From assembly GCA_026004935.1 (NCBI GenBank), contig BPKC01000001.1:1217491-1281490 (forward strand): a DNA stretch of 64,000 bases, given 5' to 3'. The DNA comes from Rhodothalassiaceae bacterium (lineage in GTDB: Bacteria; Pseudomonadota; Alphaproteobacteria; Sphingomonadales; Rhodothalassiaceae). The stretch's first letter is position 1. Every line of letters begins with the position of its first letter. Positions 1 through 64,000 of this stretch are shown here, piece after piece. The notes below the pieces were generated by a model, which worked only from the letters and a program-made list of their open reading frames with translations, ran no database searches and was not told the DNA's origin. The translations under genes and the position numbers were made by a program.

Positions 1-1
1 C

Positions 2-532
2 GGCCTCATCGATGTCTGGATGGCGCGGCATGCCGGTGCGGCCTGCGACCGCGACGGACGCACCGCGCTGGCCGGAAGGGTGGATGAACAGGCGCTCTCG
101 CGGCTTCTCGCGCATCCCCATTTCCTGCGCCCGCCGCCCAAGTCCCTGGACAAGTTCGATTTCGACCTGGAGGCCTGCGCAGGCCTTTCGACCGCGGACG
201 GCGCCCGTACGCTCGCCGCGTTCACGGTCGAGGCCGTGGCCCGGGCGGCGCGCTGGTTTCCGCGGCCGGTCGCGGCCTGGTGGGTGACCGGCGGCGGACG
301 GCGCAACCCCCTCATCATGCGGCTTCTCGCCGAACGCCTCGATGCGCCGGTGCTGCCCGTCGAGGCGGCAGGATTCGACGGCGACACGCTGGAGGCGGAG
401 GCCTTCGCCTGGCTTGCCGCGCGCCGGCTGGCGGGCCTGCCGTCCAGCTTTCCGGCGACGACGGGGGTCCGGCGGCCGACGGTGCTGGGCCGCATCTACC
501 GCCCGCCGGTGCCGGGCGATCCCGGCGGCTGA
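2..532 (+). CDS. anmK: Anhydro-N-acetylmuramic acid kinase, C-terminal part (cut by window edge)
   Basis: The reading frame is open from base 2 and gives about 176 residues ending at TGA 530-532. AnmK phosphorylates 1,6-anhydro-MurNAc during murein recycling in the cytoplasm. Family hallmarks seen here are the glycine-rich TGGGRRNP motif, GFDGD followed by EAFAWLAAR, and a late SFPATTG near the C-terminus, all in the order expected for the second lobe of the kinase fold. The N-terminal half, including the ATP-binding start, lies outside the window. The last 37 bases overlap the 3' end of convergent mazG, so the two messages are antisense to each other at their ends. Confidence 0.93.
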   Translation, partial: GLIDVWMARHAGAACDRDGRTALAGRVDEQALSRLLAHPHFLRPPPKSLDKFDFDLEACAGLSTADGARTLAAFTVEAVARAARWFPRPVAAWWVTGGGRRNPLIMRLLAERLDAPVLPVEAAGFDGDTLEAEAFAWLAARRLAGLPSSFPATTGVRRPTVLGRIYRPPVPGDPGG

Positions 533-1440
533 CGGGGGGCGTCCCGTCCGTCGCGCTGCTCGTCGGCCTTGGCCGCCCGCCAGAAGCTCTCGAGCCGGTC
601 GATGTCCCCGACCGCGGCGGGCTCGGCGGCAAGCCGCGCTTCCACGGCCCGGAAGCGCCGGGCGAACCTCGCATTGGCGGCCATCAGCGCGACCTCGGGA
701 TCGACGCCGAGGTGCCGGGCGAGGTTGACGACGGTGAACAGGAGATCGCCGATCTCCTCGCTGAGCGCGGTGCGGCGCGCGGGCTCGTCCTTACCCGGGG
801 CGGCAAGCGCGGCCTCGAGCTCGCGCGCCTCCTCCTCGAGCTTGGCGAGCACCCCGGATGCGTCCGGCCAGTCGAAGCCGAGGCGGGCGGCCGCCTTCTG
901 CAGCTTCATGGCGCGCGTCAGGGGCGGGAGGGCGGCGGGAATGTCGTCCAGCACGCTCGCCCGCGCGGATCCGCGGCCGCGCGCGCGCTTCTCCGCGGCC
1001 TTGAGCTCTTCCCAGGCCCGGGTCTGCGCGGCGGCGTCCGCCGGCCGCTCGCGGTCGCCGAAGACGTGGGGGTGGCGGCGGACCATCTTGGAGCCGATGG
1101 CATCCAGCACGGCGCCGAGGTCGAAATGCCCGACCTCCTCGGCCATGCGCGCGTGAAAGACGACCTGGAGCGCAAGATCGCCGAGCTCGCCGGCCAGTTC
1201 CGGCCAGTCTTCGCGCGCGATGGCATCCGCGACCTCGTAGGCCTCCTCGATGGTATAGGCGGCGATCGAGGCGAAGTCCTGCTCGCGGTCCCACGGGCAG
1301 CCATGTTCCGGATCGCGCAGCCGCGCCATGATGCGCACGAGCCGGCGCAGCCCCGCAAGCCAGGCGTCCTCGGCCGGCGACGCGGGGGGCAGGGCGTCCG
1401 CGACCGCCTTCCAGCCGTCACCGTCATCCGTCCCGGTCAT
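496..1440 (-). CDS. mazG: Nucleoside triphosphate pyrophosphohydrolase MazG
   Basis: 314 residues, somewhat longer than the usual 260-280 because of extensions at both ends. MazG hydrolyses NTPs to NMP and pyrophosphate, cleaning aberrant nucleotides and influencing the ppGpp response. Two MazG domains are visible. The first has CPWDREQ (about 48-54), EEAYEVADA (65-73) and the metal-binding ELGD (85-88) before LQVVFHARMAEE. The second, in the C-terminal half, carries EEEARELEAAL and EEIGDLLFTVVNLAR. The ATG at 1440 is preceded by AGGAGG at about 8 bases. The 3' end overlaps anmK on the other strand. Confidence 0.95.
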   Translation of the reverse strand: MTGTDDGDGWKAVADALPPASPAEDAWLAGLRRLVRIMARLRDPEHGCPWDREQDFASIAAYTIEEAYEVADAIAREDWPELAGELGDLALQVVFHARMAEEVGHFDLGAVLDAIGSKMVRRHPHVFGDRERPADAAAQTRAWEELKAAEKRARGRGSARASVLDDIPAALPPLTRAMKLQKAAARLGFDWPDASGVLAKLEEEARELEAALAAPGKDEPARRTALSEEIGDLLFTVVNLARHLGVDPEVALMAANARFARRFRAVEARLAAEPAAVGDIDRLESFWRAAKADEQRDGRDAPRQPPGSPGTGGR

Positions 1441-1503
1441 CGCCGCCTCCTGCCTTCATCGCCACCGCGCGCGCTGATGCCAGAGCCCGCCGACAGAAGA
1501 CAA

Positions 1504-1532
1504 GACCGCCGGCAGCGGCGCTGCCGGCGGTC
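1504..1532 (-). terminator. Probable rho-independent terminator of the cold-shock gene
   Basis: A 13-bp perfect GC-rich stem (1504-1516 paired with 1520-1532) with a 3-base loop lies about 70 bases past the stop of the minus-strand cold-shock gene. In the minus direction it is followed by a T-rich but interrupted tract (TTGTCTTCTGT). The tract is imperfect, so it may be a weak or bidirectional terminator lying between csp and mazG. Confidence 0.55.
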
Positions 1533-1599
1533 CCGTGATCCATCCTCATCCGCCGCGGCCCAGGGGCGGGCCGGCGGGAGAGGGATGCGCGTCAGACGC

Positions 1600-1806
1600 T
1601 CAGATCAGCTCGAGATTGGTGGCCGAGGTGCGGCCACGGCGATCCTCTTCGAGCTCGTAGGAGACGCGCTGGCCCTCGCGCAGGCTGTTCAGCCCCGCGC
1701 GCTCGACCGCGGAAATGTGGACGAAGACGTCCTTTCCGCCCGCATCCGGCTCGATGAAGCCGTAGCCCTTCTGCCCGTTGAACCACTTCACGGTACCATT
1801 TGCCAT
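1600..1806 (-). CDS. Cold-shock domain protein, CspA family
   Basis: 68 residues, the exact size of a single-domain cold-shock protein. It binds single-stranded RNA/DNA and acts as an RNA chaperone. The two nucleic-acid-binding motifs are plain: RNP1 KGYGFIEP (13-20) and RNP2 VFVHI (27-31), with the N-terminal GTVKWFN signature. It begins with ATG at 1806, and a purine stretch (AGGAAAGG) lies upstream at a long spacing. It stands alone between mazG and a repeat-filled intergenic region, with a hairpin about 70 bases past its stop. Alphaproteobacteria often carry several csp paralogues, so no numbered symbol is given. Confidence 0.96.
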
Positions 1807-2279
1807 CGTTCAAAACCTTTCCTGTTGGCGATGATTGACGTTCCTGGGATTGCGGCCGCGGCCACCGGCATCGCCGATGTCCGACCGGCCTGTCGTCGAA
1901 CCGGGACCTTCCGACGGCCATGAGGCGGCAGGCGCAGCCGCAGAGCCGCGCATGCGCCGCGCATCTTCGTTCGTTCGCCTGTGGGGAGAAGGAAGCAAAA
2001 GTGCAGGCCGTCTTTCAGTCCGGCATGTTGGAGCCGCGTTCTCGAACGTCCATCCCAGGGCGTCGTCGATGGCAGCGGTCCGCCGGAAACTCTTCTTCGG
2101 GCTGCGGTGTTCAAGAGCCGCCGGCCCTGTGGGTCGTCTCCCCGTTGCGGGCGCCAGAAGGCCGGCTTGCCGTCCTTCTCCTGAACCGCCGCCCGCTCGG
2201 GGTCGGTTCGTGACGCGGACCCTGACAGAGAGCGGGCATGCTGTCAACAGAATAATCGCCTGGCAGCCGGAAATTCCCG
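1807..2279. other. Gene-free stretch upstream of csp
   Basis: About 470 bases between the csp start and the repeat array. The ORFs here lack recognisable motifs, have improbable arginine/proline-rich composition and overlap one another, so none is called. It must hold the csp promoter and probably a long 5' leader, as is usual for cold-shock genes. I could not pick out a clear -35/-10 pair. Confidence 0.5.
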
Positions 2280-3180
2280 GCCAACTCTCCCATAGTTACC
2301 CGCCGGCTTGACCGGCGGGGTCGGCCCTTCCCGCGTGACCCGCCGGCTTGACCGGCGGGTACAGCCGGACGCGGGGCCGGCCGCAAGCACCGGGATCGTC
2401 GTCCCCACCTGCTGGATTCGCCGCTTTCGCGGTGAATGACGCGAAGAGAGCGTCGTGCCCGCAGGCACCCTCTCTGCGTCACCCGCCGGCTTGACCGGCG
2501 GGTCCAGCGGGACGCGGGGCCGGCGACAGGCGCCGGTGCAGGCGTCACCGCCGCATGGGTTCGCCGGTCAAGCCGGCGAACGACGCGAGGGGGAAGCGTC
2601 ACCCGCCGGCGCGTCCTTCCTCGTCACCCGCCGGCGCGTCCTTCCTCGTCACCCGCCGGCTCGACCGGCGGGTCCAGTGGGCAACCGGGCCGCTCACGAG
2701 CATCCCGATTGCCTTCACCGGCGCTTGGGTTCGCCGGTCAAGCCGGCGAACGACGCGAGGGGGGAAGCGTCACCCGCCGGCGCGTCCTTCCTCGTCACCC
2801 GCCGGCTTGACCGGCGGGTCCAGCGGGACGCGGGGCCGGCGACCGGCGCCGGTGCAGGCGTCACCACCGCATGGGTTCGCCGGTCAAGCCGGCGAACGAC
2901 GCGAGGGGGGAAGCGTCACCCGCGGGCGCGTCCTTCCTCGTCACCCGCCGGCGCGTCCTTCCTCGTCACCCGCCGGCTTGACCGGCGGGTCCAGCGGGAC
3001 GCGGGGCCGGCGACAGGCGCCGGTGCAGGCGTCACCGCCGCATGGGTTCGCCGGTCAAGCCGGCGAACGACGCATCAGTGATCAGTCAGCAGTCATCAGT
3101 CATCAGGATGCCGGCATGGCGAGCGTTATCCGCTGGCACGCACTCTCCTCGTCACCCGCCGGCTCGACCGGCGGGTCCGG
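2280..3180. repeat. Array of palindromic (REP/BIME-like) repeats
   Basis: About 900 bases built from two palindromic heads. Head 1 is CCCGCCGG-cttga-CCGGCGGG, at about 2297, 2338, 2480, 2650, 2796, 2968 and 3153. Head 2 is TTCGCCGG-tcaag-CCGGCGAA, at about 2559, 2729, 2875 and 3047. From 2480 on they form paired units of about 105 bases (head 1, a 50-55 base body, head 2). Three bodies are nearly identical and one, at 2674-2728, is divergent. The spacers GCGTCACCCGCCGG and GCGCGTCCTTCCTCGT recur between units. At 3076-3108 the CATCAGT-type motif repeats. No coding frame is conserved. The translated arginine/proline strings are artefacts. Confidence 0.9.
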
Positions 3181-3236
3181 GCGCCGTCGGGCAGGGCACC
3201 GGCGCGCGGGGGCACCGGCGCGCGGCGGCGAGGCCG

Positions 3237-3842
3237 CTAGAGGCGGTAGAAGAGGCCGATGCCCGCGAGCATCACGTTGAAGGCCAGCGAGATGCGCTCG
3301 CCGGAACGGCTCGGGATCTCGTAGCCGTGGCTGAGCTGGCTCGGGAACAGGTAGCACACCCCCGTTTCGCTCGGAAACGCCGCCTGGTTCGCCGTGAAGA
3401 TGGTGTGCCGCGTGGTCGCCACCGCGATGTAGGGGAAGGTGGACATCTCCGGCTTCTCGAAGACGAGGGGCGAAGAGAGCTGAGGGTCCGCCTTGAGATA
3501 GTAGACCCCGGAGACCACGGAGTTGCCGTGGGTGTGCATGCGCTGGAAGCCGCCTTCGGGCGCGCGGTTCACCCACGCGTGGACGATCTCGAACTTTTCG
3601 TATTTGTAGCAGAAGACGTTGTCGAGATAGTCCTTCACGCAGTCCTCGATGAAGCCGCGCAGCTTCGCGAACCGCGGCTCCTTGAGGATGTTGAGATGCT
3701 GACTGGTCGACTCGGTGCGCGAGCCGAAATTGGGCGCGAACTCGAGGCCGTCCAGCGGGATGTCCTCATGCTCCGGATTGACGTAGCGCACCACCGCGCC
3801 GAGCGGAAAGATCGGCCGCACCTCGCCCTTCGGTTCGCTCAT
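3237..3842 (-). CDS. Putative 2-oxoglutarate/Fe(II)-dependent oxygenase (TIGR02466-like)
   Basis: 201 residues from the ATG at 3842, chosen over the in-frame start at 3875 because it has a GGGAGGGGCGAGG stretch directly upstream. The central MHTHGNSVVSGVYYL segment (102-116), then a distal SHGYEIPS (171-178) and an Arg six residues later in ERISLAFNV, follow the jelly-roll order of putative 2OG-Fe(II) oxygenases of the TIGR02466 type. Expected ligands are H103 or H105 and H172, with R183 binding the co-substrate. The classical HxD pair reads HTH-GN here. The substrate is unknown. The gene is a lone transcription unit next to the repeat array. A non-catalytic cupin-like role is possible. Confidence 0.7.
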   Translation of the reverse strand: MSEPKGEVRPIFPLGAVVRYVNPEHEDIPLDGLEFAPNFGSRTESTSQHLNILKEPRFAKLRGFIEDCVKDYLDNVFCYKYEKFEIVHAWVNRAPEGGFQRMHTHGNSVVSGVYYLKADPQLSSPLVFEKPEMSTFPYIAVATTRHTIFTANQAAFPSETGVCYLFPSQLSHGYEIPSRSGERISLAFNVMLAGIGLFYRL

Positions 3843-4133
3843 CCTCGCCCCTCCCGTCCGTGACTTGAGCCGCAACCCGCACGCGCCACGGTGCCCGCAC
3901 GCGTGCCGCGCCCGCTTCGTCTTCCTCTATCGGGTTTGCGACACAATCTGCAACAATTTTCTCGCCAAGCGTGGCAGGGCGGGCCGCCATTGCAGGCAAG
4001 GGCCGCTGCGCAAATGCCACGTCATGCGGCAGGTGTGGCCGCGTGTGATTGCGGGGCCGGTGGCGAGCTGATAGCCTCGGCGCGAAGGGGCGTCGTGCCC
4101 CGGGCTGCGGACGGCGGCGGGGAAGGACCGGCG

Positions 4134-4856
4134 ATGGGAGCCTTGATGCGGGCGGTGGCGGCGGCGGCGGGCGCCTTCGGCGATCCCGGCATCCGCAGGC
4201 TTGTGTGGCGTGCGGCCGTGGCGGCGCTGGTGGCGATGGCGGTGCTGACCGCGCTGCTCGCCGTCGGGCTGCCGCCGCTCATTCGCGCCATCCCCGACAG
4301 CGGCATCGCCTGGCTGGACGAGGCGATCGACTGGGCGGCGGGCATCAGCCTGCCCTTTGTCGCCATCATCGCGATCTGGTGGGTGTTTCCGGCGCTGATG
4401 GCGGCGATCCTCTCCATCTTCGTGGACGAGGTGGTGGAGATCGAGGAGCGGCGGGTCTGGCCCGGCCGCATCGGCGGACGCAGGGTGTCGTTCCTGGCGG
4501 AGCTGGGGCGCGCGCTGTGGGTGGGCGTCAAGATGATCGCGGCGCATCTGATGCTCGTACCCTTCTACATCCTGCTGCTGTTCACCGCCGTGGGGCCGGT
4601 GATCCTCTATCTTGCGGTGAACGGCTGGTTCCTCGGCGCCGAGTTCTTCACCCTCGTCGCCCTGCGGCACGACCCCCCGCAGCGGGCCGCCGAACTGCTG
4701 CGGCGCTGGCGCCCGCAGATCTGGGCGGCCGGGCTGGCGATGGCGGGTGTTGCGCTGCTGCCCGTCATCAATCTCGTGAGCGCCGTCTTCGCGGCCGCGC
4801 TCGCAACCCATCTCTACCACCAGCTCACCGAGCGCGGGACGGGGCAGGGCGCATGA
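4134..4856 (+). CDS. EI24 / CysZ-like membrane protein
   Basis: 240 residues from the ATG at 4134, which has GGAAGG 8 bases upstream. The open frame extends further upstream but without a ribosome site. Several hydrophobic segments (about 24-45, 62-95, 128-160 and 205-228) and the motif GWFLGAEFFTLVALRHDP in the last third are typical of the EI24 domain family. This family includes CysZ, a sulfate-related transporter, and many uncharacterised alphaproteobacterial proteins. No cysteine-pathway gene is nearby, so a sulfate role is not claimed. Its stop overlaps the next gene start as ATGA, so the two are co-translated. Confidence 0.8.
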   Translation: MGALMRAVAAAAGAFGDPGIRRLVWRAAVAALVAMAVLTALLAVGLPPLIRAIPDSGIAWLDEAIDWAAGISLPFVAIIAIWWVFPALMAAILSIFVDEVVEIEERRVWPGRIGGRRVSFLAELGRALWVGVKMIAAHLMLVPFYILLLFTAVGPVILYLAVNGWFLGAEFFTLVALRHDPPQRAAELLRRWRPQIWAAGLAMAGVALLPVINLVSAVFAAALATHLYHQLTERGTGQGA

Positions 4857-5407
4857 GCCGGGCCGCATCATTGCGGGCCGGCGCGCTGGTCCTTGCCCTC
4901 GCTCTGGCGGGCTGCGCACACGAGGCGCCCGCGCCCGAGCCCGCGCCGCCGGTGCCTGAAGTCGAGGCGGCGCCTGCGCCGCCGCCGCCTCCGCCGGAGC
5001 CGGATCCCGATCGGCTGCTCGGCTGGCGGCCGGGGGAGGTGGTGGCGCTTCTCGGCCGGCCGGCGCTCGTGCGCTGGGAGGGGCCCGCGCAGATCTTCCT
5101 CTTTGAGGCCGCGGACCGGAGCTGCGCGCTGCTTGCGACCTTTCGTGAGGGAGAGGGCGCCGGGCTGCACCTCGTCGGTCTGGCGGCCCATGACCCGGCG
5201 CACCCCGCCCATGAGCCGGTCGCGACGCGCGCCTGTCTGAAGACGCTGCTGCCGCGCGCGCTCTGGCCCCGGCTCGCGTCGCCCGTCGCCGGCGCGCCCG
5301 AGAGCGGGGAAGAAGCCGGCGCTCCGGCCGCGGCCGACACCGCAGGGGCCGACACCGCAGCCGCCGCCGCGGCGGATGCCTCGCCCTCAACCGCCGCGCC
5401 GCGCTGA
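4853..5407 (+). CDS. Putative lipoprotein, proline-rich linker
   Basis: 184 residues. The N-terminus MSRAASLRAG runs into a hydrophobic stretch and a lipobox LAGC, with the acylated cysteine at 21. A Pro/Glu/Ala-rich linker (about 23-55) follows, then a small domain (about 58-130) with GWRPGEVVALLGRPALVRWEG and an even spacing of charged residues. The tail is Ala-rich and low-complexity. The start ATG overlaps the stop of the EI24 gene. The final 21 bases overlap convergent nth. The GEVVALLGRP segment resembles SmpA/BamE-like small lipoprotein folds, but this is too weak to name. Confidence 0.75.
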   Translation: MSRAASLRAGALVLALALAGCAHEAPAPEPAPPVPEVEAAPAPPPPPPEPDPDRLLGWRPGEVVALLGRPALVRWEGPAQIFLFEAADRSCALLATFREGEGAGLHLVGLAAHDPAHPAHEPVATRACLKTLLPRALWPRLASPVAGAPESGEEAGAPAAADTAGADTAAAAAADASPSTAAPR

Positions 5408-6121
5408 TCCCTTTGGCTTGCGGGTGCGGGTCCTCCCGCCGACCCGGCGGGAGGCGGCGCCTTCCTCCTTCTTCTCACCCGCAGGGCCGAGCGGCAGCGC
5501 GCTGGGACAGAGATCGACCAGAAAGCACGCCTCGCACCGCGGCCGCCTCGCCTTGCAGATGTAGCGGCCGTGCAGGATGAGCCAGTGATGCGCATGGCGG
5601 CGGTAGCGGGCGGGAATGATCCGCATCAGGTCCTCCTCCACCTGAAGCGGCGTGCGCCCGTCGCTCAGCCCCAGCCGGTGCGCGACGCGGAAGACATGGG
5701 TGTCGACGGCGATGGTGTCCTGTCCGAAGGCGGTGTTGAGGACGACATTGGCCGTCTTGCGCCCGACGCCCGGCAGAGATTCCAGAGCCTCCCGGTCCGC
5801 CGGAACCCGGCCGCCGTAGCGCTCGATCAGGATCCTGGAGAGCTCGTAGATGTTCCGGGCCTTGGAATTGTAGAGACCGATGGTGTTGATGTAGCGCTTG
5901 ATCCCCTCCACGCCCAGCGCCACCATCTTCTCCGGCGTGTCCGCGACCTTGAACAGCTTCTCGGTGGCCTTGTTGACGCCCTTGTCGGTGGCCTGGGCGG
6001 AGAGCACGACCGCGACGAGAAGCGTATAGGGATTGGTGTATCTGAGCTCGGTGTCGGGGTGGGGATTCCGCCCGGCGAAGCGGCGGAAGATCTCTTCTAC
6101 GACCTCCGGCGACGGTGGCAT
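5387..6121 (-). CDS. nth: Endonuclease III
   Basis: 244 residues from the ATG at 6121 (GGGAGG 11 bases upstream). An upstream in-frame start at 6172 is less supported. Nth is a bifunctional DNA glycosylase/AP lyase for oxidised pyrimidines. The helix-hairpin-helix LPGVGRKTANVVLN carries the catalytic lysine, VDTHVFR supplies the catalytic aspartate, and the C-terminal [4Fe-4S] loop is intact as C-x6-C-x2-C-x5-C (ICKARRPRCEACFLVDLC). A basic tail of about 30 residues rich in Arg/Gly/Lys follows the cluster and is longer than in E. coli Nth. Its 5' end is divergent from the DUF2244 gene 89 bases away. Confidence 0.97.
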   Translation of the reverse strand: MPPSPEVVEEIFRRFAGRNPHPDTELRYTNPYTLLVAVVLSAQATDKGVNKATEKLFKVADTPEKMVALGVEGIKRYINTIGLYNSKARNIYELSRILIERYGGRVPADREALESLPGVGRKTANVVLNTAFGQDTIAVDTHVFRVAHRLGLSDGRTPLQVEEDLMRIIPARYRRHAHHWLILHGRYICKARRPRCEACFLVDLCPSALPLGPAGEKKEEGAASRRVGGRTRTRKPKGSARRGG

Positions 6122-6209
6122 CCCTGCTGCTCCTCCCGGGCCCGCGCGGGCCGCGTTTGCCGGCAGCCGCATGGACGGCCGTGGCGGCCTGCGCTATTCT
6201 GTGCGCGAG

Positions 6210-6758
6210 ATGGCAGAAGAGGCAGCGATCACGCAAGCGCCCGCCGCGCCCCTCGACCCGCTGGAAGCCGCGCTCGTCGGTCCGCCGGCGGGCGAGGTCG
6301 TGCTGAGTCTCGTCCTGCGCCCGCACCGCAGCCTCGGGGCGGCCCGGATCCGCGAGCTGGCGCTCTGGTCGGCGGTGCTGTTCACGGCTTTCGCCGCGCA
6401 GCTTGCGCTGGCCGGCGCCTGGCCGGCCGCGCTGTGGGTCGCGGCGACCGGCTTCGGCATGGCCTGGGCGCTCGAGATCTCGCATCGCCAGCGCCGGGGT
6501 TTCGAGCTCGTGCGGCTGGGCGTGCGCGAGCTCGAGGTCTTCAGGGTCTCGCCGGCGCGCCGGGTGCGCCGTGAGGTGCTGCCGGCGGCCTGGACGGCGG
6601 TGGAGCTCACGACCGATGCGGCCGGCCGCGCGCATCTCTTCCTGCGGCATCGCGCGCACCGCATCGCGCTGGGCCGCCTGCTTCCGCCCGACGAGCGCCC
6701 GGCCGTCGCCGCCGCCCTGCGCGAGGGCCTCGCGCGGCTGCGGGGCCGAAGTCTCTGA
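6210..6758 (+). CDS. DUF2244 domain-containing membrane protein
   Basis: 182 residues from the ATG at 6210. An alternative ATG at 6171 would overlap the nth promoter. The segment EVVLSLVLRPHRSLG starts the DUF2244 domain. Two hydrophobic stretches (about 52-70 and 72-88) follow, then a soluble C-terminal half with FELVRLGVRELEVFR. The family is common in alphaproteobacteria, lies in the inner membrane, and has no assigned function. It is divergent from nth, a frequent arrangement in this class. Nothing in the sequence indicates a ligand or partner. Confidence 0.85.
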   Translation: MAEEAAITQAPAAPLDPLEAALVGPPAGEVVLSLVLRPHRSLGAARIRELALWSAVLFTAFAAQLALAGAWPAALWVAATGFGMAWALEISHRQRRGFELVRLGVRELEVFRVSPARRVRREVLPAAWTAVELTTDAAGRAHLFLRHRAHRIALGRLLPPDERPAVAAALREGLARLRGRSL

Positions 6759-7477
6759 AATCCTGGCGAATTCCGGCGGAGAATGCCGGCGGGGCGGCCG
6801 CGACCGGCTGCTCGCCGTATTCCGGCCTCTCCGCGCTCCTCGCCGACTCGATAGGCCGATAGGGCGGCTAGCGGACCCAACCACCAACAGCGGAAATGCC
6901 TCGCACGGTGGCCGGGTTAGCCGGTCAAGCCGGCGAACGCCTGCTCAGTCAATGGTCATCAGTCATCGGTCATCAGGGACGAGAAGGGTCGGAGAAACCA
7001 GCGATTCCTGAAGACAAGGCGGGTGTCCGCCGCTCGCCTTCATCGTCATCCGCCCCCCTTCTCGTCATCCGCCGGCTCGACCGGCGGATCCGGCGGGAGA
7101 CGGGGCATCCTTCTGCGCCGGGATCGGCACGCCCGCCTGCTGGATTCGCCGCATTCGCGGCGAATGACGATGAAGGGAAACCTCATGCGGCGGCTTGATC
7201 GGAGAATCCAGCGGGAAGCCGAGCCGACCCCGGCCGCCGGGAGTTGCCACACACCGGCCCGGGTTCGTCCGTCGTGGCCGCGAACGGCGCCAGATGCTGG
7301 TGCCGTGATCCCGCCTTCCGCTCCTGCTCTGCGCCTTTTTGATGACCGATCACCGATGACCGACACCGTCCGCCGCATTTGTCGGTGAAGGTCCACCCGG
7401 GCGCGCATCAGCAGAGATCGGGCGAGCCTGCCGGCTTGACCTGCCGCCGCACCGCTCCCGCCCGCCCGTGCGGACCG
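6759..7477. repeat. Gene-free region with dispersed palindromic repeats
   Basis: About 720 bases without a credible gene. A head-2-like palindrome (agCCGGTCAAGCCGGcg) lies near 6914-6932. A run of CATCAGT/CATCGGT units sits at 6945-6977. A paired unit covers about 7065-7170, with the CGCCGGctcgaCCGGCG head at its left and TTCGCCGcattcGCGGCGAA at its right. A decayed head is at 7190-7215, and GATGACCGATCACCGATGACC at about 7338-7358 echoes the CATCAGT element. It is the same repeat family as at 2280-3180 and 53870-54470. Confidence 0.8.
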
Positions 7478-8296
7478 TCAGGCAGCCTTAAGCCCCAGAA
7501 CGTCGTCGAGGCGGTAGAGGCCGGGCGGGCGGTTGTGCAGCCAGCGGGCGGCCTCCAGCGCGCCGCGCGCGAAGATGCGGCGGTCCGTGGCGCGGTGGGT
7601 GAGCTCGAGGCGCTCGCCGGCCATGAGAAGATAGGCGGTGTGCTCGCCCACCACATCGCCACCGCGCAGCGCCGCGATTCCGATCTCGCCGGGTCGCCGG
7701 CCCGTGCCGATGCCCCAGCGCGGGCCCGTGATCGCCGCAGCCGGGTCGCCACCCTGGCCCTCGGCGGCCGCCCGCGCGAGCGCAAGCGCGGTGCCGGAGG
7801 GGGCATCCCGCTTCGCGCCGTGGTGGATGTCGAAGATCTCGATCTCGGCCCGTCCGGCAAGCGCCCGCGCGGCGGTGCGCAGCAGATGGGCGAGCAGCGT
7901 GACGCCGAGCGAAAAGTTGGCGGCGACGAGAACGGGCGCCGCAGCCGCCGCCTCGCGGATCAGCGTCCCGTCCGCCTCTTCCAGCCCCGTGGTGCCGATG
8001 ACGATCGGCCGGCCCGTCTCAGCCGCGAGCCGGAGGTGCCGGCGGGTCGCCTCCGGCACGGTAAAGTCGATGACGACGGCATCCCCGGCGAACAGCGCCC
8101 GCGGGTCGTCCGCATGCGCCACATCCGGCCAGCCCGCGACCGGCCGGCCGGCATCGGGATCACCGGGCCGCACGCTCGCGGCGACGACACGGACGTCTTC
8201 CGCCTCGGCTGCCACCTTGAGCACGGCGCGGCCCATGCGGCCCTTCGCTCCCGCCACCGCGATCGGCAGCCTGCGTCCGATTCGATCCGCCGTCAT
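7478..8296 (-). CDS. dapB: 4-hydroxy-tetrahydrodipicolinate reductase
   Basis: 272 residues, normal length. DapB reduces 4-hydroxy-tetrahydrodipicolinate to tetrahydrodipicolinate in lysine and diaminopimelate synthesis. The N-terminal nucleotide-binding loop reads VAGAKGRMG (14-22). The active-site block EIFDIHHGAKRDAPSG (153-168) supplies H158/H159 and K162 and the substrate-binding DAPSGTA. VVIDFTVPEA and GTTGLEE are the other conserved strands. No other dap gene adjoins it. An ankyrin-repeat gene lies 54 bases away in the same direction but upstream. Confidence 0.97.
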   Translation of the reverse strand: MTADRIGRRLPIAVAGAKGRMGRAVLKVAAEAEDVRVVAASVRPGDPDAGRPVAGWPDVAHADDPRALFAGDAVVIDFTVPEATRRHLRLAAETGRPIVIGTTGLEEADGTLIREAAAAAPVLVAANFSLGVTLLAHLLRTAARALAGRAEIEIFDIHHGAKRDAPSGTALALARAAAEGQGGDPAAAITGPRWGIGTGRRPGEIGIAALRGGDVVGEHTAYLLMAGERLELTHRATDRRIFARGALEAARWLHNRPPGLYRLDDVLGLKAA

Positions 8297-8350
8297 GGCG
8301 TCGCTCTCACCAGATCATGCGGCCTGCCCCGGCACATGCGCACGCGGGCG

Positions 8351-8992
8351 CTACTGCGCGCGCTCGAGCACCGCGACGAAGTTGCGCAGGCGCATCTGGC
8401 GGGCGATGTCGACCGCGGTCAGCCCCTGATAGTCCGCGACGGAGGGATCGGCACCGGCATCCAGCAGCGCCTGCACGGCCCGGAACTTGCGCGCGCGCAC
8501 CGCCTGGATCAGCGCCGTCTCGCCCGCGCGGTCGACGGCATCCGGATCGGCCCCGTGGGCCGCGAGCAAAGCGATCCCTTCGCCATTGTCCGCGCGCGCG
8601 AAGACCATGAGCGCCGTCTCGCCGCTGCTGCGGGTCGCGGCGTTGGGGTTTGCACCCGACTCGAGCAGGAAGCGGGTCATGACGAGATCGCCGTTGCGCG
8701 CGGCCAGCACGAGAAGCGGATCGCCGTCCGCATCGCGTGCGGTCGGGCAGTTGCATTTGAGCATCTCCTCGCGCGCCTTGACGTAATCGCCGTCCTTGAC
8801 CGCCTTGATGAGCTCGTAGGCGGCCGAGAACTGGGCGGCCGCCTGCTGTGGCGGCAGGAAGAACAGCGGCAGGAAGAGCACCAATGCCGCGATCGCGCCG
8901 ATCAGGAAAAGCCGGCCCCGCGCGCGGCGGAGCCGGACGTCCGTGCGGGACCGTGCAACGCCGATCATCACGCTCGCTCCCATGCCTGCCAT
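8351..8992 (-). CDS. Ankyrin-repeat protein with N-terminal membrane anchor
   Basis: 213 residues. A basic N-terminus is followed by one strongly hydrophobic segment (about 28-47, FLIGAIAALVLFLPLFFL) and then QAAAQF, either a signal peptide or an uncleaved anchor. The rest should face the periplasm. At least three ankyrin repeats follow, with GDPLLVLAARNGDLVMTRFL, GETALMVFARADNGEGIALL and GETALIQAVRARKFRAVQAL. A CNC dipeptide region near 80 is unusual. The start is uncertain: ATGs at 8992, 8983 and 8968 are all in frame, with only weak ribosome sites. Function unknown. Such proteins usually make protein contacts. Confidence 0.8.
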   Translation of the reverse strand: MAGMGASVMIGVARSRTDVRLRRARGRLFLIGAIAALVLFLPLFFLPPQQAAAQFSAAYELIKAVKDGDYVKAREEMLKCNCPTARDADGDPLLVLAARNGDLVMTRFLLESGANPNAATRSSGETALMVFARADNGEGIALLAAHGADPDAVDRAGETALIQAVRARKFRAVQALLDAGADPSVADYQGLTAVDIARQMRLRNFVAVLERAQ

Positions 8993-9136
8993 GAGGCCAT
9001 CGCCATCTTCGCGGCCGGCCGCGCCGGGCCGGCCGCCCCGCGGCGCTGTCTAGCCCGGCCGCGCGCGCGATGCAATGCGTGCGCCGGACGCGCATGGCGC
9101 GAGAGGGTGCCGCATCGTCAGGGAAGGGGGGAAGGA

Positions 9137-9212
<76 letters not shown>

Positions 9213-9303
9213 ACGCGGGTGTCGGGAGAACCGCGCGCTGCGCGGCGCGGCGTTACTTAGTCGATGCCGGTCGGGGGATCAAGCCCTCGCCGGCGGGCGG
9301 ATC

Positions 9304-9606
9304 TCAGTCCTCCTCGTCATCCTTCGCCGGCTTGACGACCGCGGGCACCTCGTCGTCGTCCTCGTCGTCGAGTGCGAAGTCGTCGTCATCCACGTCCACC
9401 TCGATGTCGACGAGATCCTCCTCGTCCTCGGTCTCGGGCGTCTTGACCTCGTCCTCGGGGATGGGCTGCTTGGATTTCAGCACGGGCTCCGGCACCCAGG
9501 CGTGCCCGCATTCGACGCAGGTCACGGGATCGTCCTTGCCGAGATCGTAGAAGCGCGTGCCGCATTCCGGGCAGGTGCGCTTCTTGCCCCATTCGGGTTT
9601 GGCCAC
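9304..9606 (-). CDS. TIGR02300 family protein (zinc-ribbon head, acidic tail)
   Basis: 100 residues starting at GTG 9606, which has AGGAG 9 bases upstream. The N-terminus AKPEWGKKRTCPECGTRFYDL is the diagnostic start of this alphaproteobacterial family. C12/C15 and C30/C33 form a likely zinc ribbon. The last 50 residues are almost entirely Asp/Glu (DIEVDVDDDDFALDDEDDDE), so the tail is disordered and very acidic. The biochemical role is unknown. Its position just before aroA-cmk-rpsA is conserved in the class, though here it is transcribed away from aroA. Confidence 0.92.
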   Translation of the reverse strand: MAKPEWGKKRTCPECGTRFYDLGKDDPVTCVECGHAWVPEPVLKSKQPIPEDEVKTPETEDEEDLVDIEVDVDDDDFALDDEDDDEVPAVVKPAKDDEED

Positions 9607-9834
9607 CTTGTCTTCTCCTGCTCGCGATGATCCGCCGGCACCATCCGCCGCCGCACATGCACCGGCCCCACCGCTGTACCGCGGGACGTGGCGAAGCGGG
9701 GGCTTGTCAACAGCCGGGCGCCGGCGTCAAAAGCGTTCCGCGCGCCGGCTTAAGCGTTGCCGATGGCTCCCTGTCAAGAGGCAAGCGGCAAACTGCCCGC
9801 TGATCGCCGGCGCGCGCGGCCGGGAACGAGGCGC

Positions 9835-11196
9835 ATGAGGGCAGGCGACAGGCAGGGCGGGACGCTGACCGCGCGGCGCAGCCGGCGCATCGCGGGCCGC
9901 GTGCGGGTGCCGGGCGACAAGTCCCTGTCGCACCGGGCGCTGATGCTGGCGGCGAGCGGCACCGGCCGCTCCACGATCCGGGGGCTGCTGGAATCGGCCG
10001 ACGTCCTTGCCACGGCCGCGGCGCTGATGGCGATGGGCTGCCCGCTCCGGCGCACGGCACCCGGCCGCTGGCAGGTCGACGGTCGCGGGACGGGCGGGCT
10101 CGCGGCGCCGGCGCAGGCCATCGACTGCGGGAACTCGGGCACGACGGCGCGGCTGCTCGCGGGCCTCGTCGCCAGCCAGCCGATCACCGCGGTTCTCGTC
10201 GGCGACGCCTCGCTCTCGCGCCGGCCGATGGACCGGATCATCCGCCCGCTGTCGCATTTCGGCGCACGGTTTCTCGCCCGCGCCGGCCGGCATCTGCCGA
10301 TGACCGTGACGGGCACGGGGACGCCGCTTCCGGTCACCTGGCGGCTCGACGTGCCTTCCGCCCAGCTCAAGTCGGCGATTCTGCTCGCGGCGCTCAACAC
10401 TCCGGGCCGCACCACCGTCATCGAGCCGGTGGCCACCCGCGACCACACCGAGCGGATGCTCGCCGGTCTCGGCGCACCGCTGGCGCTCGGCGAGGACGAG
10501 GATGCTGCGCGGGTGATCACCGTCGATGGACCCGTGGAGCTGCCGCCGCTCGAGATGACGATCCCCGGTGATCCGTCTTCGGCCGCCTTCCCGCTGGCCG
10601 CCGCGCTGCTGGCCGAAGACGGCGAGGTCGTGCTGGAGAACGTCCTCGTCAATCCGACCCGCACGGGGCTGCTTCGGACGCTGGCGGAGATGGGAGCGCC
10701 GGTGGCGCGCCGTGGGGAGCGCGAGGAGGGCGGCGAGCCCGTGGCGGATCTCGTCGTCCGGGCGATGGGTCCGGGGGCGCTCGCAGCCGTCTCGCCGCCG
10801 CCCGAGCGGGCGCCGGCGATGATAGACGAATACCCGATCCTCTTCGTGCTGGCGGCCACCGCGCGCGGGCGCAGCGTCTTTCGCGGCATCGGCGAGCTGC
10901 GGGCGAAGGAAAGCGACCGCATCCGCGCCGTGGCCGAGCCGCTGGCGGCGATGGGGGTAGTGGTCGAGGAAGGCGAGGACCGCCTGGAGATCACGGGCTG
11001 CGGCGGGCCGCTCGCCGGCGGGATTACCGTCGATGCGCGCGGCGATCACCGCATCGCCATGGCCTTTGCCGTCGCCGGGCTTGCCGCCCGCGCGCCCATC
11101 CGCATCACCGGCGCCGAGGCGATCGCGACCAGCTTCCCGGATTTCGTGCCGCTGATGCGAAGCCTCGGGGCGGACATCGCGTCGGCAAGCGGGTAG
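9835..11196 (+). CDS. aroA: 3-phosphoshikimate 1-carboxyvinyltransferase (EPSP synthase)
   Basis: 453 residues from the ATG at 9835 (GAGG upstream). In-frame starts at 9757 (TTG) and 9763 add a non-conserved basic leader. It makes EPSP from shikimate-3-phosphate and PEP in the chorismate pathway. Seen: PGDKSLSHRA (catalytic K29), CGNSGTTARLL (98-108), PSAQLKSA, ATRDHTERML, NPTRTGLL, MIDEYPILFV (catalytic Asp) and ELRAKESDRI. The RDHTE, GDKS, SAQLK and NPTR set is that described for class II EPSP synthases. It heads the aroA / cmk / rpsA order, here interrupted by a small toxin-antitoxin remnant. Confidence 0.97.
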   Translation: MRAGDRQGGTLTARRSRRIAGRVRVPGDKSLSHRALMLAASGTGRSTIRGLLESADVLATAAALMAMGCPLRRTAPGRWQVDGRGTGGLAAPAQAIDCGNSGTTARLLAGLVASQPITAVLVGDASLSRRPMDRIIRPLSHFGARFLARAGRHLPMTVTGTGTPLPVTWRLDVPSAQLKSAILLAALNTPGRTTVIEPVATRDHTERMLAGLGAPLALGEDEDAARVITVDGPVELPPLEMTIPGDPSSAAFPLAAALLAEDGEVVLENVLVNPTRTGLLRTLAEMGAPVARRGEREEGGEPVADLVVRAMGPGALAAVSPPPERAPAMIDEYPILFVLAATARGRSVFRGIGELRAKESDRIRAVAEPLAAMGVVVEEGEDRLEITGCGGPLAGGITVDARGDHRIAMAFAVAGLAARAPIRITGAEAIATSFPDFVPLMRSLGADIASASG

Positions 11197-11356
11197 ACGG
11201 CCCGTCGTCCCGCTCACGAATGAGGGCGGGGGCGCGCAGACCGGGCCGGCCGCAGCGCCGGGGAACGAGGGCTTTTGCCTGCGCCGGGCACGCACCGTAG
11301 ATTCCTTATCATCTGTCGGTAAGGCGGACTGCGGTCGGTCCTCACGGGCGACCATC

Positions 11357-11614
11357 ATGGTCAGCATCTTGAAGATCACCGCCAAGGGACAGATCACCCT
11401 CCGGCGGGCACTTCTGCGGCATCTCGGCATCGGCGGCGGCGACCGGGTCCGGGTCGAGACCCTTCCTGACGGCGCACTGCTTCTGAGACCGGAGAAGGAA
11501 GACCCGCCCCTTTCACGCCTTGCTGGTTTCCTGCGCGGGAAGGTGAAGAGATCGGGCCGGCCGCGATCCGTCGCGGAGATGCAGCGCACCATCGGGGAGG
11601 AGGCCGCCTCGTGA
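11357..11614 (+). CDS. AbrB/MazE-type antitoxin-like DNA-binding protein
   Basis: 85 residues. The first 45 (VSILKITAKGQITLRRALLRHLGIGGGDRVRVE) are a SpoVT-AbrB swapped-hairpin domain, the usual DNA-binding half of antitoxins. The tail carries PLSRLAGFLRGKVKRSGR, resembling toxin-neutralising peptides. Its TGA overlaps a GTG (GTGA at 11611-11614), the standard layout for a following toxin start, but no intact toxin follows. It sits in the 790-base gap between aroA and cmk, which are normally adjacent, so the module probably inserted there. Confidence 0.8.
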   Translation: MVSILKITAKGQITLRRALLRHLGIGGGDRVRVETLPDGALLLRPEKEDPPLSRLAGFLRGKVKRSGRPRSVAEMQRTIGEEAAS

Positions 11615-11740
11615 AGGCAGATGGCGTCATCCTCGAAGAGGCCCGACGTTCGGGGGCGAACGGTTCCATTCCTATCGCCGGTTCCGCGAGCTGGACTGGA
11701 CCGGACTTGTCGCCGCTCCCCGGGCTGCCGTCGCCCCCTG
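11611..11740 (+). pseudogene. Probable remnant of a PIN-type toxin gene
   Basis: From the GTG at 11611 the frame reads KADGVILEEARRSGA, which resembles the late PIN motif with a metal-binding Asp. A second frame, 11649-11738, ends FHSYRRFRELDWTGLV and a stop, which resembles the C-terminal end of a PIN toxin. Together they span under 45 residues against about 130 for a full toxin, and they are in different frames. The reading is a VapC-like gene reduced by deletion and frameshift. The similarity is short and judged by eye, so the family call is tentative. The GTGA overlap with the antitoxin is the firmest support. Confidence 0.35.
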
Positions 11741-11987
11741 ATCGCGCTATCCGAACACCCTGTTCGCCATGGCGGTGAGCGGGCAGGCGGCGCAGCCTTC
11801 CTTCCCGATCCCGCTTCCGGCGCATGGAGGACGGCGGTCGGGCCGGGCCGGTTTACACGCGCATGCGGGCGATCTAAAAGCTGGCGCGCGTGTGGACGGA
11901 TCCGGTGCGTGCGGGCGAGACCCGGCCGTCCGGCGCCGAGAGGGCAAGGTGCAGGGATTCCGTCGGGACAGGACGGTGACGCCGGAC
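11741..11987. other. Intergenic region before cmk
   Basis: About 250 bases with no credible gene. The long ORF that starts at 11621 and runs into cmk in another frame is compositionally a shadow. Nothing here resembles the palindromic repeats seen elsewhere. It must carry the cmk promoter unless aroA read-through serves it. Confidence 0.4.
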
Positions 11988-12656
11988 ATGACGAGCGCAG
12001 GCGCCAAGCCCCTCGTGATCGCCATCGACGGGCCGGCGGCGGCCGGCAAGGGCACGCTCGCGCGGCGGATCGCCCGGCACTACGGCTTCGCCCATCTCGA
12101 CAGCGGCAGCCTCTACCGGGCGGTGGGGCTGGCGCTGCTGGAGGCGGGGCGAGATCCCCATGACGAGGAGGCGGCGGTTGCGGCGGCCCGCGGTCTCGAT
12201 CCCGCGCTGCTTGCCCGCCCGGAGCTCAGGCGCGAGGATGTCGGCGAGGCGGCTTCCATCGTCGCGGCCATGCCGGCGGTGCGCGAGGCGCTGCTCGCGT
12301 TCCAGCGCGGCTTCGCGCGCCGCCCCCCGGGCGATGCGCCGGGTGTCGTGATCGACGGCCGGGACATCGGCACCGTCGTCTGCCCCGATGCGGACCTCAA
12401 GTTCTTCGTCACGGCAAGCGATGCCGAGCGCGCCCGCCGGCGCCAGCGCGAGCTCGAGGAGCGCGGCGAGGATGCCCCCTTTGCGCAGGTTCTCGCCGAT
12501 CTCAAGCGCCGCGACGAGCGGGACGCCCGGCGCGCCACCGCGCCCTTGCGGCCCGCGGAAGATGCCGTCTTGCTTGACACCACCGAAATGGATATAGACG
12601 CCGTGTTCGCGGCGGCCCGGCGGATCATCGATTCCCGGTTGCAGACGCGCAGGTGA
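11988..12656 (+). CDS. cmk: Cytidylate kinase
   Basis: 222 residues from the ATG at 11988, where family similarity begins. The upstream open frame is unsupported. It phosphorylates CMP and dCMP with ATP. The P-loop is IDGPAAAGKGTLARRIA (13-29), followed by HLDSGSLYRAVGLALL (substrate-binding, normally DTGALYRA). VIDGRDIGTVVCPDADLKFFVTA and the lid RRDERDARRATAPLRPAEDA are also present, and all are typical. The usual DTG is DSG here, a conservative change. It lies upstream of rpsA in the classical cmk-rpsA order with a 280-base gap. Confidence 0.97.
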   Translation: MTSAGAKPLVIAIDGPAAAGKGTLARRIARHYGFAHLDSGSLYRAVGLALLEAGRDPHDEEAAVAAARGLDPALLARPELRREDVGEAASIVAAMPAVREALLAFQRGFARRPPGDAPGVVIDGRDIGTVVCPDADLKFFVTASDAERARRRQRELEERGEDAPFAQVLADLKRRDERDARRATAPLRPAEDAVLLDTTEMDIDAVFAAARRIIDSRLQTRR

Positions 12657-12938
12657 GGGGCTTTGGCGGCCCGGGGCCGCCGAAGCCGCCGCATCGGCGT
12701 GCTGCGGAAACCGGCGGCGGGCCGCCCCGATCGGACGCCAAGGCGCTTTGCTTCGCCACGGGAAGGATGGGCGCGGGCCGCATGGCCCGGCGGCCGTCCT
12801 CATTGCTGCTGACCGGACGAAGGAAGGGCATTGGCTCCCGCGCGCCGCAGCCGCCGCGGACGGGGCGTGCGGGAGAAGACCGCCGGAGACAACCGGCTGG
12901 CAGGAAGAGTAACCGGACCGAAAGGACGACTGGATTCG

Positions 12939-14939
12939 ATGACGAATGAAACCGCAACCGTACCGGCGCCGAGCCGCGAGGAATTCGAGGCGCTGCTGAA
13001 CGAGACGCTGGGCGACGAGACCCAGCTCGAAGGCACGGTGGTCAAGGGCCGCGTGACGGCGATCGAGGGGGACTACGCCGTCATCGACGTCGGGCTCAAG
13101 ACCGAGGGCCGCGTGCCGCTCAAGGAATTCGCCCCGCCCGGCCAGCCTGCGCAGATCAAGGTGGGTGACGAGGTCGAGGTCTATGTCGAGCGCGTCGAGA
13201 ACGCGCTGGGCGAGGCCGTGCTCTCGCGCGACAAGGCGCGCCGCGAAGAGGCCTGGGATCGCCTCGAGGAATACTACAGGAAGCAGGAGCCCGTCGAAGG
13301 CGTGATCTTCGGCCGCGTCAAGGGCGGCTTTACCGTCGATCTGGGCGGCGCGGTGGCCTTCCTGCCGGGCAGCCAGCTCGACGTGCGGCCGATGCGCGAC
13401 GCCGGGCCGCTGATGGAGAAGCCGGAAAAATTCCTGATCCTCAAGTTCGACCGGGCGCGCAACAACATCGTCGTCTCGCGCCGGGCGGTGATGGAAGAGG
13501 AGATGGCGGAGCAGCGCGCCGAGCTGCTCAAGACCCTGAAAGAGGGCGACGTCATCGAGGGCATCGTCAAGAACGTCACCGAATACGGCGCCTTCGTGGA
13601 CATCGGCGGCATAGACGGCCTGCTGCATGTCACCGACATGTCCTGGGGCCGCGTCGGCCATCCGGAGGATGTCGTCAAGGTGGGCGAGAAGGTCACCGTC
13701 AAGGTCGTGCGCATCAATCCGGAGACCCAGCGCATCAGCCTGGGGCTCAAGCAGCTCCAGCCCGATCCCTGGGAGGGCATCGCGGCCAAGTACCCGGTGG
13801 GTTCTAAGGTCAAGGGCGTCGTCACCAACGTCACCGACTACGGCGCCTTCGTGGAGCTGGAGCCCGGCGTGGAGGGCCTGATCCACGTCTCCGAGATGAG
13901 CTGGGTGCGCAAGAACGTGCCGCCGTCCAAGATCGTCTCCACGAGCCAGGAGGTCGAGGCGGTGGTGCTGGATGTCGATCCGCGCAAGCGGCGGATCTCC
14001 CTCGGCCTCAAGCAGACCATGGAGAACCCGTGGGAGACGCTCGCCGAGAAGTATCCTCCGGGCAGCGTCGTGGAGGGCGAGGTCAGGAACATCACCGAGT
14101 TCGGCCTGTTCATCGGCATCGAGGACGGCATCGACGGCATGGTCCACCTCTCCGACCTGTCCTGGGACGAGCCGGGCGAGGAGGCCATCAGGAAGTACAA
14201 GAAGGGCGACGTCGTCAAAGCCCAGGTGCTGGACATCGACGTGGAGAAGGAGCGGATCAGCCTCGGCATCAAGCAGCTCGAGGGTGATCCGCTGTCCGCG
14301 ATCGCGGGCAAGAAGAAGGGCGACGTCGTCACCTGCGTGGTGAGCGAGGTCAAGGACGGCGGCATCGAGGTCACCATCGGCGACAAGATCCGCACCTTCA
14401 TCCCGCGCAAGGAGCTCGCGAAGGACCGCGCCGACCAGCGGCCCGAGCGGTTTGCGCCGGGTGAGAAGGTCGATGCCATGATCACCGGCATCGACCGCGC
14501 GCACCACAAGGTGTCGGTCTCCATCAAGGCGCTCGAGATCGCCGAGGAGAAGAAGGCCGTCGCCAAATTCGGCTCGGCCGATTCGGGCGCGAGCCTCGGC
14601 GAGATCCTGGGTGCGACGCTCCAGAAGGTGAAGGCCCAGGCCGAAAGCCGCCAGAAGGGCAAGGCCGAGTCCAAGAGCGGGGCGAAGGCCGAGACCGGGG
14701 CGGAAGCGAAGACCGGGGCCAAGGAGCAGGCGGCTGGCGAGGCCGAGGCTGCCGGCTTAAACGAAGACGCCGAAGCCGAAACCGACGAGAAGCCCGCGAA
14801 GAAAGCCGGCGCGAAAAAGGCGACCGCCAAGAAGACCACGAAGAAGACCGCCAAGGCCGAACAGGCCGAAGAGGCGTCCGACGACGCAGCGGCGGCGGAA
14901 GGCGAGGCGGCCGCGGCCGGGGAAGAGACGAAGGCCTGA
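12939..14939 (+). CDS. rpsA: 30S ribosomal protein S1 with extended C-terminal tail
   Basis: 666 residues from the ATG at 12939, against about 560 for most alphaproteobacterial S1. S1 recruits mRNA to the 30S subunit. Six S1 OB-fold repeats are recognisable, beginning with GTVVKGRVTAIEGDYAVIDVG and including EGIVKNVTEYGAFVDIGGIDGLLHVTD and VTNVTDYGAFVELE. They end near residue 545. From about 565 to the end is a tail of Ala/Lys/Glu/Thr with KAESKSGAKAETGAEAKTGA-like tandem units and a lysine block KKATAKKTTKK. It is low-complexity and probably disordered. A strong terminator follows at 15003. No ihfB follows, unlike many relatives. Confidence 0.96.
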   Translation: MTNETATVPAPSREEFEALLNETLGDETQLEGTVVKGRVTAIEGDYAVIDVGLKTEGRVPLKEFAPPGQPAQIKVGDEVEVYVERVENALGEAVLSRDKARREEAWDRLEEYYRKQEPVEGVIFGRVKGGFTVDLGGAVAFLPGSQLDVRPMRDAGPLMEKPEKFLILKFDRARNNIVVSRRAVMEEEMAEQRAELLKTLKEGDVIEGIVKNVTEYGAFVDIGGIDGLLHVTDMSWGRVGHPEDVVKVGEKVTVKVVRINPETQRISLGLKQLQPDPWEGIAAKYPVGSKVKGVVTNVTDYGAFVELEPGVEGLIHVSEMSWVRKNVPPSKIVSTSQEVEAVVLDVDPRKRRISLGLKQTMENPWETLAEKYPPGSVVEGEVRNITEFGLFIGIEDGIDGMVHLSDLSWDEPGEEAIRKYKKGDVVKAQVLDIDVEKERISLGIKQLEGDPLSAIAGKKKGDVVTCVVSEVKDGGIEVTIGDKIRTFIPRKELAKDRADQRPERFAPGEKVDAMITGIDRAHHKVSVSIKALEIAEEKKAVAKFGSADSGASLGEILGATLQKVKAQAESRQKGKAESKSGAKAETGAEAKTGAKEQAAGEAEAAGLNEDAEAETDEKPAKKAGAKKATAKKTTKKTAKAEQAEEASDDAAAAEGEAAAAGEETKA

Positions 14940-15002
14940 TCCGGTCACGGCCGCCGGCCGCACATCCGGCCCCGGCGCAAAGATTGCGGCGACGAATCAT
15001 CG

Positions 15003-15036
15003 GGAGAGGGCCGCGTGAGCGGCCCTCTCCTTTTTT
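15003..15036 (+). terminator. Rho-independent terminator of rpsA
   Basis: A perfect 12-bp stem (15003-15014 with 15019-15030), a GTGA tetraloop and a TTTTTT run. It lies 63 bases after the rpsA stop. It is the clearest plus-strand terminator in the window and ends the rpsA message. Confidence 0.95.
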
Positions 15037-15116
15037 GACGCCCCACCGTGTCTCGGCCGGTCGGGCGGCCGGCCCGTCCTCATCCTTCGTGCAGGCGTGA
15101 AGGGGCTTGCCAGGCG

Positions 15117-15152
15117 CAAAATTTAAGGATTAAAATAATTATCCGTCACAGC
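15117..15152 (+). promoter_or_regulatory. AT-rich promoter/operator candidate before the TonB receptor
   Basis: A conspicuously AT-rich island in a very GC-rich setting, 70-100 bases upstream of the receptor start. It contains the imperfect inverted repeat GGATTAAAATAATTATCC (about 15127-15144). An iron- or nutrient-responsive repressor site is plausible for a TonB-dependent receptor, but it does not match a canonical Fur or Irr box well enough to name. Confidence 0.35.
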
Positions 15153-15218
15153 GACGGACGCCGCGGACAAAAATCCTGCGACGGAGGGCGGCGGCAGCGG
15201 AACAGGAGGAGACGAAGG

Positions 15219-17639
15219 ATGGGTCGGAATGCGGAACGGGCGGCACGGCGCGGGCCGGGCCGGGCCGGCTGCGCACATGGCGCGCACGAGCCTCACGGGC
15301 GTGCGCGGATCATCGGGCGGCTGATGGCGGGCGCGGCGCTCGCCCCGTGGTTGCTCGCCGCCGGGCCGGCCCTAGCCCAGCAGGCGGAAAATCAGCCGAG
15401 CGGCGACGAGGCGCGCGAGAGCGGAACCCTTGAGGAAATCGTGGTCACCGCCACCAAGCGCGGCGCCCAGCGCATCCAGGATGTGCCGATGGCGATCCAG
15501 GCGGTGACGGCCGAGCAGATCGCGGACACGGGCGCGGTGGAATTCTCCGATCTCGCCGGACTCATCCCCAGCCTTCAGATCCAGGATCTCGGACCGGGCG
15601 ACAAGGAATACATCATCCGCGGCGTGAATTCCTCGGCGGTCGCGACCGTCGGCGTGTACTATGACGAGGCGGTGATCACGGCGCGCAACAAGCAGGACGG
15701 CGGCGGCCGCCAGGCGGACATCGAACTCCACGATCTCGAGCGCATCGAGGTGCTGAAGGGGCCCCAGGGCACGCTCTATGGGGCAAGCTCCATGTCCGGC
15801 ACCATCCGCTTCATCCCGAACGCGCCGGATCCCTCGGGCTTCGATTTCAACGCATCCGGCACGATCTCGGGCACGCGCTTCGGCGGCGCGAACTACCACA
15901 TCGACGCCATGGCGAACATGCCGATCGTCGAGGACAAGCTCGCGCTCAGGGCCGTCGGCTGGATCACCGATGATTCGGGCTTCATCGACAACGTCCGGCT
16001 GGGCCGCAAGAACGTCAATTCGAACAATGTCTACGGCGGCCGCTTCGCGCTGCGCTTCCTGCCCACGCCGCGGCTCGATCTGACGGCGTCCGCCGTGATC
16101 CAGCATCGCGAGGTGGGCGATACCTCGCGCTTCATGCCGGACTATGATCCGACCTACAGGGCCAATCTGGAGGCCTTCGCCGATGCGCTGGCGGCCGCCG
16201 GCTTCCCGGACCCCACGCCCCGCCTCGGCGATCTCAAGTCGCAGGATTTCACGATCAACGACTGGAACGAGGATCTCCAGCTCTACGGGGTGAAGGGCGA
16301 ATACGACACCGGTGTCGGCAGCCTCTTCGCGACCGCCAACTACTACCGGCGCAAGATCGACTTCCGCTTCGATTCGACGCCGATCCTGCTCTTCTTCGGC
16401 GCGCCCGCACCCGCGGTGACCTTCGAGCCGCAGGAGCGCGAAGTGTTCTCGGGCGAAATCCGTTTTGCGTCGGATTTCTCCGGACCGCTCAACTTCGTGA
16501 TCGGCGGATTTCTGTCCGCCGAGAACAAGGATTTCGAGGTCCGCGTGATGGCCACGGGGCCGACGGGTCGCGAAATCGGCCCTTGGGATCCGACGAAGGA
16601 CTTCTTCCTCGACGGCGCGCCGAATTCCGCGATCTTCGGCCGCTTCAAGAAGGACGATCTCAACCAGCAGGCGCTCTTCGGCGAGGCGACGCTCGATGTG
16701 ACGGACGACCTGCACGTCACGGTCGGCGGCCGGCTCTTCCACTACCGCCTGAGCTCGATCGGCGCGCAGACGAAGCCTTTCGTCGGTTTCGTGGACACGC
16801 CGCGGGCGGTCAATGTGAAGACGTCCACGACCAATTTCCAGTTCAAGGGCAACGTCTCCTACGACGTGAACGAGGATGTGCTCGTGTACTTCACGGCGGC
16901 CGAGGGTTTCCGTGTCGGCGGCACGAACGATGCCGCGATCAACCCGACGGGCATCGACATTCCCGTTTCCTTCGATCCGGACAATCTGTGGAACTACGAG
17001 CTCGGATGGAAGGCGACGCTGCTGGATGGCCGGCTGATCCTGAATGCTGCGGGCTACATCATCGTCTGGAACGACATGCAGGTACCGGGCGTGGACCCCT
17101 CCGGCGCCTTCCCGATCATCTTGAACGCCGGCAAGGCGCGCATCGACGGCTTCGAGTTCGAAATCCATGCGCGCCCGCTTGCGGGACTCGACGTGATGCT
17201 CGGCGGCTCGGTGCAGAACGCGCGGCTGCGGCAGGACCAGCCGCTGGCCGATCCCGCCAATCCCGCCTTCGACCCGAACGCGGGGCTGAAGGGCGACCAG
17301 ATCCCGAACGTGCCGGACTTCCAGGGGGTGGCGTCGGTGACCTACCGCAAACCGCTCACCGACGGTCTCGACGGACTGGTGCACCTCGACTGGAGCTACC
17401 GCGGCGACGTGAACACCCAGTTCCGGCCGACGAGCCCCTTCAACGTACCGCTCAAGCACTATTCGCTGGTGAACTTCCGGCTGGGGATCGAGAACGCCAA
17501 CTGGGAGCTCAGCTTCTATGCGCGCAACCTCTTCGACAAGCGCGCCGAGGTCGATGCGATCTCGAGCTTCCAGGATCCGCTTGCCTTCATCACGGTGCGG
17601 CCGCGTACGCTGGGCGCACGGCTGACCTATCGCCGGTGA
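15219..17639 (+). CDS. TonB-dependent outer-membrane receptor
   Basis: 806 residues from the ATG at 15219 with AGGAGG 9 bases upstream. The frame is open further upstream without a ribosome site. A long basic N-region leads to a signal peptide ending PALAQQAENQ (about 47-56). The TonB box region GTLEEIVVTATKR follows, then the plug domain with DVPMAIQAVTAEQI and the LERIEVLKGPQGTLYGASSMSGTIRFI block. A 22-strand barrel occupies the remainder. The style is that of iron-complex/large-substrate receptors abundant in sphingomonad-like alphaproteobacteria. The C-terminus ends LTYRR rather than the usual aromatic residue. The substrate is unknown and no uptake genes adjoin it. Confidence 0.93.
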   Translation: MGRNAERAARRGPGRAGCAHGAHEPHGRARIIGRLMAGAALAPWLLAAGPALAQQAENQPSGDEARESGTLEEIVVTATKRGAQRIQDVPMAIQAVTAEQIADTGAVEFSDLAGLIPSLQIQDLGPGDKEYIIRGVNSSAVATVGVYYDEAVITARNKQDGGGRQADIELHDLERIEVLKGPQGTLYGASSMSGTIRFIPNAPDPSGFDFNASGTISGTRFGGANYHIDAMANMPIVEDKLALRAVGWITDDSGFIDNVRLGRKNVNSNNVYGGRFALRFLPTPRLDLTASAVIQHREVGDTSRFMPDYDPTYRANLEAFADALAAAGFPDPTPRLGDLKSQDFTINDWNEDLQLYGVKGEYDTGVGSLFATANYYRRKIDFRFDSTPILLFFGAPAPAVTFEPQEREVFSGEIRFASDFSGPLNFVIGGFLSAENKDFEVRVMATGPTGREIGPWDPTKDFFLDGAPNSAIFGRFKKDDLNQQALFGEATLDVTDDLHVTVGGRLFHYRLSSIGAQTKPFVGFVDTPRAVNVKTSTTNFQFKGNVSYDVNEDVLVYFTAAEGFRVGGTNDAAINPTGIDIPVSFDPDNLWNYELGWKATLLDGRLILNAAGYIIVWNDMQVPGVDPSGAFPIILNAGKARIDGFEFEIHARPLAGLDVMLGGSVQNARLRQDQPLADPANPAFDPNAGLKGDQIPNVPDFQGVASVTYRKPLTDGLDGLVHLDWSYRGDVNTQFRPTSPFNVPLKHYSLVNFRLGIENANWELSFYARNLFDKRAEVDAISSFQDPLAFITVRPRTLGARLTYRR

Positions 17640-17844
17640 AGGCGGCAGCCGCCGGCGCGATCCGGCCGGCGCGGGAGGCGAGGTTCCGGTGCGCGGGTGT
17701 CCCGTCTCCGCCCGCTCACCGTGGCGGGAGGGCGGATTGCCGCTCTCCCGCCACCACCCGCGGGGGCTGACGCGTGAATTCCGCTTGAGGCATCATAGAT
17801 ATGACATGGCGTTCCTTGGTGCCTGAAGGAGGCAGGAAGGCAGC

Positions 17845-18921
17845 ATGAGCGAACCTGGCGCACCGGTCATCGCGCAGAGGAAGCCGTATCTCGTGCGGCT
17901 GGCGAAGAAGGGGCGCACCTACTGGTGGTGCGCCTGCGGGCGGAGCCGCAGGCAGCCCTTCTGCGACGGCTCGCACAAGGGCACCGGCATCGAGCCCGTC
18001 GCCTATGTGGCGAAGGAGGACGGCGAGGAGGTGCTCTTTTGCGGCTGCAAGCACACCCGCCATCCGCCGCTGTGCGACGGCACGCACAACAATCTGGGCG
18101 ACACCTACGAGGAGGCGAGCGCCGACGAGATCGCGGCCACCGCCGACATTCCCGTCACGCCCTTCGATGCGACGGGCAGGGCCGCGCTCGACGGCGGCTG
18201 CTTCGTGCTGCGCCCGGCCGGGCGCTGGCGGGATCTGGGCGGCGGCTGGCGCATGGAGCCGCTGATCACGGCGGCCGACGGGGCCCGTCATCTCGCCCAG
18301 TACCGCCTGCTCGCGGAAGGTACGACGGCCCCGCTCACCTTCGGCGCGGAATCCGAGAGCGTGCTGTTCGCCCGCGCCGGCGCCGGAGAGATCCGCATCG
18401 CCGGCCGGCCCTGCCCGCTGGCGCCGCTCACCGGCTATCATGTGCGACCGGGCGAGACGGTGGAACTGCGCGCAAGCCCCGATGGCCCGGCCGAGATCAT
18501 CGCGACCCAGTGCCCGCTCGGCGAGGTGCCGCGGGTCGCCGAACGGGCGGTCCACGGTGCGGCGGATGCGGACGACGGTCTGCGCTGGCGGCGTTTCGAT
18601 CCCGATCGGCGCGAGCGGATGGCCGACCGCTTCTATCAGGTTCTGGTCGGCCCGGAGACGGGCTCGGAGCAGGTGACGCTGTTCATCGGCGAGATTCCGC
18701 GCTCGCGCGCGGCCGGCCATCGCCATCTCTACGAGGAGGCGATCGTGATCCTTTCGGGCACCGGCTTCATGTGGACCGAGCGCGCCCGCGCCGAGGTGCG
18801 CCCCGGCGATATCATCTTCCTGCCGGCGCGCCAGATCCACTCGCTCGAATGCACCGACCCCGCCGGGATGCGGCTGGCCGGCGCCTTCTACCCGGCCGGC
18901 AGCCCGGCGATAAACTACTGA
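17845..18921 (+). CDS. Tandem CDGSH iron-sulfur / cupin fusion protein
   Basis: 358 residues from ATG 17845 with AGGAGG upstream. Two CDGSH-type [2Fe-2S] motifs stand at the N-terminus: C29-x-C31...C40-DGS-H44, and C66-x-C68...C77-DGT-H81, each with the 3Cys-1His ligand set. The rest holds a cupin-like region (about 150-225) and a clearer cupin near the C-terminus with GHRHLYEEA (two His and a Glu), GTGFMW and a late QIHSLE histidine. It is a predicted cytoplasmic metal protein, perhaps a redox-sensing or ligand-modifying enzyme. The two-CDGSH N-terminus resembles known tandem CDGSH proteins. The attached cupins are the unusual part. Expressed separately from its neighbours. Confidence 0.85.
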   Translation: MSEPGAPVIAQRKPYLVRLAKKGRTYWWCACGRSRRQPFCDGSHKGTGIEPVAYVAKEDGEEVLFCGCKHTRHPPLCDGTHNNLGDTYEEASADEIAATADIPVTPFDATGRAALDGGCFVLRPAGRWRDLGGGWRMEPLITAADGARHLAQYRLLAEGTTAPLTFGAESESVLFARAGAGEIRIAGRPCPLAPLTGYHVRPGETVELRASPDGPAEIIATQCPLGEVPRVAERAVHGAADADDGLRWRRFDPDRRERMADRFYQVLVGPETGSEQVTLFIGEIPRSRAAGHRHLYEEAIVILSGTGFMWTERARAEVRPGDIIFLPARQIHSLECTDPAGMRLAGAFYPAGSPAINY

Positions 18922-19009
18922 GGACGCATGTCCCCGGTCCGCCGTTTTCTCCGGCCCGTCGCCGTGCTAGGCACGGCCATGCGATGCGCATGAGGAGGGG
19001 AGGGGTCTC

Positions 19010-20380
19010 GTGACGGATGCCACGCAAGGCGGGCCGGCGCGCTGGTCCTCGCATTTCGGCTTCATTCTGACGGCGGCGGGCGCGGCCGTCGGGCTGGGCA
19101 ACATCTGGCGCTTTCCCTACATCGCGGGCGAGAACGGGGGAGGCGCCTTCGTGCTCGTCTATCTGCTGGCGGTGGCCACCATCGGCTTTCCTGTGATGGT
19201 GGCGGAGCTTTGGATGGGCCGTCACGGCGGCGCCAACGCCTATGCCACCGTCAGCCGTCTCAGGCGGGAATTCGGCGCGGGGCGCGCATGGCAGGCGATA
19301 GGCTGGCTGTCGCTGCTGCTGCCCTTCGTCGGGATCGGCTACTACTCCGTCGTGGCGGGCTGGGTGCTCGACTACCTCTGGCTCTATGCCTCGGGTTCCG
19401 GCGCGGCGGCCGCCGCGGCAACGACGGGCGGCACGAGCCATTTCGATGCCCTGCTCGCCTCGCCCATGCGGCTGTTCTTCTTTCACGCCCTGTTCATGGG
19501 AGGGGTGATCGCCGTCGTCGCCCAGGGGGTGCAGAAGGGGCTGGAGCGCGCGGCGAAGCTGATGATGCCCGCGCTCTTCGTGATGCTGCTGGGCCTCGTC
19601 GCCTATGCCGCCGCGACCGGCGATTTCGGGCGCGGGCTCGCCTTCCTGCTCGATCCCGACTTCTCGAAGCTCACCTGGCGTGCCGTGCTGCTGGCGGTGG
19701 GCCAGGCCTTCTTTTCGCTTGCGATCGGCATCGGCGCCATGATGACGTTCGGCGCCTATCTCGATCCGAAGGACAGCCTCGCCCGCTCGGCCGCGCAGAT
19801 CTGTGCCGCGGATACGGTGGTTGCGCTTCTTGCGGGTCTTGCGATCTTTCCGATCGTATTCGCCCTCGGCATCGATCCGGGCGAGGGGCCGGGCCTGATC
19901 TTCGAGACGCTGCCGCGCGCCTTCGCCGAGATCCCGGGCGGGCAGATCCTCGGCCTCGTCTTCTTCCTGCTCGTGTTCTTCGCCGCCTTCACGACGGGAA
20001 TCGCGACGCTCGAGCCCGTCGTCGCCTGGGCGGCGACCCGCGGCATCTCGCGGCCCGCGGCGGCACTCGTCACGGGCGGAGCGGCCTGGGTCATCGGTGC
20101 GGCCGCCGCACTGTCCTTCAACATCTGGCAGGACGTGCATCCGCTGGCGTTGCTGCCGGGATTCGAGAACCGCACCGTCTTCGACACGCTGGACTACGCG
20201 ATCGCCGCCATTCTGCTGCCCGTCAACGGCATGCTGATCGCGCTGTTCGTGGGCTGGGTGGTGCCGCAGGCGGTGCTGAAGGCCGAGGTCGGGCTGGCCG
20301 ACGGGCTTGAGGGGCTCTGGCGGCTCTTCCTGCGGGTGCTGGCGCCGGCCGCGATCGCGGCGATCCTGATCTGGGGCTGA
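19010..20380 (+). CDS. Sodium-dependent (NSS/SNF family) transporter
   Basis: 456 residues beginning at GTG 19010, preceded by GAGGGGAGGGG. Neurotransmitter:sodium symporters carry amino acids with Na+ across the inner membrane. TM1 contains the signature AAGAAVGLGNIWRFPYIAGE (Na+ and substrate site), TM6 the unwound SLAIGIGAMMTFGAYLD, and TM8-like the segment FAAFTTGIATLEPVVA. Eleven to twelve helices fit the hydrophobic profile. The next gene, a PLP enzyme, begins 13 bases after the stop, so the pair probably imports and processes one amino acid. The substrate is not deducible. Confidence 0.93.
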   Translation: MTDATQGGPARWSSHFGFILTAAGAAVGLGNIWRFPYIAGENGGGAFVLVYLLAVATIGFPVMVAELWMGRHGGANAYATVSRLRREFGAGRAWQAIGWLSLLLPFVGIGYYSVVAGWVLDYLWLYASGSGAAAAAATTGGTSHFDALLASPMRLFFFHALFMGGVIAVVAQGVQKGLERAAKLMMPALFVMLLGLVAYAAATGDFGRGLAFLLDPDFSKLTWRAVLLAVGQAFFSLAIGIGAMMTFGAYLDPKDSLARSAAQICAADTVVALLAGLAIFPIVFALGIDPGEGPGLIFETLPRAFAEIPGGQILGLVFFLLVFFAAFTTGIATLEPVVAWAATRGISRPAAALVTGGAAWVIGAAAALSFNIWQDVHPLALLPGFENRTVFDTLDYAIAAILLPVNGMLIALFVGWVVPQAVLKAEVGLADGLEGLWRLFLRVLAPAAIAAILIWG

Positions 20381-20393
20381 AGGCAGAAGAACG

Positions 20394-21557
20394 ATGGGCA
20401 AGACCGCAACCGCCGCCGCCGAGACCGGCCTCATGCGCGACCACTTCCCGATTCTCGCGCATACCACCTATGTGAACGCCTGTTCGCACGGGGCGCTGTC
20501 GCGGGAGGTGGAGGCGGCCTACCACGCCTATCTCGCCCGCCGGCACGAGGTGGGCGCGGACTGGGATGGCTGGGTCGCGCTTCAGGAGGAGGTGCGTGCG
20601 CTCTTCGCCCGCCTCGTCGGCGCGGAACCGGACGAGATCGCGATCGCGACCTCGGCCTCGGCCGCGCTCGACAGCCTCGTGAGCGCGCTGAAGCCCGAGC
20701 CCGGACGCAACCGCATCGTCCTCTCGGACTACGAGTTTCCGACCGTGGGCCAGATCTGGCACGCCCAGATCCCCCGCGGCTTCGAGATCGTGCGGGTGCG
20801 CGAGGACGCCGACAACCGCATCCCGCTCGCCCGCTTCGCCGAGGCGATCGACGAGCGCACGGCGGTCGTCTCCATCGCCCACGTCTGCTACCGCCACGGC
20901 GGCGTCAACCGCGTGCGCGAGATCGCGGAGCTCGCCCATGCCGCCGGCGCCATCGTCGTGCTCGACGCCTACCAGGCGCTCGGCCAGATTCCGGTGGATG
21001 TGCGCGCGCTCGGTGTCGACGCGCTGATCGGCGGGGCGCTCAAGTATCTGCTGGCAAGCGCCGGTCTGGGTTTCCTTTACGTGCGCCGGGGGCTCGTGGA
21101 GAGGCTCTCGCCCTATGTGACGGGCTGGTTCGCGCAGGCCGACATCGCGGCGATGGATCCCTGGCATCACGAGCCGGCGCCGAGCGCCCGGCGCTTCGAG
21201 ACGGGCACGCCGCCGGTGCCGAATCTCCATGCCGGAAAGGCGGGGCTCGAGCTCGTGCTCTCGCTCGGTCTCGCCCGCATTGCGGCCGCCATCGACCGGC
21301 TGACGACACGGCTGGTGGAGGAACTGGGCGAGCTCGGCGCGCAAATCGCGACGCCTCTGGGAAAGGGCGAACACGGCGCGCTCATCGCGGTGCGTTCGCG
21401 CGACCCGGAAGCGCTTGTCGCCCGGCTCAAGGGCGAACGGATCATCACCTCCTCGCGCGACGGAAACCTGCGGATCTCGCCCCATTTCTACAACGACGAG
21501 GACGACATCGCGCGGCTGATCACGGCGCTCGCCCGCCACCGCGATCTCCTCGCCTAG
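20394..21557 (+). CDS. Class V aminotransferase-fold PLP enzyme
   Basis: 387 residues. The fold is that of cysteine desulfurase, kynureninase and isopenicillin-N epimerase-like enzymes. PLP contacts visible: SASAALDSL for the phosphate, H163 in SIAHVCYRHGG, D191 and Q194 in VVLDAYQALG, and the Schiff-base lysine K217 in LIGGALKYLL. There is no conserved catalytic cysteine loop of a SufS/NifS type, so desulfurase activity is unlikely. It is in an operon with the NSS transporter (13-base gap), suggesting catabolism or racemisation of an imported amino acid. Reaction uncertain. Confidence 0.88.
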   Translation: MGKTATAAAETGLMRDHFPILAHTTYVNACSHGALSREVEAAYHAYLARRHEVGADWDGWVALQEEVRALFARLVGAEPDEIAIATSASAALDSLVSALKPEPGRNRIVLSDYEFPTVGQIWHAQIPRGFEIVRVREDADNRIPLARFAEAIDERTAVVSIAHVCYRHGGVNRVREIAELAHAAGAIVVLDAYQALGQIPVDVRALGVDALIGGALKYLLASAGLGFLYVRRGLVERLSPYVTGWFAQADIAAMDPWHHEPAPSARRFETGTPPVPNLHAGKAGLELVLSLGLARIAAAIDRLTTRLVEELGELGAQIATPLGKGEHGALIAVRSRDPEALVARLKGERIITSSRDGNLRISPHFYNDEDDIARLITALARHRDLLA

Positions 21558-21575
21558 CCGCCGCCGTCACAAGGC

Positions 21576-21735
21576 AAAAAAAGCCGGCCCGGACAAAGGG
21601 GGGCACCGGGCCGGCCAGTCGCACGCTTCGCAAAGGGAGTGAGCGAGAGAAAGCGGCCGCCCATCAAAGGGGGCTGGTCGGCGACCGCCTCGTGCCTCAC
21701 TCACGAGGCGATCTTCATGCTTCAAGGACCGTGCC
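21576..21735 (-). ncRNA. Candidate small RNA with C-rich loops and strong terminator
   Basis: On the minus strand a 9-bp hairpin (21686-21694/21702-21710) is followed by three short C-rich stretches ending CCCTTTG. One of them sits in the 13-base loop of a 10-bp GC-rich stem (21606-21615/21583-21592). Seven T residues follow that stem (A run at 21576-21582). No minus-strand gene lies upstream that would need this terminator: the nearest minus-strand gene ends at 22471, with a plus-strand gene in between. Pyrimidine-rich anti-Shine-Dalgarno loops are common in alphaproteobacterial small RNAs. The 5' end is a guess. A weak promoter-like TTGCAG...TTTTGC pair lies near 21750-21778. Confidence 0.45.
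21583..21615 (-). terminator. Rho-independent terminator on the minus strand
   Basis: A 10-bp perfect stem (GCCGGCCCGG/CCGGGCCGGC) with a 13-base C-rich loop, followed on the minus strand by TTTTTTT (bases 21582-21576). On the plus strand the T-run would precede the stem, so it is not a terminator for the aminotransferase gene. It defines the 3' end of the candidate small RNA. Confidence 0.85.
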
Positions 21736-21999
21736 ATCCTGCAAAAGCTGGAAAAGCGCGATGCTGCAATGACTTGCGCCGAGGCCCCGAGACGGGATCG
21801 GCGATCGTGTCGCAATCTGCAGCCGATTGTCGCAGGGGCATTCGCAAATTGCATAAAATTTTCATGAATGGCGGCGCCGGGCGGTCGCCGACCACCGCGA
21901 AAGATTTCGTTAAAGCCTGTCGCGGACAATGACGGGCGCAAAGCCGCCGCCTCAGGCGGCGCGGGAGCGCGAAGGCAAGGGAAGGCAAGGAACGACGGA

Positions 22000-22452
22000 G
22001 TGTTCCGCCGCTCGTCGGGACGGAGGACGGATCGGGTTTTCGCGGCCGGCGTGCGGGCGGCGATGCTGGTGGGTTGTCTCGCCCTTGCGCTCGCCGGCAT
22101 CAGGGGACCGGCTGCGGCGCAGGAAACGGTCGAGGATGAAGGCATCCGCTACATCGATGTGACTCCCGTCGACGTGCCGCTGACCCGCGGCGGATTCATC
22201 CAGGGCCATGTCGTGATCCGGCCGACGCTGAAGGTGGAAACGCCGGCCGCCCGCGCGCGGGTGGAGGAGATGCTGCCGAAGCTCGAGGCCCGCTTTCTGA
22301 TGGCGGTGAGCGAGCTTGCCCGCTACGACATCGAGGCGGAGGCTCCCATCGACACGGGGCTCGTGCGCGCGCGTCTGCAGCAGGAGGCGGATGCGGTGCT
22401 CGGCGCGGGTATCGCGCAGGTCTTCATCATCGAGGCGATGACGACGCGCTGA
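22000..22452 (+). CDS. FliL-like secreted or anchored protein
   Basis: 150 residues from the GTG at 22000 (AAGGAA upstream). An ATG at 22063 is an alternative, and a longer frame from 21868 is unsupported. The N-terminus is basic, then LVGCLALALAGIRGPAAAQE forms a signal peptide or anchor. The mature part has DVPLTRGGFIQGHVVIRPTL, a helical ARARVEEMLPKLEARFL and a C-terminal LGAGIAQVFIIEAMTTR, the beta-helix-beta pattern of FliL-like proteins. No flagellar genes are near, so a flagellar role is not implied. Function unknown. It converges on the patatin-like gene with an 18-base gap. Confidence 0.65.
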   Translation: MFRRSSGRRTDRVFAAGVRAAMLVGCLALALAGIRGPAAAQETVEDEGIRYIDVTPVDVPLTRGGFIQGHVVIRPTLKVETPAARARVEEMLPKLEARFLMAVSELARYDIEAEAPIDTGLVRARLQQEADAVLGAGIAQVFIIEAMTTR

Positions 22453-22470
22453 CGGGCCGCTTGCGCGGCG

Positions 22471-24969
22471 TCAGCCCCCGGCGTTTTCCGCCGGGCCGTC
22501 CACTGCGCTTTCTCCCGCGCCAAGGGCGGCGACCCTCTGGCGCAGCTCGGCGATGAGCGTGCCGACGAGCGGAAGATGCGGCTCCTCCTCGTCGAGGATC
22601 GCTTGGAAGACCGCCTGCTTGATGGCGGCCAGATCGAGCCCGGCGGCGGCCTCCGGTGCCGCCGAGGCGACGATGTCCACAAGCCGCTCGGCACCCGTGA
22701 GCCGCCCCCACAGATAGTCGTTCTGCCGATAGCGTTCGGAGAAGAAGCCCGCGAAGGTCTGGAACTCGATGCCCTTGAGCAGCTCGCGCGCGCCGCCCGG
22801 ATGCAGGCTGGTCGCGTCCTCGACCGCAATGCGGTCCACCTTGATGGGCTCGAGCTCCGAGCGCCCGAGGCCGACGATCATCGGCCAGGTCGCGACATCG
22901 TAGTAGACGAAGCCGAGAAAGGCGGAGAGGAGCTCGCGGGCGAGCGCCCGGCTCGGCGCCGCCGCGAGCCAACCGCTCAACTCCTCGTCAAGCACGGCAT
23001 CCCGTTCGACGAGCCGCCAATGATCCTTGATCTGCGCGAGCCGCGCGCCGACCTCCTTCGTTGTCCAGCGCCGCGGCCCAGGCCCCATCTCGGTCGTCGC
23101 GGTCGCATCCGCGGCCGGAAACAGCAGGGCGGCGTGCTGCTCCAGAACCTCGTAGAGCGCCTTCTTCGTCATGTCGAGCCAGCGACGGCCTTCGGGCGTG
23201 CGCGCGTCTCCGCCTTCCACATAGAGCTCGTTCACCCGCCGGATCATGAAGCGCAGGCGGCGGATGCGGAAGGACAGATCGAAGTCGCGCAGAAACGCGA
23301 TCCACCCGACGTCGTCGCCCTTCGCGCTTTCGGCAAGCGCATCTTCGATGGCGAGCACGTCCTTGGCCTTCGCCCAGCGCCTGAGCGCCGCGCGCACCGC
23401 GTCGCGTTCCGACGCACCCGCGTGCGGGGCAAGATGGGTCACGAGCTCGTCAAAGACGACGCGGACCTTGAGCCGGGCGTAGCCTTCGTACGCGAAGGCG
23501 GATTCTCTGGCCGCGCGTTCGTGGGCCTGCGCCCGCCATTTTGCGAGCCGCGCAGCCGACGGCCGGGGCTGGACGCGCGGACCCAGCATCTCGGCGACCA
23601 TGCGGATCACCTGTGGCCGCACGCTGGCCGCGACCCGGCGCACCCGCTCGAGCTGGGCGTTGAGCTCGGCGAGGGCTTCCAGATCGTCGCGGATCGGCTG
23701 CTTGCGCGGAATCTCGGCGAGCGCGCTGCGGATGACGCGCAGCCAGCCGGGGGCCGTCGCCTCCTCCCGGTCCTGGGCCTCGGCCGGCAGGGGTTCGACA
23801 TAGACGAGCCGGCGGTCGACCTCGCGGTGCGCCGCGTGGTCTTCGATGGCTCTCAGCGCGATCGAGACCGGCTTGTTCATCAGCACCGAGCCGTCGATGA
23901 AAAAGCTCGCCTCGGGCGTGAAACCCTCCCGACGCAGATCGGCGAAATTCGTCTCAAGAAAGCGCTCGCGCGCGGGCCACGCCTGCCCGCGGCGCGCCAG
24001 CACCTCCTCCAGTTCCGAAAGATTGGCGGCCGGGAAGATCCCCGGAAAGCTGCTGGTCGCGCGCGCGGCGAAGGCAAGGCCCGGATCGTTGGCGCCGGAC
24101 AGATCGTCCGCAAGCGTGTCGCGGTCCACGGCCGGATGGCGGAAGTGGAAGATCCGGCGATGCTCGCGCTCCTCCACCACCTTCGGATCATGGAGCGTGA
24201 GCCTCACGGGATATCCCCAGAAGTCGGTGGCGGTGACGAACAGGTCGAGCGGCAGCCGCGGGGGGATCAGCCGGCCGCCTTCGCCCGCAGGCGGGGTCAG
24301 CGCATCCAGCGCTTCCAGCATCAGCTCCACCATGTGCGTGCCCGAGAACGGCGGGTGGAACCAGCGCGAGCGCACGAACAGCGAGAGCTTGCGCACCACC
24401 TCCGGGTCATGGACGAAGCGCTTCGTGCGCCAGTACTGGAGGCGGCACCACTGGCCGTAGAGCCAGAATGCCGGCCGCAGGAGGAATTTCGAGAATCTGC
24501 CGGCGCGCGCCTTCGGGTCCAGCAGCTCGCCGACATCGGCGCATTTGAGCCAGAAATGGCGGTGGCGCTCGAGCGCGCCGTCGGTCGCCAGCGCCCGCCC
24601 CAGCATGATCGCGTTGATGCCGCCCGCGGAAGCGCCCGCCAGCACGTCCACGATCACCCGCAGGCTGAGATGTTCGCCGATGCGGCGCAGGAGCGCGAGA
24701 TAGACCCGCTCGGCCGGCGCAAGTTCCGCTTCCGGCGCGGCCGGATCCCGTCCCTGCGCCAGCGCCCGGTGGAAGCGCTCGGAGGCGCGGACGAGGCCCA
24801 GGATCTCGCGGCTGATGCCGTACATGTAGACGGCGAGCGACACGCCGCCGTAGCACACGACGGCGAGCCTGAGCTCGCGCTGGGGGACGGCGGGCGCGTC
24901 CTCGCCCGGTGAGGCGCCTTCATCGCTGTCGCCCCTGCCGCGAATGCTGATAAGCTTGCGTGCGGCCAT
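22471..24969 (-). CDS. Large patatin-like phospholipase (DUF3376 type)
   Basis: 832 residues. The N-terminal half is a patatin acyl-hydrolase: oxyanion-hole strand LAVVCYGGVSLAVYMYG (36-52), nucleophile S114 in AGASAGG, and catalytic D359 in FIDGSVLMNKP. Both members of the Ser-Asp dyad are therefore intact. The long C-terminal region, helical and charged (RRLRFMIRRVNELYVEGG, FLGFVYYDVATWPMIVG), matches the DUF3376 extension of patatin-related proteins of this size. No signal peptide is seen, so it is probably cytoplasmic or membrane-peripheral. It is divergently transcribed from the phosphotransferase gene. Substrate unknown. Confidence 0.9.
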   Translation of the reverse strand: MAARKLISIRGRGDSDEGASPGEDAPAVPQRELRLAVVCYGGVSLAVYMYGISREILGLVRASERFHRALAQGRDPAAPEAELAPAERVYLALLRRIGEHLSLRVIVDVLAGASAGGINAIMLGRALATDGALERHRHFWLKCADVGELLDPKARAGRFSKFLLRPAFWLYGQWCRLQYWRTKRFVHDPEVVRKLSLFVRSRWFHPPFSGTHMVELMLEALDALTPPAGEGGRLIPPRLPLDLFVTATDFWGYPVRLTLHDPKVVEEREHRRIFHFRHPAVDRDTLADDLSGANDPGLAFAARATSSFPGIFPAANLSELEEVLARRGQAWPARERFLETNFADLRREGFTPEASFFIDGSVLMNKPVSIALRAIEDHAAHREVDRRLVYVEPLPAEAQDREEATAPGWLRVIRSALAEIPRKQPIRDDLEALAELNAQLERVRRVAASVRPQVIRMVAEMLGPRVQPRPSAARLAKWRAQAHERAARESAFAYEGYARLKVRVVFDELVTHLAPHAGASERDAVRAALRRWAKAKDVLAIEDALAESAKGDDVGWIAFLRDFDLSFRIRRLRFMIRRVNELYVEGGDARTPEGRRWLDMTKKALYEVLEQHAALLFPAADATATTEMGPGPRRWTTKEVGARLAQIKDHWRLVERDAVLDEELSGWLAAAPSRALARELLSAFLGFVYYDVATWPMIVGLGRSELEPIKVDRIAVEDATSLHPGGARELLKGIEFQTFAGFFSERYRQNDYLWGRLTGAERLVDIVASAAPEAAAGLDLAAIKQAVFQAILDEEEPHLPLVGTLIAELRQRVAALGAGESAVDGPAENAGG

Positions 24970-25088
24970 GGCCGGCGTGGCATCCTCTGGATTCGCGCAG
25001 GCGCGGCGCGCGCCGCGCTGCGGCTATAGAGGCAGGCGACGGGCGTTTTGGCAAGGGGACCGGAGGCGGTTCCGGGAAAGGAAGGGCG

Positions 25089-26168
25089 ATGGCAGGGCGC
25101 AGCGAACTGTTCGCCGGCACGATGCCGGTGCCGCCGGAGAAGGCCTTCGACGTCGAGCGGCTTGCCGCCTGGCTCGCCGGGCGGATCGACGGGCTCAAGC
25201 CGCCGCTCAAGGTGCGGCAGTTCCGCGGTGGCCAGTCCAACCCCACCTATCTGCTGATCGATGCCGCCGGCCGCCGCCTCGTGCTGAGACGCAAGCCGCC
25301 GGGGCCGCTGCTGCCGTCCGCGCATCAGGTCGAGCGCGAGTACCGGGTGATCTCCGCGCTCCATCGCGACGGCCGCGTCCCGGTCGCGCGCCCGCATCTG
25401 CTGTGCGAGGACGAGAGCGTCATCGGCAGCGTCTTCTACGTGATGGACCACGTGGAGGGGCGGATCTTCTGGGACGCCCACGTGCCCGGGGTTTCGCGCG
25501 CCGAGCGCGGCGCGATCTTCGATGCCATGAACCGGACCATCGCCGCCTTGCACGGCATCGACCCGGTTGCCGTGGGGCTTGGCGACTTCGGCAAGCCCGG
25601 CAACTACTTCGCCCGCCAGATCTCGCGCTGGTCCCGCCAGTATCTGGCCGATGAGGAGGCGGGCCGCATCCCGGCCATGGACCGGCTGGTCGCATGGCTG
25701 CCCGAGCACGTGCCCGAAGGCGACGAGACGGCCATCGTCCACGGCGACTTCCGCATCGACAACATGATCTTCGCCGCCGACCGGCCGGAGGTGGTGGCGG
25801 TGCTCGACTGGGAGCTGTCCACCCTCGGCCACCCGCTGGCGGATTTCGCCTATCACCTCATGATGTACCGCATGCCCGCCAATCTCTTCGCGGGTCTGGC
25901 GGGCCTCGATCTCGAAGGCCTGGGCATCCCCTCGGAAGAGGAGTATCTTGCGCGCTACTGCGCGCGCGTCGGGCGGCCGCCCGTCACCCGCGACGTGCTC
26001 GACTTCGCCATCGCCTACAACATGTTCCGGCTGGCCGCGATTCTCCACGGCATCAAGGGCCGCGTGGTGCGCGGCACCGCCGCCAATCCGCGTGCCGCCG
26101 AGATGGCGAAGCTGACCGAGCCGCTCGCCGAGCTCGCCTGGGCGCAGGTCGAGCGGCTGGCGGGCTGA
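25089..26168 (+). CDS. Aminoglycoside phosphotransferase-fold kinase (ACAD10/11 N-domain-like)
   Basis: 359 residues from ATG 25089. The frame extends upstream, but family similarity starts here. Kinase features: QFRGGQSNPTYLL (nucleotide loop), VLRRKPPGPLLPSAHQVEREYRV, the catalytic loop VHGDFRIDNMIF and the metal-binding LDWELSTLGHPLADFAY. LRRKPPG..LPSAH is characteristic of the relatives fused to acyl-CoA dehydrogenases in ACAD10/11 and of bacterial LvaA-type 4-hydroxyacyl-CoA kinases. Genes for a hydrolase and an acyl-CoA dehydrogenase follow on the same strand, supporting an acyl-CoA substrate rather than an antibiotic. Confidence 0.88.
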   Translation: MAGRSELFAGTMPVPPEKAFDVERLAAWLAGRIDGLKPPLKVRQFRGGQSNPTYLLIDAAGRRLVLRRKPPGPLLPSAHQVEREYRVISALHRDGRVPVARPHLLCEDESVIGSVFYVMDHVEGRIFWDAHVPGVSRAERGAIFDAMNRTIAALHGIDPVAVGLGDFGKPGNYFARQISRWSRQYLADEEAGRIPAMDRLVAWLPEHVPEGDETAIVHGDFRIDNMIFAADRPEVVAVLDWELSTLGHPLADFAYHLMMYRMPANLFAGLAGLDLEGLGIPSEEEYLARYCARVGRPPVTRDVLDFAIAYNMFRLAAILHGIKGRVVRGTAANPRAAEMAKLTEPLAELAWAQVERLAG

Positions 26169-26190
26169 AGGAAGGGAGGGTCTCAACACC

Positions 26191-27009
26191 ATGCCGGGCG
26201 AATCGGCGGCGGCCGTCGCGGCGCGGGGCCTCGGCCTGCATCTGGAGGAGGCCGGCCCGCGCAGCGCCGCCGTCCTCCCGCTGCTGTTCATCCACGGCTG
26301 GGGCGGACGCGGCCGCGTGTTCCGGCATCAGATCCGGCATTTTTCCGCGCGCCGCCGCTGTCTTGCGCCGGACCTGCCGGGACACGGGCTGAGCGCGAAG
26401 CCCCAGATCGACTACGCGATCCCCGTGCTGGCCGAGACATTGGCCGCACTTCTCGAGGTGCTGGCCGTCCGTCGGGTGATCCCGGTGGGGCATTCGATGG
26501 GCGCGCTCGTCGCCCTCGAGCTCGCACGCCTTTTGGGGCCGGCGCGGGTGCCCGCGCTGGCGCTCATCGAGCCGGCGCCTCTGCTGCCGCCGGAGAATGT
26601 CGCGCGCGGGCTGGAGAAGACGGAGCGCCTCCTGCGCGAGGAGGGCTGGCGGGCCGCGATGCGCCGGCTGCTCGACTCGGCCTTCCTTCTGCCGGGCGAG
26701 CCGGATGGCGAGGTCCGGGCGGAGGCGGAAGCCGGGATGAAGGCCGTCTCGCCCTTCGCGGCGGAGGCCTGTTGGGAGGCGATGCGGCAATATGGCGGCG
26801 AGGAGACGCTCGCCGCCCTCGCGCAGCCGGTCGCCGTCATCCTCGGCGCCCGCCCGCAGGTGGACATCGGCCGCTGGCGCGCCGCATCTTCCGCGCCGCT
26901 ATTGATCGGCCAGACGCTGGGCGCCGGGCATTTCAACCTGTTGACCGTGCCCGCGCAGGTGAACGCGATGCTCTCGACCTTCCTGGAGCGGGTGGACACC
27001 GCCGCCTGA
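26191..27009 (+). CDS. Alpha/beta hydrolase
   Basis: 272 residues starting at ATG 26191 after a GGGAGGG site, 22 bases from the kinase gene, so probably co-transcribed. Fold motifs: LLFIHGWGGRGRVF (oxyanion loop), LAPDLPGHGLS, the nucleophile elbow VPVGHSMGAL with catalytic Ser, and the C-terminal GAGHFNLLTVP histidine. The acid residue is less obvious in this lineage. No signal peptide. It may hydrolyse an ester or thioester in the same acyl-CoA route as its neighbours, but the sequence alone does not fix the substrate. Confidence 0.88.
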   Translation: MPGESAAAVAARGLGLHLEEAGPRSAAVLPLLFIHGWGGRGRVFRHQIRHFSARRRCLAPDLPGHGLSAKPQIDYAIPVLAETLAALLEVLAVRRVIPVGHSMGALVALELARLLGPARVPALALIEPAPLLPPENVARGLEKTERLLREEGWRAAMRRLLDSAFLLPGEPDGEVRAEAEAGMKAVSPFAAEACWEAMRQYGGEETLAALAQPVAVILGARPQVDIGRWRAASSAPLLIGQTLGAGHFNLLTVPAQVNAMLSTFLERVDTAA

Positions 27010-27125
27010 AGGGGCTTCTCACGCGGGCTGCCGGTCCCGGCAGGCCGGCGTCGTTGACAGGGGCGCGCGTCTCGGTCCCTCATGTCCGCCGAGAGACGGC
27101 CGCTTGCAAGGAGGGACGGGAGGCG

Positions 27126-28265
27126 ATGCTGCCCAGACGCGAGATCTACGAGGAATCCCACGAGATCTTCCGCGATTCCGTGCGCAAGTTCCTGGCCGCC
27201 GAATGCCGGCCGTACCGCGATGAATGGCGCAGGGCCGGCACGAGCCCGAGAAGCTTCTGGCGCAAATGCGGCGAGGCGGGGCTGCTGTGTCCCGATCTGC
27301 CGGAGGAATACGGCGGCGCGGGCGGCGACTTCCGCTTCAACTGCATCGTGGATGAGGAGATGGCCTATGGCGGCGCGGCGGTCGCCCTGTCCGTGCATTC
27401 CGACATCGTCGCGCCCTACATCCTCCACTACGGCTCGGAGGAGATGAAGAAGACCTGGCTGCCGAAGATGGTGACCGGCGAGGCGATCGGTGCGATCGCG
27501 ATGACGGAGCCGGGAACCGGGTCGGATCTGCAGGCGGTGCAGACGACCGCCGTGCGCGACGGCAACCACTATGTGATAACGGGGCAGAAGACCTTCATCT
27601 CCAACGGCCAGAACGCGGACATCGTGATCGTCGTGGCGAAGACGGATCCTTCCGCCGGGGCCCACGGCATCAGCCTGATCCTGGTCGAGGCGGACCGGCC
27701 CGGCTTCCGCCGCGGCCGCAATCTCGAAAAGATGGGCCAGAAGGAGGCCGACACTTCCGAGCTCTTCTTCGACGAGGTGCGGGTGCCCATCACCAACTGC
27801 ATCGGCGCCGAAAACCAGGGCTTCATCTATCTGATGCAGCAACTGCCCCAGGAGCGCCTCGTGATCGCGGTCGCGGCCGCCGCCGCCGCGCGGCGCGCCT
27901 TCGACATCACCGTCGATTACGTGAAGGAGCGCAAGGCCTTCGGTCGGCCGATCGCCAAATTCCAGAACACGCGCTTCAAGCTCGCCGAGATGCTGACGGA
28001 GATCGAGGTCGGCCAGGCCTTCGTCGACCAGTGCATCAGAAAGCACCTGAAGGGCGCGCTTTCGCCCGCGGAAGCGGCGATGGCCAAGCTGTGGCTGACC
28101 GAGATGCAGGGCCGCGTCGTGGACGAGTGCGTGCAGCTGCACGGCGGCTATGGCTACATGATGGAATACGAGATCGCGCATCATTACACCGGCGCGCGGG
28201 TCCAGCGCATCTACGGCGGCACTTCCGAGATCATGAAGGAGCTGATCTCGCGCGCGATCGTCTAG
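27126..28265 (+). CDS. Acyl-CoA dehydrogenase
   Basis: 379 residues from ATG 27126. FAD-dependent alpha-beta desaturation of acyl-CoA. Seen: YGGAGGDFRF, AMTEPGTGSDLQ (FAD/substrate loop), GQKTFISNG, KERKAFGRPIAKFQ, QLHGGYGYMMEYEIAHHYTGARV with the catalytic glutamate, and the closing QRIYGGTSEIMK. This is a canonical short/long-chain subclass. It lies 116 bases after the hydrolase gene. Its stop codon shares CTAG with the stop of the convergent SRPBCC gene (4-base overlap). Confidence 0.95.
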   Translation: MLPRREIYEESHEIFRDSVRKFLAAECRPYRDEWRRAGTSPRSFWRKCGEAGLLCPDLPEEYGGAGGDFRFNCIVDEEMAYGGAAVALSVHSDIVAPYILHYGSEEMKKTWLPKMVTGEAIGAIAMTEPGTGSDLQAVQTTAVRDGNHYVITGQKTFISNGQNADIVIVVAKTDPSAGAHGISLILVEADRPGFRRGRNLEKMGQKEADTSELFFDEVRVPITNCIGAENQGFIYLMQQLPQERLVIAVAAAAAARRAFDITVDYVKERKAFGRPIAKFQNTRFKLAEMLTEIEVGQAFVDQCIRKHLKGALSPAEAAMAKLWLTEMQGRVVDECVQLHGGYGYMMEYEIAHHYTGARVQRIYGGTSEIMKELISRAIV

Positions 28266-28876
28266 CCGGCGGCCACGCGCCCAAGCTCGGCCAGGGCATG
28301 GGCGAGCCGGCGCCGGCGCTCCCTGTTCGCGACGAGGGCGAGGAAGCGCGCGCGTAGTCCTTGGTAGTACACGGTCTCGACCCAGAGGATGCGGCATGCC
28401 GGCCGATCGCCATCCCCGGTCCGGGGTTCGACGGTGATCGTGATGCTGCGCTCCGCCGTCGGCCCGCTGCGCGTCCAGGTGATGCGGCGCGGCGGGTCGA
28501 TCGCGGTCACGGTCTCGACCGCATGCCGGCGCGCCGGGCCGGCCAGAAACAGCATGCGGGTGTCGCCGGGCCGGCTGCCGTCGCCCTTCATCGGCGTGAT
28601 GGCGACGACGCCCGGCTCCCAGGCGAGCCGCCGGCCCGGATCCGCAAGCGCCGCGAACACGGCTTCCGGCGGGGCGGGGATCACGGCCTCGACGGCGATC
28701 GTCCAGCGCGGGACAAGGGCGCTGACGAGGAAGGTCAGCGGCACGAGCGCGACGAGCCCCCAGAAGCCGACGAGCAGCGCCCATTCCCAGCGGTCGCGCG
28801 GCCGCGGGGCCGGCTTCGCGCCGCCGCGCCGGCGCGGAGCGTGAGCCCGGGAGGGGTCATGCGCCATTCCGGTCAT
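28262..28876 (-). CDS. SRPBCC-family protein with one transmembrane segment
   Basis: 204 residues from ATG 28876. A second ATG at 28867 has AAGGA at a good distance and is equally possible. A basic N-terminus is followed by a single membrane helix (WALLVGFWGLVALVPLTFLVSALV, about 30-53), then a helix-grip domain beginning IAVEAVIPAPPEAVFAALADPG. These features are typical of polyketide cyclase/dehydrase-like SRPBCC lipid- or ligand-binding proteins. No catalytic residues can be assigned. It is divergent from cioAB with a shared upstream region. Confidence 0.75.
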   Translation of the reverse strand: MTGMAHDPSRAHAPRRRGGAKPAPRPRDRWEWALLVGFWGLVALVPLTFLVSALVPRWTIAVEAVIPAPPEAVFAALADPGRRLAWEPGVVAITPMKGDGSRPGDTRMLFLAGPARRHAVETVTAIDPPRRITWTRSGPTAERSITITVEPRTGDGDRPACRILWVETVYYQGLRARFLALVANRERRRRLAHALAELGRVAAG

Positions 28877-28967
28877 CCTTGCCCTGCTCGCCACGCATGC
28901 GCCACGATGTGCCCGCGGCTCCGGCGCACGCCGGTATTTACCGCGCGGGCAACCCGTGATATCCCAT

Positions 28968-28983
28968 ATTCGCCATGGCGAAT
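28968..28983. promoter_or_regulatory. Perfect 16-bp palindrome upstream of cioA
   Basis: ATTCGCCATGGCGAAT is a perfect inverted repeat 49 bases upstream of the cioA ATG, in the region shared with the divergent SRPBCC gene. It has the size and symmetry of a repressor operator. It does not match the FNR/Anr box. It contains an ATG, but no ribosome site precedes it. Confidence 0.4.
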
Positions 28984-29031
28984 GGACGGCTCCCGCCGAG
29001 GGGCCGCCCACAGCCGTCAGGGAGCCGCATC

Positions 29032-30423
29032 ATGGACCCCCAGTTCAGTCTGGCGCTCGGTCTCGCCCGTGTCCAGTTTGCGGCCACGGTCGCTTTCCAC
29101 ATCATTTTTCCGGCGATCAGCATCGGGCTCGCCGCCTTTCTCGTCTACTTCGAGTGGCGGCATCTGCGCACGGGAGATGTACGCTGGTGGCGGCTCTATC
29201 GCTACTGGCTCAAGATCTTTGCGCTCTCCTTCGGGATGGGCGTAGTCTCCGGCATTCCGATGTCCTTCCAGTTCGGCACGAACTGGGCGCCGTTCTCGGA
29301 AGCCACGGCGAATGTCGTCTCGCCCCTTCTCGGCTATGAGGTGCTCACAGCCTTCTTCCTCGAGGCGAGTTTTCTCGGCATCATGCTCTTCGGGGCGAAC
29401 CGGGTGCCGCCGCGGATCCACTTTCTCTCCAGCATCGCGGTGGCGGCGGGAACGCTGCTCTCGGCCTTCTGGATCCTGAGTGCGAATTCCTGGATGCAGA
29501 CCCCGGCCGGCGCGGTCTGGCAGGATGGCGTCTTCGTGGCCACGGACTGGTGGGCGGCCATTTTCAATCCTTCCTTTCCCTACCGATTCGCCCACATGGT
29601 GACGGCGGCCTATCTGGCGACCGCCCTGTTCGTCGCGGGCCTGAGCGCCGCGCGGCTGCTGGTGAGCCGCGGCCGGGACGAGACGGCTCCGCTTTCTCTC
29701 GGGGCGGCGGTACTCGTCGTGGCGGTTCTGGCGCCGCTGCAGCTGCTCATCGGCGACCTCCACGGGCTCAACACCGAACGTCACCAGCCCGTGAAGGTGG
29801 CGGCGATGGAAGGACACTGGCAGACGCGCGCCCGCGCGCCCTTCGTGGTCTTCGCCTGGCCGGACGAGAAGGCCGGACGCAACCGTCTTGCGGTCGAGAT
29901 CCCGCTTCTCGGCAGCCTCATTCTGAAGCATGACGTCGACGGCGTCGTGACCGGGCTCGATTCGGTGCCGCCGGCCGACCGGCCGCCGGTCCTTCCGGTG
30001 TTCTTCGCGTTCCGCGTCATGGTCGGGCTGGGCCTGCTGATGATCGCCTTCGGCTTGTGGGGCGCGGTTCTTTCCCGCCGCAATCGGCTCGCCACGGATC
30101 GTCGCTTTCTGCGGGCGGCCGTGGCGATGACGCCGAGCGGCCTCTTTGCCATCATCGCGGGATGGATCGTCACCGAGGTCGGGCGCCAGCCGTGGACGGT
30201 CTACGGCCTGCTGCGGACGGCCGAGAGCGCCTCGCCGAATCTGGGCGTGCCCGAGCTCATCCTTTCGCTGATCGCCTTTGCGACGGCCTACAGCCTGATC
30301 TTCGTCGCCTTCGTCTATTTCCTCACGAAGCTCGTGCTGCGCGGCCCCGATGCCCCGGCCCCGCCCGCCGGGAGGGAAGCGATGCCGGCAGCGGGCGTGG
30401 CGCCGGCGGTCGCGGAGGAGTGA
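29032..30423 (+). CDS. cioA: Cyanide-insensitive-type cytochrome bd oxidase subunit I
   Basis: 463 residues from ATG 29032 with GGGAG upstream. The frame from 28975 is less likely. Quinol oxidase subunit carrying haems b558, b595 and d in the inner membrane. Seen: the first haem ligand H23 in FHIIFPAISIG, FGMGVVSGIPMSFQFGTNW, the HMVTAAYLAT histidine, and the GRQPWTVYGLLRT end. The Q-loop (GDLHGLNTERHQPVKVAAMEG onward) is short compared with E. coli CydA (522 residues), which places it in the CIO subtype. Two bases separate it from cioB. Confidence 0.95.
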   Translation: MDPQFSLALGLARVQFAATVAFHIIFPAISIGLAAFLVYFEWRHLRTGDVRWWRLYRYWLKIFALSFGMGVVSGIPMSFQFGTNWAPFSEATANVVSPLLGYEVLTAFFLEASFLGIMLFGANRVPPRIHFLSSIAVAAGTLLSAFWILSANSWMQTPAGAVWQDGVFVATDWWAAIFNPSFPYRFAHMVTAAYLATALFVAGLSAARLLVSRGRDETAPLSLGAAVLVVAVLAPLQLLIGDLHGLNTERHQPVKVAAMEGHWQTRARAPFVVFAWPDEKAGRNRLAVEIPLLGSLILKHDVDGVVTGLDSVPPADRPPVLPVFFAFRVMVGLGLLMIAFGLWGAVLSRRNRLATDRRFLRAAVAMTPSGLFAIIAGWIVTEVGRQPWTVYGLLRTAESASPNLGVPELILSLIAFATAYSLIFVAFVYFLTKLVLRGPDAPAPPAGREAMPAAGVAPAVAEE

Positions 30424-30425
30424 CC

Positions 30426-31436
30426 ATGGGCGCACCGGACCTCTCTCTCGTGTGGGCCGCCGTCATTCTGTTCGGCGTCGTCATGTACGTCATCCTGGAC
30501 GGCTTCGATCTCGGCGTCGGCATCCTCTTTCCATTCGCGCCCGACGAGCGTTCGCGCGACGTGATGATGAACGCCGTCGCGCCCTTCTGGGACGGCAACG
30601 AGACCTGGCTCGTGCTCGGTGGCGTGAGCCTGTTCGTGGCGTTTCCCGTGGCCTACGCGGAGCTGCTCTCGCATCTCTATCTGCCGGTCGTGGTGTTTCT
30701 CATCGGTCTCGTCTTCCGGGGCGTGGCCTTCGAGTTCCGCGGCAAGGCCGACAGCAGCAAGGCCCTGTGGAGTGCGGCATTTGCGGGCGGGTCGTGGACC
30801 GCCGCCTTCTCCCATGGTCTGATCCTCGGCACCGTGATTCAGGGCCTGCCCTTCGGCCCGGATGGTCGGCCGCTGGCGGACCCGCTCGTGTGGGCGACGC
30901 CGTTCAGCCTTTTTGTCGGGCTGGCCGTCGTCGCGGGCTATGCGCTGCTCGGTGCGTCCTGGCTGGCAAGCCGCGTGGAGGGCGGGCTCCTGCGCTGGCT
31001 TGTGCGCATCGGGCCCGTGCTCGTGATGCTGGTGCTCGCGGCCATTCTGGTCGTCAGCATCTGGACGCCGCTCACGCATCCGGCGATCGCGGAGCGGTGG
31101 TTCTCCCTGCCGCAGCTCGTGATCCTGATGCCCGTGCCGGTCGTGACCGCGGGTCTCGGTCTTGCGCTGCTGCTGGCGTTCACGCGCGGCTGGGTGAGGG
31201 CGGCCTTTCCGCTCACCGTCGGTCTGTTCCTTCTCGCTCTCGGCGGGGTCGTGATATCGCTGTGGCCCTATGCGGTTCCCTATGGCATCACGATCGCCGA
31301 GGCGGCGTCGCGTCCGCAGACCCAGGCCTTCATGCTCGTGGGCGTGCTGCTGTTCCTGCCCCTCGTGCTGGGCTATACCTTCTACGTCTACCGGGTCTTC
31401 CGCGGTCGGGTCAGCGCCGAAGAAAAGCGCTACTAG
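30426..31436 (+). CDS. cioB: Cyanide-insensitive-type cytochrome bd oxidase subunit II
   Basis: 336 residues, eight predicted helices. The N-terminus VWAAVILFGVVMYVILDGFDLGVGILFPF and the loop APFWDGNETWLVLGGVSLFVAFP are the family signatures. It forms the heterodimer with subunit I. It starts 2 bases after cioA, so the genes are translationally coupled. No cydX-like small subunit and no cydDC are seen in the window. It ends 10 bases before the convergent cca gene, with no terminator visible between them. Confidence 0.95.
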   Translation: MGAPDLSLVWAAVILFGVVMYVILDGFDLGVGILFPFAPDERSRDVMMNAVAPFWDGNETWLVLGGVSLFVAFPVAYAELLSHLYLPVVVFLIGLVFRGVAFEFRGKADSSKALWSAAFAGGSWTAAFSHGLILGTVIQGLPFGPDGRPLADPLVWATPFSLFVGLAVVAGYALLGASWLASRVEGGLLRWLVRIGPVLVMLVLAAILVVSIWTPLTHPAIAERWFSLPQLVILMPVPVVTAGLGLALLLAFTRGWVRAAFPLTVGLFLLALGGVVISLWPYAVPYGITIAEAASRPQTQAFMLVGVLLFLPLVLGYTFYVYRVFRGRVSAEEKRY

Positions 31437-31446
31437 CCGCGGGGCT

Positions 31447-32739
31447 TCAGTCCGTGCGGCGATCTTCACCCCTGCCGCCCCCCGTCGTGGCCGAACGGCG
31501 CGCGCGGGCGAGCAGGGCCTCTCCATCCAGGGTGAAGCCCGTGGCGATCCATTCCTCCCTGAGCCGCGCGAGGAGCCGGCCGAGCGCGGGGCCGGGGCGG
31601 AAGCCGGCGGCGATCAGATCCCGGCCGGAGAGCGGAAAGCGCGGCGGCGCCCAGCCCGCGAGCGCGGCGAGCCGGCGCGCCAGCGCGCGTGCCACCGCCT
31701 CGTCGCGATCGGCCGCCTCGATCACGGCGCGGTTGACGGTGGCCGGCCGGCCGCGGCGGTAGATCTCCGCCTTGAGCGCCCGTTCGTCATGGCCTGAAAG
31801 CGGGCTTGCGAGTGCGGCAAGATCGGCGATCCGGCGGCGCGAGAGCTTCAGCCGGCGACCCTCGCGCTCCCAGCCGTCGGCGTCGAGCCCGTGCAGAAAG
31901 GCGAGGCGGCGCAGCGGCCGCCAGGTCCGCTCGTCATCGAGGATGTCGCGGAACGGCCGCTCGCGGGCGACGAGCCGCGGCATCTCCTCGACCGCACCGG
32001 CCCGCACCGCGGGCAGGACGCGCCCCAGCACCCCGGTTTCGGCCATCGCCCGCAGGGCATCGCAGGGGTCGGGGGCGGCAAGGAGCTTCAGCAGCTCGTC
32101 GCGCACGCGCTCGATGGAGAGGATCGCGAGCATGTCGGCCAGATCGGCCGCCGCGGCCAGGCCTTCCGGATCCGGCCGGCCGCGGCCGTACCAGGCATGA
32201 AAGCGGAAGAAGCGCAGGATGCGCAGGGCGTCCTCGCGGATCCGCGCGCGCGCATCGCCGATGAAGCGCACGCGCCCGGCCTTAAGGTCTGCGATCCCCC
32301 CGAAATAATCATGAATCCGCCCGTCGAGGTCGCAGAACAGGGCATTGATGGTGAAGTCCCGCCGCGCCGCGTCCGCCTTCCAGTCGTCGGTGAAGGCGAC
32401 CTTCGCGTGCCGCCCGTCGGTCTCCAGGTCGATGCGCAGCGTCGTGATCTCGTAGTGCCGGCCGCCGGCGCCCACGGCGGTGACCGTGCCGTGGGACAGC
32501 CCCGTGGGGATGACCTTGAAGCCGTGGGCGGCGAGCCGGCGCGTAACCTCCTCGGGCGGCAGCCGCGTCGCGATGTCGAGATCGGCGGGTGCGGGAAGAG
32601 AGAGCAGCGCATCGCGCACCGCCCCGCCGACGAAGCGGGCGTTCTCCACCCCCAGCGCCCGGACGAGGGCACGGCATTCGGGATCGGCGAGCCAGGGCGC
32701 CCGGGCCGGATCGAGCCTTGTCTCAGCCGCCGCCGTCAT
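31447..32739 (-). CDS. cca: CCA tRNA nucleotidyltransferase
   Basis: 430 residues. It adds or repairs the tRNA 3' CCA. The class II nucleotidyltransferase head is evident: RFVGGAVRDALL (36-46), the DLDIAT metal-binding aspartates (D53, D55), RRDFTINALFCDLDG and the D-x-x-R-like EDALRILRFFRFHAW. A neck/body helical region follows. It overlaps the upstream DUF6111-like gene by 17 bases and is the last gene of a four-gene operon (DUF1285, NUDIX, DUF6111-like, cca), an arrangement conserved in alphaproteobacteria. It is needed less strictly here for tRNA-Ala and tRNA-Pro, which encode CCA. Confidence 0.96.
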   Translation of the reverse strand: MTAAAETRLDPARAPWLADPECRALVRALGVENARFVGGAVRDALLSLPAPADLDIATRLPPEEVTRRLAAHGFKVIPTGLSHGTVTAVGAGGRHYEITTLRIDLETDGRHAKVAFTDDWKADAARRDFTINALFCDLDGRIHDYFGGIADLKAGRVRFIGDARARIREDALRILRFFRFHAWYGRGRPDPEGLAAAADLADMLAILSIERVRDELLKLLAAPDPCDALRAMAETGVLGRVLPAVRAGAVEEMPRLVARERPFRDILDDERTWRPLRRLAFLHGLDADGWEREGRRLKLSRRRIADLAALASPLSGHDERALKAEIYRRGRPATVNRAVIEAADRDEAVARALARRLAALAGWAPPRFPLSGRDLIAAGFRPGPALGRLLARLREEWIATGFTLDGEALLARARRSATTGGGRGEDRRTD

Positions 32740-33052
32740 CGGGCTCGCCTTCCGGCCGGCGACGCGGCGGCTCGCGGGCGGGATCGAGCTCGTCGGGCAC
32801 GATCCGGCCCTCCTCGTAATGCGGCGGCACGTAGCGCAGGCTGCGCGGGTCCATCGCGGGGCGCCGGGCGGCGGCGTAGATCATGAGCCCGGTGACCGCG
32901 AGCGCGGTGAGGAAGAAGGCGAGGGTGAGCCGCCGCGCCGTGCGCGGATCGCGGAAGCGGCCGGCCCGTTCCAGCCGCCGCACCAGGAGCACCAGCAGAA
33001 AGAAGACGATGAAGGGCGCAAGAAAGGCCAGCAGTCTCAGCAGCATGCCCAT
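32723..33052 (-). CDS. Small membrane protein, DUF6111-like
   Basis: 109 residues from ATG 33052. A GTG at 33058 is also possible. A GAGGGGAG stretch lies upstream. Two transmembrane helices: LLRLLAFLAPFIVFFLLVLL (about 4-24) and LTLAFFLTALAVTGLMIYAA (about 43-62), then an acidic/proline C-terminal tail with RYVPPHYEEGRIVPDELDP. PPHYEEGRIVP is a recognisable motif of this alphaproteobacterial family found between NUDIX and cca genes. Overlaps with both neighbours show tight co-translation. Function unknown. Confidence 0.85.
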   Translation of the reverse strand: MGMLLRLLAFLAPFIVFFLLVLLVRRLERAGRFRDPRTARRLTLAFFLTALAVTGLMIYAAARRPAMDPRSLRYVPPHYEEGRIVPDELDPAREPPRRRPEGEPDDGGG

Positions 33053-33054
33053 GA

Positions 33055-33708
33055 TCACGCTCCCCTCGGCCCGGCCCCGGCCGCTTCGGACAGGGCCTGC
33101 CAGCGCTCGGCGAGGCCGTAGAGCATATGCGCCGTCGCGCCCCAGATGAAGAATTCCTCGTGCGGCAGGATGAAGAAGGCGCGCCGGCGGCCGTCGCGCT
33201 CGCCCTCGGCACGGCGGTAGGCGCGGATGTCGAGCACGCGCTGAAGCGGCACCTCGAAGATTCTTTCCACCTCGCCGGGGTCGGGTCTGAGCGTCACCTC
33301 GCCGTCGATGAAGCCGACGACGGGGGTGACCAGAAAGTCGGTCACGGTGCAGTAGGGCTCGAGCAGGCCGGCGACCGCGACGCGCGCGCGCGGCAGCGCG
33401 ATCTCCTCTTCCGCTTCGCGCAGCGCGGCGGTCACCGGATCCTCGCCGGGATTGACGCGCCCGCCCGGAAAGGAGACCTGGCCCGCATGCTGCGGCAGAT
33501 GGGCGGCGCGGCGCGTGAGGATCACGAAGCCGGTCTGCGGGTCCGCCCAGCGGATGGGCACCAGCACGGCCGCCGGGCGCGTGGCGGCCGGCGGCGGTGC
33601 GGGATCCACCCACAGGTCCCTGTCGCCCCGGCAGTCGCGCGGCGGCGGAAGCCGCAACGCCTCCATGAGCCGCGCGCGCAGATCGGCCCGTGGCGCCGCC
33701 GCCGTCAT
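33055..33708 (-). CDS. NUDIX hydrolase, CoA pyrophosphatase-like
   Basis: 217 residues. It starts at ATG 33708, overlapping the DUF1285 stop as ATGA. The NUDIX box GGRVNPGEDPVTAALREAEEE (82-102) is intact at its metal-binding glutamates. The position usually held by glycine near its end is alanine (EIAL for EIGL). The preceding LTRRAAHLPQHAGQVSFPGG is the hallmark of the NudL/CoAse subgroup, which cleaves CoA and its derivatives to phosphopantetheine products and 3',5'-ADP. A long in-frame upstream extension to 35916 is an artefact of GC content. Confidence 0.9.
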   Translation of the reverse strand: MTAAAPRADLRARLMEALRLPPPRDCRGDRDLWVDPAPPPAATRPAAVLVPIRWADPQTGFVILTRRAAHLPQHAGQVSFPGGRVNPGEDPVTAALREAEEEIALPRARVAVAGLLEPYCTVTDFLVTPVVGFIDGEVTLRPDPGEVERIFEVPLQRVLDIRAYRRAEGERDGRRRAFFILPHEEFFIWGATAHMLYGLAERWQALSEAAGAGPRGA

Positions 33709-34301
33709 CCCGCCTCGTCCTCTTCCGTGACCGGCTGAAGGGGGAAGAAGCGGCCCGTGCTCCACACGCCCCAGACAGGCCGGCCGGCCGCGTCCGTTCC
33801 CTCGTCCAGATGCCGGGCGAGCTCGTAGTAGACGGGTCTCAGCAGCACGGCATCGAGCCGCCCGCGCGCCCGGACATAGGGCCTCAGCTCCCCGCCATCG
33901 GCGGCCGGGCGCATCGTCAGCGGATGTTCGGCATCGAGCGGGATGATGTCCTCGGTCAGCGTCTGAAAGACGATCCGCCGCTCCGGCCCCGTCCCGGAGA
34001 CGTCCATGCGGCAGACATGCAGGGGCGCATCGTCCACCTGGATGCGCATCTTCTCTACCGGCGTGACGAGATAGAAGGCGCCGTCGGCATCGCGCCTGAG
34101 CACGCGCGAAAAGAGTTTGACGAGCTCGGGGCGGCGGATGGGCCGGCCCTCGTGGTACCAGGTGCCGTCGGCGGCGATGCGGATGGCGATGTCGCCGCAA
34201 TGGGCCGGCTCCCAGCGCTCGACCGGGGGGTAGCGGCTGGCGCGCGCGGCCTCGAGCAATGCCGCCAATGCCGACCCGTCGTCCTGCGCCATCGCGTCCA
34301 C
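33705..34301 (-). CDS. DUF1285 domain-containing protein
   Basis: 198 residues from GTG 34301 (GAGG 6 bases upstream). ATG 34292 is an in-frame alternative. DUF1285 signatures: PPVERWEPAHCGDIAIRIAADGTWYHEGRPI, KLFSRVLRRD, FYLVTPVEKMRIQVDDAP and a final VWSTGRFFPL. The family has a structure but no settled biochemical role. It opens the NUDIX / DUF6111-like / cca operon and is divergent from the MoxR operon 142 bases away, so that gap holds both promoters. Confidence 0.92.
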   Translation of the reverse strand: MDAMAQDDGSALAALLEAARASRYPPVERWEPAHCGDIAIRIAADGTWYHEGRPIRRPELVKLFSRVLRRDADGAFYLVTPVEKMRIQVDDAPLHVCRMDVSGTGPERRIVFQTLTEDIIPLDAEHPLTMRPAADGGELRPYVRARGRLDAVLLRPVYYELARHLDEGTDAAGRPVWGVWSTGRFFPLQPVTEEDEAG

Positions 34302-34443
34302 CCGTCCTCTGCCTGCGGCGAACCGGCCACGCCGCGCCTCGACCTTCGCTCTCCGATCGCCTTATATAGGCCGCAGACGCGAAACACCATCGGCCGGTCC
34401 GGCACGGGGCGGGCGCAGCCGGTGCCGGCGGGAGCAGGAATTC

Positions 34444-35441
<998 letters not shown>

Positions 35442-35457
<16 letters not shown>

Positions 35458-36359
35458 GCGATGCCGTGCCGCTGCCGCCGCTTGAGAAGCCGGAGATCGA
35501 GCGGCTGTTCCACCATGCCCGCGCGCTCGTCCACCGGCTGCGGCCGGCCGCGGTTGCGCGCGCCGGGGCGGCGCGCTTCGAGCGCGGCATCCATCCGCGC
35601 CGGCGAGCCGGGCCCGGCGACAGCTTCTGGCAGTACCGGCCCTTCGAGTCGGGCGAGCCCGTGCAGCGGATCGACTGGCGGCGTTCCGCCCGCTCGGACC
35701 GGCTCTATGTGCGCGAACGCGAATGGGAGACGAGCCGCGTGCTGTGGCTGTGGGTGGACCGCGGCCCCGGCATGCGCTTCGTCTCGCGAAGCGGGCTGCC
35801 GACGAAGGAGGCACGCGCCCTTCTGCTCGGGTTCGTCGCGGCCTGGCTCGCCTGGGAGGCCGGCGAGGTCGTCGGCTGGGCGGGACGCGCCGGCGGCGGC
35901 CCGTTTGCGCGCGCAACCGCGCGCGGGCTTTTGACGGCGCTGGCGCAGGGCGGGGATGACGGCCCGCTGCCTCCGGCCGCTTTTGCGCCCGGGCGGATGC
36001 CCGCGCGGCTGCTCGTCATCGGTGACGGGCTGTGGCCCCGTGCCGCGCTGGAAAAGGCCACGGTACACTGGCGCGGCGCCCGGCTCGAGCCGATGGTGGT
36101 CGAGATCCTCGACCCGGCCGAGGAGCGCTTTCCCTACGAGGGGCGGCTGCTGCTCGCCGCCGCATCCGCTGCGGCGCCGGAGCCGCTGATGGTGGAGGAG
36201 GGGCGGGCGGCCGCACCGGAGATCGAGCGGCGGCTCGCCGCGCACCGGGCCGAGACGGAGGCGCTCCTCAAGGCGGCGGGTGTCGCGCATCTGCGCCTGT
36301 CGACCGCGATCGGCGGGGAGGCGGCCGCGGCGCTGCTCGCGGGGCTTCTCGGATGCTGA
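35442..36359 (+). CDS. DUF58 domain-containing protein
   Basis: 305 residues from ATG 35442. A GTG at 35454 forming GTGA with the moxR stop is an equal choice. DUF58 core: HPRRRAGPGDSFWQYRPFESGEPVQRIDWRRSARSDRLYVRERE, the GDSFWQYRPF / IDWR block seen in all members, then LWLWVDRGPGMRF, which occupies the VWA metal-site position but with DRGPG in place of DxSxS. It lacks obvious membrane helices. A soluble VWA-like partner of MoxR is expected. It overlaps the next gene by 7 bases. Confidence 0.92.
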
Positions 36360-39142
36360 GCTTCGCCCATCCCGCGGTGCTGGCGGGGCTGGCCGCGCTG
36401 CCCGCGATCTGGTGGCTGCTCACCCATCTGCCGCCGCAGCCGCGCCGGATCTTCTATCCGCCGGCCGCGATCCTCGCGGACGTCGATGTCGCCGCCGCCG
36501 AGGCGCGCCGCCCGCCGCTGTGGCTGGTGATCCTGCGGCTTGTGATCGCGACCCTGCTGATTCTCGCCGCCGCGGGCCCCGCCTGGCAGCGGCGGGATGC
36601 GCCGCTTGCGGGGATGGGAGAGGAAGGTGCGGTCCTGCTCGTCGTCGACAACGGCCTGCCGACGGCCGAGAACTGGCAGGAACGCATGGAGGGGCTCGGA
36701 CGTCTGCTCAGGGCCCTGCCGGCCGGCGCGCGCATCGCCCTGCTTGCGACCGCACCGGGGCCCGGCGCGCCGATCGACGTCGCGCCCGCGCTGCGGCAAA
36801 CGATGGATCCGGGTGCGGCGGCGGAGGCCTCGAGGCGGCTTCACCCGCAGCCCTTCTTCAGCGATTTTGCGGGGCTCGCGCGCAGGATCGAGGCGCTGGC
36901 GGCGGCGCCGGACCGGCCGGCATTCGCGCGGATCGTCTGGCTTTCGGACGGCTTCCAGCGCCCCGGACGGCAGGCCTTCGCCGCGGCGCTGGCGCGGCTT
37001 GCGCCGGTGGAGGAGCTGCGCGCACCGCAGCCCGTCGGCCCCTTCCTGCTGCGGCAGGCGGAGCTTGCCGGCGAGGGCTACCGGGTCACGGTCGTGCGCC
37101 CCGCCGGCCAGCCGGCCGCCACGATCACCGCCGAGCTCCGGCGGGCGGACGGGCAGGTGCTGGCATCCGCCGCGCTCGCCTTCGCCGCCGGCGCGCCGGT
37201 GGCGGCCGTGACCATCCGGCCGCAGGGGCTGTCGGGATCGCGGGCGTTCGCGATCCGCCTGATCGTGCCGGCGGGCGCGGGGGCGGGGCATCTGCGCCTG
37301 CTCGGCCGGACCGAGCGCTGGCGCCGGATCGCGGTCGTCGCGGGCCCACGCGAGTCGGCGCGGCCGTTCGCCGCCCCGTCCTACTATCTCGCCCGCGCCC
37401 TCGCCGATCGCGGCGAGATCACCGTCGGCCCGCTCGACAGGCTGCTTGCCGGCGCGCCGGACGTCGTGATCCTCGCCGACCGGCCGGTGCTTCCCGATGC
37501 GGACCGCGAGGCTCTCGCGCGCTTCGTGAAAGAGGGCGGCCTGCTGCTGCGCTTTGCCGGACCGCATTACGAGAACCGCCACGACGACCTGCATCCCGAG
37601 GCCCTGGCGCGCGGGGCCCGGCTCGTCGGCGGCGAGCTGAGCTGGGAGAGGCCGCAGCCGATCGCGCCGATCGCCGCCGACAGCCCGCTGTTTCCTCTCG
37701 AGCTGCCTGCGGATGTTTCGGTCTCGGGCCAAGTGCTGGCGCTGCCCGGCGAGACCGGGGCGGCCGTGTGGGCGCGGCTCGCGGACGGCACGCCGCTGGT
37801 CACCGCGCGGCGGCTCGGGAAGGGCGAACTCGTCTTTGTCCACACCAGTGCCGATCCGGCCTGGAGCACTCTTGCGCTCTCGCCCGCCTTTCCGCGGTTT
37901 CTGGATGCGCTGCTCGCCGCCGCCTCGCTGCCGCCGCACTCCGCAAGCGGGGTACGGTCGGATGACGGCACGCGGCTCGAACCCCGCCTCGTGCTCACCG
38001 GCACCGGCCGGCTCGCCCCGGCGCCGCCCGCGGTGGAGGCGCTCGCGGCGGACGAGCTGCTCACCCGCCCGCTCGCACCCGGAGCGCCGGCCGGCGTCTA
38101 CGCGGGGCCCGGGGGCGGGGATCAGGTGCGGCCGCTGCAGGGGGTGCCGGGCGGGATTGCGCCGGATTTCGTCTTCGCCGAGGCGCCGGGCGGCTTCCAG
38201 CCGTTGTCCGAGGCTGCCGGCGCGCGGCGGGCTCTGTGGCCGGGTCTCCTGCTTCTTGCGCTCGTGCTGCTGATGGTGGAGGCGGCCGCGCTCGCCCGCC
38301 CGGGGCGCGGATCGCCTGCCGGGCTGCTGCGCCGGCTTCGCGGGCCTGCGGGAGCGGGTGCCGCCCTCCTCATCGCCGTGCTGGCGGCCGGTGCCGGCGC
38401 GGCGCGGGCCGCGGAGCGCGCGCCCGATCCCGCGCGCGTGATCGCCGCCATCTCCGAGCCGCGGCTCGCCTTCGTCGCGAACGGGGATCCGGTTCATGAC
38501 GGAAGGCTGAAGGCCGGGCTGGCGGGGCTGACCCGCGTGCTGCGCCTGCGCACGGCGGCGGCGCTCGGCGAGCCGATGGCGGTGCGTCTGGACGGCGATC
38601 TGCCGCTTGCGCTCTTTCCGCTCGTCTACTGGGCCCCGGCGCCGGGCCGTCCGCCGCTGTCGCCGCGCGAGGAGGCGGCGCTTGCCCGGTATGTGGAGGC
38701 GGGCGGAATTCTCCTGATAGACCTTGCGGCGGGCGGCGGCGGACGGGCGGATCTTGCGCGGGTCCTGCCCGCCGCGTCGTTCCTGCCGCCGCTCGTGGCG
38801 CTCGATTCGCAGCACATCCTCGCGCGCAGCTTCTATCTTCTCGACTGGTTTCCGGGCCGGCGCGACGGCGATGTGGTGTGGGTGAGCGCGGATTCCCTCG
38901 GCGACAATCCCCGCGTCAGCCCCGTCGTCATCGGCGCGCACGACTGGGCGGGCGCCTGGGCGGTGGGCGCGGACGGGCGCTTTCTGGTGCCGGAGCTTGC
39001 CGGCGGCATCGAGCAGCGCGAGTTCGCCTTCCGCTTCGGCGTCAATCTCGTCATCTACGCGCTCGCCGGCACCTACAAGGGCGACCAGATTCATCTGCCC
39101 GCCATCCTCGAGCGGCTGAAGCGCCGGGAGCCGCCGGGATGA
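36353..39142 (+). CDS. BatA/DUF4159-type large membrane protein
   Basis: 929 residues. Starts at ATG 36353, overlapping the DUF58 stop. The N-terminus MLSFAHPAVLAGLAALPAIWWLLTHLPPQPRRIFYPPAAIL is the BatA-type double-helix start. A second helix (LVILRLVIATLLILAAAGPAW) precedes a degenerate VWA domain whose metal motif reads VVDNGLPTA. A central GATase-like/substrate region follows, then a further helix (about 620-640) and a signal-like stretch. The C-terminal DUF4159 domain (about 700-929) contains YWAPAPGRPPLS, GGILLIDLAAG and GDVVWVSADSLGDNPRVSPVVIG. It is predicted to sit in the inner membrane with large periplasmic parts. Confidence 0.88.
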   Translation: MLSFAHPAVLAGLAALPAIWWLLTHLPPQPRRIFYPPAAILADVDVAAAEARRPPLWLVILRLVIATLLILAAAGPAWQRRDAPLAGMGEEGAVLLVVDNGLPTAENWQERMEGLGRLLRALPAGARIALLATAPGPGAPIDVAPALRQTMDPGAAAEASRRLHPQPFFSDFAGLARRIEALAAAPDRPAFARIVWLSDGFQRPGRQAFAAALARLAPVEELRAPQPVGPFLLRQAELAGEGYRVTVVRPAGQPAATITAELRRADGQVLASAALAFAAGAPVAAVTIRPQGLSGSRAFAIRLIVPAGAGAGHLRLLGRTERWRRIAVVAGPRESARPFAAPSYYLARALADRGEITVGPLDRLLAGAPDVVILADRPVLPDADREALARFVKEGGLLLRFAGPHYENRHDDLHPEALARGARLVGGELSWERPQPIAPIAADSPLFPLELPADVSVSGQVLALPGETGAAVWARLADGTPLVTARRLGKGELVFVHTSADPAWSTLALSPAFPRFLDALLAAASLPPHSASGVRSDDGTRLEPRLVLTGTGRLAPAPPAVEALAADELLTRPLAPGAPAGVYAGPGGGDQVRPLQGVPGGIAPDFVFAEAPGGFQPLSEAAGARRALWPGLLLLALVLLMVEAAALARPGRGSPAGLLRRLRGPAGAGAALLIAVLAAGAGAARAAERAPDPARVIAAISEPRLAFVANGDPVHDGRLKAGLAGLTRVLRLRTAAALGEPMAVRLDGDLPLALFPLVYWAPAPGRPPLSPREEAALARYVEAGGILLIDLAAGGGGRADLARVLPAASFLPPLVALDSQHILARSFYLLDWFPGRRDGDVVWVSADSLGDNPRVSPVVIGAHDWAGAWAVGADGRFLVPELAGGIEQREFAFRFGVNLVIYALAGTYKGDQIHLPAILERLKRREPPG

Positions 39143-41265
39143 CCGCGAGCGGAATCCAGTTCGCCCCGCTCGTGCCGGCGGCGCTGCCCGCGGGGTTCGC
39201 GCTGCTCGCGCTCGCCGCATCCGTCTGGACGCTGGTCGCAAGGCGCGGCGCGCGACCCGTTCTCGCCGCGCTGCTGCGGGCGGCGGCGGTCTGCGTCATC
39301 GCCCTGCTGCTGCTCGGCCCTCGGAAGCTCGAACAGGTCGCAAGGCCGCTGCCGGACCGGCTCGTCATCCTCCTCGACCGCTCGGCGAGCATGACGATCG
39401 GGACACGGTCTGAGCAGGCCGCGCAGGCGGCGGCCCGGCTCGCCGCGGCGGCGCGGGATGCGGGGCTGGAGGTCGCGACGGTGCCCTTCGACGACCGCAC
39501 CACGTCCGCCGGCGAGGCGCTGCGGCAGGCCCGGCTGGCCGGCGACGACCGCAGTCTCTCGGCCGTCGTCCTCATCGGCGACGGGCTTGTCCAGGACCCG
39601 GACGCACTTGCCCGCAGCCTGCCGCCCGGCACACCGCTGCACCTGCTGCTTGCGGGCCGTCCGGACCTGCCCGACCGCCGGCTCGTGCTCGAATCGGCCC
39701 CGCGCTACGGCGTCGTCGGCCGGCCGGTCGCCATCCGCCTCAGGGTCGAACAGAACGGCGAATATCGCCGGGCGACGGTCCGCGTCCGCATGAGCGGCGA
39801 GCGCGCGGTGCTTGCCGAGCGCGAGATTCCGGTCGGCGAGACGACGGAGCTGTCCTTTATCCCGGGCCGGCGCGGGCGCAGCTGGATCACGATCGAAGCC
39901 GAACCCATGCCGGGAGAGCCCGTGCGCGCCAACAATCGCGCCACCTTCGCCGTCGACGCCGTGCGCGACCGCCTGCGCGTGCTGCTGGTCTCCGGCGAGC
40001 CGCATCCGGGCGAGCGGGCCTGGCGCGAGATCCTGAAATCGGATCCGGCGGTCGACCTCGTCCACTTCACCATTCTGCGGCTCGTGGAAAGCCAGGATCC
40101 CGCGCGCCCGGAGGAGCTCTCTCTCATCCCCTTTCCCACCGAGCGCCTGTTCGGCGAGGAGCTCGGCGGCTTCGATCTCGTGATCTTCGACCGCTATCGC
40201 CTGCGCGGCGTCCTGCGGGCGGCGGACCTGGAGGCGGTAAAGGCCCATGTGGAGGCCGGCGGCTCGCTCTTCATCGCAAGCGGTCCCGAGTTCGCCGGGC
40301 CGGATTCGCTGGCCGACTCCCCGCTTCAGGCGGTGCTGCCCGCAACCCCCGCCGGTCCTGCGCAGGAGACGGCCTTCCGGCCCGCGGTGACGGAGCCCGG
40401 CCGGCGCCATCCGGTCACGGCGCCGCTCGCGCGCGCGCAAGGGACGGCCCCGCGCTGGGGGCACTGGTACCGCTACCTGCCGGTGCGCCAGCACGCGGGA
40501 ACGAGCGTGCTCGCCGGACCCGGCGGCGCGCCGCTGCTCATCCTCGCCGAGGCGGGCAGGGGCCGGGTGGCGGTGCTGCAGTCGGACCAGTTCTGGCTGT
40601 GGGCGCGCGGGGTCGAAGGCGGCGGGCCCCATGTCGCGCTGCTCCGGCGCAGCCTGCACTGGCTCATGCGCGAGCCGGATCTGGAGCCCGAGGCGCTCAC
40701 CGCCGAGGTCGATGCGGACGGCGCGCTCGTCATCACCCGCCGCAGCCTGAAACCCGGCCGACGCGCTCTCGTCATCACCGGCCCCGATGGAAAGGAGCTG
40801 CGGCGGGAGGTCGTCGTCGGCGAGGAAGGCACCGGCCGCGTGATCCTTCCGGCGCCGCGTCCGGGTCTCTACCGGATCACCAGCGGCGACCTTGCCGCCG
40901 TCGCGATGGTCCCCGATCCGGATGCACGGGAATTCGACGAGATCGCCCCCGGTGCCGGACGGCTCGCGTCCGTCGTCACCGCCTCGCGCGGCAGCATCCA
41001 CTGGCTCGCCGACGGTATGCCTGCGCTCTCCCGCACGCCTGGAGGCGGCCTGTGGCTGCCGCCGCGCGGCGCGCGCGAGGTGGTGACGAGCCGCCTGCAG
41101 CCGCTTCTGCCGGTGTGGGCCGGTGGGCTCGCCGCGCTCGGGCTGCTGATCGCCTCCTGGTGGGTTGCCCGGCGTCCGGGCCGGCGCCGCACTCAGACGG
41201 ATCCGGCGAGCGGACGCAGCGCGAAGACGGCGGGAAGCGGCGGGGCGTCGGCATCGAGCGGGTAG
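39139..41265 (+). CDS. VWA/glutamine-amidotransferase-like membrane protein
   Basis: 708 residues starting at ATG 39139 (ATGA overlap with the previous stop). Two N-terminal helices (about 13-33 and 41-60), then a VWA domain with an intact MIDAS triad: D80, S82 and S84 in ILLDRSASM. The centre carries strands resembling class I glutamine amidotransferase-like folds (VLLVSGEPHPGE, FDLVIFDRYRLRG, AGGSLFIASGPEF) without the catalytic cysteine. A final helix LPVWAGGLAALGLLIASWWVA anchors the C-terminus. As the only member here with a complete MIDAS it is the likeliest MoxR client. The 3' end overlaps the convergent GNAT gene by 73 bases. Confidence 0.85.
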   Translation: MTASGIQFAPLVPAALPAGFALLALAASVWTLVARRGARPVLAALLRAAAVCVIALLLLGPRKLEQVARPLPDRLVILLDRSASMTIGTRSEQAAQAAARLAAAARDAGLEVATVPFDDRTTSAGEALRQARLAGDDRSLSAVVLIGDGLVQDPDALARSLPPGTPLHLLLAGRPDLPDRRLVLESAPRYGVVGRPVAIRLRVEQNGEYRRATVRVRMSGERAVLAEREIPVGETTELSFIPGRRGRSWITIEAEPMPGEPVRANNRATFAVDAVRDRLRVLLVSGEPHPGERAWREILKSDPAVDLVHFTILRLVESQDPARPEELSLIPFPTERLFGEELGGFDLVIFDRYRLRGVLRAADLEAVKAHVEAGGSLFIASGPEFAGPDSLADSPLQAVLPATPAGPAQETAFRPAVTEPGRRHPVTAPLARAQGTAPRWGHWYRYLPVRQHAGTSVLAGPGGAPLLILAEAGRGRVAVLQSDQFWLWARGVEGGGPHVALLRRSLHWLMREPDLEPEALTAEVDADGALVITRRSLKPGRRALVITGPDGKELRREVVVGEEGTGRVILPAPRPGLYRITSGDLAAVAMVPDPDAREFDEIAPGAGRLASVVTASRGSIHWLADGMPALSRTPGGGLWLPPRGAREVVTSRLQPLLPVWAGGLAALGLLIASWWVARRPGRRRTQTDPASGRSAKTAGSGGASASSG

Positions 41266-41738
41266 TGCAGCAGCCGTTCCGGCGCGAAGGGGCCGGGCAG
41301 CTCCGCACGCGCCGGCAGCGTCGGCCGGAAGCCCGCCCGGGCGTAGTAGGGCAGGTCTCCGATCAGGAAGACGTGGCGCGCGAGTCCCTGCATGCGTGCG
41401 GCCTCGAGGCCGTGGGCGATGAGCGCAAGACCGGCGCCGTTGCCCCGGATCCGTGGCGCCACCGCAATCGGGCCGAGCAGCAGCGCCCGCTCGCGCCTGC
41501 CCGCCGCCTCCAGCAGGACGGGCCAGAAGCGGATGCTGCCGAGCAGCTCGCCACCCGCACCACGCAGCACCCAGGACAGCTCCGCGACCGGTGCGATTCC
41601 GTCGCGGAACCGGTAGGCGGTGAGCCGCCGGCGCGCGGGCGAGAAGGCCTCGTCGAGGAGCGCCTCGATGGCCTCTTCATCCTCCGGCCGTTCGCGGTCG
41701 ATGGTCCACATGGCGAGCCGCTTTGGAGCCGCGGGCAT
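41193..41738 (-). CDS. GNAT family N-acetyltransferase
   Basis: 181 residues if ATG 41738 is used. ATG 41711 is in frame and gives MWTIDRERPEDEEAIEALL, an equally natural GNAT start. Neither has a clear ribosome site. The acetyl-CoA loop is LLGPIAVAPRIRGNGAGLALI, a good motif A (Q/RxxGxG/A). It ends with the YYARAGFRPTLP strand, as in YhbS-like acetyltransferases. The substrate is unknown, possibly a small molecule. Its 3' end overlaps the VWA gene on the opposite strand. Confidence 0.85.
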   Translation of the reverse strand: MPAAPKRLAMWTIDRERPEDEEAIEALLDEAFSPARRRLTAYRFRDGIAPVAELSWVLRGAGGELLGSIRFWPVLLEAAGRRERALLLGPIAVAPRIRGNGAGLALIAHGLEAARMQGLARHVFLIGDLPYYARAGFRPTLPARAELPGPFAPERLLHYPLDADAPPLPAVFALRPLAGSV

Positions 41739-41834
41739 GCCGCTGTCAAGCGATGTGAAGAAGGGGCGGAGAGGATGCCGGCTCCTCTCCGCCCCGCGCC
41801 GTCGCGCCGCGCTCTCGCGCATGCGGCGGACCGC

Positions 41835-43199
41835 CTACCAGTCGATCTGGCCGCGGATGCCGAAGGCGTTGGTCGAGAAGCTGCGGGTGAGCGTGCCGTC
41901 GGATCCGAGTTTCACGCGTGTCGGGCTCGTGTCCACCTTCACACGGCCGTAGTTCACGAGGAAGCGCACATGGCTCACCGGGATCCAGGTGAAGCCCGCC
42001 AGCACCGCGTACTGGTTGCCGCCGGCGATTCCGGCGCGGTTGTCGGTGAGGTCCACCCAGTCGATGCCGAGATTGAGCTCGAGCGCGCCGAAACCGCCCT
42101 TGCCGAGGGGCTGCGCCGGCTTCGTGCGGTCCCAGATGCCCTCGCTCTTCTTGTAGCCGCGGGATTCGCCGGTCAGAATCCAGCCGAGCTGGGCGTAGCC
42201 GCCCTGGAAGCTCGCGTTCGCGAGACCGCCCGGACGGTTGGCGCGCAGCCGGCCGTATTCGCCGGTGAAGCTCACGGGGCCCCGCTGCGCCAGGATTTCG
42301 CCTCCGTAGAAGAGCGAATCCGAGACGTCGACGGTGCCGGTGTCGACGAAGCGGGTGTCGGTCGTGTGCAGGAAGGGCCGGGCCCTGAATCGGGAGATCG
42401 CCCCGGACTTGTCGCGGAACTCGAGCGAGCCGCCGAGCTGGATGAAACCGCCGCCGACGTCGAAGCGGTTGAAGGCGCGGCCGGCCAGCGCATAGCCGTT
42501 CTCCTCGTCATTGCCGCTCAGCGCACCGGTGGCATAGATGCCGGCCTTGACGCCCCAGGTCGCGCCGTGGCTGCTGACGCTGGCTCCCAGCTCGCGGTCG
42601 AAGCCGAAGGCGGAATTGAAGGCCGCGCGTTCCATGAAGGGCACGAAGCGCGAGGACGTCTCCTCGCCCGCCGACACGCCGGTCTTCTGGTGACCCAGCG
42701 TGAGCTTGATGCCGTCGATTCCCTTGTACTCCAGCAGCACGTCCTTGGCCGAGACCTTGTTGTCGGCGAAGTCGAACTCGGCCTTGTAGGCCCAGTCCGC
42801 GATCTCGCCCTCCACCCCGAGGCGCGCCCGGCGGAATTCAGTGGTGGTGCCGAGGCCGTTGTCGGGCGAGAAGTTCATGGCGCTGCCGGTGCCGATCCGG
42901 TCCGGATCGCCGACGATGCCGACATCCGTCTGGATCCGGCCGCGCAGCTTGAAATTCTTGAAACCGATGCCGGAAAACTGCGGCGCGCCCTTGGCCTCGA
43001 CCTTGAGATCATGCTTCTTCTGCTCCTCTTCGGTCTTCTGCAGGCGCTTCTCGATCTCCGCCATCTTCGCCTTGAGAGCCGCAAGCTCCGCCTTCAGCTC
43101 GTCCGCGCTCTGCGCAGTGGCGGGCGCGGCGGTTGCGGCGGTGATGGCCAGCGCGCTCGTCGCCGCCAGCGCGGCCAGTCCGGGCAACTTCTTCAACAT
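41835..43199 (-). CDS. Outer-membrane porin, OprO/OprP-like
   Basis: 454 residues from ATG 43199, chosen over 43220 for the AGGAGG just upstream. A signal peptide ends at about TAAPATAQS. A short coiled coil follows (DELKAELAALKAKMAEIEKRL, about 31-51) as in OprO/OprP and many trimeric alphaproteobacterial porins. The body is a barrel of alternating aromatic/glycine strands with TEFRRARLGVEGEIADWAYKAEFDFA, the diagnostic RRARLG...FD stretch, and it ends in W. Phosphate or polyphosphate specificity is only known for the Pseudomonas members and is not inferred here. Confidence 0.92.
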   Translation of the reverse strand: MLKKLPGLAALAATSALAITAATAAPATAQSADELKAELAALKAKMAEIEKRLQKTEEEQKKHDLKVEAKGAPQFSGIGFKNFKLRGRIQTDVGIVGDPDRIGTGSAMNFSPDNGLGTTTEFRRARLGVEGEIADWAYKAEFDFADNKVSAKDVLLEYKGIDGIKLTLGHQKTGVSAGEETSSRFVPFMERAAFNSAFGFDRELGASVSSHGATWGVKAGIYATGALSGNDEENGYALAGRAFNRFDVGGGFIQLGGSLEFRDKSGAISRFRARPFLHTTDTRFVDTGTVDVSDSLFYGGEILAQRGPVSFTGEYGRLRANRPGGLANASFQGGYAQLGWILTGESRGYKKSEGIWDRTKPAQPLGKGGFGALELNLGIDWVDLTDNRAGIAGGNQYAVLAGFTWIPVSHVRFLVNYGRVKVDTSPTRVKLGSDGTLTRSFSTNAFGIRGQIDW

Positions 43200-43329
43200 G
43201 CTTTTCCTCCTGGTCGTCATGGTGATGTCCGCCGGCGGCCGAGCGATGGCGCCGACCCGGCGGGACCGTCATGGCAGCGGCAGATGACAGAATGATGAAG
43301 GTGAAGACGCGCCGCGCGCGCCCCGAAGA

Positions 43330-43785
43330 TCAGCCTTCGTCCGGCGTGAAGGCGAGGCTCAGCGAATTGATGCAGTAGCGCAGGCCCGTGGGCGGCGGCC
43401 CGTCATCAAAGACGTGGCCGAGGTGGCTGTCGCAGCGCGCGCAGCGGATCTCGGTGCGGACCATGCCGTGGGAGCGGTCTGTCAGATGACGGATCGCCGC
43501 TTCGGAGACCGGCGCGAAGAAGGACGGCCAGCCGGAGCCCGAATCGAACTTGGTCTCGCTGCGGAAAAGCGGTGCGCCACAAGCCGCGCAGCGGAACAGA
43601 CCGGCGCGCTTTTCCGCGAGCAGAGCGCCGGTAAACGGCGGCTCGGTTCCGCCCATGCGGCAGACCGCAAAGCGCGCCTCGCCGAGCCGCCGCCGCCATT
43701 CCTCTTCGCTTTCGGCGAGCGGCAGCAGCCCCTCGTCATCGGGGCCGCCGCCGGAATCCCGCCTGTCGCGCCCGGTCTGCTCCAT
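43330..43785 (-). CDS. msrB: Peptide-methionine (R)-S-oxide reductase MsrB
   Basis: 151 residues. Reduces the R-epimer of methionine sulfoxide. Catalytic C138 lies in RYCINSLSL, and the zinc site is C66/C69 and C115/C118. [12 protein letters not shown] and [21 protein letters not shown] are standard. No resolving cysteine of the common C-terminal type is obvious apart from C42. It starts 4 bases after sppA on the same strand, so the pair is an operon. It fits the oxidative-damage theme seen elsewhere in the window but is not linked to the sigma locus. Confidence 0.96.
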
Positions 43786-43789
43786 CCCG

Positions 43790-45601
43790 CTAACGGACCT
43801 CGCAGCTTACGCACAGCGCATATGCGCCGCGCGGATCGGTGAAGATCGACAGGTGATCCGCGATCTCCCGCACCACCCGCGCCGGCTTGCGGTCGATGCC
43901 GAGGGCTCGTTCCGCGCCCGCGACGACCTGCGCCGTGTTCTGCGCCATCTGCATCAGCAGCTTGAGGAAGGGTGGGATCTCCTCCTCGACATGGCGGATG
44001 CGGTATCTCCCTTCCTCGAGCCCCGCAAGCCGGGCGGCCGCCGCCGCCGCATCCCTCAGATCGCCGAGGTTGTCGACGAGCCCGAGCTCCTTGGCCGTCG
44101 CGCCGGCCCAGACGCGGCCCTGGCCGATGCGGTCGACCTGCTCCTTCGTCATCTTGCGCCCTTCGGCGACGCGAGTGAGGAAGTCGTCATAGCCCTTCTC
44201 GATCACCTTCTGGATCACGGGCGCCATGCGCGGATTGAAGGGGCGCGCCGGGTGGAAGGCGTCCGCGAAGGGAGTGGTGCCGACGCCGTCGCTGTGGACG
44301 CCGAATTTGGCGGCCGTGTCCTCGAAGGTGAAGAAGAGGCCGAAGATGCCGATGGAGCCCGTGATCGTCGTCGGCTCCGCCCAGATCTCGTCGGAGGTCG
44401 ACGAGATCCAGTAGCCGCCGGACGCCGCAACCGAGCCCATCGACGCCACCACCGGCTTGCCCTCGGCCTTGGCGTCCAGCAGCGCCTGACGGATCAGCTC
44501 GCTGGCGAAGGCCGAGCCGCCGGGGCTGTTGACCCTGAGCACGATGGCCTTGACCTTGTCGTCTTTCGTGGCCTTGCGGATGAGAGGCACGATGCGCTCG
44601 GCGCCGGCCTCGTCGGGCTCGCCCTCGCCGTCGACGATGGCGCCCTCGACGGTGACGACGGCGATCGTCGCATCCGTCTTCGGCTCGTCCTTGTGGTCGA
44701 GGGCTCTGAGATACCCGGCCAGATCGACGCGCGGATACTTGTCGCCTTCCCTGCCGAGCTTTTCGGCGATGCCCTTCTTCATCTCCTCGTGGGTTTTCAG
44801 CGCATCGACGAGCTTGGCATCCAGCGCAAGGCGGGCCAGGTCGCCGTTTGCCGCCACCACGGCCTGATCGAGATTGTCGACGAGATTGACGAGGGCGGCG
44901 CGCTCGATGCCGCGGCCTTGCGCGACCGCGTCCAGGAAGGCATCCCACAGCACCGACAGGAAGGCCCGGTTCGCCTCCTTCGCCTCGGGCGACATGTCGT
45001 TGCGGATGAAGGGTTCGACCGCCGACTTGTAGGTGCCGACCTTGAAGACGTGAACGTTCACCCCGGCCTTCTGCAGCCCTTCCGCGAAATAGAGCGGGTA
45101 GGAGCCGTAGCCCGTCGTCATCACCGCGCCTTCGGGATGCATCCAGATCTCGTCCGCCGCGCTGGCGACCAGATACTGCTGCTGGTCAAAACTGTCGCCC
45201 ACGGCGATCACGGGCTTGCCGCTCTCGCGGAATTCCTTGACCGCCCGGCGGATCTCGTGGGCCGCGGCGATGCCGTCCAGCTCCAGCTTGTCAAGGGAGA
45301 GCACGAGCAGCCTGATGCGGTCGTCATCCTTCGCGGCGCGGATGGCGCGCAGGACGTCGCGCAGCAGAACCGTCTTCGGCTGGGCCGACGGCGGGAAGGC
45401 GAAGGGGTTGAAGAGCACCGGCCGCTCGCGCAGCGTCCCCTCCGGCGCGATCGCCAGCGCCGCATCCTTCGGCACCGAGGGCGTCGGCCGCTTGAGCGCA
45501 CCGCCCGCCAGTGCCGCGAACAGCGCAAACAGGATGATGAACAGGGCGAGCGTGTTGAAGGCCTTGATGGCCGACCAGACGTAGCCCAGAATCCGCTTCA
45601 T
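43790..45601 (-). CDS. sppA: Signal peptide peptidase SppA, long (67K) type
   Basis: 603 residues, the tandem-domain form. It degrades cleaved signal peptides in the inner membrane. An N-terminal anchor helix occupies about 14-36. The dyad is split between domains as in E. coli: general base K192 in [11 protein letters not shown] (N-terminal domain) and nucleophile S394 in [15 protein letters not shown] (C-terminal domain). [16 protein letters not shown] and ITGSIGIFG are also canonical. ATG 45601 has AGGAGGAG just upstream. Downstream msrB is co-transcribed. Confidence 0.96.
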
Positions 45602-45649
45602 GTCGCTCCTCCTTCAGACCGTCCGCCCTGCGCCGCGCCTTGACCGCCG

Positions 45650-47017
45650 TCATTCGGCCGCGGAGCTGCGCAGGTCTCGGGTGCCGTCGTCCTCTTCTTC
45701 CGGTGGATGGGCGCCGGCGATCGCAAGAAGCTCGTCGCGTCGCGCGATCTTGACGCGCGGGCGGATGCCGCCGCCGCGGCGCTCCTCCTCCGCCTCGATC
45801 CTCTTCCAGTCGCGAAAGCGCACGACCGGCTTGTGGCGCGCCGCGAGCAGCCGCCGCAGCCCGGCGCGGCCCGGCCGGCCGCCGGGCTCCACCTCGGCGA
45901 GCAAGCGGTCCGCGATCTCGGCGCCATCCGGCTTGTTGGTGCCGATCGTGCCCGTCGGCCCGCGCCGCGCCCAGCCCGCCGCGTAGATCCGCTCGCGGAT
46001 GCGCCCGTCCTCGTTCACGAAGCAGCCGCGGCGCGGATCATAGGGCAGGCCCGCGATCGGCGTGCTGCGGTAGCCGATGCAGGGGACGACGAGGCCGCAG
46101 GGGATGTCGAACATCTCGCCGGTGCCGACCGCGCGGCCGTCCGCCTCGACCCGCGTGCGCTCGAGCCTGAGGCCCTCCACCCGCCTCTCGCCCAGGACCG
46201 CGACCGGGCGCGCATAGAAGAGGATGTGGATGCGCACCGGCTTGTCCCCGGGCCGGTTCGCCGCGTAGGCGCGCAGGATCTCCATCACCTTGCGGTGGCC
46301 GGGATCGAGCGCCGCATCCGAATCCTCCGGTGGCAGCTGCGCCGGATCGACGAGAGGCACGGCCCGCTTCAGCTCCCCCAGCTCGCCGAGCTCCTTCGGC
46401 GTGAACTTCGCCTCATGGGGGCCGCGACGGCCGATCATGTAGAGATCCCGGAGCGGGCTTCTTGCGATGCGCAGCGCCGCCTCGGGGTTGATGTCGCTTG
46501 CGGCCAGCTCCTCTTCGGTCTTCGCGAGAATCCGCACGACGTCGACGGCGACATTGCCATGGCCGATGACGGCCGCCGCCTCGATGTCGAGGTCGACATC
46601 GAGATCGCAGAAGTCCGGATGGCAATTGTACCAGCCGACGAAGGCCGCCGAGCCGATGACGCCCTTCAGATCCGCGCCCGGCACCTCGAAGGGCCGGTCG
46701 GCGCCGGCGCCGCAGCTGATGACGACGGCATCGAAGAGCTCCAGGAGCTCGTCCAGCGTCACGTCGCGGCCGACCTCGACATTGCCGAAAAAGGACACCT
46801 CCGGGCGCATGGCCGTCTTCTCGTAGCGGCGGTAGACGGCCTTGATGGACTGGTGATCGGGCGCCACCCCGAAGCGGATGAGGCCGTAGGGCGTGGGCAG
46901 GCGGTCGATCATCGCGATCTCGACGGGCCGGCCGCTCGCGAGCAGCCGCTCGGCCGTGTAATAGCCCGCCGGTCCGGCCCCGACGATGGCGACCGTCAGC
47001 GGCTGTTCGTTGCTCAT
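45650..47017 (-). CDS. Ferredoxin/adrenodoxin-NADP+ reductase, FprA-like
   Basis: 455 residues from ATG 47017 (GGGGGAGAAG upstream). The in-frame extension to 47266 is unsupported. It has an FAD-binding VAIVGAGPAGYYTAERLL, then RFGVAPDHQSIK, an NADP-binding AVIGHGNVAVDVVRIL, the IGRRGPHEAKFTPKEL block diagnostic of the adrenodoxin-reductase group, and GWARRGPTGTIGTNKPDG near the end. It transfers electrons between NADPH and a ferredoxin. A C-terminal extension of about 60 residues past the core is rich in Arg/Glu. No ferredoxin gene is adjacent. Confidence 0.92.
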   Translation of the reverse strand: MSNEQPLTVAIVGAGPAGYYTAERLLASGRPVEIAMIDRLPTPYGLIRFGVAPDHQSIKAVYRRYEKTAMRPEVSFFGNVEVGRDVTLDELLELFDAVVISCGAGADRPFEVPGADLKGVIGSAAFVGWYNCHPDFCDLDVDLDIEAAAVIGHGNVAVDVVRILAKTEEELAASDINPEAALRIARSPLRDLYMIGRRGPHEAKFTPKELGELGELKRAVPLVDPAQLPPEDSDAALDPGHRKVMEILRAYAANRPGDKPVRIHILFYARPVAVLGERRVEGLRLERTRVEADGRAVGTGEMFDIPCGLVVPCIGYRSTPIAGLPYDPRRGCFVNEDGRIRERIYAAGWARRGPTGTIGTNKPDGAEIADRLLAEVEPGGRPGRAGLRRLLAARHKPVVRFRDWKRIEAEEERRGGGIRPRVKIARRDELLAIAGAHPPEEEDDGTRDLRSSAAE

Positions 47018-47151
47018 CTTCTCCCCCTTGCGGCGAGACGGATGGGCATGTCTCCTCCCTTCAGGCTCGCTTGGCGAAGCTTGCCATGGCGGCCCGGCGA
47101 ATGCGAGAGAAAAATGACGCAGTCTCCTGCACCTGGGCAAGGGGCCGATCC

Positions 47152-48351
47152 ATGGGCGAAGAGAACGGCGGCCGGCCGATCCATGTCGCGCATGTGCTGC
47201 TTGCGATGGACATCGGCGGCATGGAGAAGGGCGTGCTGACGCTGCTCGAGCGCCTCGATCCGGCACGGTTCCGCCAGACGCTCATCTGTCTTGCCGACAT
47301 CCATCCCGAGCTGCGCCCGCGCGTGGAGGCGAGCGGCGCCGGGGTCCACAGCCTCCACAAGGCGCCCTTCCGCCGCGACGAGGCGGTGCTGTGGCGGCTG
47401 TGGCGGCTGCTGCGGCGCATCGGCCCCCACATCGTCCACAGCCGCAACTATCCGGCCATCGATGCGGCCTGGGTCGCGGCGCTGGCCGGCGTGCCGCGGC
47501 GCATCCATGGCGAGCACGGCCGGCGCGCGGACCAGCTCGGCGGGATCAGCCGTCGCGAGCGCTGGCGTCGGCGGCTCGCCCGCCGCTTCACCCACCATTA
47601 CGTGGCGCTGGGCGAGGATCTCGGGCGCTTTCTCGTGGCCGAGGCGGGCGCGGATCCGCGCCGGGTTTCGATCCTGTACAATGGCGTCGACTGCGGCCGT
47701 TTCCATCCCGTCGCCGATGCAACCGGACGGGCGCGGGCGCGCGGGGCGCTCGCCGCCTATGCCGCCGAGCCCGTGGCGGGGCGGATCGCCGATCCGCGCA
47801 CCGTCCTCATCGGCAGCGTCGGCCGGCTCGACCCCGTGAAGGATTATGGCCGGCTGGTCGCCGCGCTCGCGGGGCTCGAGGCGCCATGGCGCGAGCAGGT
47901 GGTGGGCGTGCTCGTCGGCGACGGGCCGGAGCGGCTGCGGCTCGAGGAACTGGCGCGCGAGGCGGGCCTCGGCGACCGGTTTCTCGTCACCGGGCGTGCG
48001 AGCGACACGGCCGAGCTCCTGCGCGCATTCGACATCTTCGTCCTGCCGTCGCGCTTCGAGGGGCTGTCGAACGCGCTGCTCGAGGCGATGGCGACGGGTC
48101 TGCCGATCGTCGCCACCGCCGTCGGCGGCACGCCGGAGCTGGTCACGGCCGGGGTGTCCGCGGAGCTCGTGCCGCCGGGCGACGAGGCGGCGCTGCGGGA
48201 TGCCCTTGGCGCTCTGCTCGCCGATCCGGCGCGCCGCGCCGCGCTCGGCAACCACGCGCTCGCTCGCGCACGCGGACGCTTTTCCGTGGATGCCTTCGTC
48301 GCCTCCTGCGCCGCGCTCTACGAGCGGCTTGCACCCGCCGCGCTGAAGTGA
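47152..48351 (+). CDS. GT4-family glycosyltransferase (TIGR03088-like)
   Basis: 399 residues from ATG 47152 (AAGGGG upstream). GT-B fold with N-terminal HVLLAMDIGGMEKGVLTLLERL and PHIVHSRNYPAIDA, then the C-terminal sugar-nucleotide site GSVGRLDPVKDYGRLV, VLVGDGPERLRLE and LPSRFEGLSNALLEAMA (E-x7-E motif). The VHSRN and RIHGEHGR positions resemble the PEP-CTERM/exosortase-associated sugar transferases. No exosortase or polysaccharide locus is visible here, so the product is unknown. Converges on the vapC gene with a 12-base gap. Confidence 0.88.
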   Translation: MGEENGGRPIHVAHVLLAMDIGGMEKGVLTLLERLDPARFRQTLICLADIHPELRPRVEASGAGVHSLHKAPFRRDEAVLWRLWRLLRRIGPHIVHSRNYPAIDAAWVAALAGVPRRIHGEHGRRADQLGGISRRERWRRRLARRFTHHYVALGEDLGRFLVAEAGADPRRVSILYNGVDCGRFHPVADATGRARARGALAAYAAEPVAGRIADPRTVLIGSVGRLDPVKDYGRLVAALAGLEAPWREQVVGVLVGDGPERLRLEELAREAGLGDRFLVTGRASDTAELLRAFDIFVLPSRFEGLSNALLEAMATGLPIVATAVGGTPELVTAGVSAELVPPGDEAALRDALGALLADPARRAALGNHALARARGRFSVDAFVASCAALYERLAPAALK

Positions 48352-48363
48352 GGAACCGTCCGT

Positions 48364-48732
48364 TCACAGGCGATAGGGGACGACGAGCAGGTTCGTGGTG
48401 CCCGCAAATGCCCGCTCATCCCGGCTGATGAGGGGGGCGGCCAGCTCTTCAGCCGTCGCCAGAACGATTGCGTCCGGGAGCTTCATGCGGTGCGCCCGGC
48501 GCAGTCTCGCCGCACGCCGGGCAAGCGGGCCGTCGATCTCCATGCGCTCGAAGCGGGCGAGGAAGCCTTCGAGATCCCGCTCATCCTGCGCATCTCTGGC
48601 GCCTGCGAGAACCTCGATCCAGGAAATCACGCTGATTGCAGGGGCCGTGAAGTTTGCGAGGGTGCGTTCCGCCTTCTCGATGCCCACCAGATAGTCGATC
48701 AGAATGTTGGTATCGAGGACGGCGTCAATCAT
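48364..48732 (-). CDS. vapC: PIN-domain toxin, VapC family
   Basis: 122 residues from ATG 48732. Probable RNase toxin. Four acidic positions of the PIN site are in place: the Asp of AVLDTNILIDYL (D7), Glu of SWIEVLAGA, Asp of KLPDAIVLAT and a late Asp in ISRDERAF. The start overlaps the antitoxin stop by 8 bases, which is typical of a co-translated module. Unlike the remnant at 11611 this copy appears complete. Confidence 0.93.
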   Translation of the reverse strand: MIDAVLDTNILIDYLVGIEKAERTLANFTAPAISVISWIEVLAGARDAQDERDLEGFLARFERMEIDGPLARRAARLRRAHRMKLPDAIVLATAEELAAPLISRDERAFAGTTNLLVVPYRL

Positions 48733-48946
48733 CCCATTCCTCGCGCAGGCGCCGCTGCCAGGCCAGACCGTCGCGAATCCCCCGGTCCCGCCAGGCGCCG
48801 AACATGCCGCGCCGCTCAGCCGCCTCCGACGAGAGGTAGATGCGGATGGCGTGCCGGATGGCCTCCGCACGCGAGATGCCCCGCCTTCGGGCCACCGCGT
48901 CAAGGCGGGCCGCAAGTTCCTCGGGAATGGTGACGATCGTCCGCAT
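48725..48946 (-). CDS. vapB: Ribbon-helix-helix antitoxin, VapB-type
   Basis: 73 residues. The N-terminal MRTIVTIPEELAARLDAVARRRGISRAEAIRHAI is a ribbon-helix-helix (CopG/Arc) DNA-binding domain. The C-terminal AWRDRGIRDGLAWQRRLREEW is the likely toxin-binding tail. It heads the module and should autoregulate it through the GATATC-bearing site just upstream of its start. RHH-plus-PIN pairings are common. Confidence 0.9.
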   Translation of the reverse strand: MRTIVTIPEELAARLDAVARRRGISRAEAIRHAIRIYLSSEAAERRGMFGAWRDRGIRDGLAWQRRLREEWDD

Positions 48947-48949
48947 GGT

Positions 48950-48970
48950 TGATATCTACTGGTGATATCA
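48950..48970 (-). promoter_or_regulatory. Operator of the VapBC module
   Basis: Two GATATC palindromes (48951-48956 and 48964-48969), 7 bases apart, lie directly upstream of the antitoxin ATG at 48946. This is the spacing expected for an RHH dimer pair. They probably overlap the -10 region. Confidence 0.6.
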
Positions 48971-49124
48971 TCGGCCGTCAAGCATCGCGCCCCGGCAGGG
49001 CCAGCCGCTGGCGGCAGGTGGCGGGCGCGGGCGCTGGATCGAGGGGCGGGGCGGCGTTAGGCTTGCCGCCGCCCGCTCCGCCGCCGATCGCGGCGGGAGC
49101 CGCAGCCCCCGGGGAGAGGAAGCC

Positions 49125-50351
49125 ATGGACTTCGCCTATTCCGAACGCTGCCTGCATTACCTTGAACGCGTGCGCGCCTTCATGGAGGAGCACATCTACC
49201 CGAACGAGGATGCGATCCGCGCCGAAATCGCGGAAGGCGACCGCTGGCAGCCCAGCCGGATCATCGAGGAGCTGAAGGCGAAGGCGAAGGCGGAAGGGCT
49301 GTGGAACCTCTTCCTGCCGGACCCCGAGCTGGGGGCGGGGCTCAGCAATGTCGACTATGCGCCGATCGCGGAAGAGATGGGCCGCTCTCCGTTCGCGCCC
49401 GAGGTCTTCAACTGCTCGGCGCCCGATACCGGCAACATGGAGGTGCTCTGGCGCTACGGCAGCCCGGAGCAGAAGGAGCGCTGGCTGAAGCCCCTGCTGG
49501 ACGGCGAGATCCGCTCAGCCTTCGCGATGACGGAGCCGGAGGTGGCCTCATCCGACGCCCGCAACATCCGCGCCTCGATCCGGCGCGAGGGCGAGGAATA
49601 CGTCATCAACGGCCGCAAGTGGTGGACGAGCGGGGCGGGCGACCCGCGCTGCAAGGTGCTCATCTTCATGGGCCAGAGCGATCCGGACAATCCGGACCCC
49701 TACCGCCGCCAGTCCATGATCATCGTGCCGATGGATGCGCCGGGGATCCATGTGCGGCGGATGCTGCCGGTGTTCGGCTACGACGATGCGCCGCACGGCC
49801 ATGCGGAGATCGACTTCGAGAATGTCCGCGTGCCGGCATCCAACATGATCCTCGGCGAGGGCAGGGGCTTCGAGATCGCCCAGGGCCGCCTGGGACCCGG
49901 GCGCATCCACCACTGCATGCGGCTCATCGGGCTCGCCGAGCGGATGCTCGAGAAGATGGTCCGGCGGCTGTCGGAACGCGAGGCCTTCGGCAAACCCATC
50001 ATCCAGCACTCGGTGTGGGAGGAGCGGATCGCCGAATCCCGCATCCTCATCGACCAGGCCCGGCTGCTGACGTTGAAGGCCGCCTGGATGATGGACACGG
50101 TGGGCAACAAGGCCGCGCGCAAGGAGATCGCGATGATCAAGGTCGCGGCGCCCAACATGGCCTGCCGGGTGATCGACTGGGCGATCCAGGCCCACGGCGG
50201 CGGCGGCGTTGCCGACGACTTCGGAACGGCCTACGCCTATGCGGGTGCGCGCACGCTCAGAATCGCGGACGGCCCCGACGAGGTCCACCGCGCCCAGATC
50301 GCCCGCCTCGAGGCGCGCGAGGCGGCCGGCCGCAACCGCCGCCAGGCTTGA
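49125..50351 (+). CDS. Acyl-CoA dehydrogenase, ACAD10/11-like
   Basis: 408 residues. ATG 49125 preceded by GGGGAGAGGA. Fold motifs: [57 protein letters not shown], and the C-terminal [24 protein letters not shown] followed by [11 protein letters not shown]. The last block is characteristic of the ACAD10/11 group, where a dehydrogenase-fold enzyme acts with a kinase domain on 4-hydroxyacyl-CoA. Here the kinase-like partner could be the gene at 25089, not adjacent. Alone in its operon. Confidence 0.93.
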
Positions 50352-50423
50352 GTGCTGCGGTCGAACGGTTTTGGCGTCGGGCGATCTTTTCCGTGGCCGG
50401 ATGACCTGCATGTCCTGCCGTGT

Positions 50424-51083
50424 TCAACCCAGCACCCGGCGCAGGAACTGCGCGCCGACCTCCAGCCCGTCCGGGGCGATGGCGTGCGGCGTGTTGCGGC
50501 TGACGTGCCAGGCGACGGGCACGCGCAGCGCCTCCAGCGCGCCCAGCGCCTCGAACATCATCCACGCGGGCACGACCGGGTCCTGGTCGCCATGGACGAG
50601 CTGGACCGGCGGGCGGGCGCGGATCTCGTCCATCAGCATGCCGATGCGCGCGAGCGCGCCCGAGTAGCCGAGCACGCCGGCAAGCTGCGGCCGGAAGCGG
50701 AGCCCGACGTGGAGGGCCAGCATCGTGCCCTGGCTGAAGCCGACGAGCACGCAGCGCTCGGGCGCCAGCGCGAAGCGGGCGAGCTGCTCCTCGATGTAGT
50801 GCATAACGACGGGCCCCGCCTGCGCCACGCCCCGGTCGCGCTCCTCGCGCGAGAGGGTGGAGAGCGGGAACCACTGGTAGCCGCCCGGCGCGCCGGGGCA
50901 GGGCGCGATCGCATGGGGCGAAAGGAACTGCGCACCCGGCAGCGCCCTGGCGAAGGGCGCGGCGAGCTGGATCAGATCGTCGCCGTTCGAGCCGTAGCCG
51001 TGCAGGAAGATCACCAGGCTGTCCGGTGCGCCGCCGGATGCCGGGGGCCGCTCAGGGCCCGCAAGCCGCACGGGTCGATCCAT
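50424..51083 (-). CDS. Carboxylesterase/phospholipase-like alpha/beta hydrolase
   Basis: 219 residues from ATG 51083 (GGAAAGG upstream). Compact esterase of the phospholipase/carboxylesterase (acyl-protein thioesterase-like) type: LVIFLHGYGSNGDDLI, nucleophile in LVGFSQGTML, VHGDQDPVVP with the Asp, and NTPHAIAPDG with the His. All three catalytic residues are in the expected order. No signal peptide. It diverges from gluQ 146 bases away. Confidence 0.92.
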   Translation of the reverse strand: MDRPVRLAGPERPPASGGAPDSLVIFLHGYGSNGDDLIQLAAPFARALPGAQFLSPHAIAPCPGAPGGYQWFPLSTLSREERDRGVAQAGPVVMHYIEEQLARFALAPERCVLVGFSQGTMLALHVGLRFRPQLAGVLGYSGALARIGMLMDEIRARPPVQLVHGDQDPVVPAWMMFEALGALEALRVPVAWHVSRNTPHAIAPDGLEVGAQFLRRVLG

Positions 51084-51229
51084 GCTCGCAGCCTTTCCCG
51101 CCTGTCGTCTCGCCGCCGCCCCGCGCGGGGCTTGCGGCCACCGGCGGGAGCGCGGCAAGAGATGCCGGAGCCGCAGCACAGAGGCAAGCCCCTTGCACCC
51201 GCACGAAGAAGGGAGCCCGGACAGGCGTC

Positions 51230-52123
51230 ATGCCGGCTTTCGTCACCCGCTTTGCCCCCTCGCCCACGGGGCTGCTGCATCTCGGCCATGCGTTCAGCGC
51301 ACTCACGGCCTGGACCCGGGCCGAGCGGGAAAGCGGCCGCTTTCTTCTGCGCATCGAGGACATAGACGCGGGCCGCTGCCGGGAGCGCTTCGTGGCCGCG
51401 ATCTTCGCCGATCTCGCCTGGCTCGGGATCCGCTGGGAGCAGCGGGTGCGCCGCCAGTCCCGCCATCTGGCGGACTACCGCGCCGCCCTCGCCCGGCTGG
51501 AGGAGGCGGGCCTCGTCTATCCCTGCGTGTGCACCCGCAAGGAGGTGGCCGCCGAACTCGCGGCCATGGGGATGGCCCCGCACGGCTCCGGCGTCTCCCG
51601 CTATCCCGGCACCTGCCGGCGCAACCGCCGCCGCGCCGAGCGGCTGATCGCCGAGGGCCGCACCTGGGCCCTGCGGCTCGATCTCGCGGCGGCGTTGAAC
51701 CGGCTTGCCCGCCGGGGCCGAGAAGAGCTCGCCTGGATGGAGGAGGGAGCGGGACCCGTTCCCCTCGATCCGGCGCTCGTCGGCGATGTCGTGCTGGCGC
51801 GCAAGGACGTGCCGACCAGCTACCACCTTTCGGTGGTGGTCGACGATGCGCTGCAGGGTGTGACGCATGTGATCCGCGGCGCGGATCTGAAGGAGGCGAC
51901 CCATGTCCACCGCCTGCTGCAGGCCCTGCTGGACCTGCCGAGCCCGGTCTACCATCACCACCGCCTCCTGCTGGGACCGGACGGCCGGCGGCTGGCCAAG
52001 CGCGACGGCGCGACCACCCTGCATGATCTGCGGCTTTCGGGCATGACGGCGGCGGAAGTGCGGCGCCGGCTGGGATTTGCGCCGGCCGCGCCCGTCCGAT
52101 CCATCCTCTCCGAGCCTTCTTGA
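51230..52123 (+). CDS. gluQ: Glutamyl-Q tRNA(Asp) synthetase
   Basis: 297 residues from ATG 51230. The long upstream frame is a shadow. It lacks the anticodon-binding domain of GltX, as expected for the paralogue that attaches Glu to queuosine-34 of tRNA-Asp. RFAPSPTGLLHLGHAFSALTA holds the HIGH signature, LRIEDIDAGR follows, and KMSKS is replaced by LAKRDGA. The zinc motif is CVC...Y-x3-C (YPGTC). Alphaproteobacteria usually keep gluQ separate from gltX. Confidence 0.94.
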   Translation: MPAFVTRFAPSPTGLLHLGHAFSALTAWTRAERESGRFLLRIEDIDAGRCRERFVAAIFADLAWLGIRWEQRVRRQSRHLADYRAALARLEEAGLVYPCVCTRKEVAAELAAMGMAPHGSGVSRYPGTCRRNRRRAERLIAEGRTWALRLDLAAALNRLARRGREELAWMEEGAGPVPLDPALVGDVVLARKDVPTSYHLSVVVDDALQGVTHVIRGADLKEATHVHRLLQALLDLPSPVYHHHRLLLGPDGRRLAKRDGATTLHDLRLSGMTAAEVRRRLGFAPAAPVRSILSEPS

Positions 52124-52202
52124 CACGCCGCCCGGCCCGGGTGCAGCTGGCGGCGGCCGCGATCGTGCCGCAGGACCGTATGCCGGAGCGGGGAAGCCGC
52201 CC

Positions 52203-52820
52203 ATGTGGGATCTCTTCGTGAGCGCCTTCGTGATGCTCTTCGTCGTCATCGACCCGCCCGGGATCGCGCCGATCTTCGCGGCGCTCACCGCCGAAGGCGA
52301 CGCCGCCTTCCGCCGCCGGATGGCGCTGCGCGGCGTCGTGATCGCGACAGGGATCCTGCTGTTCTTCGCCTTCCTGGGCCAGCCCTTCCTCGCCGCCATG
52401 GGCATCACGCTGCCCGCGCTCAAGGTGGCCGGCGGGCTGATGCTGTTCATCCTCGCGCTCGAGATGGTCTTCGAACGCCGCAGCGCCCGGCGGGGGACGG
52501 CGGCCGAGCGCGCGAGCGCCGAGCATCCCGACGACATCTCGGTCTTCCCGCTCGCCATCCCGCTGCTCGCCGGGCCCGGCGCGATCACCTCGGTCATCCT
52601 GCTCACGGCGAAGACGGGCGGCGCCTGGCCGGCCACGGCCACGGTGCTGGCGGCACTCGGCGCGGTCATGGCGATCACCCTCGTGATCCTTCTGCTCGCC
52701 GAACGCGTCGTGGCCTGGATCGGGGCGACGGTGGCCGCCGTGCTCTCGCGCGTGCTCGGCATCGTGCTCGCCGCGCTCGCGGCCCAGTTCACGCTGGCCG
52801 GCATCGCCGAGTTCTTCTGA
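52203..52820 (+). CDS. MarC family membrane protein
   Basis: 205 residues from ATG 52203 (GGGGAAG upstream). Six helices. FVVIDPPGIAPIFAALTA and the FPLAIPLLAGPGAITSVILL block are the MarC/UPF0056 signatures. It was once linked to multiple antibiotic resistance, but members are of unknown function. It lies 79 bases after gluQ on the same strand. Confidence 0.93.
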   Translation: MWDLFVSAFVMLFVVIDPPGIAPIFAALTAEGDAAFRRRMALRGVVIATGILLFFAFLGQPFLAAMGITLPALKVAGGLMLFILALEMVFERRSARRGTAAERASAEHPDDISVFPLAIPLLAGPGAITSVILLTAKTGGAWPATATVLAALGAVMAITLVILLLAERVVAWIGATVAAVLSRVLGIVLAALAAQFTLAGIAEFF

Positions 52821-52842
52821 CGGCGATCGCCATTATCACTTG

Positions 52843-52942
52843 AGATATGAAATTTTAGACGACTTTTGCTGGCATCGGCCGTTCCGACATGCCAGAATGC
52901 GCGCCGGCGCGGGCGCAAACGGTAGGGACTAGGGAGCGGGCG
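52843..52942 (+). promoter_or_regulatory. AT-rich upstream region of the outer-membrane barrel gene
   Basis: A local AT-rich island (52835-52872, including TTGAGATATGAAATTTTAG) between marC and the barrel gene. It probably holds the promoter, but no unambiguous -10 is assigned. Confidence 0.35.
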
Positions 52943-53668
52943 ATGCATGGATCGAGGACGGCGGGGATGCGGGCGGCAGTCGCGTTCTGCGCGCTGGCGG
53001 TCGCGGCGGGCGGATGGATTGCGGCATCGGGTTCGGCCGCCGCGCAGGGCCGCTTCTATGTGTCGGCCTTCGGCGGCGTGAGCCTTCAGAACAACCAGGT
53101 GAGCACGGAGGTTCCGGTCACGGATCCCGCGAATGCGACACAGTTCAAGGTCACCTTCGATCCCGGCTTCGTCGCCGGCGGCGGGATCGGCTATGCCTTC
53201 GCCGACCAGGGCTACGGGCGCTTCCGTGTCGAGCTCGAGGTGAGCTACCGCGAGTCCAGCGTCGACAAGGGGCTGCTCAACGGCAACCCCGTTCCCTTCC
53301 AGGGCGACGACAGCTCGCTTGCGGGGCTTGCCATGCTCTACTACGACGTCACGGGCATCAGCGCACGCTTCATTCCCTATGTGGGGGCGGGCGTCGGCAT
53401 CGCGGGCGTCGAGTCGGACGCGCGCTTCGAGCTGTTCGGCAGCGGCGTGCTGGGGCTGGGCGGGCCGACGGACACGGAGCTCGCCTGGCAGGCCGTGGCG
53501 GGCTTCGCGGTTCCGATCAACCGCCATGTGGCCTTCACGCTGGACGGCCGCTACTACGCGACCACGAACCCGAGCTGGACCACGGATCTCGCCACCACGG
53601 GCTCGGGCCGCTTCGAGTCGGAATTCACGAGCTGGCATGTGACCGCGGGTTTTCGTATAAGCTTCTAG
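52943..53668 (+). CDS. Outer-membrane beta-barrel protein
   Basis: 241 residues from ATG 52943 (AGGGAG upstream). Signal peptide with a hydrophobic AAVAFCALAVAAGGWIAASGSAAAQG. The mature chain begins RFYVSAFGGVSLQNN, then eight-strand OmpA/OmpW-like alternation with FIPYVGAGVGIAGVE and a C-terminal F after WHVTAGFRIS. Cell-surface or structural role, ligand unknown. It is followed by the third palindromic-repeat patch. Confidence 0.9.
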   Translation: MHGSRTAGMRAAVAFCALAVAAGGWIAASGSAAAQGRFYVSAFGGVSLQNNQVSTEVPVTDPANATQFKVTFDPGFVAGGGIGYAFADQGYGRFRVELEVSYRESSVDKGLLNGNPVPFQGDDSSLAGLAMLYYDVTGISARFIPYVGAGVGIAGVESDARFELFGSGVLGLGGPTDTELAWQAVAGFAVPINRHVAFTLDGRYYATTNPSWTTDLATTGSGRFESEFTSWHVTAGFRISF

Positions 53669-54645
53669 CGGCGCCGTCCGGGGGAGGGCCGCACCGCTCT
53701 CATGGCGGCTGCGCGGCCGATGGCCGGGGGGAGGTGAACCATGGCGGCGATCGCGGGACGTGGGGCACGCCGGCGCGCGCTTGCGGGCATGGTGATGGGG
53801 GCGCTCCCTTCCCTGACGGGGCCGGTCCCCGCGTCACGGCCGCACTTCCCGCCGGCCGGCTCCGCGGGCTCGAGCCGGCGGGTGAGGAAGGGAGGGCTGG
53901 GTCGGCCGATCAAGCCGGCGGATGACGTAGAAGAAAGAACCTCGGCGCTTGGCGCGGCAAGGGATGGATCCGCCGGTCAAGCCGGCGGGTGACGATTGGG
54001 GGGTGCGCAACGGCGGGCGACACTGTTTCATACGCGTCGTTCGCCGACTTGATCGGCGAACCCTGCCGGTCATCGGTGATCAGTCATCAGTCATCAGAAA
54101 CGGGAGACAAGCCGGCAGGGACGCGCCCCTCTCGCGTCATTCGCCGGCTTGACCGGCGAATCCATGGGGCGGTGATGGCAGACCCGGCGCGCGCGGCTGT
54201 CCCCGCCTCCGGCTGGACCCGCCGGTCAAGCCGGCGGGTGACGAGGGGAAGCATGGACCCGCCGGTCGCGCCGGCGGGTGATGAAGAGAAGGTGGCGGCG
54301 GGTGACGCTCTCCTCTTTCGTCATTCGCCGCGAAAGCGGCGAATCCAGACGCCTCGCGTGACGGGTCCGGCGCTCGGGCTTGCTTCCCTTTCCGCTTGAC
54401 CCGCCGAGCAAGTCGGTGGGTGACGAGGGGAAGCATGGACCCGCCGGTCGCGCCGGCGGGTGACGACAGGAGAACGCGTTGGCGCCGCTGAGCGGGGAGA
54501 TGTGGCACCGGGTGACGGCCGCCTTCCCGGCGCGGATGCCGGATCATCGTTCGTCGATCTTCGGCCGGGGATGAGCGCCGCGCCGAGCCTCTTGTCAGCC
54601 CCGGGTGCGGCCGTTATATACGCGCCGCAACATGCGTCCCGCGGT
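53669..54645. repeat. Gene-free region with about ten palindromic repeat heads
   Basis: No credible gene in about 980 bases. Palindromes of the same family as at 2280-3180: near 53904, 53965, 54040, 54137, 54216, 54252, 54320, 54399 and 54437, plus a half-site near 53871. Most read CCCGCCGG-nnnnn-CCGGCGGG or TTCGCCGnnnnnCGGCGAA with different loops (tcaag, tcgcg, cgaaag), so several subfamilies are mixed. The CATCAGT-type motif recurs at 54073-54100. The final 80 bases before the tRNA should hold its promoter. Confidence 0.8.
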
Positions 54646-54722
54646 CGGGGAGTAGCTCAGCCTGGTAGAGCACCGTGTTCGGGACGCGGGGGCCGGAGGT
54701 TCGAATCCTCTCTCCCCGACCA
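54646..54722 (+). tRNA. tRNA-Pro (anticodon CGG)
   Basis: 77 nt with encoded CCA. Acceptor CGGGGAG/CTCCCCG, D-arm TAGCTCAGCCTGGTAGAGC, anticodon stem CCGTG/CGCGG around the loop TTCGGGA (anticodon 54680-54682). T-arm GGAGG-TTCGAAT-CCTCT. The C1:G72 pair fits proline tRNA. A frequent integration site for mobile DNA. Confidence 0.97.
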
Positions 54723-55356
54723 ATCCTTCCTTTCGAGTTAAAAGCTGGAGGCGGGTGGCGGGCGTTTCCCGCCGCGTGGGAGACGGCGCAACCACGGGCC
54801 GTCGAGGCGGACGGAGGATGCGTGTCCTCCCCGACATGTCCGCCAACGCTTGTCCACGATCGCAAGACGGTCGACGGATGGTGCCCAGGGACGGAAACCA
54901 ACTGGTACACCGTAAGGCGCTGATCTCACAGCAATTTTCCGAACGCGGAACGCCGGATGTGTACCAGATGCGCGCCCTCGGTGCAAGTCCGTTCGATGCC
55001 CGCGGAGGGCAGCCTCGGCAGGCGGCGTCTGGATCGAAATGGAGCGGCGGCGGGGGCGTGGAGAACACCCCCCCAGTCGCGCGCAGCGGATGAAGGGACG
55101 AAGTCGCGATCAAGGCAGAGAACCCGTTGCCCACCCGGCAGCGCCCGGTGGTCTGGGAGCAGCGACTGGACACAGCCCCGGCTTCGGCGACCGCTGCAAT
55201 TGCTTCAATTCTTTGCGCCAAAAGGTTACGCGCGTCATCGAGAAGGCGGGCGTGCCGACGAAGCAGTGGGCACGGGTCGTCCTGCGCTGCGCCCCGCCGC
55301 TCGCCTTCGCCCGTGCGATCGCGCGAGAGACCGGCCGGCGGTGACGGCGTCTCATT
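54723..55356 (+). pseudogene. Region after tRNA-Pro with probable integrase remnant
   Basis: No intact gene. On the plus strand about 55190-55344 one frame reads CFNSLRQKVTRVIEKAGVPTKQWARVV..LR, which resembles the block before the catalytic arginine of tyrosine recombinases (…RAGV-P-W-R…LR). The match decays directly after it, and the R-H-x-x-H part is not seen. Its position just past a tRNA is where an element's integrase would lie. No direct repeat of the tRNA 3' end was found in the window. The rest of the stretch shows nothing recognisable. Confidence 0.35.
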
Positions 55357-56085
55357 TCAGCGGACCAGTGCCTGAAACAGCGCAACAGGAAGGTGCCGGC
55401 CGAGCGTGAAGAGCCAGGCGAAGGGGGCGGGAAAGCTTACCGAAAACCGGCCCGAGCGGATCGCGCGCAGGGTCCGCCACGCCGCTTCGTCGGGCGTCAT
55501 GATCTGCGGCATCCGGAAGTCGTTCCTGGCGGTCAGCCGGGTCGCGATGAACCCCGGGTTGATGCACTGAACCGTCACCCCGGTGCCCGTGAGATCGACG
55601 CGCAGATTCTCAGCCAGATGCATGAGCGCCGCCTTGCTTGCCCCGTAGCCGATGGCGCCCGGCAGTCCCCTGAACCCGGCGAGCGAGCCGATCAGCACGA
55701 TCCGGCCTTTGCCGCGCGCGACCATCGCCGGCACGACATGAGACAGCACGGTCAGCGCACCGATGAAGTTGACAGCAGCGACCTGCTCGGCAACGCCGGG
55801 CCGCCAGGCGCGGGCGCTCATGGGTTCGTAATCGCCGGCGGCATATAAGAGACCATCGACCGCCCCGGCCCGTTCCACCGCCGCCGCGACTGCACCGGGA
55901 TCGGTAACATCCACGGGCAGAGGCTTGATTCCGGGTTGCGCGCGGGCGAGCTCGGCCAGCGCGTCGGCGCTGCGGGCGGACGCGATGACGTCGGCACCCT
56001 CGCGCGCGAGCGCCAGCGCCAGCGCACGGCCGAGGCCGAAGCTGGCCCCCACGATCCACCACCGGGATCCGGCGAATGTCGTCAC
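55357..56085 (-). CDS. Short-chain dehydrogenase/reductase
   Basis: 242 residues. NAD(P)-binding WIVGASFGLGRALALALA (9-26), the DVTDPGA motif, YAAGD in place of NAG, and the catalytic YGASK (Tyr-x3-Lys) with a Ser in IGSLAG. A C-terminal hydrophobic stretch (FSVSFPAPFAWLFTLGRHLPVALF) suggests membrane association, as in several lipid-modifying SDRs. It is the last gene of the six-gene operon. Its ATG overlaps the DUF3833 stop as ATGA. Confidence 0.92.
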   Translation of the reverse strand: MTTFAGSRWWIVGASFGLGRALALALAREGADVIASARSADALAELARAQPGIKPLPVDVTDPGAVAAAVERAGAVDGLLYAAGDYEPMSARAWRPGVAEQVAAVNFIGALTVLSHVVPAMVARGKGRIVLIGSLAGFRGLPGAIGYGASKAALMHLAENLRVDLTGTGVTVQCINPGFIATRLTARNDFRMPQIMTPDEAAWRTLRAIRSGRFSVSFPAPFAWLFTLGRHLPVALFQALVR

Positions 56086-56645
56086 GGCGTCTTCTCCTGC
56101 TCAGGCCGCACGGTCGCCACCAGCTCCGCAACGGTGATCCCGAACTTGCGCATCTGCGAGCGGTTGAGAATGGTGCCGTTTGGTGCGAGATACATCCAGT
56201 CGACGACATCGAGCACATGGCCGCCGGCGCTGTCCGGAAGCCGCAGGCGATAGCTGAGGCGTGCGGTCGCACCCGAGATCCGACCTTCGGCGACGCCGAC
56301 GATGTCGGGGGCCGTGGCTGTGAACCGGCCGTTCTGCTCGATGGTGATCGTCCACTGCCGCTTCTGGGTCGCGCCGGAGGCGTAGGTAAACTCTTCCACA
56401 AGCGTGCCCGTCTGTCGCACCCAGCTGCCCCGCATGCGCGCCACGAAGCGTGCCGAGACGATGCCGGCGGGGCCGAAGATGACGCCTTCGGAGATCATGT
56501 CGCCGGCAAGATGCCGGCGCAGGTCGAAGGCCGGAGCCGTGTCCGCATACGCCGCCGGCGACTGCGCGGCGAAGCTAAAAAACAGGCGGTGCATAACCAA
56601 GCCGATGGCGAGCAGAAAGAAGAGGGTGGAGAGCAGCTTGAGCAT
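56082..56645 (-). CDS. DUF3833 domain-containing protein
   Basis: 187 residues from ATG 56645. An N-terminal helix (LLSTLFFLLAIGLVMHRLFF) anchors it. Then FDLRRHLAGDMISEGVIFGPAGIVSARFVARMRG, VEEFTYASGATQKRQWTI and VDWMYLAPNGTILNRSQMRKFG are typical of the DUF3833 (lipocalin-like) family that travels with cyclopropane-fatty-acid synthase operons. Starts one base into the MFS stop (TGATG). Its role is probably lipid handling in the periplasm. Confidence 0.9.
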   Translation of the reverse strand: MLKLLSTLFFLLAIGLVMHRLFFSFAAQSPAAYADTAPAFDLRRHLAGDMISEGVIFGPAGIVSARFVARMRGSWVRQTGTLVEEFTYASGATQKRQWTITIEQNGRFTATAPDIVGVAEGRISGATARLSYRLRLPDSAGGHVLDVVDWMYLAPNGTILNRSQMRKFGITVAELVATVRPEQEKTP

Positions 56646-57892
56646 CAGAAAATCTCCTTGGGCAGGCTGAACAGCAGGCCGAGCGCCACAAGCTTGATGA
56701 CGCAGGGCAGCACGGCGTAACCGAGGACAAGCGCAGCCCCGGCCACGGCATCGAGCGGCGCGCCAGGGACGTAGCCGGCCGCCGCCAGCGCCGGCAGGAC
56801 CAGCGCCGCGGCGAGCGCGAGGGCGAATTTCGCGGCAAACGACCACAATCCGAAGGCAACCCCGGCGGGCAGGGCGTTGCGGTCCAGGAGCGATGCGAAC
56901 AACGCCGGCAGCAACACGAGCTCGGCGCCCACCGCCGCTCCCGATGCCGCCGACACGGCCGCGAACGCCCACGCGGCGCCGGGTGGCAGCAGCGCCGCCC
57001 AGAGGAAGCTCGCGATCGCCAGACTCATGCTCACGACGAGGATGGGCCGCGCGCCGAAGCGACGGGCGCAGGCGGCCCAGAACGGCGCGGCGAGCCCGGC
57101 GGTGACGAAGAACAGAGCAAGGAAAGCGCCGGAGAGGTCCGGCAGCCGCAAGTGATCCTCGACAAAGAAGAGGAACAGGGTCGCGGTCACGGCGGTGGGC
57201 AGGGCGTTGACGAGCGCAAGAAGGAGCAGCCGTCCCGCGCCCGCCGCGAGAAACGGGCGCACCGCGAAGGCCGGGGCCGGCGCCGCGAGAGGCCGGCGCC
57301 AGAGCGGCCGGCAGACGCCCCAGACCGCCGCAGCCGCTGCCGCCATGGCTAGCCCGAAGGCGGCGTACCCCTGCGCCGTTCCGAAGAAAGCAACCAGCAG
57401 CGCCGGGGCGAGAGAGGCGAGCAAGACTCCGACAAGCGCGCCCGTCTCGCGCCAGGCCGCAAGCCCCACATGGACCCGGCTCTCGCCGCCGGCGGCAAGC
57501 TCCACCGAGAGCGCATAAAGAAGGATCATGCCGAGACTGTAGGCGGTAAAGAGCACGGCAAGACCGCCCACGAGCCCGACGGGCCCGGGCCGGCCGGCGA
57601 AGACGATCGCGAAGGCACTGCCGAGGCCCAATATCGCCACCGCGGCAAGAGCCGCCGCCCGCCCACGAAACCTGTCCACCAGCCGACCGAGAAGCGGGTC
57701 CTGAACGAAATCGAAAGCCCGCAGCGCCAGCAGCAGCACGCCGACGCCTCCGATCGGCAGGCCGAGATCGGCGACGAAGCGCGGCAGATGCACGTAGAGC
57801 GGAAGCCCCGCACAGGCGAGCAGCGCCGCAAAAAGACCGATCCGCCACCTCTGCGCGCGCGTCGGCCCCGCCGGGGACAGGGTCTCAGGCAT
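56645..57892 (-). CDS. MFS transporter (GPH-like)
   Basis: 415 residues from ATG 57892, which overlaps the CFA synthase stop by 8 bases. A longer ORF to 57991 lies within the previous gene. Twelve helices. DFVQDPLLGRLVDRFRGR is a loop 2-3 signature of the glycoside-pentoside-hexuronide/Na+-melibiose-like group, and RFGARPILVV the second. It is found with the same partners in other proteobacteria and may move a lipid precursor or product. The substrate is not deducible. Confidence 0.88.
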   Translation of the reverse strand: MPETLSPAGPTRAQRWRIGLFAALLACAGLPLYVHLPRFVADLGLPIGGVGVLLLALRAFDFVQDPLLGRLVDRFRGRAAALAAVAILGLGSAFAIVFAGRPGPVGLVGGLAVLFTAYSLGMILLYALSVELAAGGESRVHVGLAAWRETGALVGVLLASLAPALLVAFFGTAQGYAAFGLAMAAAAAAVWGVCRPLWRRPLAAPAPAFAVRPFLAAGAGRLLLLALVNALPTAVTATLFLFFVEDHLRLPDLSGAFLALFFVTAGLAAPFWAACARRFGARPILVVSMSLAIASFLWAALLPPGAAWAFAAVSAASGAAVGAELVLLPALFASLLDRNALPAGVAFGLWSFAAKFALALAAALVLPALAAAGYVPGAPLDAVAGAALVLGYAVLPCVIKLVALGLLFSLPKEIF

Positions 57893-59084
57893 GCTCGAGC
57901 ACCACCTGCGAGACATCCGTGTGGCCGACGGCGAAAGCGGCTGCGCAGGCTCCGAGGTAGAACCGCCATGGGCGCAAGGCTGGTTCGCCATAACCGTAGG
58001 TTTGCAGTCGGTCGGCGCGCGCCTGCATCCGCCGCATCCACTCGCGCAGCGTGCGAGCGTAGTGCTGCCCGAAGGTGAAGCGCTCGACGATGGCCAGTCC
58101 GGCCCGGCGCGCCTGTTGTGCGATCACGCCCGGCGACAGCAGCATGCCGCCGGGAAAGGTGTAGTGGCGGATGTAGTCGCTGTTGCGGCGGTAAACGGGA
58201 AAATAGTCATCCGACACGGTAATCGCCTGGATTACGGCCCGCCCGCCGGGCCGTAGCCGGCGCGCGAGCGTTGCGAAGTAGGTCGGCCAGTAGCGCTCGC
58301 CGACCGCCTCGATCATCTCGATCGAGACGATGTTGTCGAACATCCCCTCGACATCGCGGTAATCCTGCAGACGAATCTCCGCGCGGCCGTCCAGCCGCGC
58401 ATCCGCATAGGCCTTCTGCTGCAGCGAGATCGTGATGCCCGTCACGGCGTGGCCGTAATCGGCGGCGCGTTCGGCGAAGCCGCCCCAGCCGCATCCGATC
58501 TCAAGCAGGGTGCCGGTGCCCGGCCCGAGCCGCGCGAGGATGCGGTCGCACTTGTTGAGCTGAGCCTGCTCGAGGCTGTCGCCGTCGCCGGCGAACAGGG
58601 CGCATGAGTAATGCATGCCGGCGTCGAGCCATTGGCGGAAGAACTCGTTGCCGGCATCATAATGAGCGCGAATGTTGCGCGCGGCACCACGCCGGGAATT
58701 GGCGCGCAGAAGTTTGTCCACCGCCCTAAGCCACAGCAGCCGCCACCCGCGCGGCGCGTAGAAATCGCCGAGGCGTTCGGCGTTGCGGATGGCAAGCGTG
58801 CAGAATGCCTCGATGTCGGGGCTGTCCCACAGACCCAGCGCATAGGCCTCGCCAAAACCGATGTCGCCGCGCGCCTTCGCGGCGGTCACGGCGGCCCAGT
58901 CGCGGATGACGAGCTCCGCCTCGGGCGCCCCCGAGCCGAAGTGATGGACGTGACCTTCGGGCGTGACGACGCGGATCGAGCCCACCGCAATCCGCGAAAG
59001 GGCATCCAGGAACGCACGAGCGACCGTGCGCCTGAGCAAGCCGGGGCGCGCCGGGCGAAGCGCGGGGGACGCGTTTTTCGTCAT
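57885..59084 (-). CDS. Cyclopropane-fatty-acyl-phospholipid synthase family methyltransferase
   Basis: 399 residues. SAM-dependent methylation of unsaturated acyl chains in phospholipids. ARNIRAHYDAGNEFFRQWL and MHYSCALF open the core. The SAM site is LLEIGCGWGGFAERAA, then FDNIVSIEMIEAVGERYW and YIRHYTFPGG. The family includes true cyclopropane synthases and the methylases that make methylated or furan fatty acids under RpoE control in Rhodobacter. The sequence alone cannot separate these. It overlaps DUF1365 as ATGA and the MFS gene by 8 bases. Confidence 0.93.
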   Translation of the reverse strand: MTKNASPALRPARPGLLRRTVARAFLDALSRIAVGSIRVVTPEGHVHHFGSGAPEAELVIRDWAAVTAAKARGDIGFGEAYALGLWDSPDIEAFCTLAIRNAERLGDFYAPRGWRLLWLRAVDKLLRANSRRGAARNIRAHYDAGNEFFRQWLDAGMHYSCALFAGDGDSLEQAQLNKCDRILARLGPGTGTLLEIGCGWGGFAERAADYGHAVTGITISLQQKAYADARLDGRAEIRLQDYRDVEGMFDNIVSIEMIEAVGERYWPTYFATLARRLRPGGRAVIQAITVSDDYFPVYRRNSDYIRHYTFPGGMLLSPGVIAQQARRAGLAIVERFTFGQHYARTLREWMRRMQARADRLQTYGYGEPALRPWRFYLGACAAAFAVGHTDVSQVVLEHA

Positions 59085-59848
59085 GGACTGGTCTCCTTAA
59101 GTGGCGGCGCCGGACGGTCGCGCCAGGGCGCTCCCTTGAGCGCGAGCCGTGCGGCATGCCCGTGGATGAGAGCAAGGGTGCGCAGAGGCCCTAGCGGATG
59201 GCGCAGCACCATCGCGAGAGCGTTCCGGTGGTCGAGCGGTCGGAACCGGCCCTTGAGCGTCGCGACCACCCCTTGCGCACCGTTGCGCAGGACGATCCGG
59301 ATGTCGACGCCGCGCGCGTCGATCGCGAAGCGGAAGCGGTAGACGCCGGCGACATCCTGGAACGGTGAGACGTGAAAGACCTTGCGCAGCGTGAGGATGT
59401 CGTCGGCCGTTATCGGACCGCGGTCAGCACGCACGCAGACGTAGGCGTGTCGTTCCCGCCACGTGTTGGTGACCTCCGCGATCACCGCCATCAGCCCCTC
59501 TGCGCGCCAGGCGAGCCAGAAGCTGACGGGATTGAAGCTCCACCACAGGAAGCGCGGGCCCGTCAGAAGACCGAGTCGCTCAAACGGGACGCCGTAACGG
59601 GCGAGCACCTCGCGTGCCCAGGCCGCGCCCCGGCCGCGGCCTGGCGGGCCGCCGTGATCGCGATCCTGGACGGAAATCAGGCCGAAGCGGTTGCGCTGCA
59701 AGGGAAAGGGCAGCGGCGTGTCCGCCTCCGGATCGATCAGAAGCATTTCCACATGGTGTTGAAGGCGATGACGGATGGCGCCGCGCCGCAGATGCATCGT
59801 CTGTGCGCTCAGCCGCAGCGGCGGGGTGGGAAGGGCGAAGCCGCTCAT
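59081..59848 (-). CDS. DUF1365 domain-containing protein
   Basis: 255 residues. HLRRGAIRHRLQHHVEMLLIDPEAD, FWWSFNPVSFWLAW (typically F-x-NPVSFYYC) and NTWRERHAYVCV with KVFHVSPFQDVAGVYRFRF are DUF1365 signatures. Members always accompany CFA synthase and an amine-oxidase-like flavoprotein and are assumed to bind acyl chains. ATGA overlaps on both sides. Confidence 0.93.
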   Translation of the reverse strand: MSGFALPTPPLRLSAQTMHLRRGAIRHRLQHHVEMLLIDPEADTPLPFPLQRNRFGLISVQDRDHGGPPGRGRGAAWAREVLARYGVPFERLGLLTGPRFLWWSFNPVSFWLAWRAEGLMAVIAEVTNTWRERHAYVCVRADRGPITADDILTLRKVFHVSPFQDVAGVYRFRFAIDARGVDIRIVLRNGAQGVVATLKGRFRPLDHRNALAMVLRHPLGPLRTLALIHGHAARLALKGAPWRDRPAPPLKETSP

Positions 59849-61173
59849 GACACCGCAAGCTCGCGCGACCGGGATCCGTGCGCGCAGCCGCCGTCGGCGG
59901 CGAGGAGGGTACGCGCCACCCGCCAGGCGCTCGCGCAGCCGTCTTCGTGAAATCCGTGGCGAAGCCAGGCGCCGACAAACCAGGTCCGCCGCCGCCCTTG
60001 CAGCGCCGCAAGCCGCTTCTGGGCTTCGAGCGCCGCGTGGGTGAATACGGGATGGCGGAAGGTCGTCTCGTCGTAGACGAGCTCGGCCAGGGGTTCGACG
60101 GGCGGGTTGAGGGTCACGAACAGCGGATCATCGGCGGGCAGCGGCTGGAGGCGGTTCATCCAGTATGTCACGCTCGCGCCGCCATCCGGATCACGTCCGA
60201 CGAGATAGTTCCAGGCCGACCACACGGACCGGCGCCGCGGCATCAGACACGGATCGGCGTGCAACAGCGCGCGGTTCGTCTGAAAGCGGAAAGCGCCCAG
60301 TACCGCGCGTTCCTCCCGGTCGGCATCGGCGAGCAGCTGCAGCGCGGCATCCGCGTGGCAGGCGAGCACGACGTCGTCGAATTTCTCCGGCCCGCCGCCC
60401 GCGGCGCGCAGGACGATGCCGGTCTGCCCGCGCGCCACCTCCTGCACCGGCGTGCCGACGCGCAGCGACACGCCCTTCCGGCGCAGAGCCGCCGCCAGCC
60501 GCTCCACATAGACGGCCGAGCCGCCCCGCACGGTCCACCACCGATGCTGGCCGTTTACCGACAGCAGCCCGTGGTTGCGAAAGAAGCGCACGAGAGAGCG
60601 GGCGGGATAGTCGTCGATCTGCGCACGCGGCGTCGACCAGATTGCGGAGCACATCGGCCGCAGGTGGTAGTCCGCGAACCAACGCCCGAGCCGCAGCCGG
60701 CGGATAAGCGCGCCGAGGGTGAGGTCCTCGTGCTCGACCACTTGGGGAGCGTGTCGGTGGAAACGCAGAATGTCGCGGATCATTGCCCAGAAGCCGGGAC
60801 GCAGCAGGTTTGAGGCCTGTCCGACCAGGGCGCGCAGACTGCCGAGCCCGTATTCGATACGGCCGCCGTCCACCGATACGGAAAAGCTCATGTCGCTGCC
60901 TGCGACCGGCACGTCGAGCTCGTCGAACAACCGGGCGAGATGAGGATAGTTCGCGTGGTTGTAGACGATGAAGCCCGTGTCCACGGAGCGGTTGCGATGG
61001 CGGCCCGCAACGACCGTGCGGGCGTGGCCGCCGAGCCGCGGCTCCGCTTCGAACACAACGACGTCACATTTCGGCGCGAGCAGCCACGCGGCGTAAAGGC
61101 CCGAAATGCCACCCCCGACGACGGCAATGCGTCGGCGGGACCCTGGCTCCCGCTGCGCTGCGGCCTGCATCAT
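59845..61173 (-). CDS. FAD-dependent amine-oxidase-like oxidoreductase of the CFA operon
   Basis: 442 residues. Rossmann FAD loop RRIAVVGGGISGLYAAWLL (14-32), then FEAEPRLGGHARTV. Other conserved spots: VDTGFIVYNHANYPHLARLFDEL, the RPMCSAIWSTP block and the FVGAWLRHGFHEDG end that carries the second FAD contact. Its members precede DUF1365 and CFA synthase genes and are thought to introduce or remove double bonds in the lipid substrate. First gene of the operon. An RpoE-type promoter lies 48-76 bases upstream. Confidence 0.93.
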   Translation of the reverse strand: MMQAAAQREPGSRRRIAVVGGGISGLYAAWLLAPKCDVVVFEAEPRLGGHARTVVAGRHRNRSVDTGFIVYNHANYPHLARLFDELDVPVAGSDMSFSVSVDGGRIEYGLGSLRALVGQASNLLRPGFWAMIRDILRFHRHAPQVVEHEDLTLGALIRRLRLGRWFADYHLRPMCSAIWSTPRAQIDDYPARSLVRFFRNHGLLSVNGQHRWWTVRGGSAVYVERLAAALRRKGVSLRVGTPVQEVARGQTGIVLRAAGGGPEKFDDVVLACHADAALQLLADADREERAVLGAFRFQTNRALLHADPCLMPRRRSVWSAWNYLVGRDPDGGASVTYWMNRLQPLPADDPLFVTLNPPVEPLAELVYDETTFRHPVFTHAALEAQKRLAALQGRRRTWFVGAWLRHGFHEDGCASAWRVARTLLAADGGCAHGSRSRELAVS

Positions 61174-61219
61174 TCGTTGATCATTCGACGCTTCACCCGA
61201 TCATCCTTTTGCTCCACAG

Positions 61220-61249
61220 CGCTTACGCTTCACGGCGCGCGACGGATCA
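61220..61249 (-). promoter_or_regulatory. RpoE-type promoter of the lipid-modification operon
   Basis: On the minus strand, -35 TGATCC (61249-61244), exactly 18 bases of spacer, -10 TAAGCG (61225-61220). The Rhodobacter RpoE consensus is TGATCC-N18-TAAGA. Predicted start about 40 bases before the ATG at 61173. Confidence 0.85.
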
Positions 61250-61287
61250 GGGTGCCGGCGATTTTTTCCTCGACAGCAAGGCGGAAG

Positions 61288-61317
61288 TGATCCGGACCGC
61301 CCGCCCGCGCGTATGTC
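61288..61317 (+). promoter_or_regulatory. RpoE-type promoter of the rpoE-chrR pair (autoregulation)
   Basis: TGATCC (61288-61293), 18 bases, TATGTC (61312-61317). The -35 is perfect and the -10 is a weaker match. It is divergent from the lipid operon promoter 38 bases away, so both promoters lie back to back. Confidence 0.7.
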
Positions 61318-61495
61318 GGGCATGACAAACGCGGGCCCGATTCATGACAGCGAGACGGCGCCACGCCCCTGGGCCGGACAATCCGGCCGGAAGGCGGGCG
61401 CAGGTGTTGTGCTGCCTTTTCCTCAAGGCTACGGTATGCGCAGGGGGTCCGCACGGCCTCCGGTCGCCCATGCGGGAGCGCAACGGAACAGGGCA

Positions 61496-62074
61496 ATGGA
61501 CGGCGCCCAGAGCGCGGACGAGCGCGGAACGGCATTGGACAGCCAGACCCGTCTCCTGCTCGCGGTCCGCGACCGCAGGGATCGTGCCGCTTTCGCCGCG
61601 CTGTTCGCCTTCTATGCCCCGCGGCTGAAGGCCATGCTGCTGCGCGGCGGAGCGGGCGACGCGATCGCCGAGGACGTCGTCCAGGACACGATGCTCACGG
61701 TCTGGCGCAAGGCGGCCCAGTTCGATCCCGCGCGCGCTACGGCGTCGGCGTGGATCTACCGGATCGCGCGCAATCGCCAGATCGACATTCTCCGGCGCGA
61801 GACGCGGCCCCTCCCTGATGATGCCGGCCGCGAGGAACGGGAGAAGGACGCCTTCGACAGCATTGCGCTGGCGGAACAGGTCCACCGGCTGCGCGCGGCC
61901 CTGCGGCAGCTGCCGGCCGAACAGCGGGCCGTGCTCGAGAGTGCATATCTCGACGGCCTCTCCCACGGCGACATCGCGCGCGCGAAGGGTTTGCCGCTCG
62001 GCACCGTCAAATCGCGCATCAGGCTGGCGATGGGCCGTCTGCGCCGGCTGCTTGAGAAGAGCGCCAAGTCATGA
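61496..62074 (+). CDS. rpoE: Group 4 (ECF) sigma factor, RpoE/SigE of the ChrR type
   Basis: 192 residues from ATG 61496. ATGs further upstream at 61436, 61322 and 61313 lie too near or within the promoter. Region 2: RDRAAFAALFAFYAPRLKAMLLRGG...AEDVVQDTMLTVWRKA with SAWIYRIARNRQIDILRRE (region 2.4, -10 recognition). Region 4: LRQLPAEQRAVLESAYLDGLSHGDIARAKGLPLGTVKSRIRLAMGRLRRLL. Its stop overlaps the chrR start (ATGA), the usual sigma/anti-sigma coupling. The local TGATCC promoters fit its predicted specificity. Confidence 0.95.
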   Translation: MDGAQSADERGTALDSQTRLLLAVRDRRDRAAFAALFAFYAPRLKAMLLRGGAGDAIAEDVVQDTMLTVWRKAAQFDPARATASAWIYRIARNRQIDILRRETRPLPDDAGREEREKDAFDSIALAEQVHRLRAALRQLPAEQRAVLESAYLDGLSHGDIARAKGLPLGTVKSRIRLAMGRLRRLLEKSAKS

Positions 62075-62724
62075 GCCGCAAGGTCACCCATCACCTGCCC
62101 CCCGCCATGCTGGCCCAGTACGCCGCCGGCCGCCTGAGCCACGCGTTCTCGGTGCTTGCCGCTGCGCATGTTTCTCTGTGCCGCGACTGCCGCGACCAGT
62201 TGGCGGCGCATGAAGCGGCGGCCGGCCTCCTGCTCGAGGAGGCGGCGCCGGCGGCGGTCTCGGAGGATCTGCTGCCCCGGCTGCTGGCGCGCCTCGAGGA
62301 ACCCGCCGCATCGCAGGATCAGCAGGTGGAGGATGGGGCGCGCCCGTCGGGGATCTACCCCGGTCCGGTGATGATGGCGCTCAAGGGCCGTCCGCCGCGC
62401 TGGCGGCATCTCGGCAGCGGCATCCGGCAGGCGCTGCTGCACCACGGGCCGGGCGGATCGCTGCGGCTGCTCAGCGTCCCGGCCGGTCGGCCGGTGCCCC
62501 GCCACACCCATCGCGGGACGGAGTTCACCCTCGTCCTTCAGGGGGGGTTCCACGACGAGACGGGCCATTTTTCCGTCGGCGATGTCGAGGTTGCTGACGC
62601 GCGTCTGGAACACACGCCGACCGCCGATCCGGGGGAAGCCTGCATCTGCCTTGCGGCGACCGACGCGCCGCTGCGGTTTTCGGGCATCGTCCCGCGGCTG
62701 CTCCAGCCGCTGTTCCGGATCTGA
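62071..62724 (+). CDS. chrR: ChrR-type zinc anti-sigma factor with cupin domain
   Basis: 217 residues. The N-terminal anti-sigma domain has the zinc set H7 (or H8), H33, C37 and C40 (H-x3-C-x2-C in HVSLCRDC). The C-terminal cupin carries H145, H147, E151 and H181 (PRHTHRGTEF, LEHTPTADPG), the site needed in Rhodobacter ChrR for response to singlet oxygen. Both metal sites are intact, so it should release RpoE on photooxidative stress. Co-translated with rpoE. Confidence 0.96.
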   Translation: MSRKVTHHLPPAMLAQYAAGRLSHAFSVLAAAHVSLCRDCRDQLAAHEAAAGLLLEEAAPAAVSEDLLPRLLARLEEPAASQDQQVEDGARPSGIYPGPVMMALKGRPPRWRHLGSGIRQALLHHGPGGSLRLLSVPAGRPVPRHTHRGTEFTLVLQGGFHDETGHFSVGDVEVADARLEHTPTADPGEACICLAATDAPLRFSGIVPRLLQPLFRI

Positions 62725-62734
62725 AGACGACATG

Positions 62735-62764
62735 TGATCCAGAGAGCCGCCCCGTGCGTAGAAG
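62735..62764 (+). promoter_or_regulatory. RpoE-type promoter of the fasciclin (and possibly phr) genes
   Basis: TGATCC (62735-62740), 18 bases, TAGAAG (62759-62764). It lies only 11 bases after the chrR stop and about 30 bases before the fasciclin ATG. Confidence 0.8.
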
Positions 62765-62794
62765 GGGTGTCCTAACAGAAAGGAGACGCCCTTC

Positions 62795-63319
62795 ATGATT
62801 GCCATCAAGACATGGATGACCCGTGCGCTCGCGCCTCTGCTGGTGGCCGGAGCCATCGGCTCGGCATCCGCCGCCACCGTCGTCGAGACGGCTGCCGCTG
62901 ATGCCCGCTTCTCGACCCTCGTGACCGCGATCAAGGCCGCGGGCTTGAACGAGGCGCTGTCGGCCGACGGTCCTTTCACCGTTTTCGCGCCGACGAACGA
63001 GGCGTTCGCCGCGCTGCCGGAGGGGAGGCTCGACTCCCTCTTGCAGCCGCAGAACCGCGACCAGCTCACGAATATTCTTCTCTATCACGTTGCATCCGGC
63101 GCCATCCGTTCCGATGACATCCCGGCCGGAACGACCGCCGTGACCCCTCTGCTCGAGGGGGCTGTCCTGTGCGTGACCCGCGAAGGCGCCGCGGTTTCGG
63201 TCGCCGACGGGTCGGGACCGCCGGCACGGGTCGTGATCGCCGACATCGAGGCCGACAACGGCGTCATCCACGTGATCGACAAGGTTCTGCCGCCCGGCAG
63301 CGAACGCGCCTGCCCGTGA
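62795..63319 (+). CDS. Secreted fasciclin (FAS1) domain protein
   Basis: 174 residues. Signal peptide with cleavage about SASA-ATVVE (26-27). One FAS1 domain: DARFSTLVTAIKAAGLNEAL, PFTVFAPTNEAFAALPEG (H1 motif), LLYHVASGAI and VVIADIEADNGVIHVIDKVLPP (H2 motif). An adhesion-like or lipid/porphyrin-binding role has been proposed for bacterial homologues. Preceded by AAAGGAGA and an RpoE-type promoter, so it should be part of the same stress response. Confidence 0.94.
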   Translation: MIAIKTWMTRALAPLLVAGAIGSASAATVVETAAADARFSTLVTAIKAAGLNEALSADGPFTVFAPTNEAFAALPEGRLDSLLQPQNRDQLTNILLYHVASGAIRSDDIPAGTTAVTPLLEGAVLCVTREGAAVSVADGSGPPARVVIADIEADNGVIHVIDKVLPPGSERACP

Positions 63320-63368
63320 TGACCTCTCTCCCCCTCAAGCCGCGATCCTCCGGTTGTGGCGCCACCTC

Positions 63369-63402
63369 GGCCCGGGCCTTCGCGGTCCGGGCCGCCTTCT
63401 TT
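63369..63402 (+). terminator. Possible terminator between fasciclin and photolyase genes
   Basis: A 10-bp stem (63369-63378 with 63384-63393, one G-T pair) and a TTCGC loop, followed by CTTCTTTCTT. The T-tract is interrupted, so it may be a partial attenuator. If active, phr would depend on read-through or a further promoter. Confidence 0.45.
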
Positions 63403-63422
63403 CTTGCGCCGGAGTCCGTGCC

Positions 63423-64000
63423 ATGAGCGGCTCTCACCCCGCAGCCGCACCGCATGCGCCCGTCGCGATCCACTGGTTCCGTCGCGATCTGCGTCTTGCG
63501 GACAACCCCGCGCTCACCGCCGCGGCGCGCCACGGGCGCCTGCTGCCCGTCGTGATCGACGACCCGGACCACCCTGACGAGCATGCCCCGGGTGCGGCCT
63601 ATGCCTGGTGGCGTCACCACTCGCTGGCCGCCCTCGATAAGGCGCTCGGCGGGCATCTGCGGGTCTTGCGCGGCGACGTCGCCCGTTTGCTGCCCGCTCT
63701 GGCCGCGCGTCATGGCGCCACGCTCGTGACCTGGTCGCGCGCCGCGGAACCCTGGATCGCGAAGCGGGACGAGGCGGTCGCGGCCGCGCTTCAGGCGGAA
63801 GGGATTGCGGTCCGGACGGAGAACGGCTCTTTGCTGTGGGAGCCCTGGGAGGTGGCTGGTCCGGGCGGCGGCTGCTGCCGCGTGTTTTCGGCCTTCCACC
63901 GTCGCTGCCGCGCGCTGGCTCCACCGCCCCGGCCGCCGCTGCCGGCACCGGAGCTTGCGGTCCTGCCGCGCGCGCCTGACGAGCCCCGCCTTCCAGACCG
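63423..64000 (+). CDS. phr: Deoxyribodipyrimidine photolyase, N-terminal part (runs off the window)
   Basis: The frame is open from ATG 63423 to the window end (192 residues shown). IHWFRRDLRLADNPALTAAA starts the N-terminal antenna-binding domain. TWSRAAEPWIAKRDEAV and ENGSLLWEPWEV follow as in class I CPD photolyases. The usual YKVFTPFWR motif reads CCRVFSAFHRR, a diverged form. phr is a known RpoE target in Rhodobacter. It repairs pyrimidine dimers using light. Confidence 0.93.
   Translation, partial: MSGSHPAAAPHAPVAIHWFRRDLRLADNPALTAAARHGRLLPVVIDDPDHPDEHAPGAAYAWWRHHSLAALDKALGGHLRVLRGDVARLLPALAARHGATLVTWSRAAEPWIAKRDEAVAAALQAEGIAVRTENGSLLWEPWEVAGPGGGCCRVFSAFHRRCRALAPPPRPPLPAPELAVLPRAPDEPRLPD

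Follow-up and report, generated by a model that had tools for sequence, protein, structure and literature searches.

A predicted small RNA of ~135 nt, delimited by its fold and by the covariance model R1 (21576–21710, minus strand), was located in the window, that is, the whole 64-kb stretch of DNA analysed, to which all coordinates refer. We consider it probable that this locus encodes a LuxO/sigma54-dependent sRNA with C-rich pairing loops, which is analogous but not homologous to the Qrr RNAs. This reading draws on comparison between genomes, which points to a conserved fold and loop, to a promoter accompanied by enhancer boxes and to co-occurrence with a LuxO-like protein. According to the mechanism that we infer, a phosphorylated LuxO-like response regulator would bind dyad boxes lying roughly 85–140 bp upstream and, once bound, would drive transcription of the trans-acting RNA of ~135 nt from its sigma54 promoter. 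The RNA would fold as a long hairpin displaying a C-rich loop, the loop of its terminator would repeat the C-rich motif, and these loops would pair with G-rich sites of mRNAs, by which translation or stability may be altered. A small RNA with C-rich loops had been proposed here in a first-pass annotation, and this proposal is strongly supported by the comparative data, namely the relatives, the model, the loop motif and the covariation of the stem. The sigma54 promoter was absent from that annotation and was found in the present work.

The predicted sRNA and its relatives

The 3′ end of the predicted RNA is formed by an intrinsic terminator hairpin (21583–21615, minus strand), the arms of which (21615–21606 and 21592–21583) make 10 perfect pairs around a 13-nt loop and are followed by a T7 tail (21576–21582, minus strand); the 10-bp stem and the seven Ts had been noticed at first pass. 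Perfect hairpins of at least 9 bp followed by at least six T residues occur only once on each strand of the 64 kb: the one on the minus strand is this terminator, while the other is located at 15031 on the plus strand. In 40 sequences simulated from the window with an order-1 Markov model, both the number of such terminators and that of same-strand CAAAGGG triples within 120 nt were zero. The hairpin at 15031 (plus strand) is a second strong terminator-like structure with a 12-bp stem and 6 T. A scan for sigma70 promoters and for terminators found neither; for the terminators it allowed loops of 3–8 nt only. The T tail is absent in G001, a genome of the same genus, and in the second copy of the sRNA in the window's own genome, G000 (G000:C1:2804861, plus strand). 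A stem with a C-rich loop at the place of the terminator was also seen in G001, G004, G005, and G006.

The fold of 21572–21760 (minus strand) gave a z-score of −3.5 compared with shuffled sequences, and the values in seven copies were uneven (−3.15, −2.03, +0.57 in G004, −7.53, −4.65, −2.46, and −6.96). In the best predicted fold, the RNA forms a single long, irregular hairpin (21704–21639, minus strand), which has an outer and an inner stem and exposes the C-rich terminal loop GACCAGCCCCCTTTGATG (21662–21679, minus strand). The 9-bp hairpin reported earlier (CGCCTCGTG-AGTGAGG-CACGAGGCG, 21686–21710, minus strand, with arms at 21710–21702 and 21694–21686) does exist, and its 7-nt loop is purine except for one T, but it did not hold as an isolated structure: it is an alternative to the outer stem of the long hairpin. 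In most relatives, CCTCNNGAG.. stands where the window has this 5′ hairpin. The three CCCTTTG elements were found as described, one in the terminal loop (21665–21671), the second in the linker (21631–21637) and the third in the loop of the terminator (21594–21600, all on the minus strand). The exact repetition of CCCTTTG was seen in the window copy only; the relatives share the C-rich loop, which in most of them contains CGACCCCCA.

The RNA is flanked by a convergent class-V aminotransferase-like gene (20394–21557, plus strand), regarded as a neighbour outside the system, and by a divergent gene with an uncertain start codon (22060–22452, plus strand), the product of which is distantly FliL-like. 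The FliL matches are weak (0.005 for the window protein in NCBIfam and 4.6e-05 for its relative in G012). This small FliL-like protein is kept next to the sRNA across several families. Further away, the region 17845–18921 (plus strand) encodes a protein in which two CDGSH iron-binding motifs are joined to a cupin domain.

Searching Rfam at the gathering score yielded only two tRNAs and no sRNA in the window, and zero matches in five loci of the RNA family. Even in a permissive search, the best named alphaproteobacterial sRNA was ar7, for which the score was 12.0 bits and the cut-off 60. The earlier classification of the locus as an alphaproteobacterial stress RNA found no support: no Rfam sRNA family rose above threshold, and the locus has a sigma54-type promoter accompanied by enhancers like those of LuxO. 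Judged by sequence comparison, the locus very probably specifies a real small regulatory RNA belonging to an undescribed family.

DNA similarity detected matches in five of 60 genomes: the window's own, G001 and G004, in which the true site was hit, and G039 and G005, in which the match lay elsewhere. The latter two matches were taken as chance by eye, and the true copy of G005 was recovered via synteny. The G001 copy is 72% identical over 139 bases and flanked by the same two genes, while in G004 the 3′ part of the site matches at 74%. The divergent small gene gave 22 matches in all, from which 10 loci were fetched. Seven of these 10, including G000, G001, and G004, contained a sigma54-type site (TGGCAC-N5-TTG) pointing away from the small gene, and behind it a hairpin, whose loop reads for example CUCGACCCCCA, and then a terminator. 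Alignment of the relatives, which had been suggested as a check, showed the promoter, the C-rich loop and a covarying inner stem.

Within the order, a pattern derived from these features found matches in 66 of 396 genomes, with many hits in the large family f6. The f6 matches were taken as chance by eye, and R1 found nothing in f6 below E 0.005. In a collection of named genomes the pattern matched 21 records, including Kordiimonas gwangyangensis, K. laminariae, K. sediminis, K. marina, and Pseudokordiimonas caeni; 17 of the 21 matched R1 at E ≤ 4.5e-14, and four from distant groups were rejected (10.0, 8.5, and 6.9 bits to R1, and no match for one). R1 was built from 29 aligned copies and is mostly a sequence profile with seven pairs that includes the promoter. 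It matches the window locus (C1:1239113–1239226, minus strand) with 47.5 bits, a score given by a copy that belonged to the training set. At E ≤ 1e-6, R1 detected the RNA in 49 of the 114 sampled genomes of the order, of which 28 gave training sequences and 21 did not. In the sample of the class outside the order, the best of 384 other genomes reached E 0.00186 with strict filters, which is chance level. As far as sampled, the RNA family thus appears to be confined to this order.

The C-rich loop is the most constrained part of the sRNA. In family f5 of the order, which we took as Kordiimonadaceae, CTCGACCCCCAATCG was present in 29 of 29 genomes (reversed control: 0), and 17 consecutive loop bases were invariant across 21 aligned copies; outside Kordiimonadaceae, the loop sequence differs. 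In the same 21 sequences, 96.3% of the cells of the 11-bp inner stem were paired and 13 cells were double-changed. The covariation of the inner stem was 0.297 compared with 0.200 in shuffled alignments (0 of 500 as high) and with a maximum of 0.121 when the stem was slid. Five pairs changed on both sides compared with 2.2 in the shuffles, 12 of 500 of which reached five, and the observed value of pair types was reached in 37 of 500. The outer stem was judged from single folds only. Hairpins with the same loop but without a sigma54 site were also seen at dispersed sites: five in four f5 genomes (L117, L118, L119, L120, and L121) and a sixth in G101 (L122), which has an undetermined base. A promoter-like site, TTGACA-18-AATACT, lies before one dispersed hairpin (1 found vs. 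0.6 in shuffles).

The promoter, its enhancer boxes and the candidate activator

The sigma54 −24/−12 promoter TGGCACGGTCCTTGAA (21721–21736, minus strand) was recognised by pattern and alignment, and transcription would start near 21710. TGGCAC and TTG are invariant in 29 aligned copies, most of which were found by a pattern demanding both; the site in seven of the 10 loci retrieved via the divergent gene does not depend on that pattern. Four further relatives found by R1 carry TGGCAT, and in two of these the −12 part is other than TTG. In PMC10162802 and PMC11443567, the LuxO enhancer of the Vibrio qrr genes is given as TTGCAWWWTGCAA. Upstream of the window promoter, a LuxO-type box with two mismatches to this sequence (ATGCAATTTGCGA, 21842–21854, minus strand) lies at −118 from the sigma54 hexamer, and a weaker box with three mismatches (CTGCAGATTGCGA, 21810–21822, minus strand) lies at −86. 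A possible but weak IHF-like site, CAAGTCATTGCAG (21764–21776, minus strand), was noticed by eye between enhancer and promoter.

Sites within two mismatches of TTGCAWWWTGCAA were found upstream of 33 of 34 family promoters, altogether 67 sites compared with a mean of 3.75 and a maximum of 8 in shuffled sequences. In 28 loci, 56 LuxO-type sites fell at −160 to −70 compared with 5 in the rest (outside −260 to 0), and 27 of the 28 loci had a box, while such a site occurred in only eight of 638 GC-matched windows. Relative to the hexamer, the sites cluster near −98, −121, and −140. With box and promoter joined in a composite pattern (TGCAWWWTGC, 78–108 bases, TGGCAY-N5-TTG), the single match in G000 was at the window sRNA, and the reversed control gave 0 in 114 genomes. 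The second copy in G000 has weaker boxes with two and three mismatches and does not match the composite pattern. Of 384 other genomes sampled in the class, 22 contain the pattern as well; it is therefore not perfectly specific, and the additional matches may represent background or other regulons.

A candidate for the activator is a LuxO-like sigma54 activator of 473 aa in G000, which reaches 603.5 bits with the LuxO model NF041946 and 418.9 with that of NtrC, the next best. Two activators of G010 behave alike (598.3 and 555.7 bits to the LuxO model). The NCBIfam cut-off for LuxO, 800 bits, was reached in none of the 114 genomes. The best solved relative of the LuxO-like protein is LuxO 5ep0, and by both the model scores and the structure match the G000 protein resembles LuxO more than it does the other sigma54 activators. 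For V. cholerae LuxO, Ser423 and Ile425–Leu429 are listed as critical in the DNA-reading helix; aligned by eye, the helix STLYRKL of the G000 protein fits these residues, with Leu in place of Ile425.

Co-occurrence was determined in the same 114 genomes with thresholds of E ≤ 1e-130 for the LuxO-like protein and E ≤ 1e-6 for the RNA. Both were present in 46 genomes, the RNA only in three, the protein only in eight and neither in 57, an association that is inflated by shared ancestry, which the Fisher value ignores. The RNA-only genomes were G001 (89% complete), G110 (64%), and G013 (100%). In G013, which had no LuxO-like match, the RNA is retained (L126, about 2470–2620) with neither box nor sigma54 site, and a weak sigma70-like site, TTGTCT-N17-TATATT, was found in the sRNA region (2 found vs. 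1.4 in shuffles). Among the protein-only genomes, hand inspection revealed the RNA in G006 (L010), G077 had a partial R1 match (E 0.0013), G074 is 85% complete and G088 90%, and the LuxO scores of four f6 genomes (G023, G067, G070, and G076) were low, at 506–534 bits. Neither sRNA copy of G000 adjoins luxO. Words resembling GCATTTTGCA were noticed by eye near the start codons of luxO-like genes (L194, L195, L191, L198, and L203), perhaps indicating autoregulation.

The same promoter could serve another activator (NtrC, NtrX, FlbD, a PspF-like or a PEP-CTERM-type regulator), and the sRNA would then be connected to nitrogen or flagella, which we regard as unlikely. Such proteins are indeed encoded in G000: FlbD (799.8 bits, over the cut-off of 750), a PspF-like activator (489.3 bits, over 443.55), a PEP-CTERM-type regulator (360.2 bits, under 502.6) and two further activators in tandem, taken as NtrC/NtrX by eye; moreover, the distantly FliL-like divergent neighbour would hint at FlbD. 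However, the boxes match the motif of LuxO, with which alone they were compared, and sigma54 activators were present in 11 of the 11 genomes tried irrespective of the RNA, whereas the LuxO-like ones track the RNA. The enhancer motif and the co-occurrence led us to set aside control by FlbD or NtrC, to which the FliL-like neighbour had pointed, and a LuxO-like regulator is the activator that we prefer.

The C-rich loops and their possible partners

Pairing of the sRNA with G-rich mRNA sites is plausible. In family f1 the loop of the terminator also contains C-rich motifs, and all three elements of the window copy read CCCTTTG; on few copies, this suggests that the C-rich sites change together. 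A target search for 10-nt complements within 25 nt of an ATG in 29 genomes gave 58 matches in 25 of the 29 genomes vs. 33 in the reversed control. One target string recurs: TTGGGGGTCG, complementary to the sRNA loop, was found in G066 and G042, which belong to one genus (L212 and L213, at 1501 in both). In these two congeneric species it stands eight bases before the ATG of a gene for an HlyD-type membrane-fusion protein, making this gene a weak candidate target.

Repeated C-rich loops may act in a different manner, as in CrcZ, which titrates a protein through such loops. Titration of a protein by the RNA instead of mRNA pairing would fit the three C-rich elements of the window copy, the hairpin standing twice in tandem in G069 and the 17 consecutive invariant loop bases in the 21 Kordiimonadaceae copies, and the target search established no mRNA target; nevertheless, no C-binding partner was identified and the loop differs in sequence outside Kordiimonadaceae, and we find this explanation unlikely. 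A cis element, the 3′ end of one of the two neighbouring genes or a gene for a small protein can hardly account for the locus: mechanical ORFs span the region on both strands, but the RNA has its own conserved promoter and terminator, its loop is conserved while its stems covary and vary in length, and it is divergent from one flanking gene and convergent with the other.

Polysaccharide genes and the relation to known systems

Ten loci were inspected in which the composite promoter belongs to something other than the sRNA, and nine proteins, encoded behind nine promoters of eight of these loci, were scanned. Eight of the nine proteins were polysaccharide enzymes or transporters according to Pfam (pyruvyl transferase, sugar transferase with an export domain, WecG type, and polysaccharide synthesis), while L259 had no match. 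The promoters combining a LuxO box with a sigma54 site before polysaccharide genes are in L258, L250, L253, L267, L268, L248, L243, and L255 (genomes G010, G022, G081, G076, G070, G045, G057, and G106). Most of them have a LuxO-like gene no more than about 10 kb away, which in f5 is the lower-scoring second one. In G010, this second LuxO-like gene comes after one for a hybrid histidine kinase that contains an Hpt domain. Based on their position, we infer that these promoters could form a SypG-like branch, with a division of labour between the two regulators.

In Vibrio fischeri, SypG controls polysaccharide genes. LuxO and SypG of this species are related activators whose enhancer motifs overlap, as described in PMC10162802, and the Kordiimonadaceae are alike in having a second LuxO-like gene near LuxO-box and sigma54 promoters of polysaccharide genes, a likeness by position. 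The similarity to Qrr of Vibrionaceae includes the sigma54 promoter, a candidate LuxO-type activator, the enhancer TTGCAWWWTGCAA about 100 bp upstream and the occurrence of multiple copies in some genomes (G000 has two). Unlike Qrr, the window sRNA has no Rfam match, is a single long hairpin that exposes a C-rich loop, and belongs to Alphaproteobacteria; neither copy in G000 stands beside luxO, and sequence kinship to Qrr was not detectable. A C-rich sRNA of Agrobacterium, reportedly named PmaR, is alike by description: it has C-rich motifs (PMC6234868), which could pair with G-rich sites of mRNAs.

The accessible text of PMC524169 reports LuxO homologues in most Proteobacteria, with a reciprocal best hit in Bradyrhizobium, and LuxU and LuxP only in Vibrio; within this text, an sRNA or an enhancer belonging to the homologues outside Vibrio goes unmentioned. 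Among the matches listed, subscription literature excepted, there were no LuxO-driven or Qrr-like sRNAs outside Vibrionaceae. No literature joining LuxO with Kordiimonadales was found, and the search for Kordiimonas with sRNA gave one paper, which deals with coral isolates. Thus, LuxO homologues outside Vibrio were already known, while a LuxO-driven sRNA there appears to be new among the matches listed.

We lean towards the broader view that a full LuxO–sigma54–sRNA circuit exists in Alphaproteobacteria, in which one LuxO-like regulator would drive a C-rich sRNA unrelated to Qrr and its paralogue, using the same motif, would serve polysaccharide genes, as LuxO and SypG do in Vibrio. Two origins would then be conceivable: a transfer of LuxO from one class to the other, with recruitment of a new RNA, or two independent events in which an sRNA came under LuxO control. 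If this holds true, the path from a phosphorelay to LuxO and to an sRNA would be a circuit reused by bacteria, and a second, unrelated LuxO-driven sRNA would make it possible to ask which signal is relayed by these cells. The RNA with its 17 invariant loop bases offers a handle for an experimental target search, and G013, which has the RNA without LuxO and without a LuxO-type promoter, provides a natural comparison.
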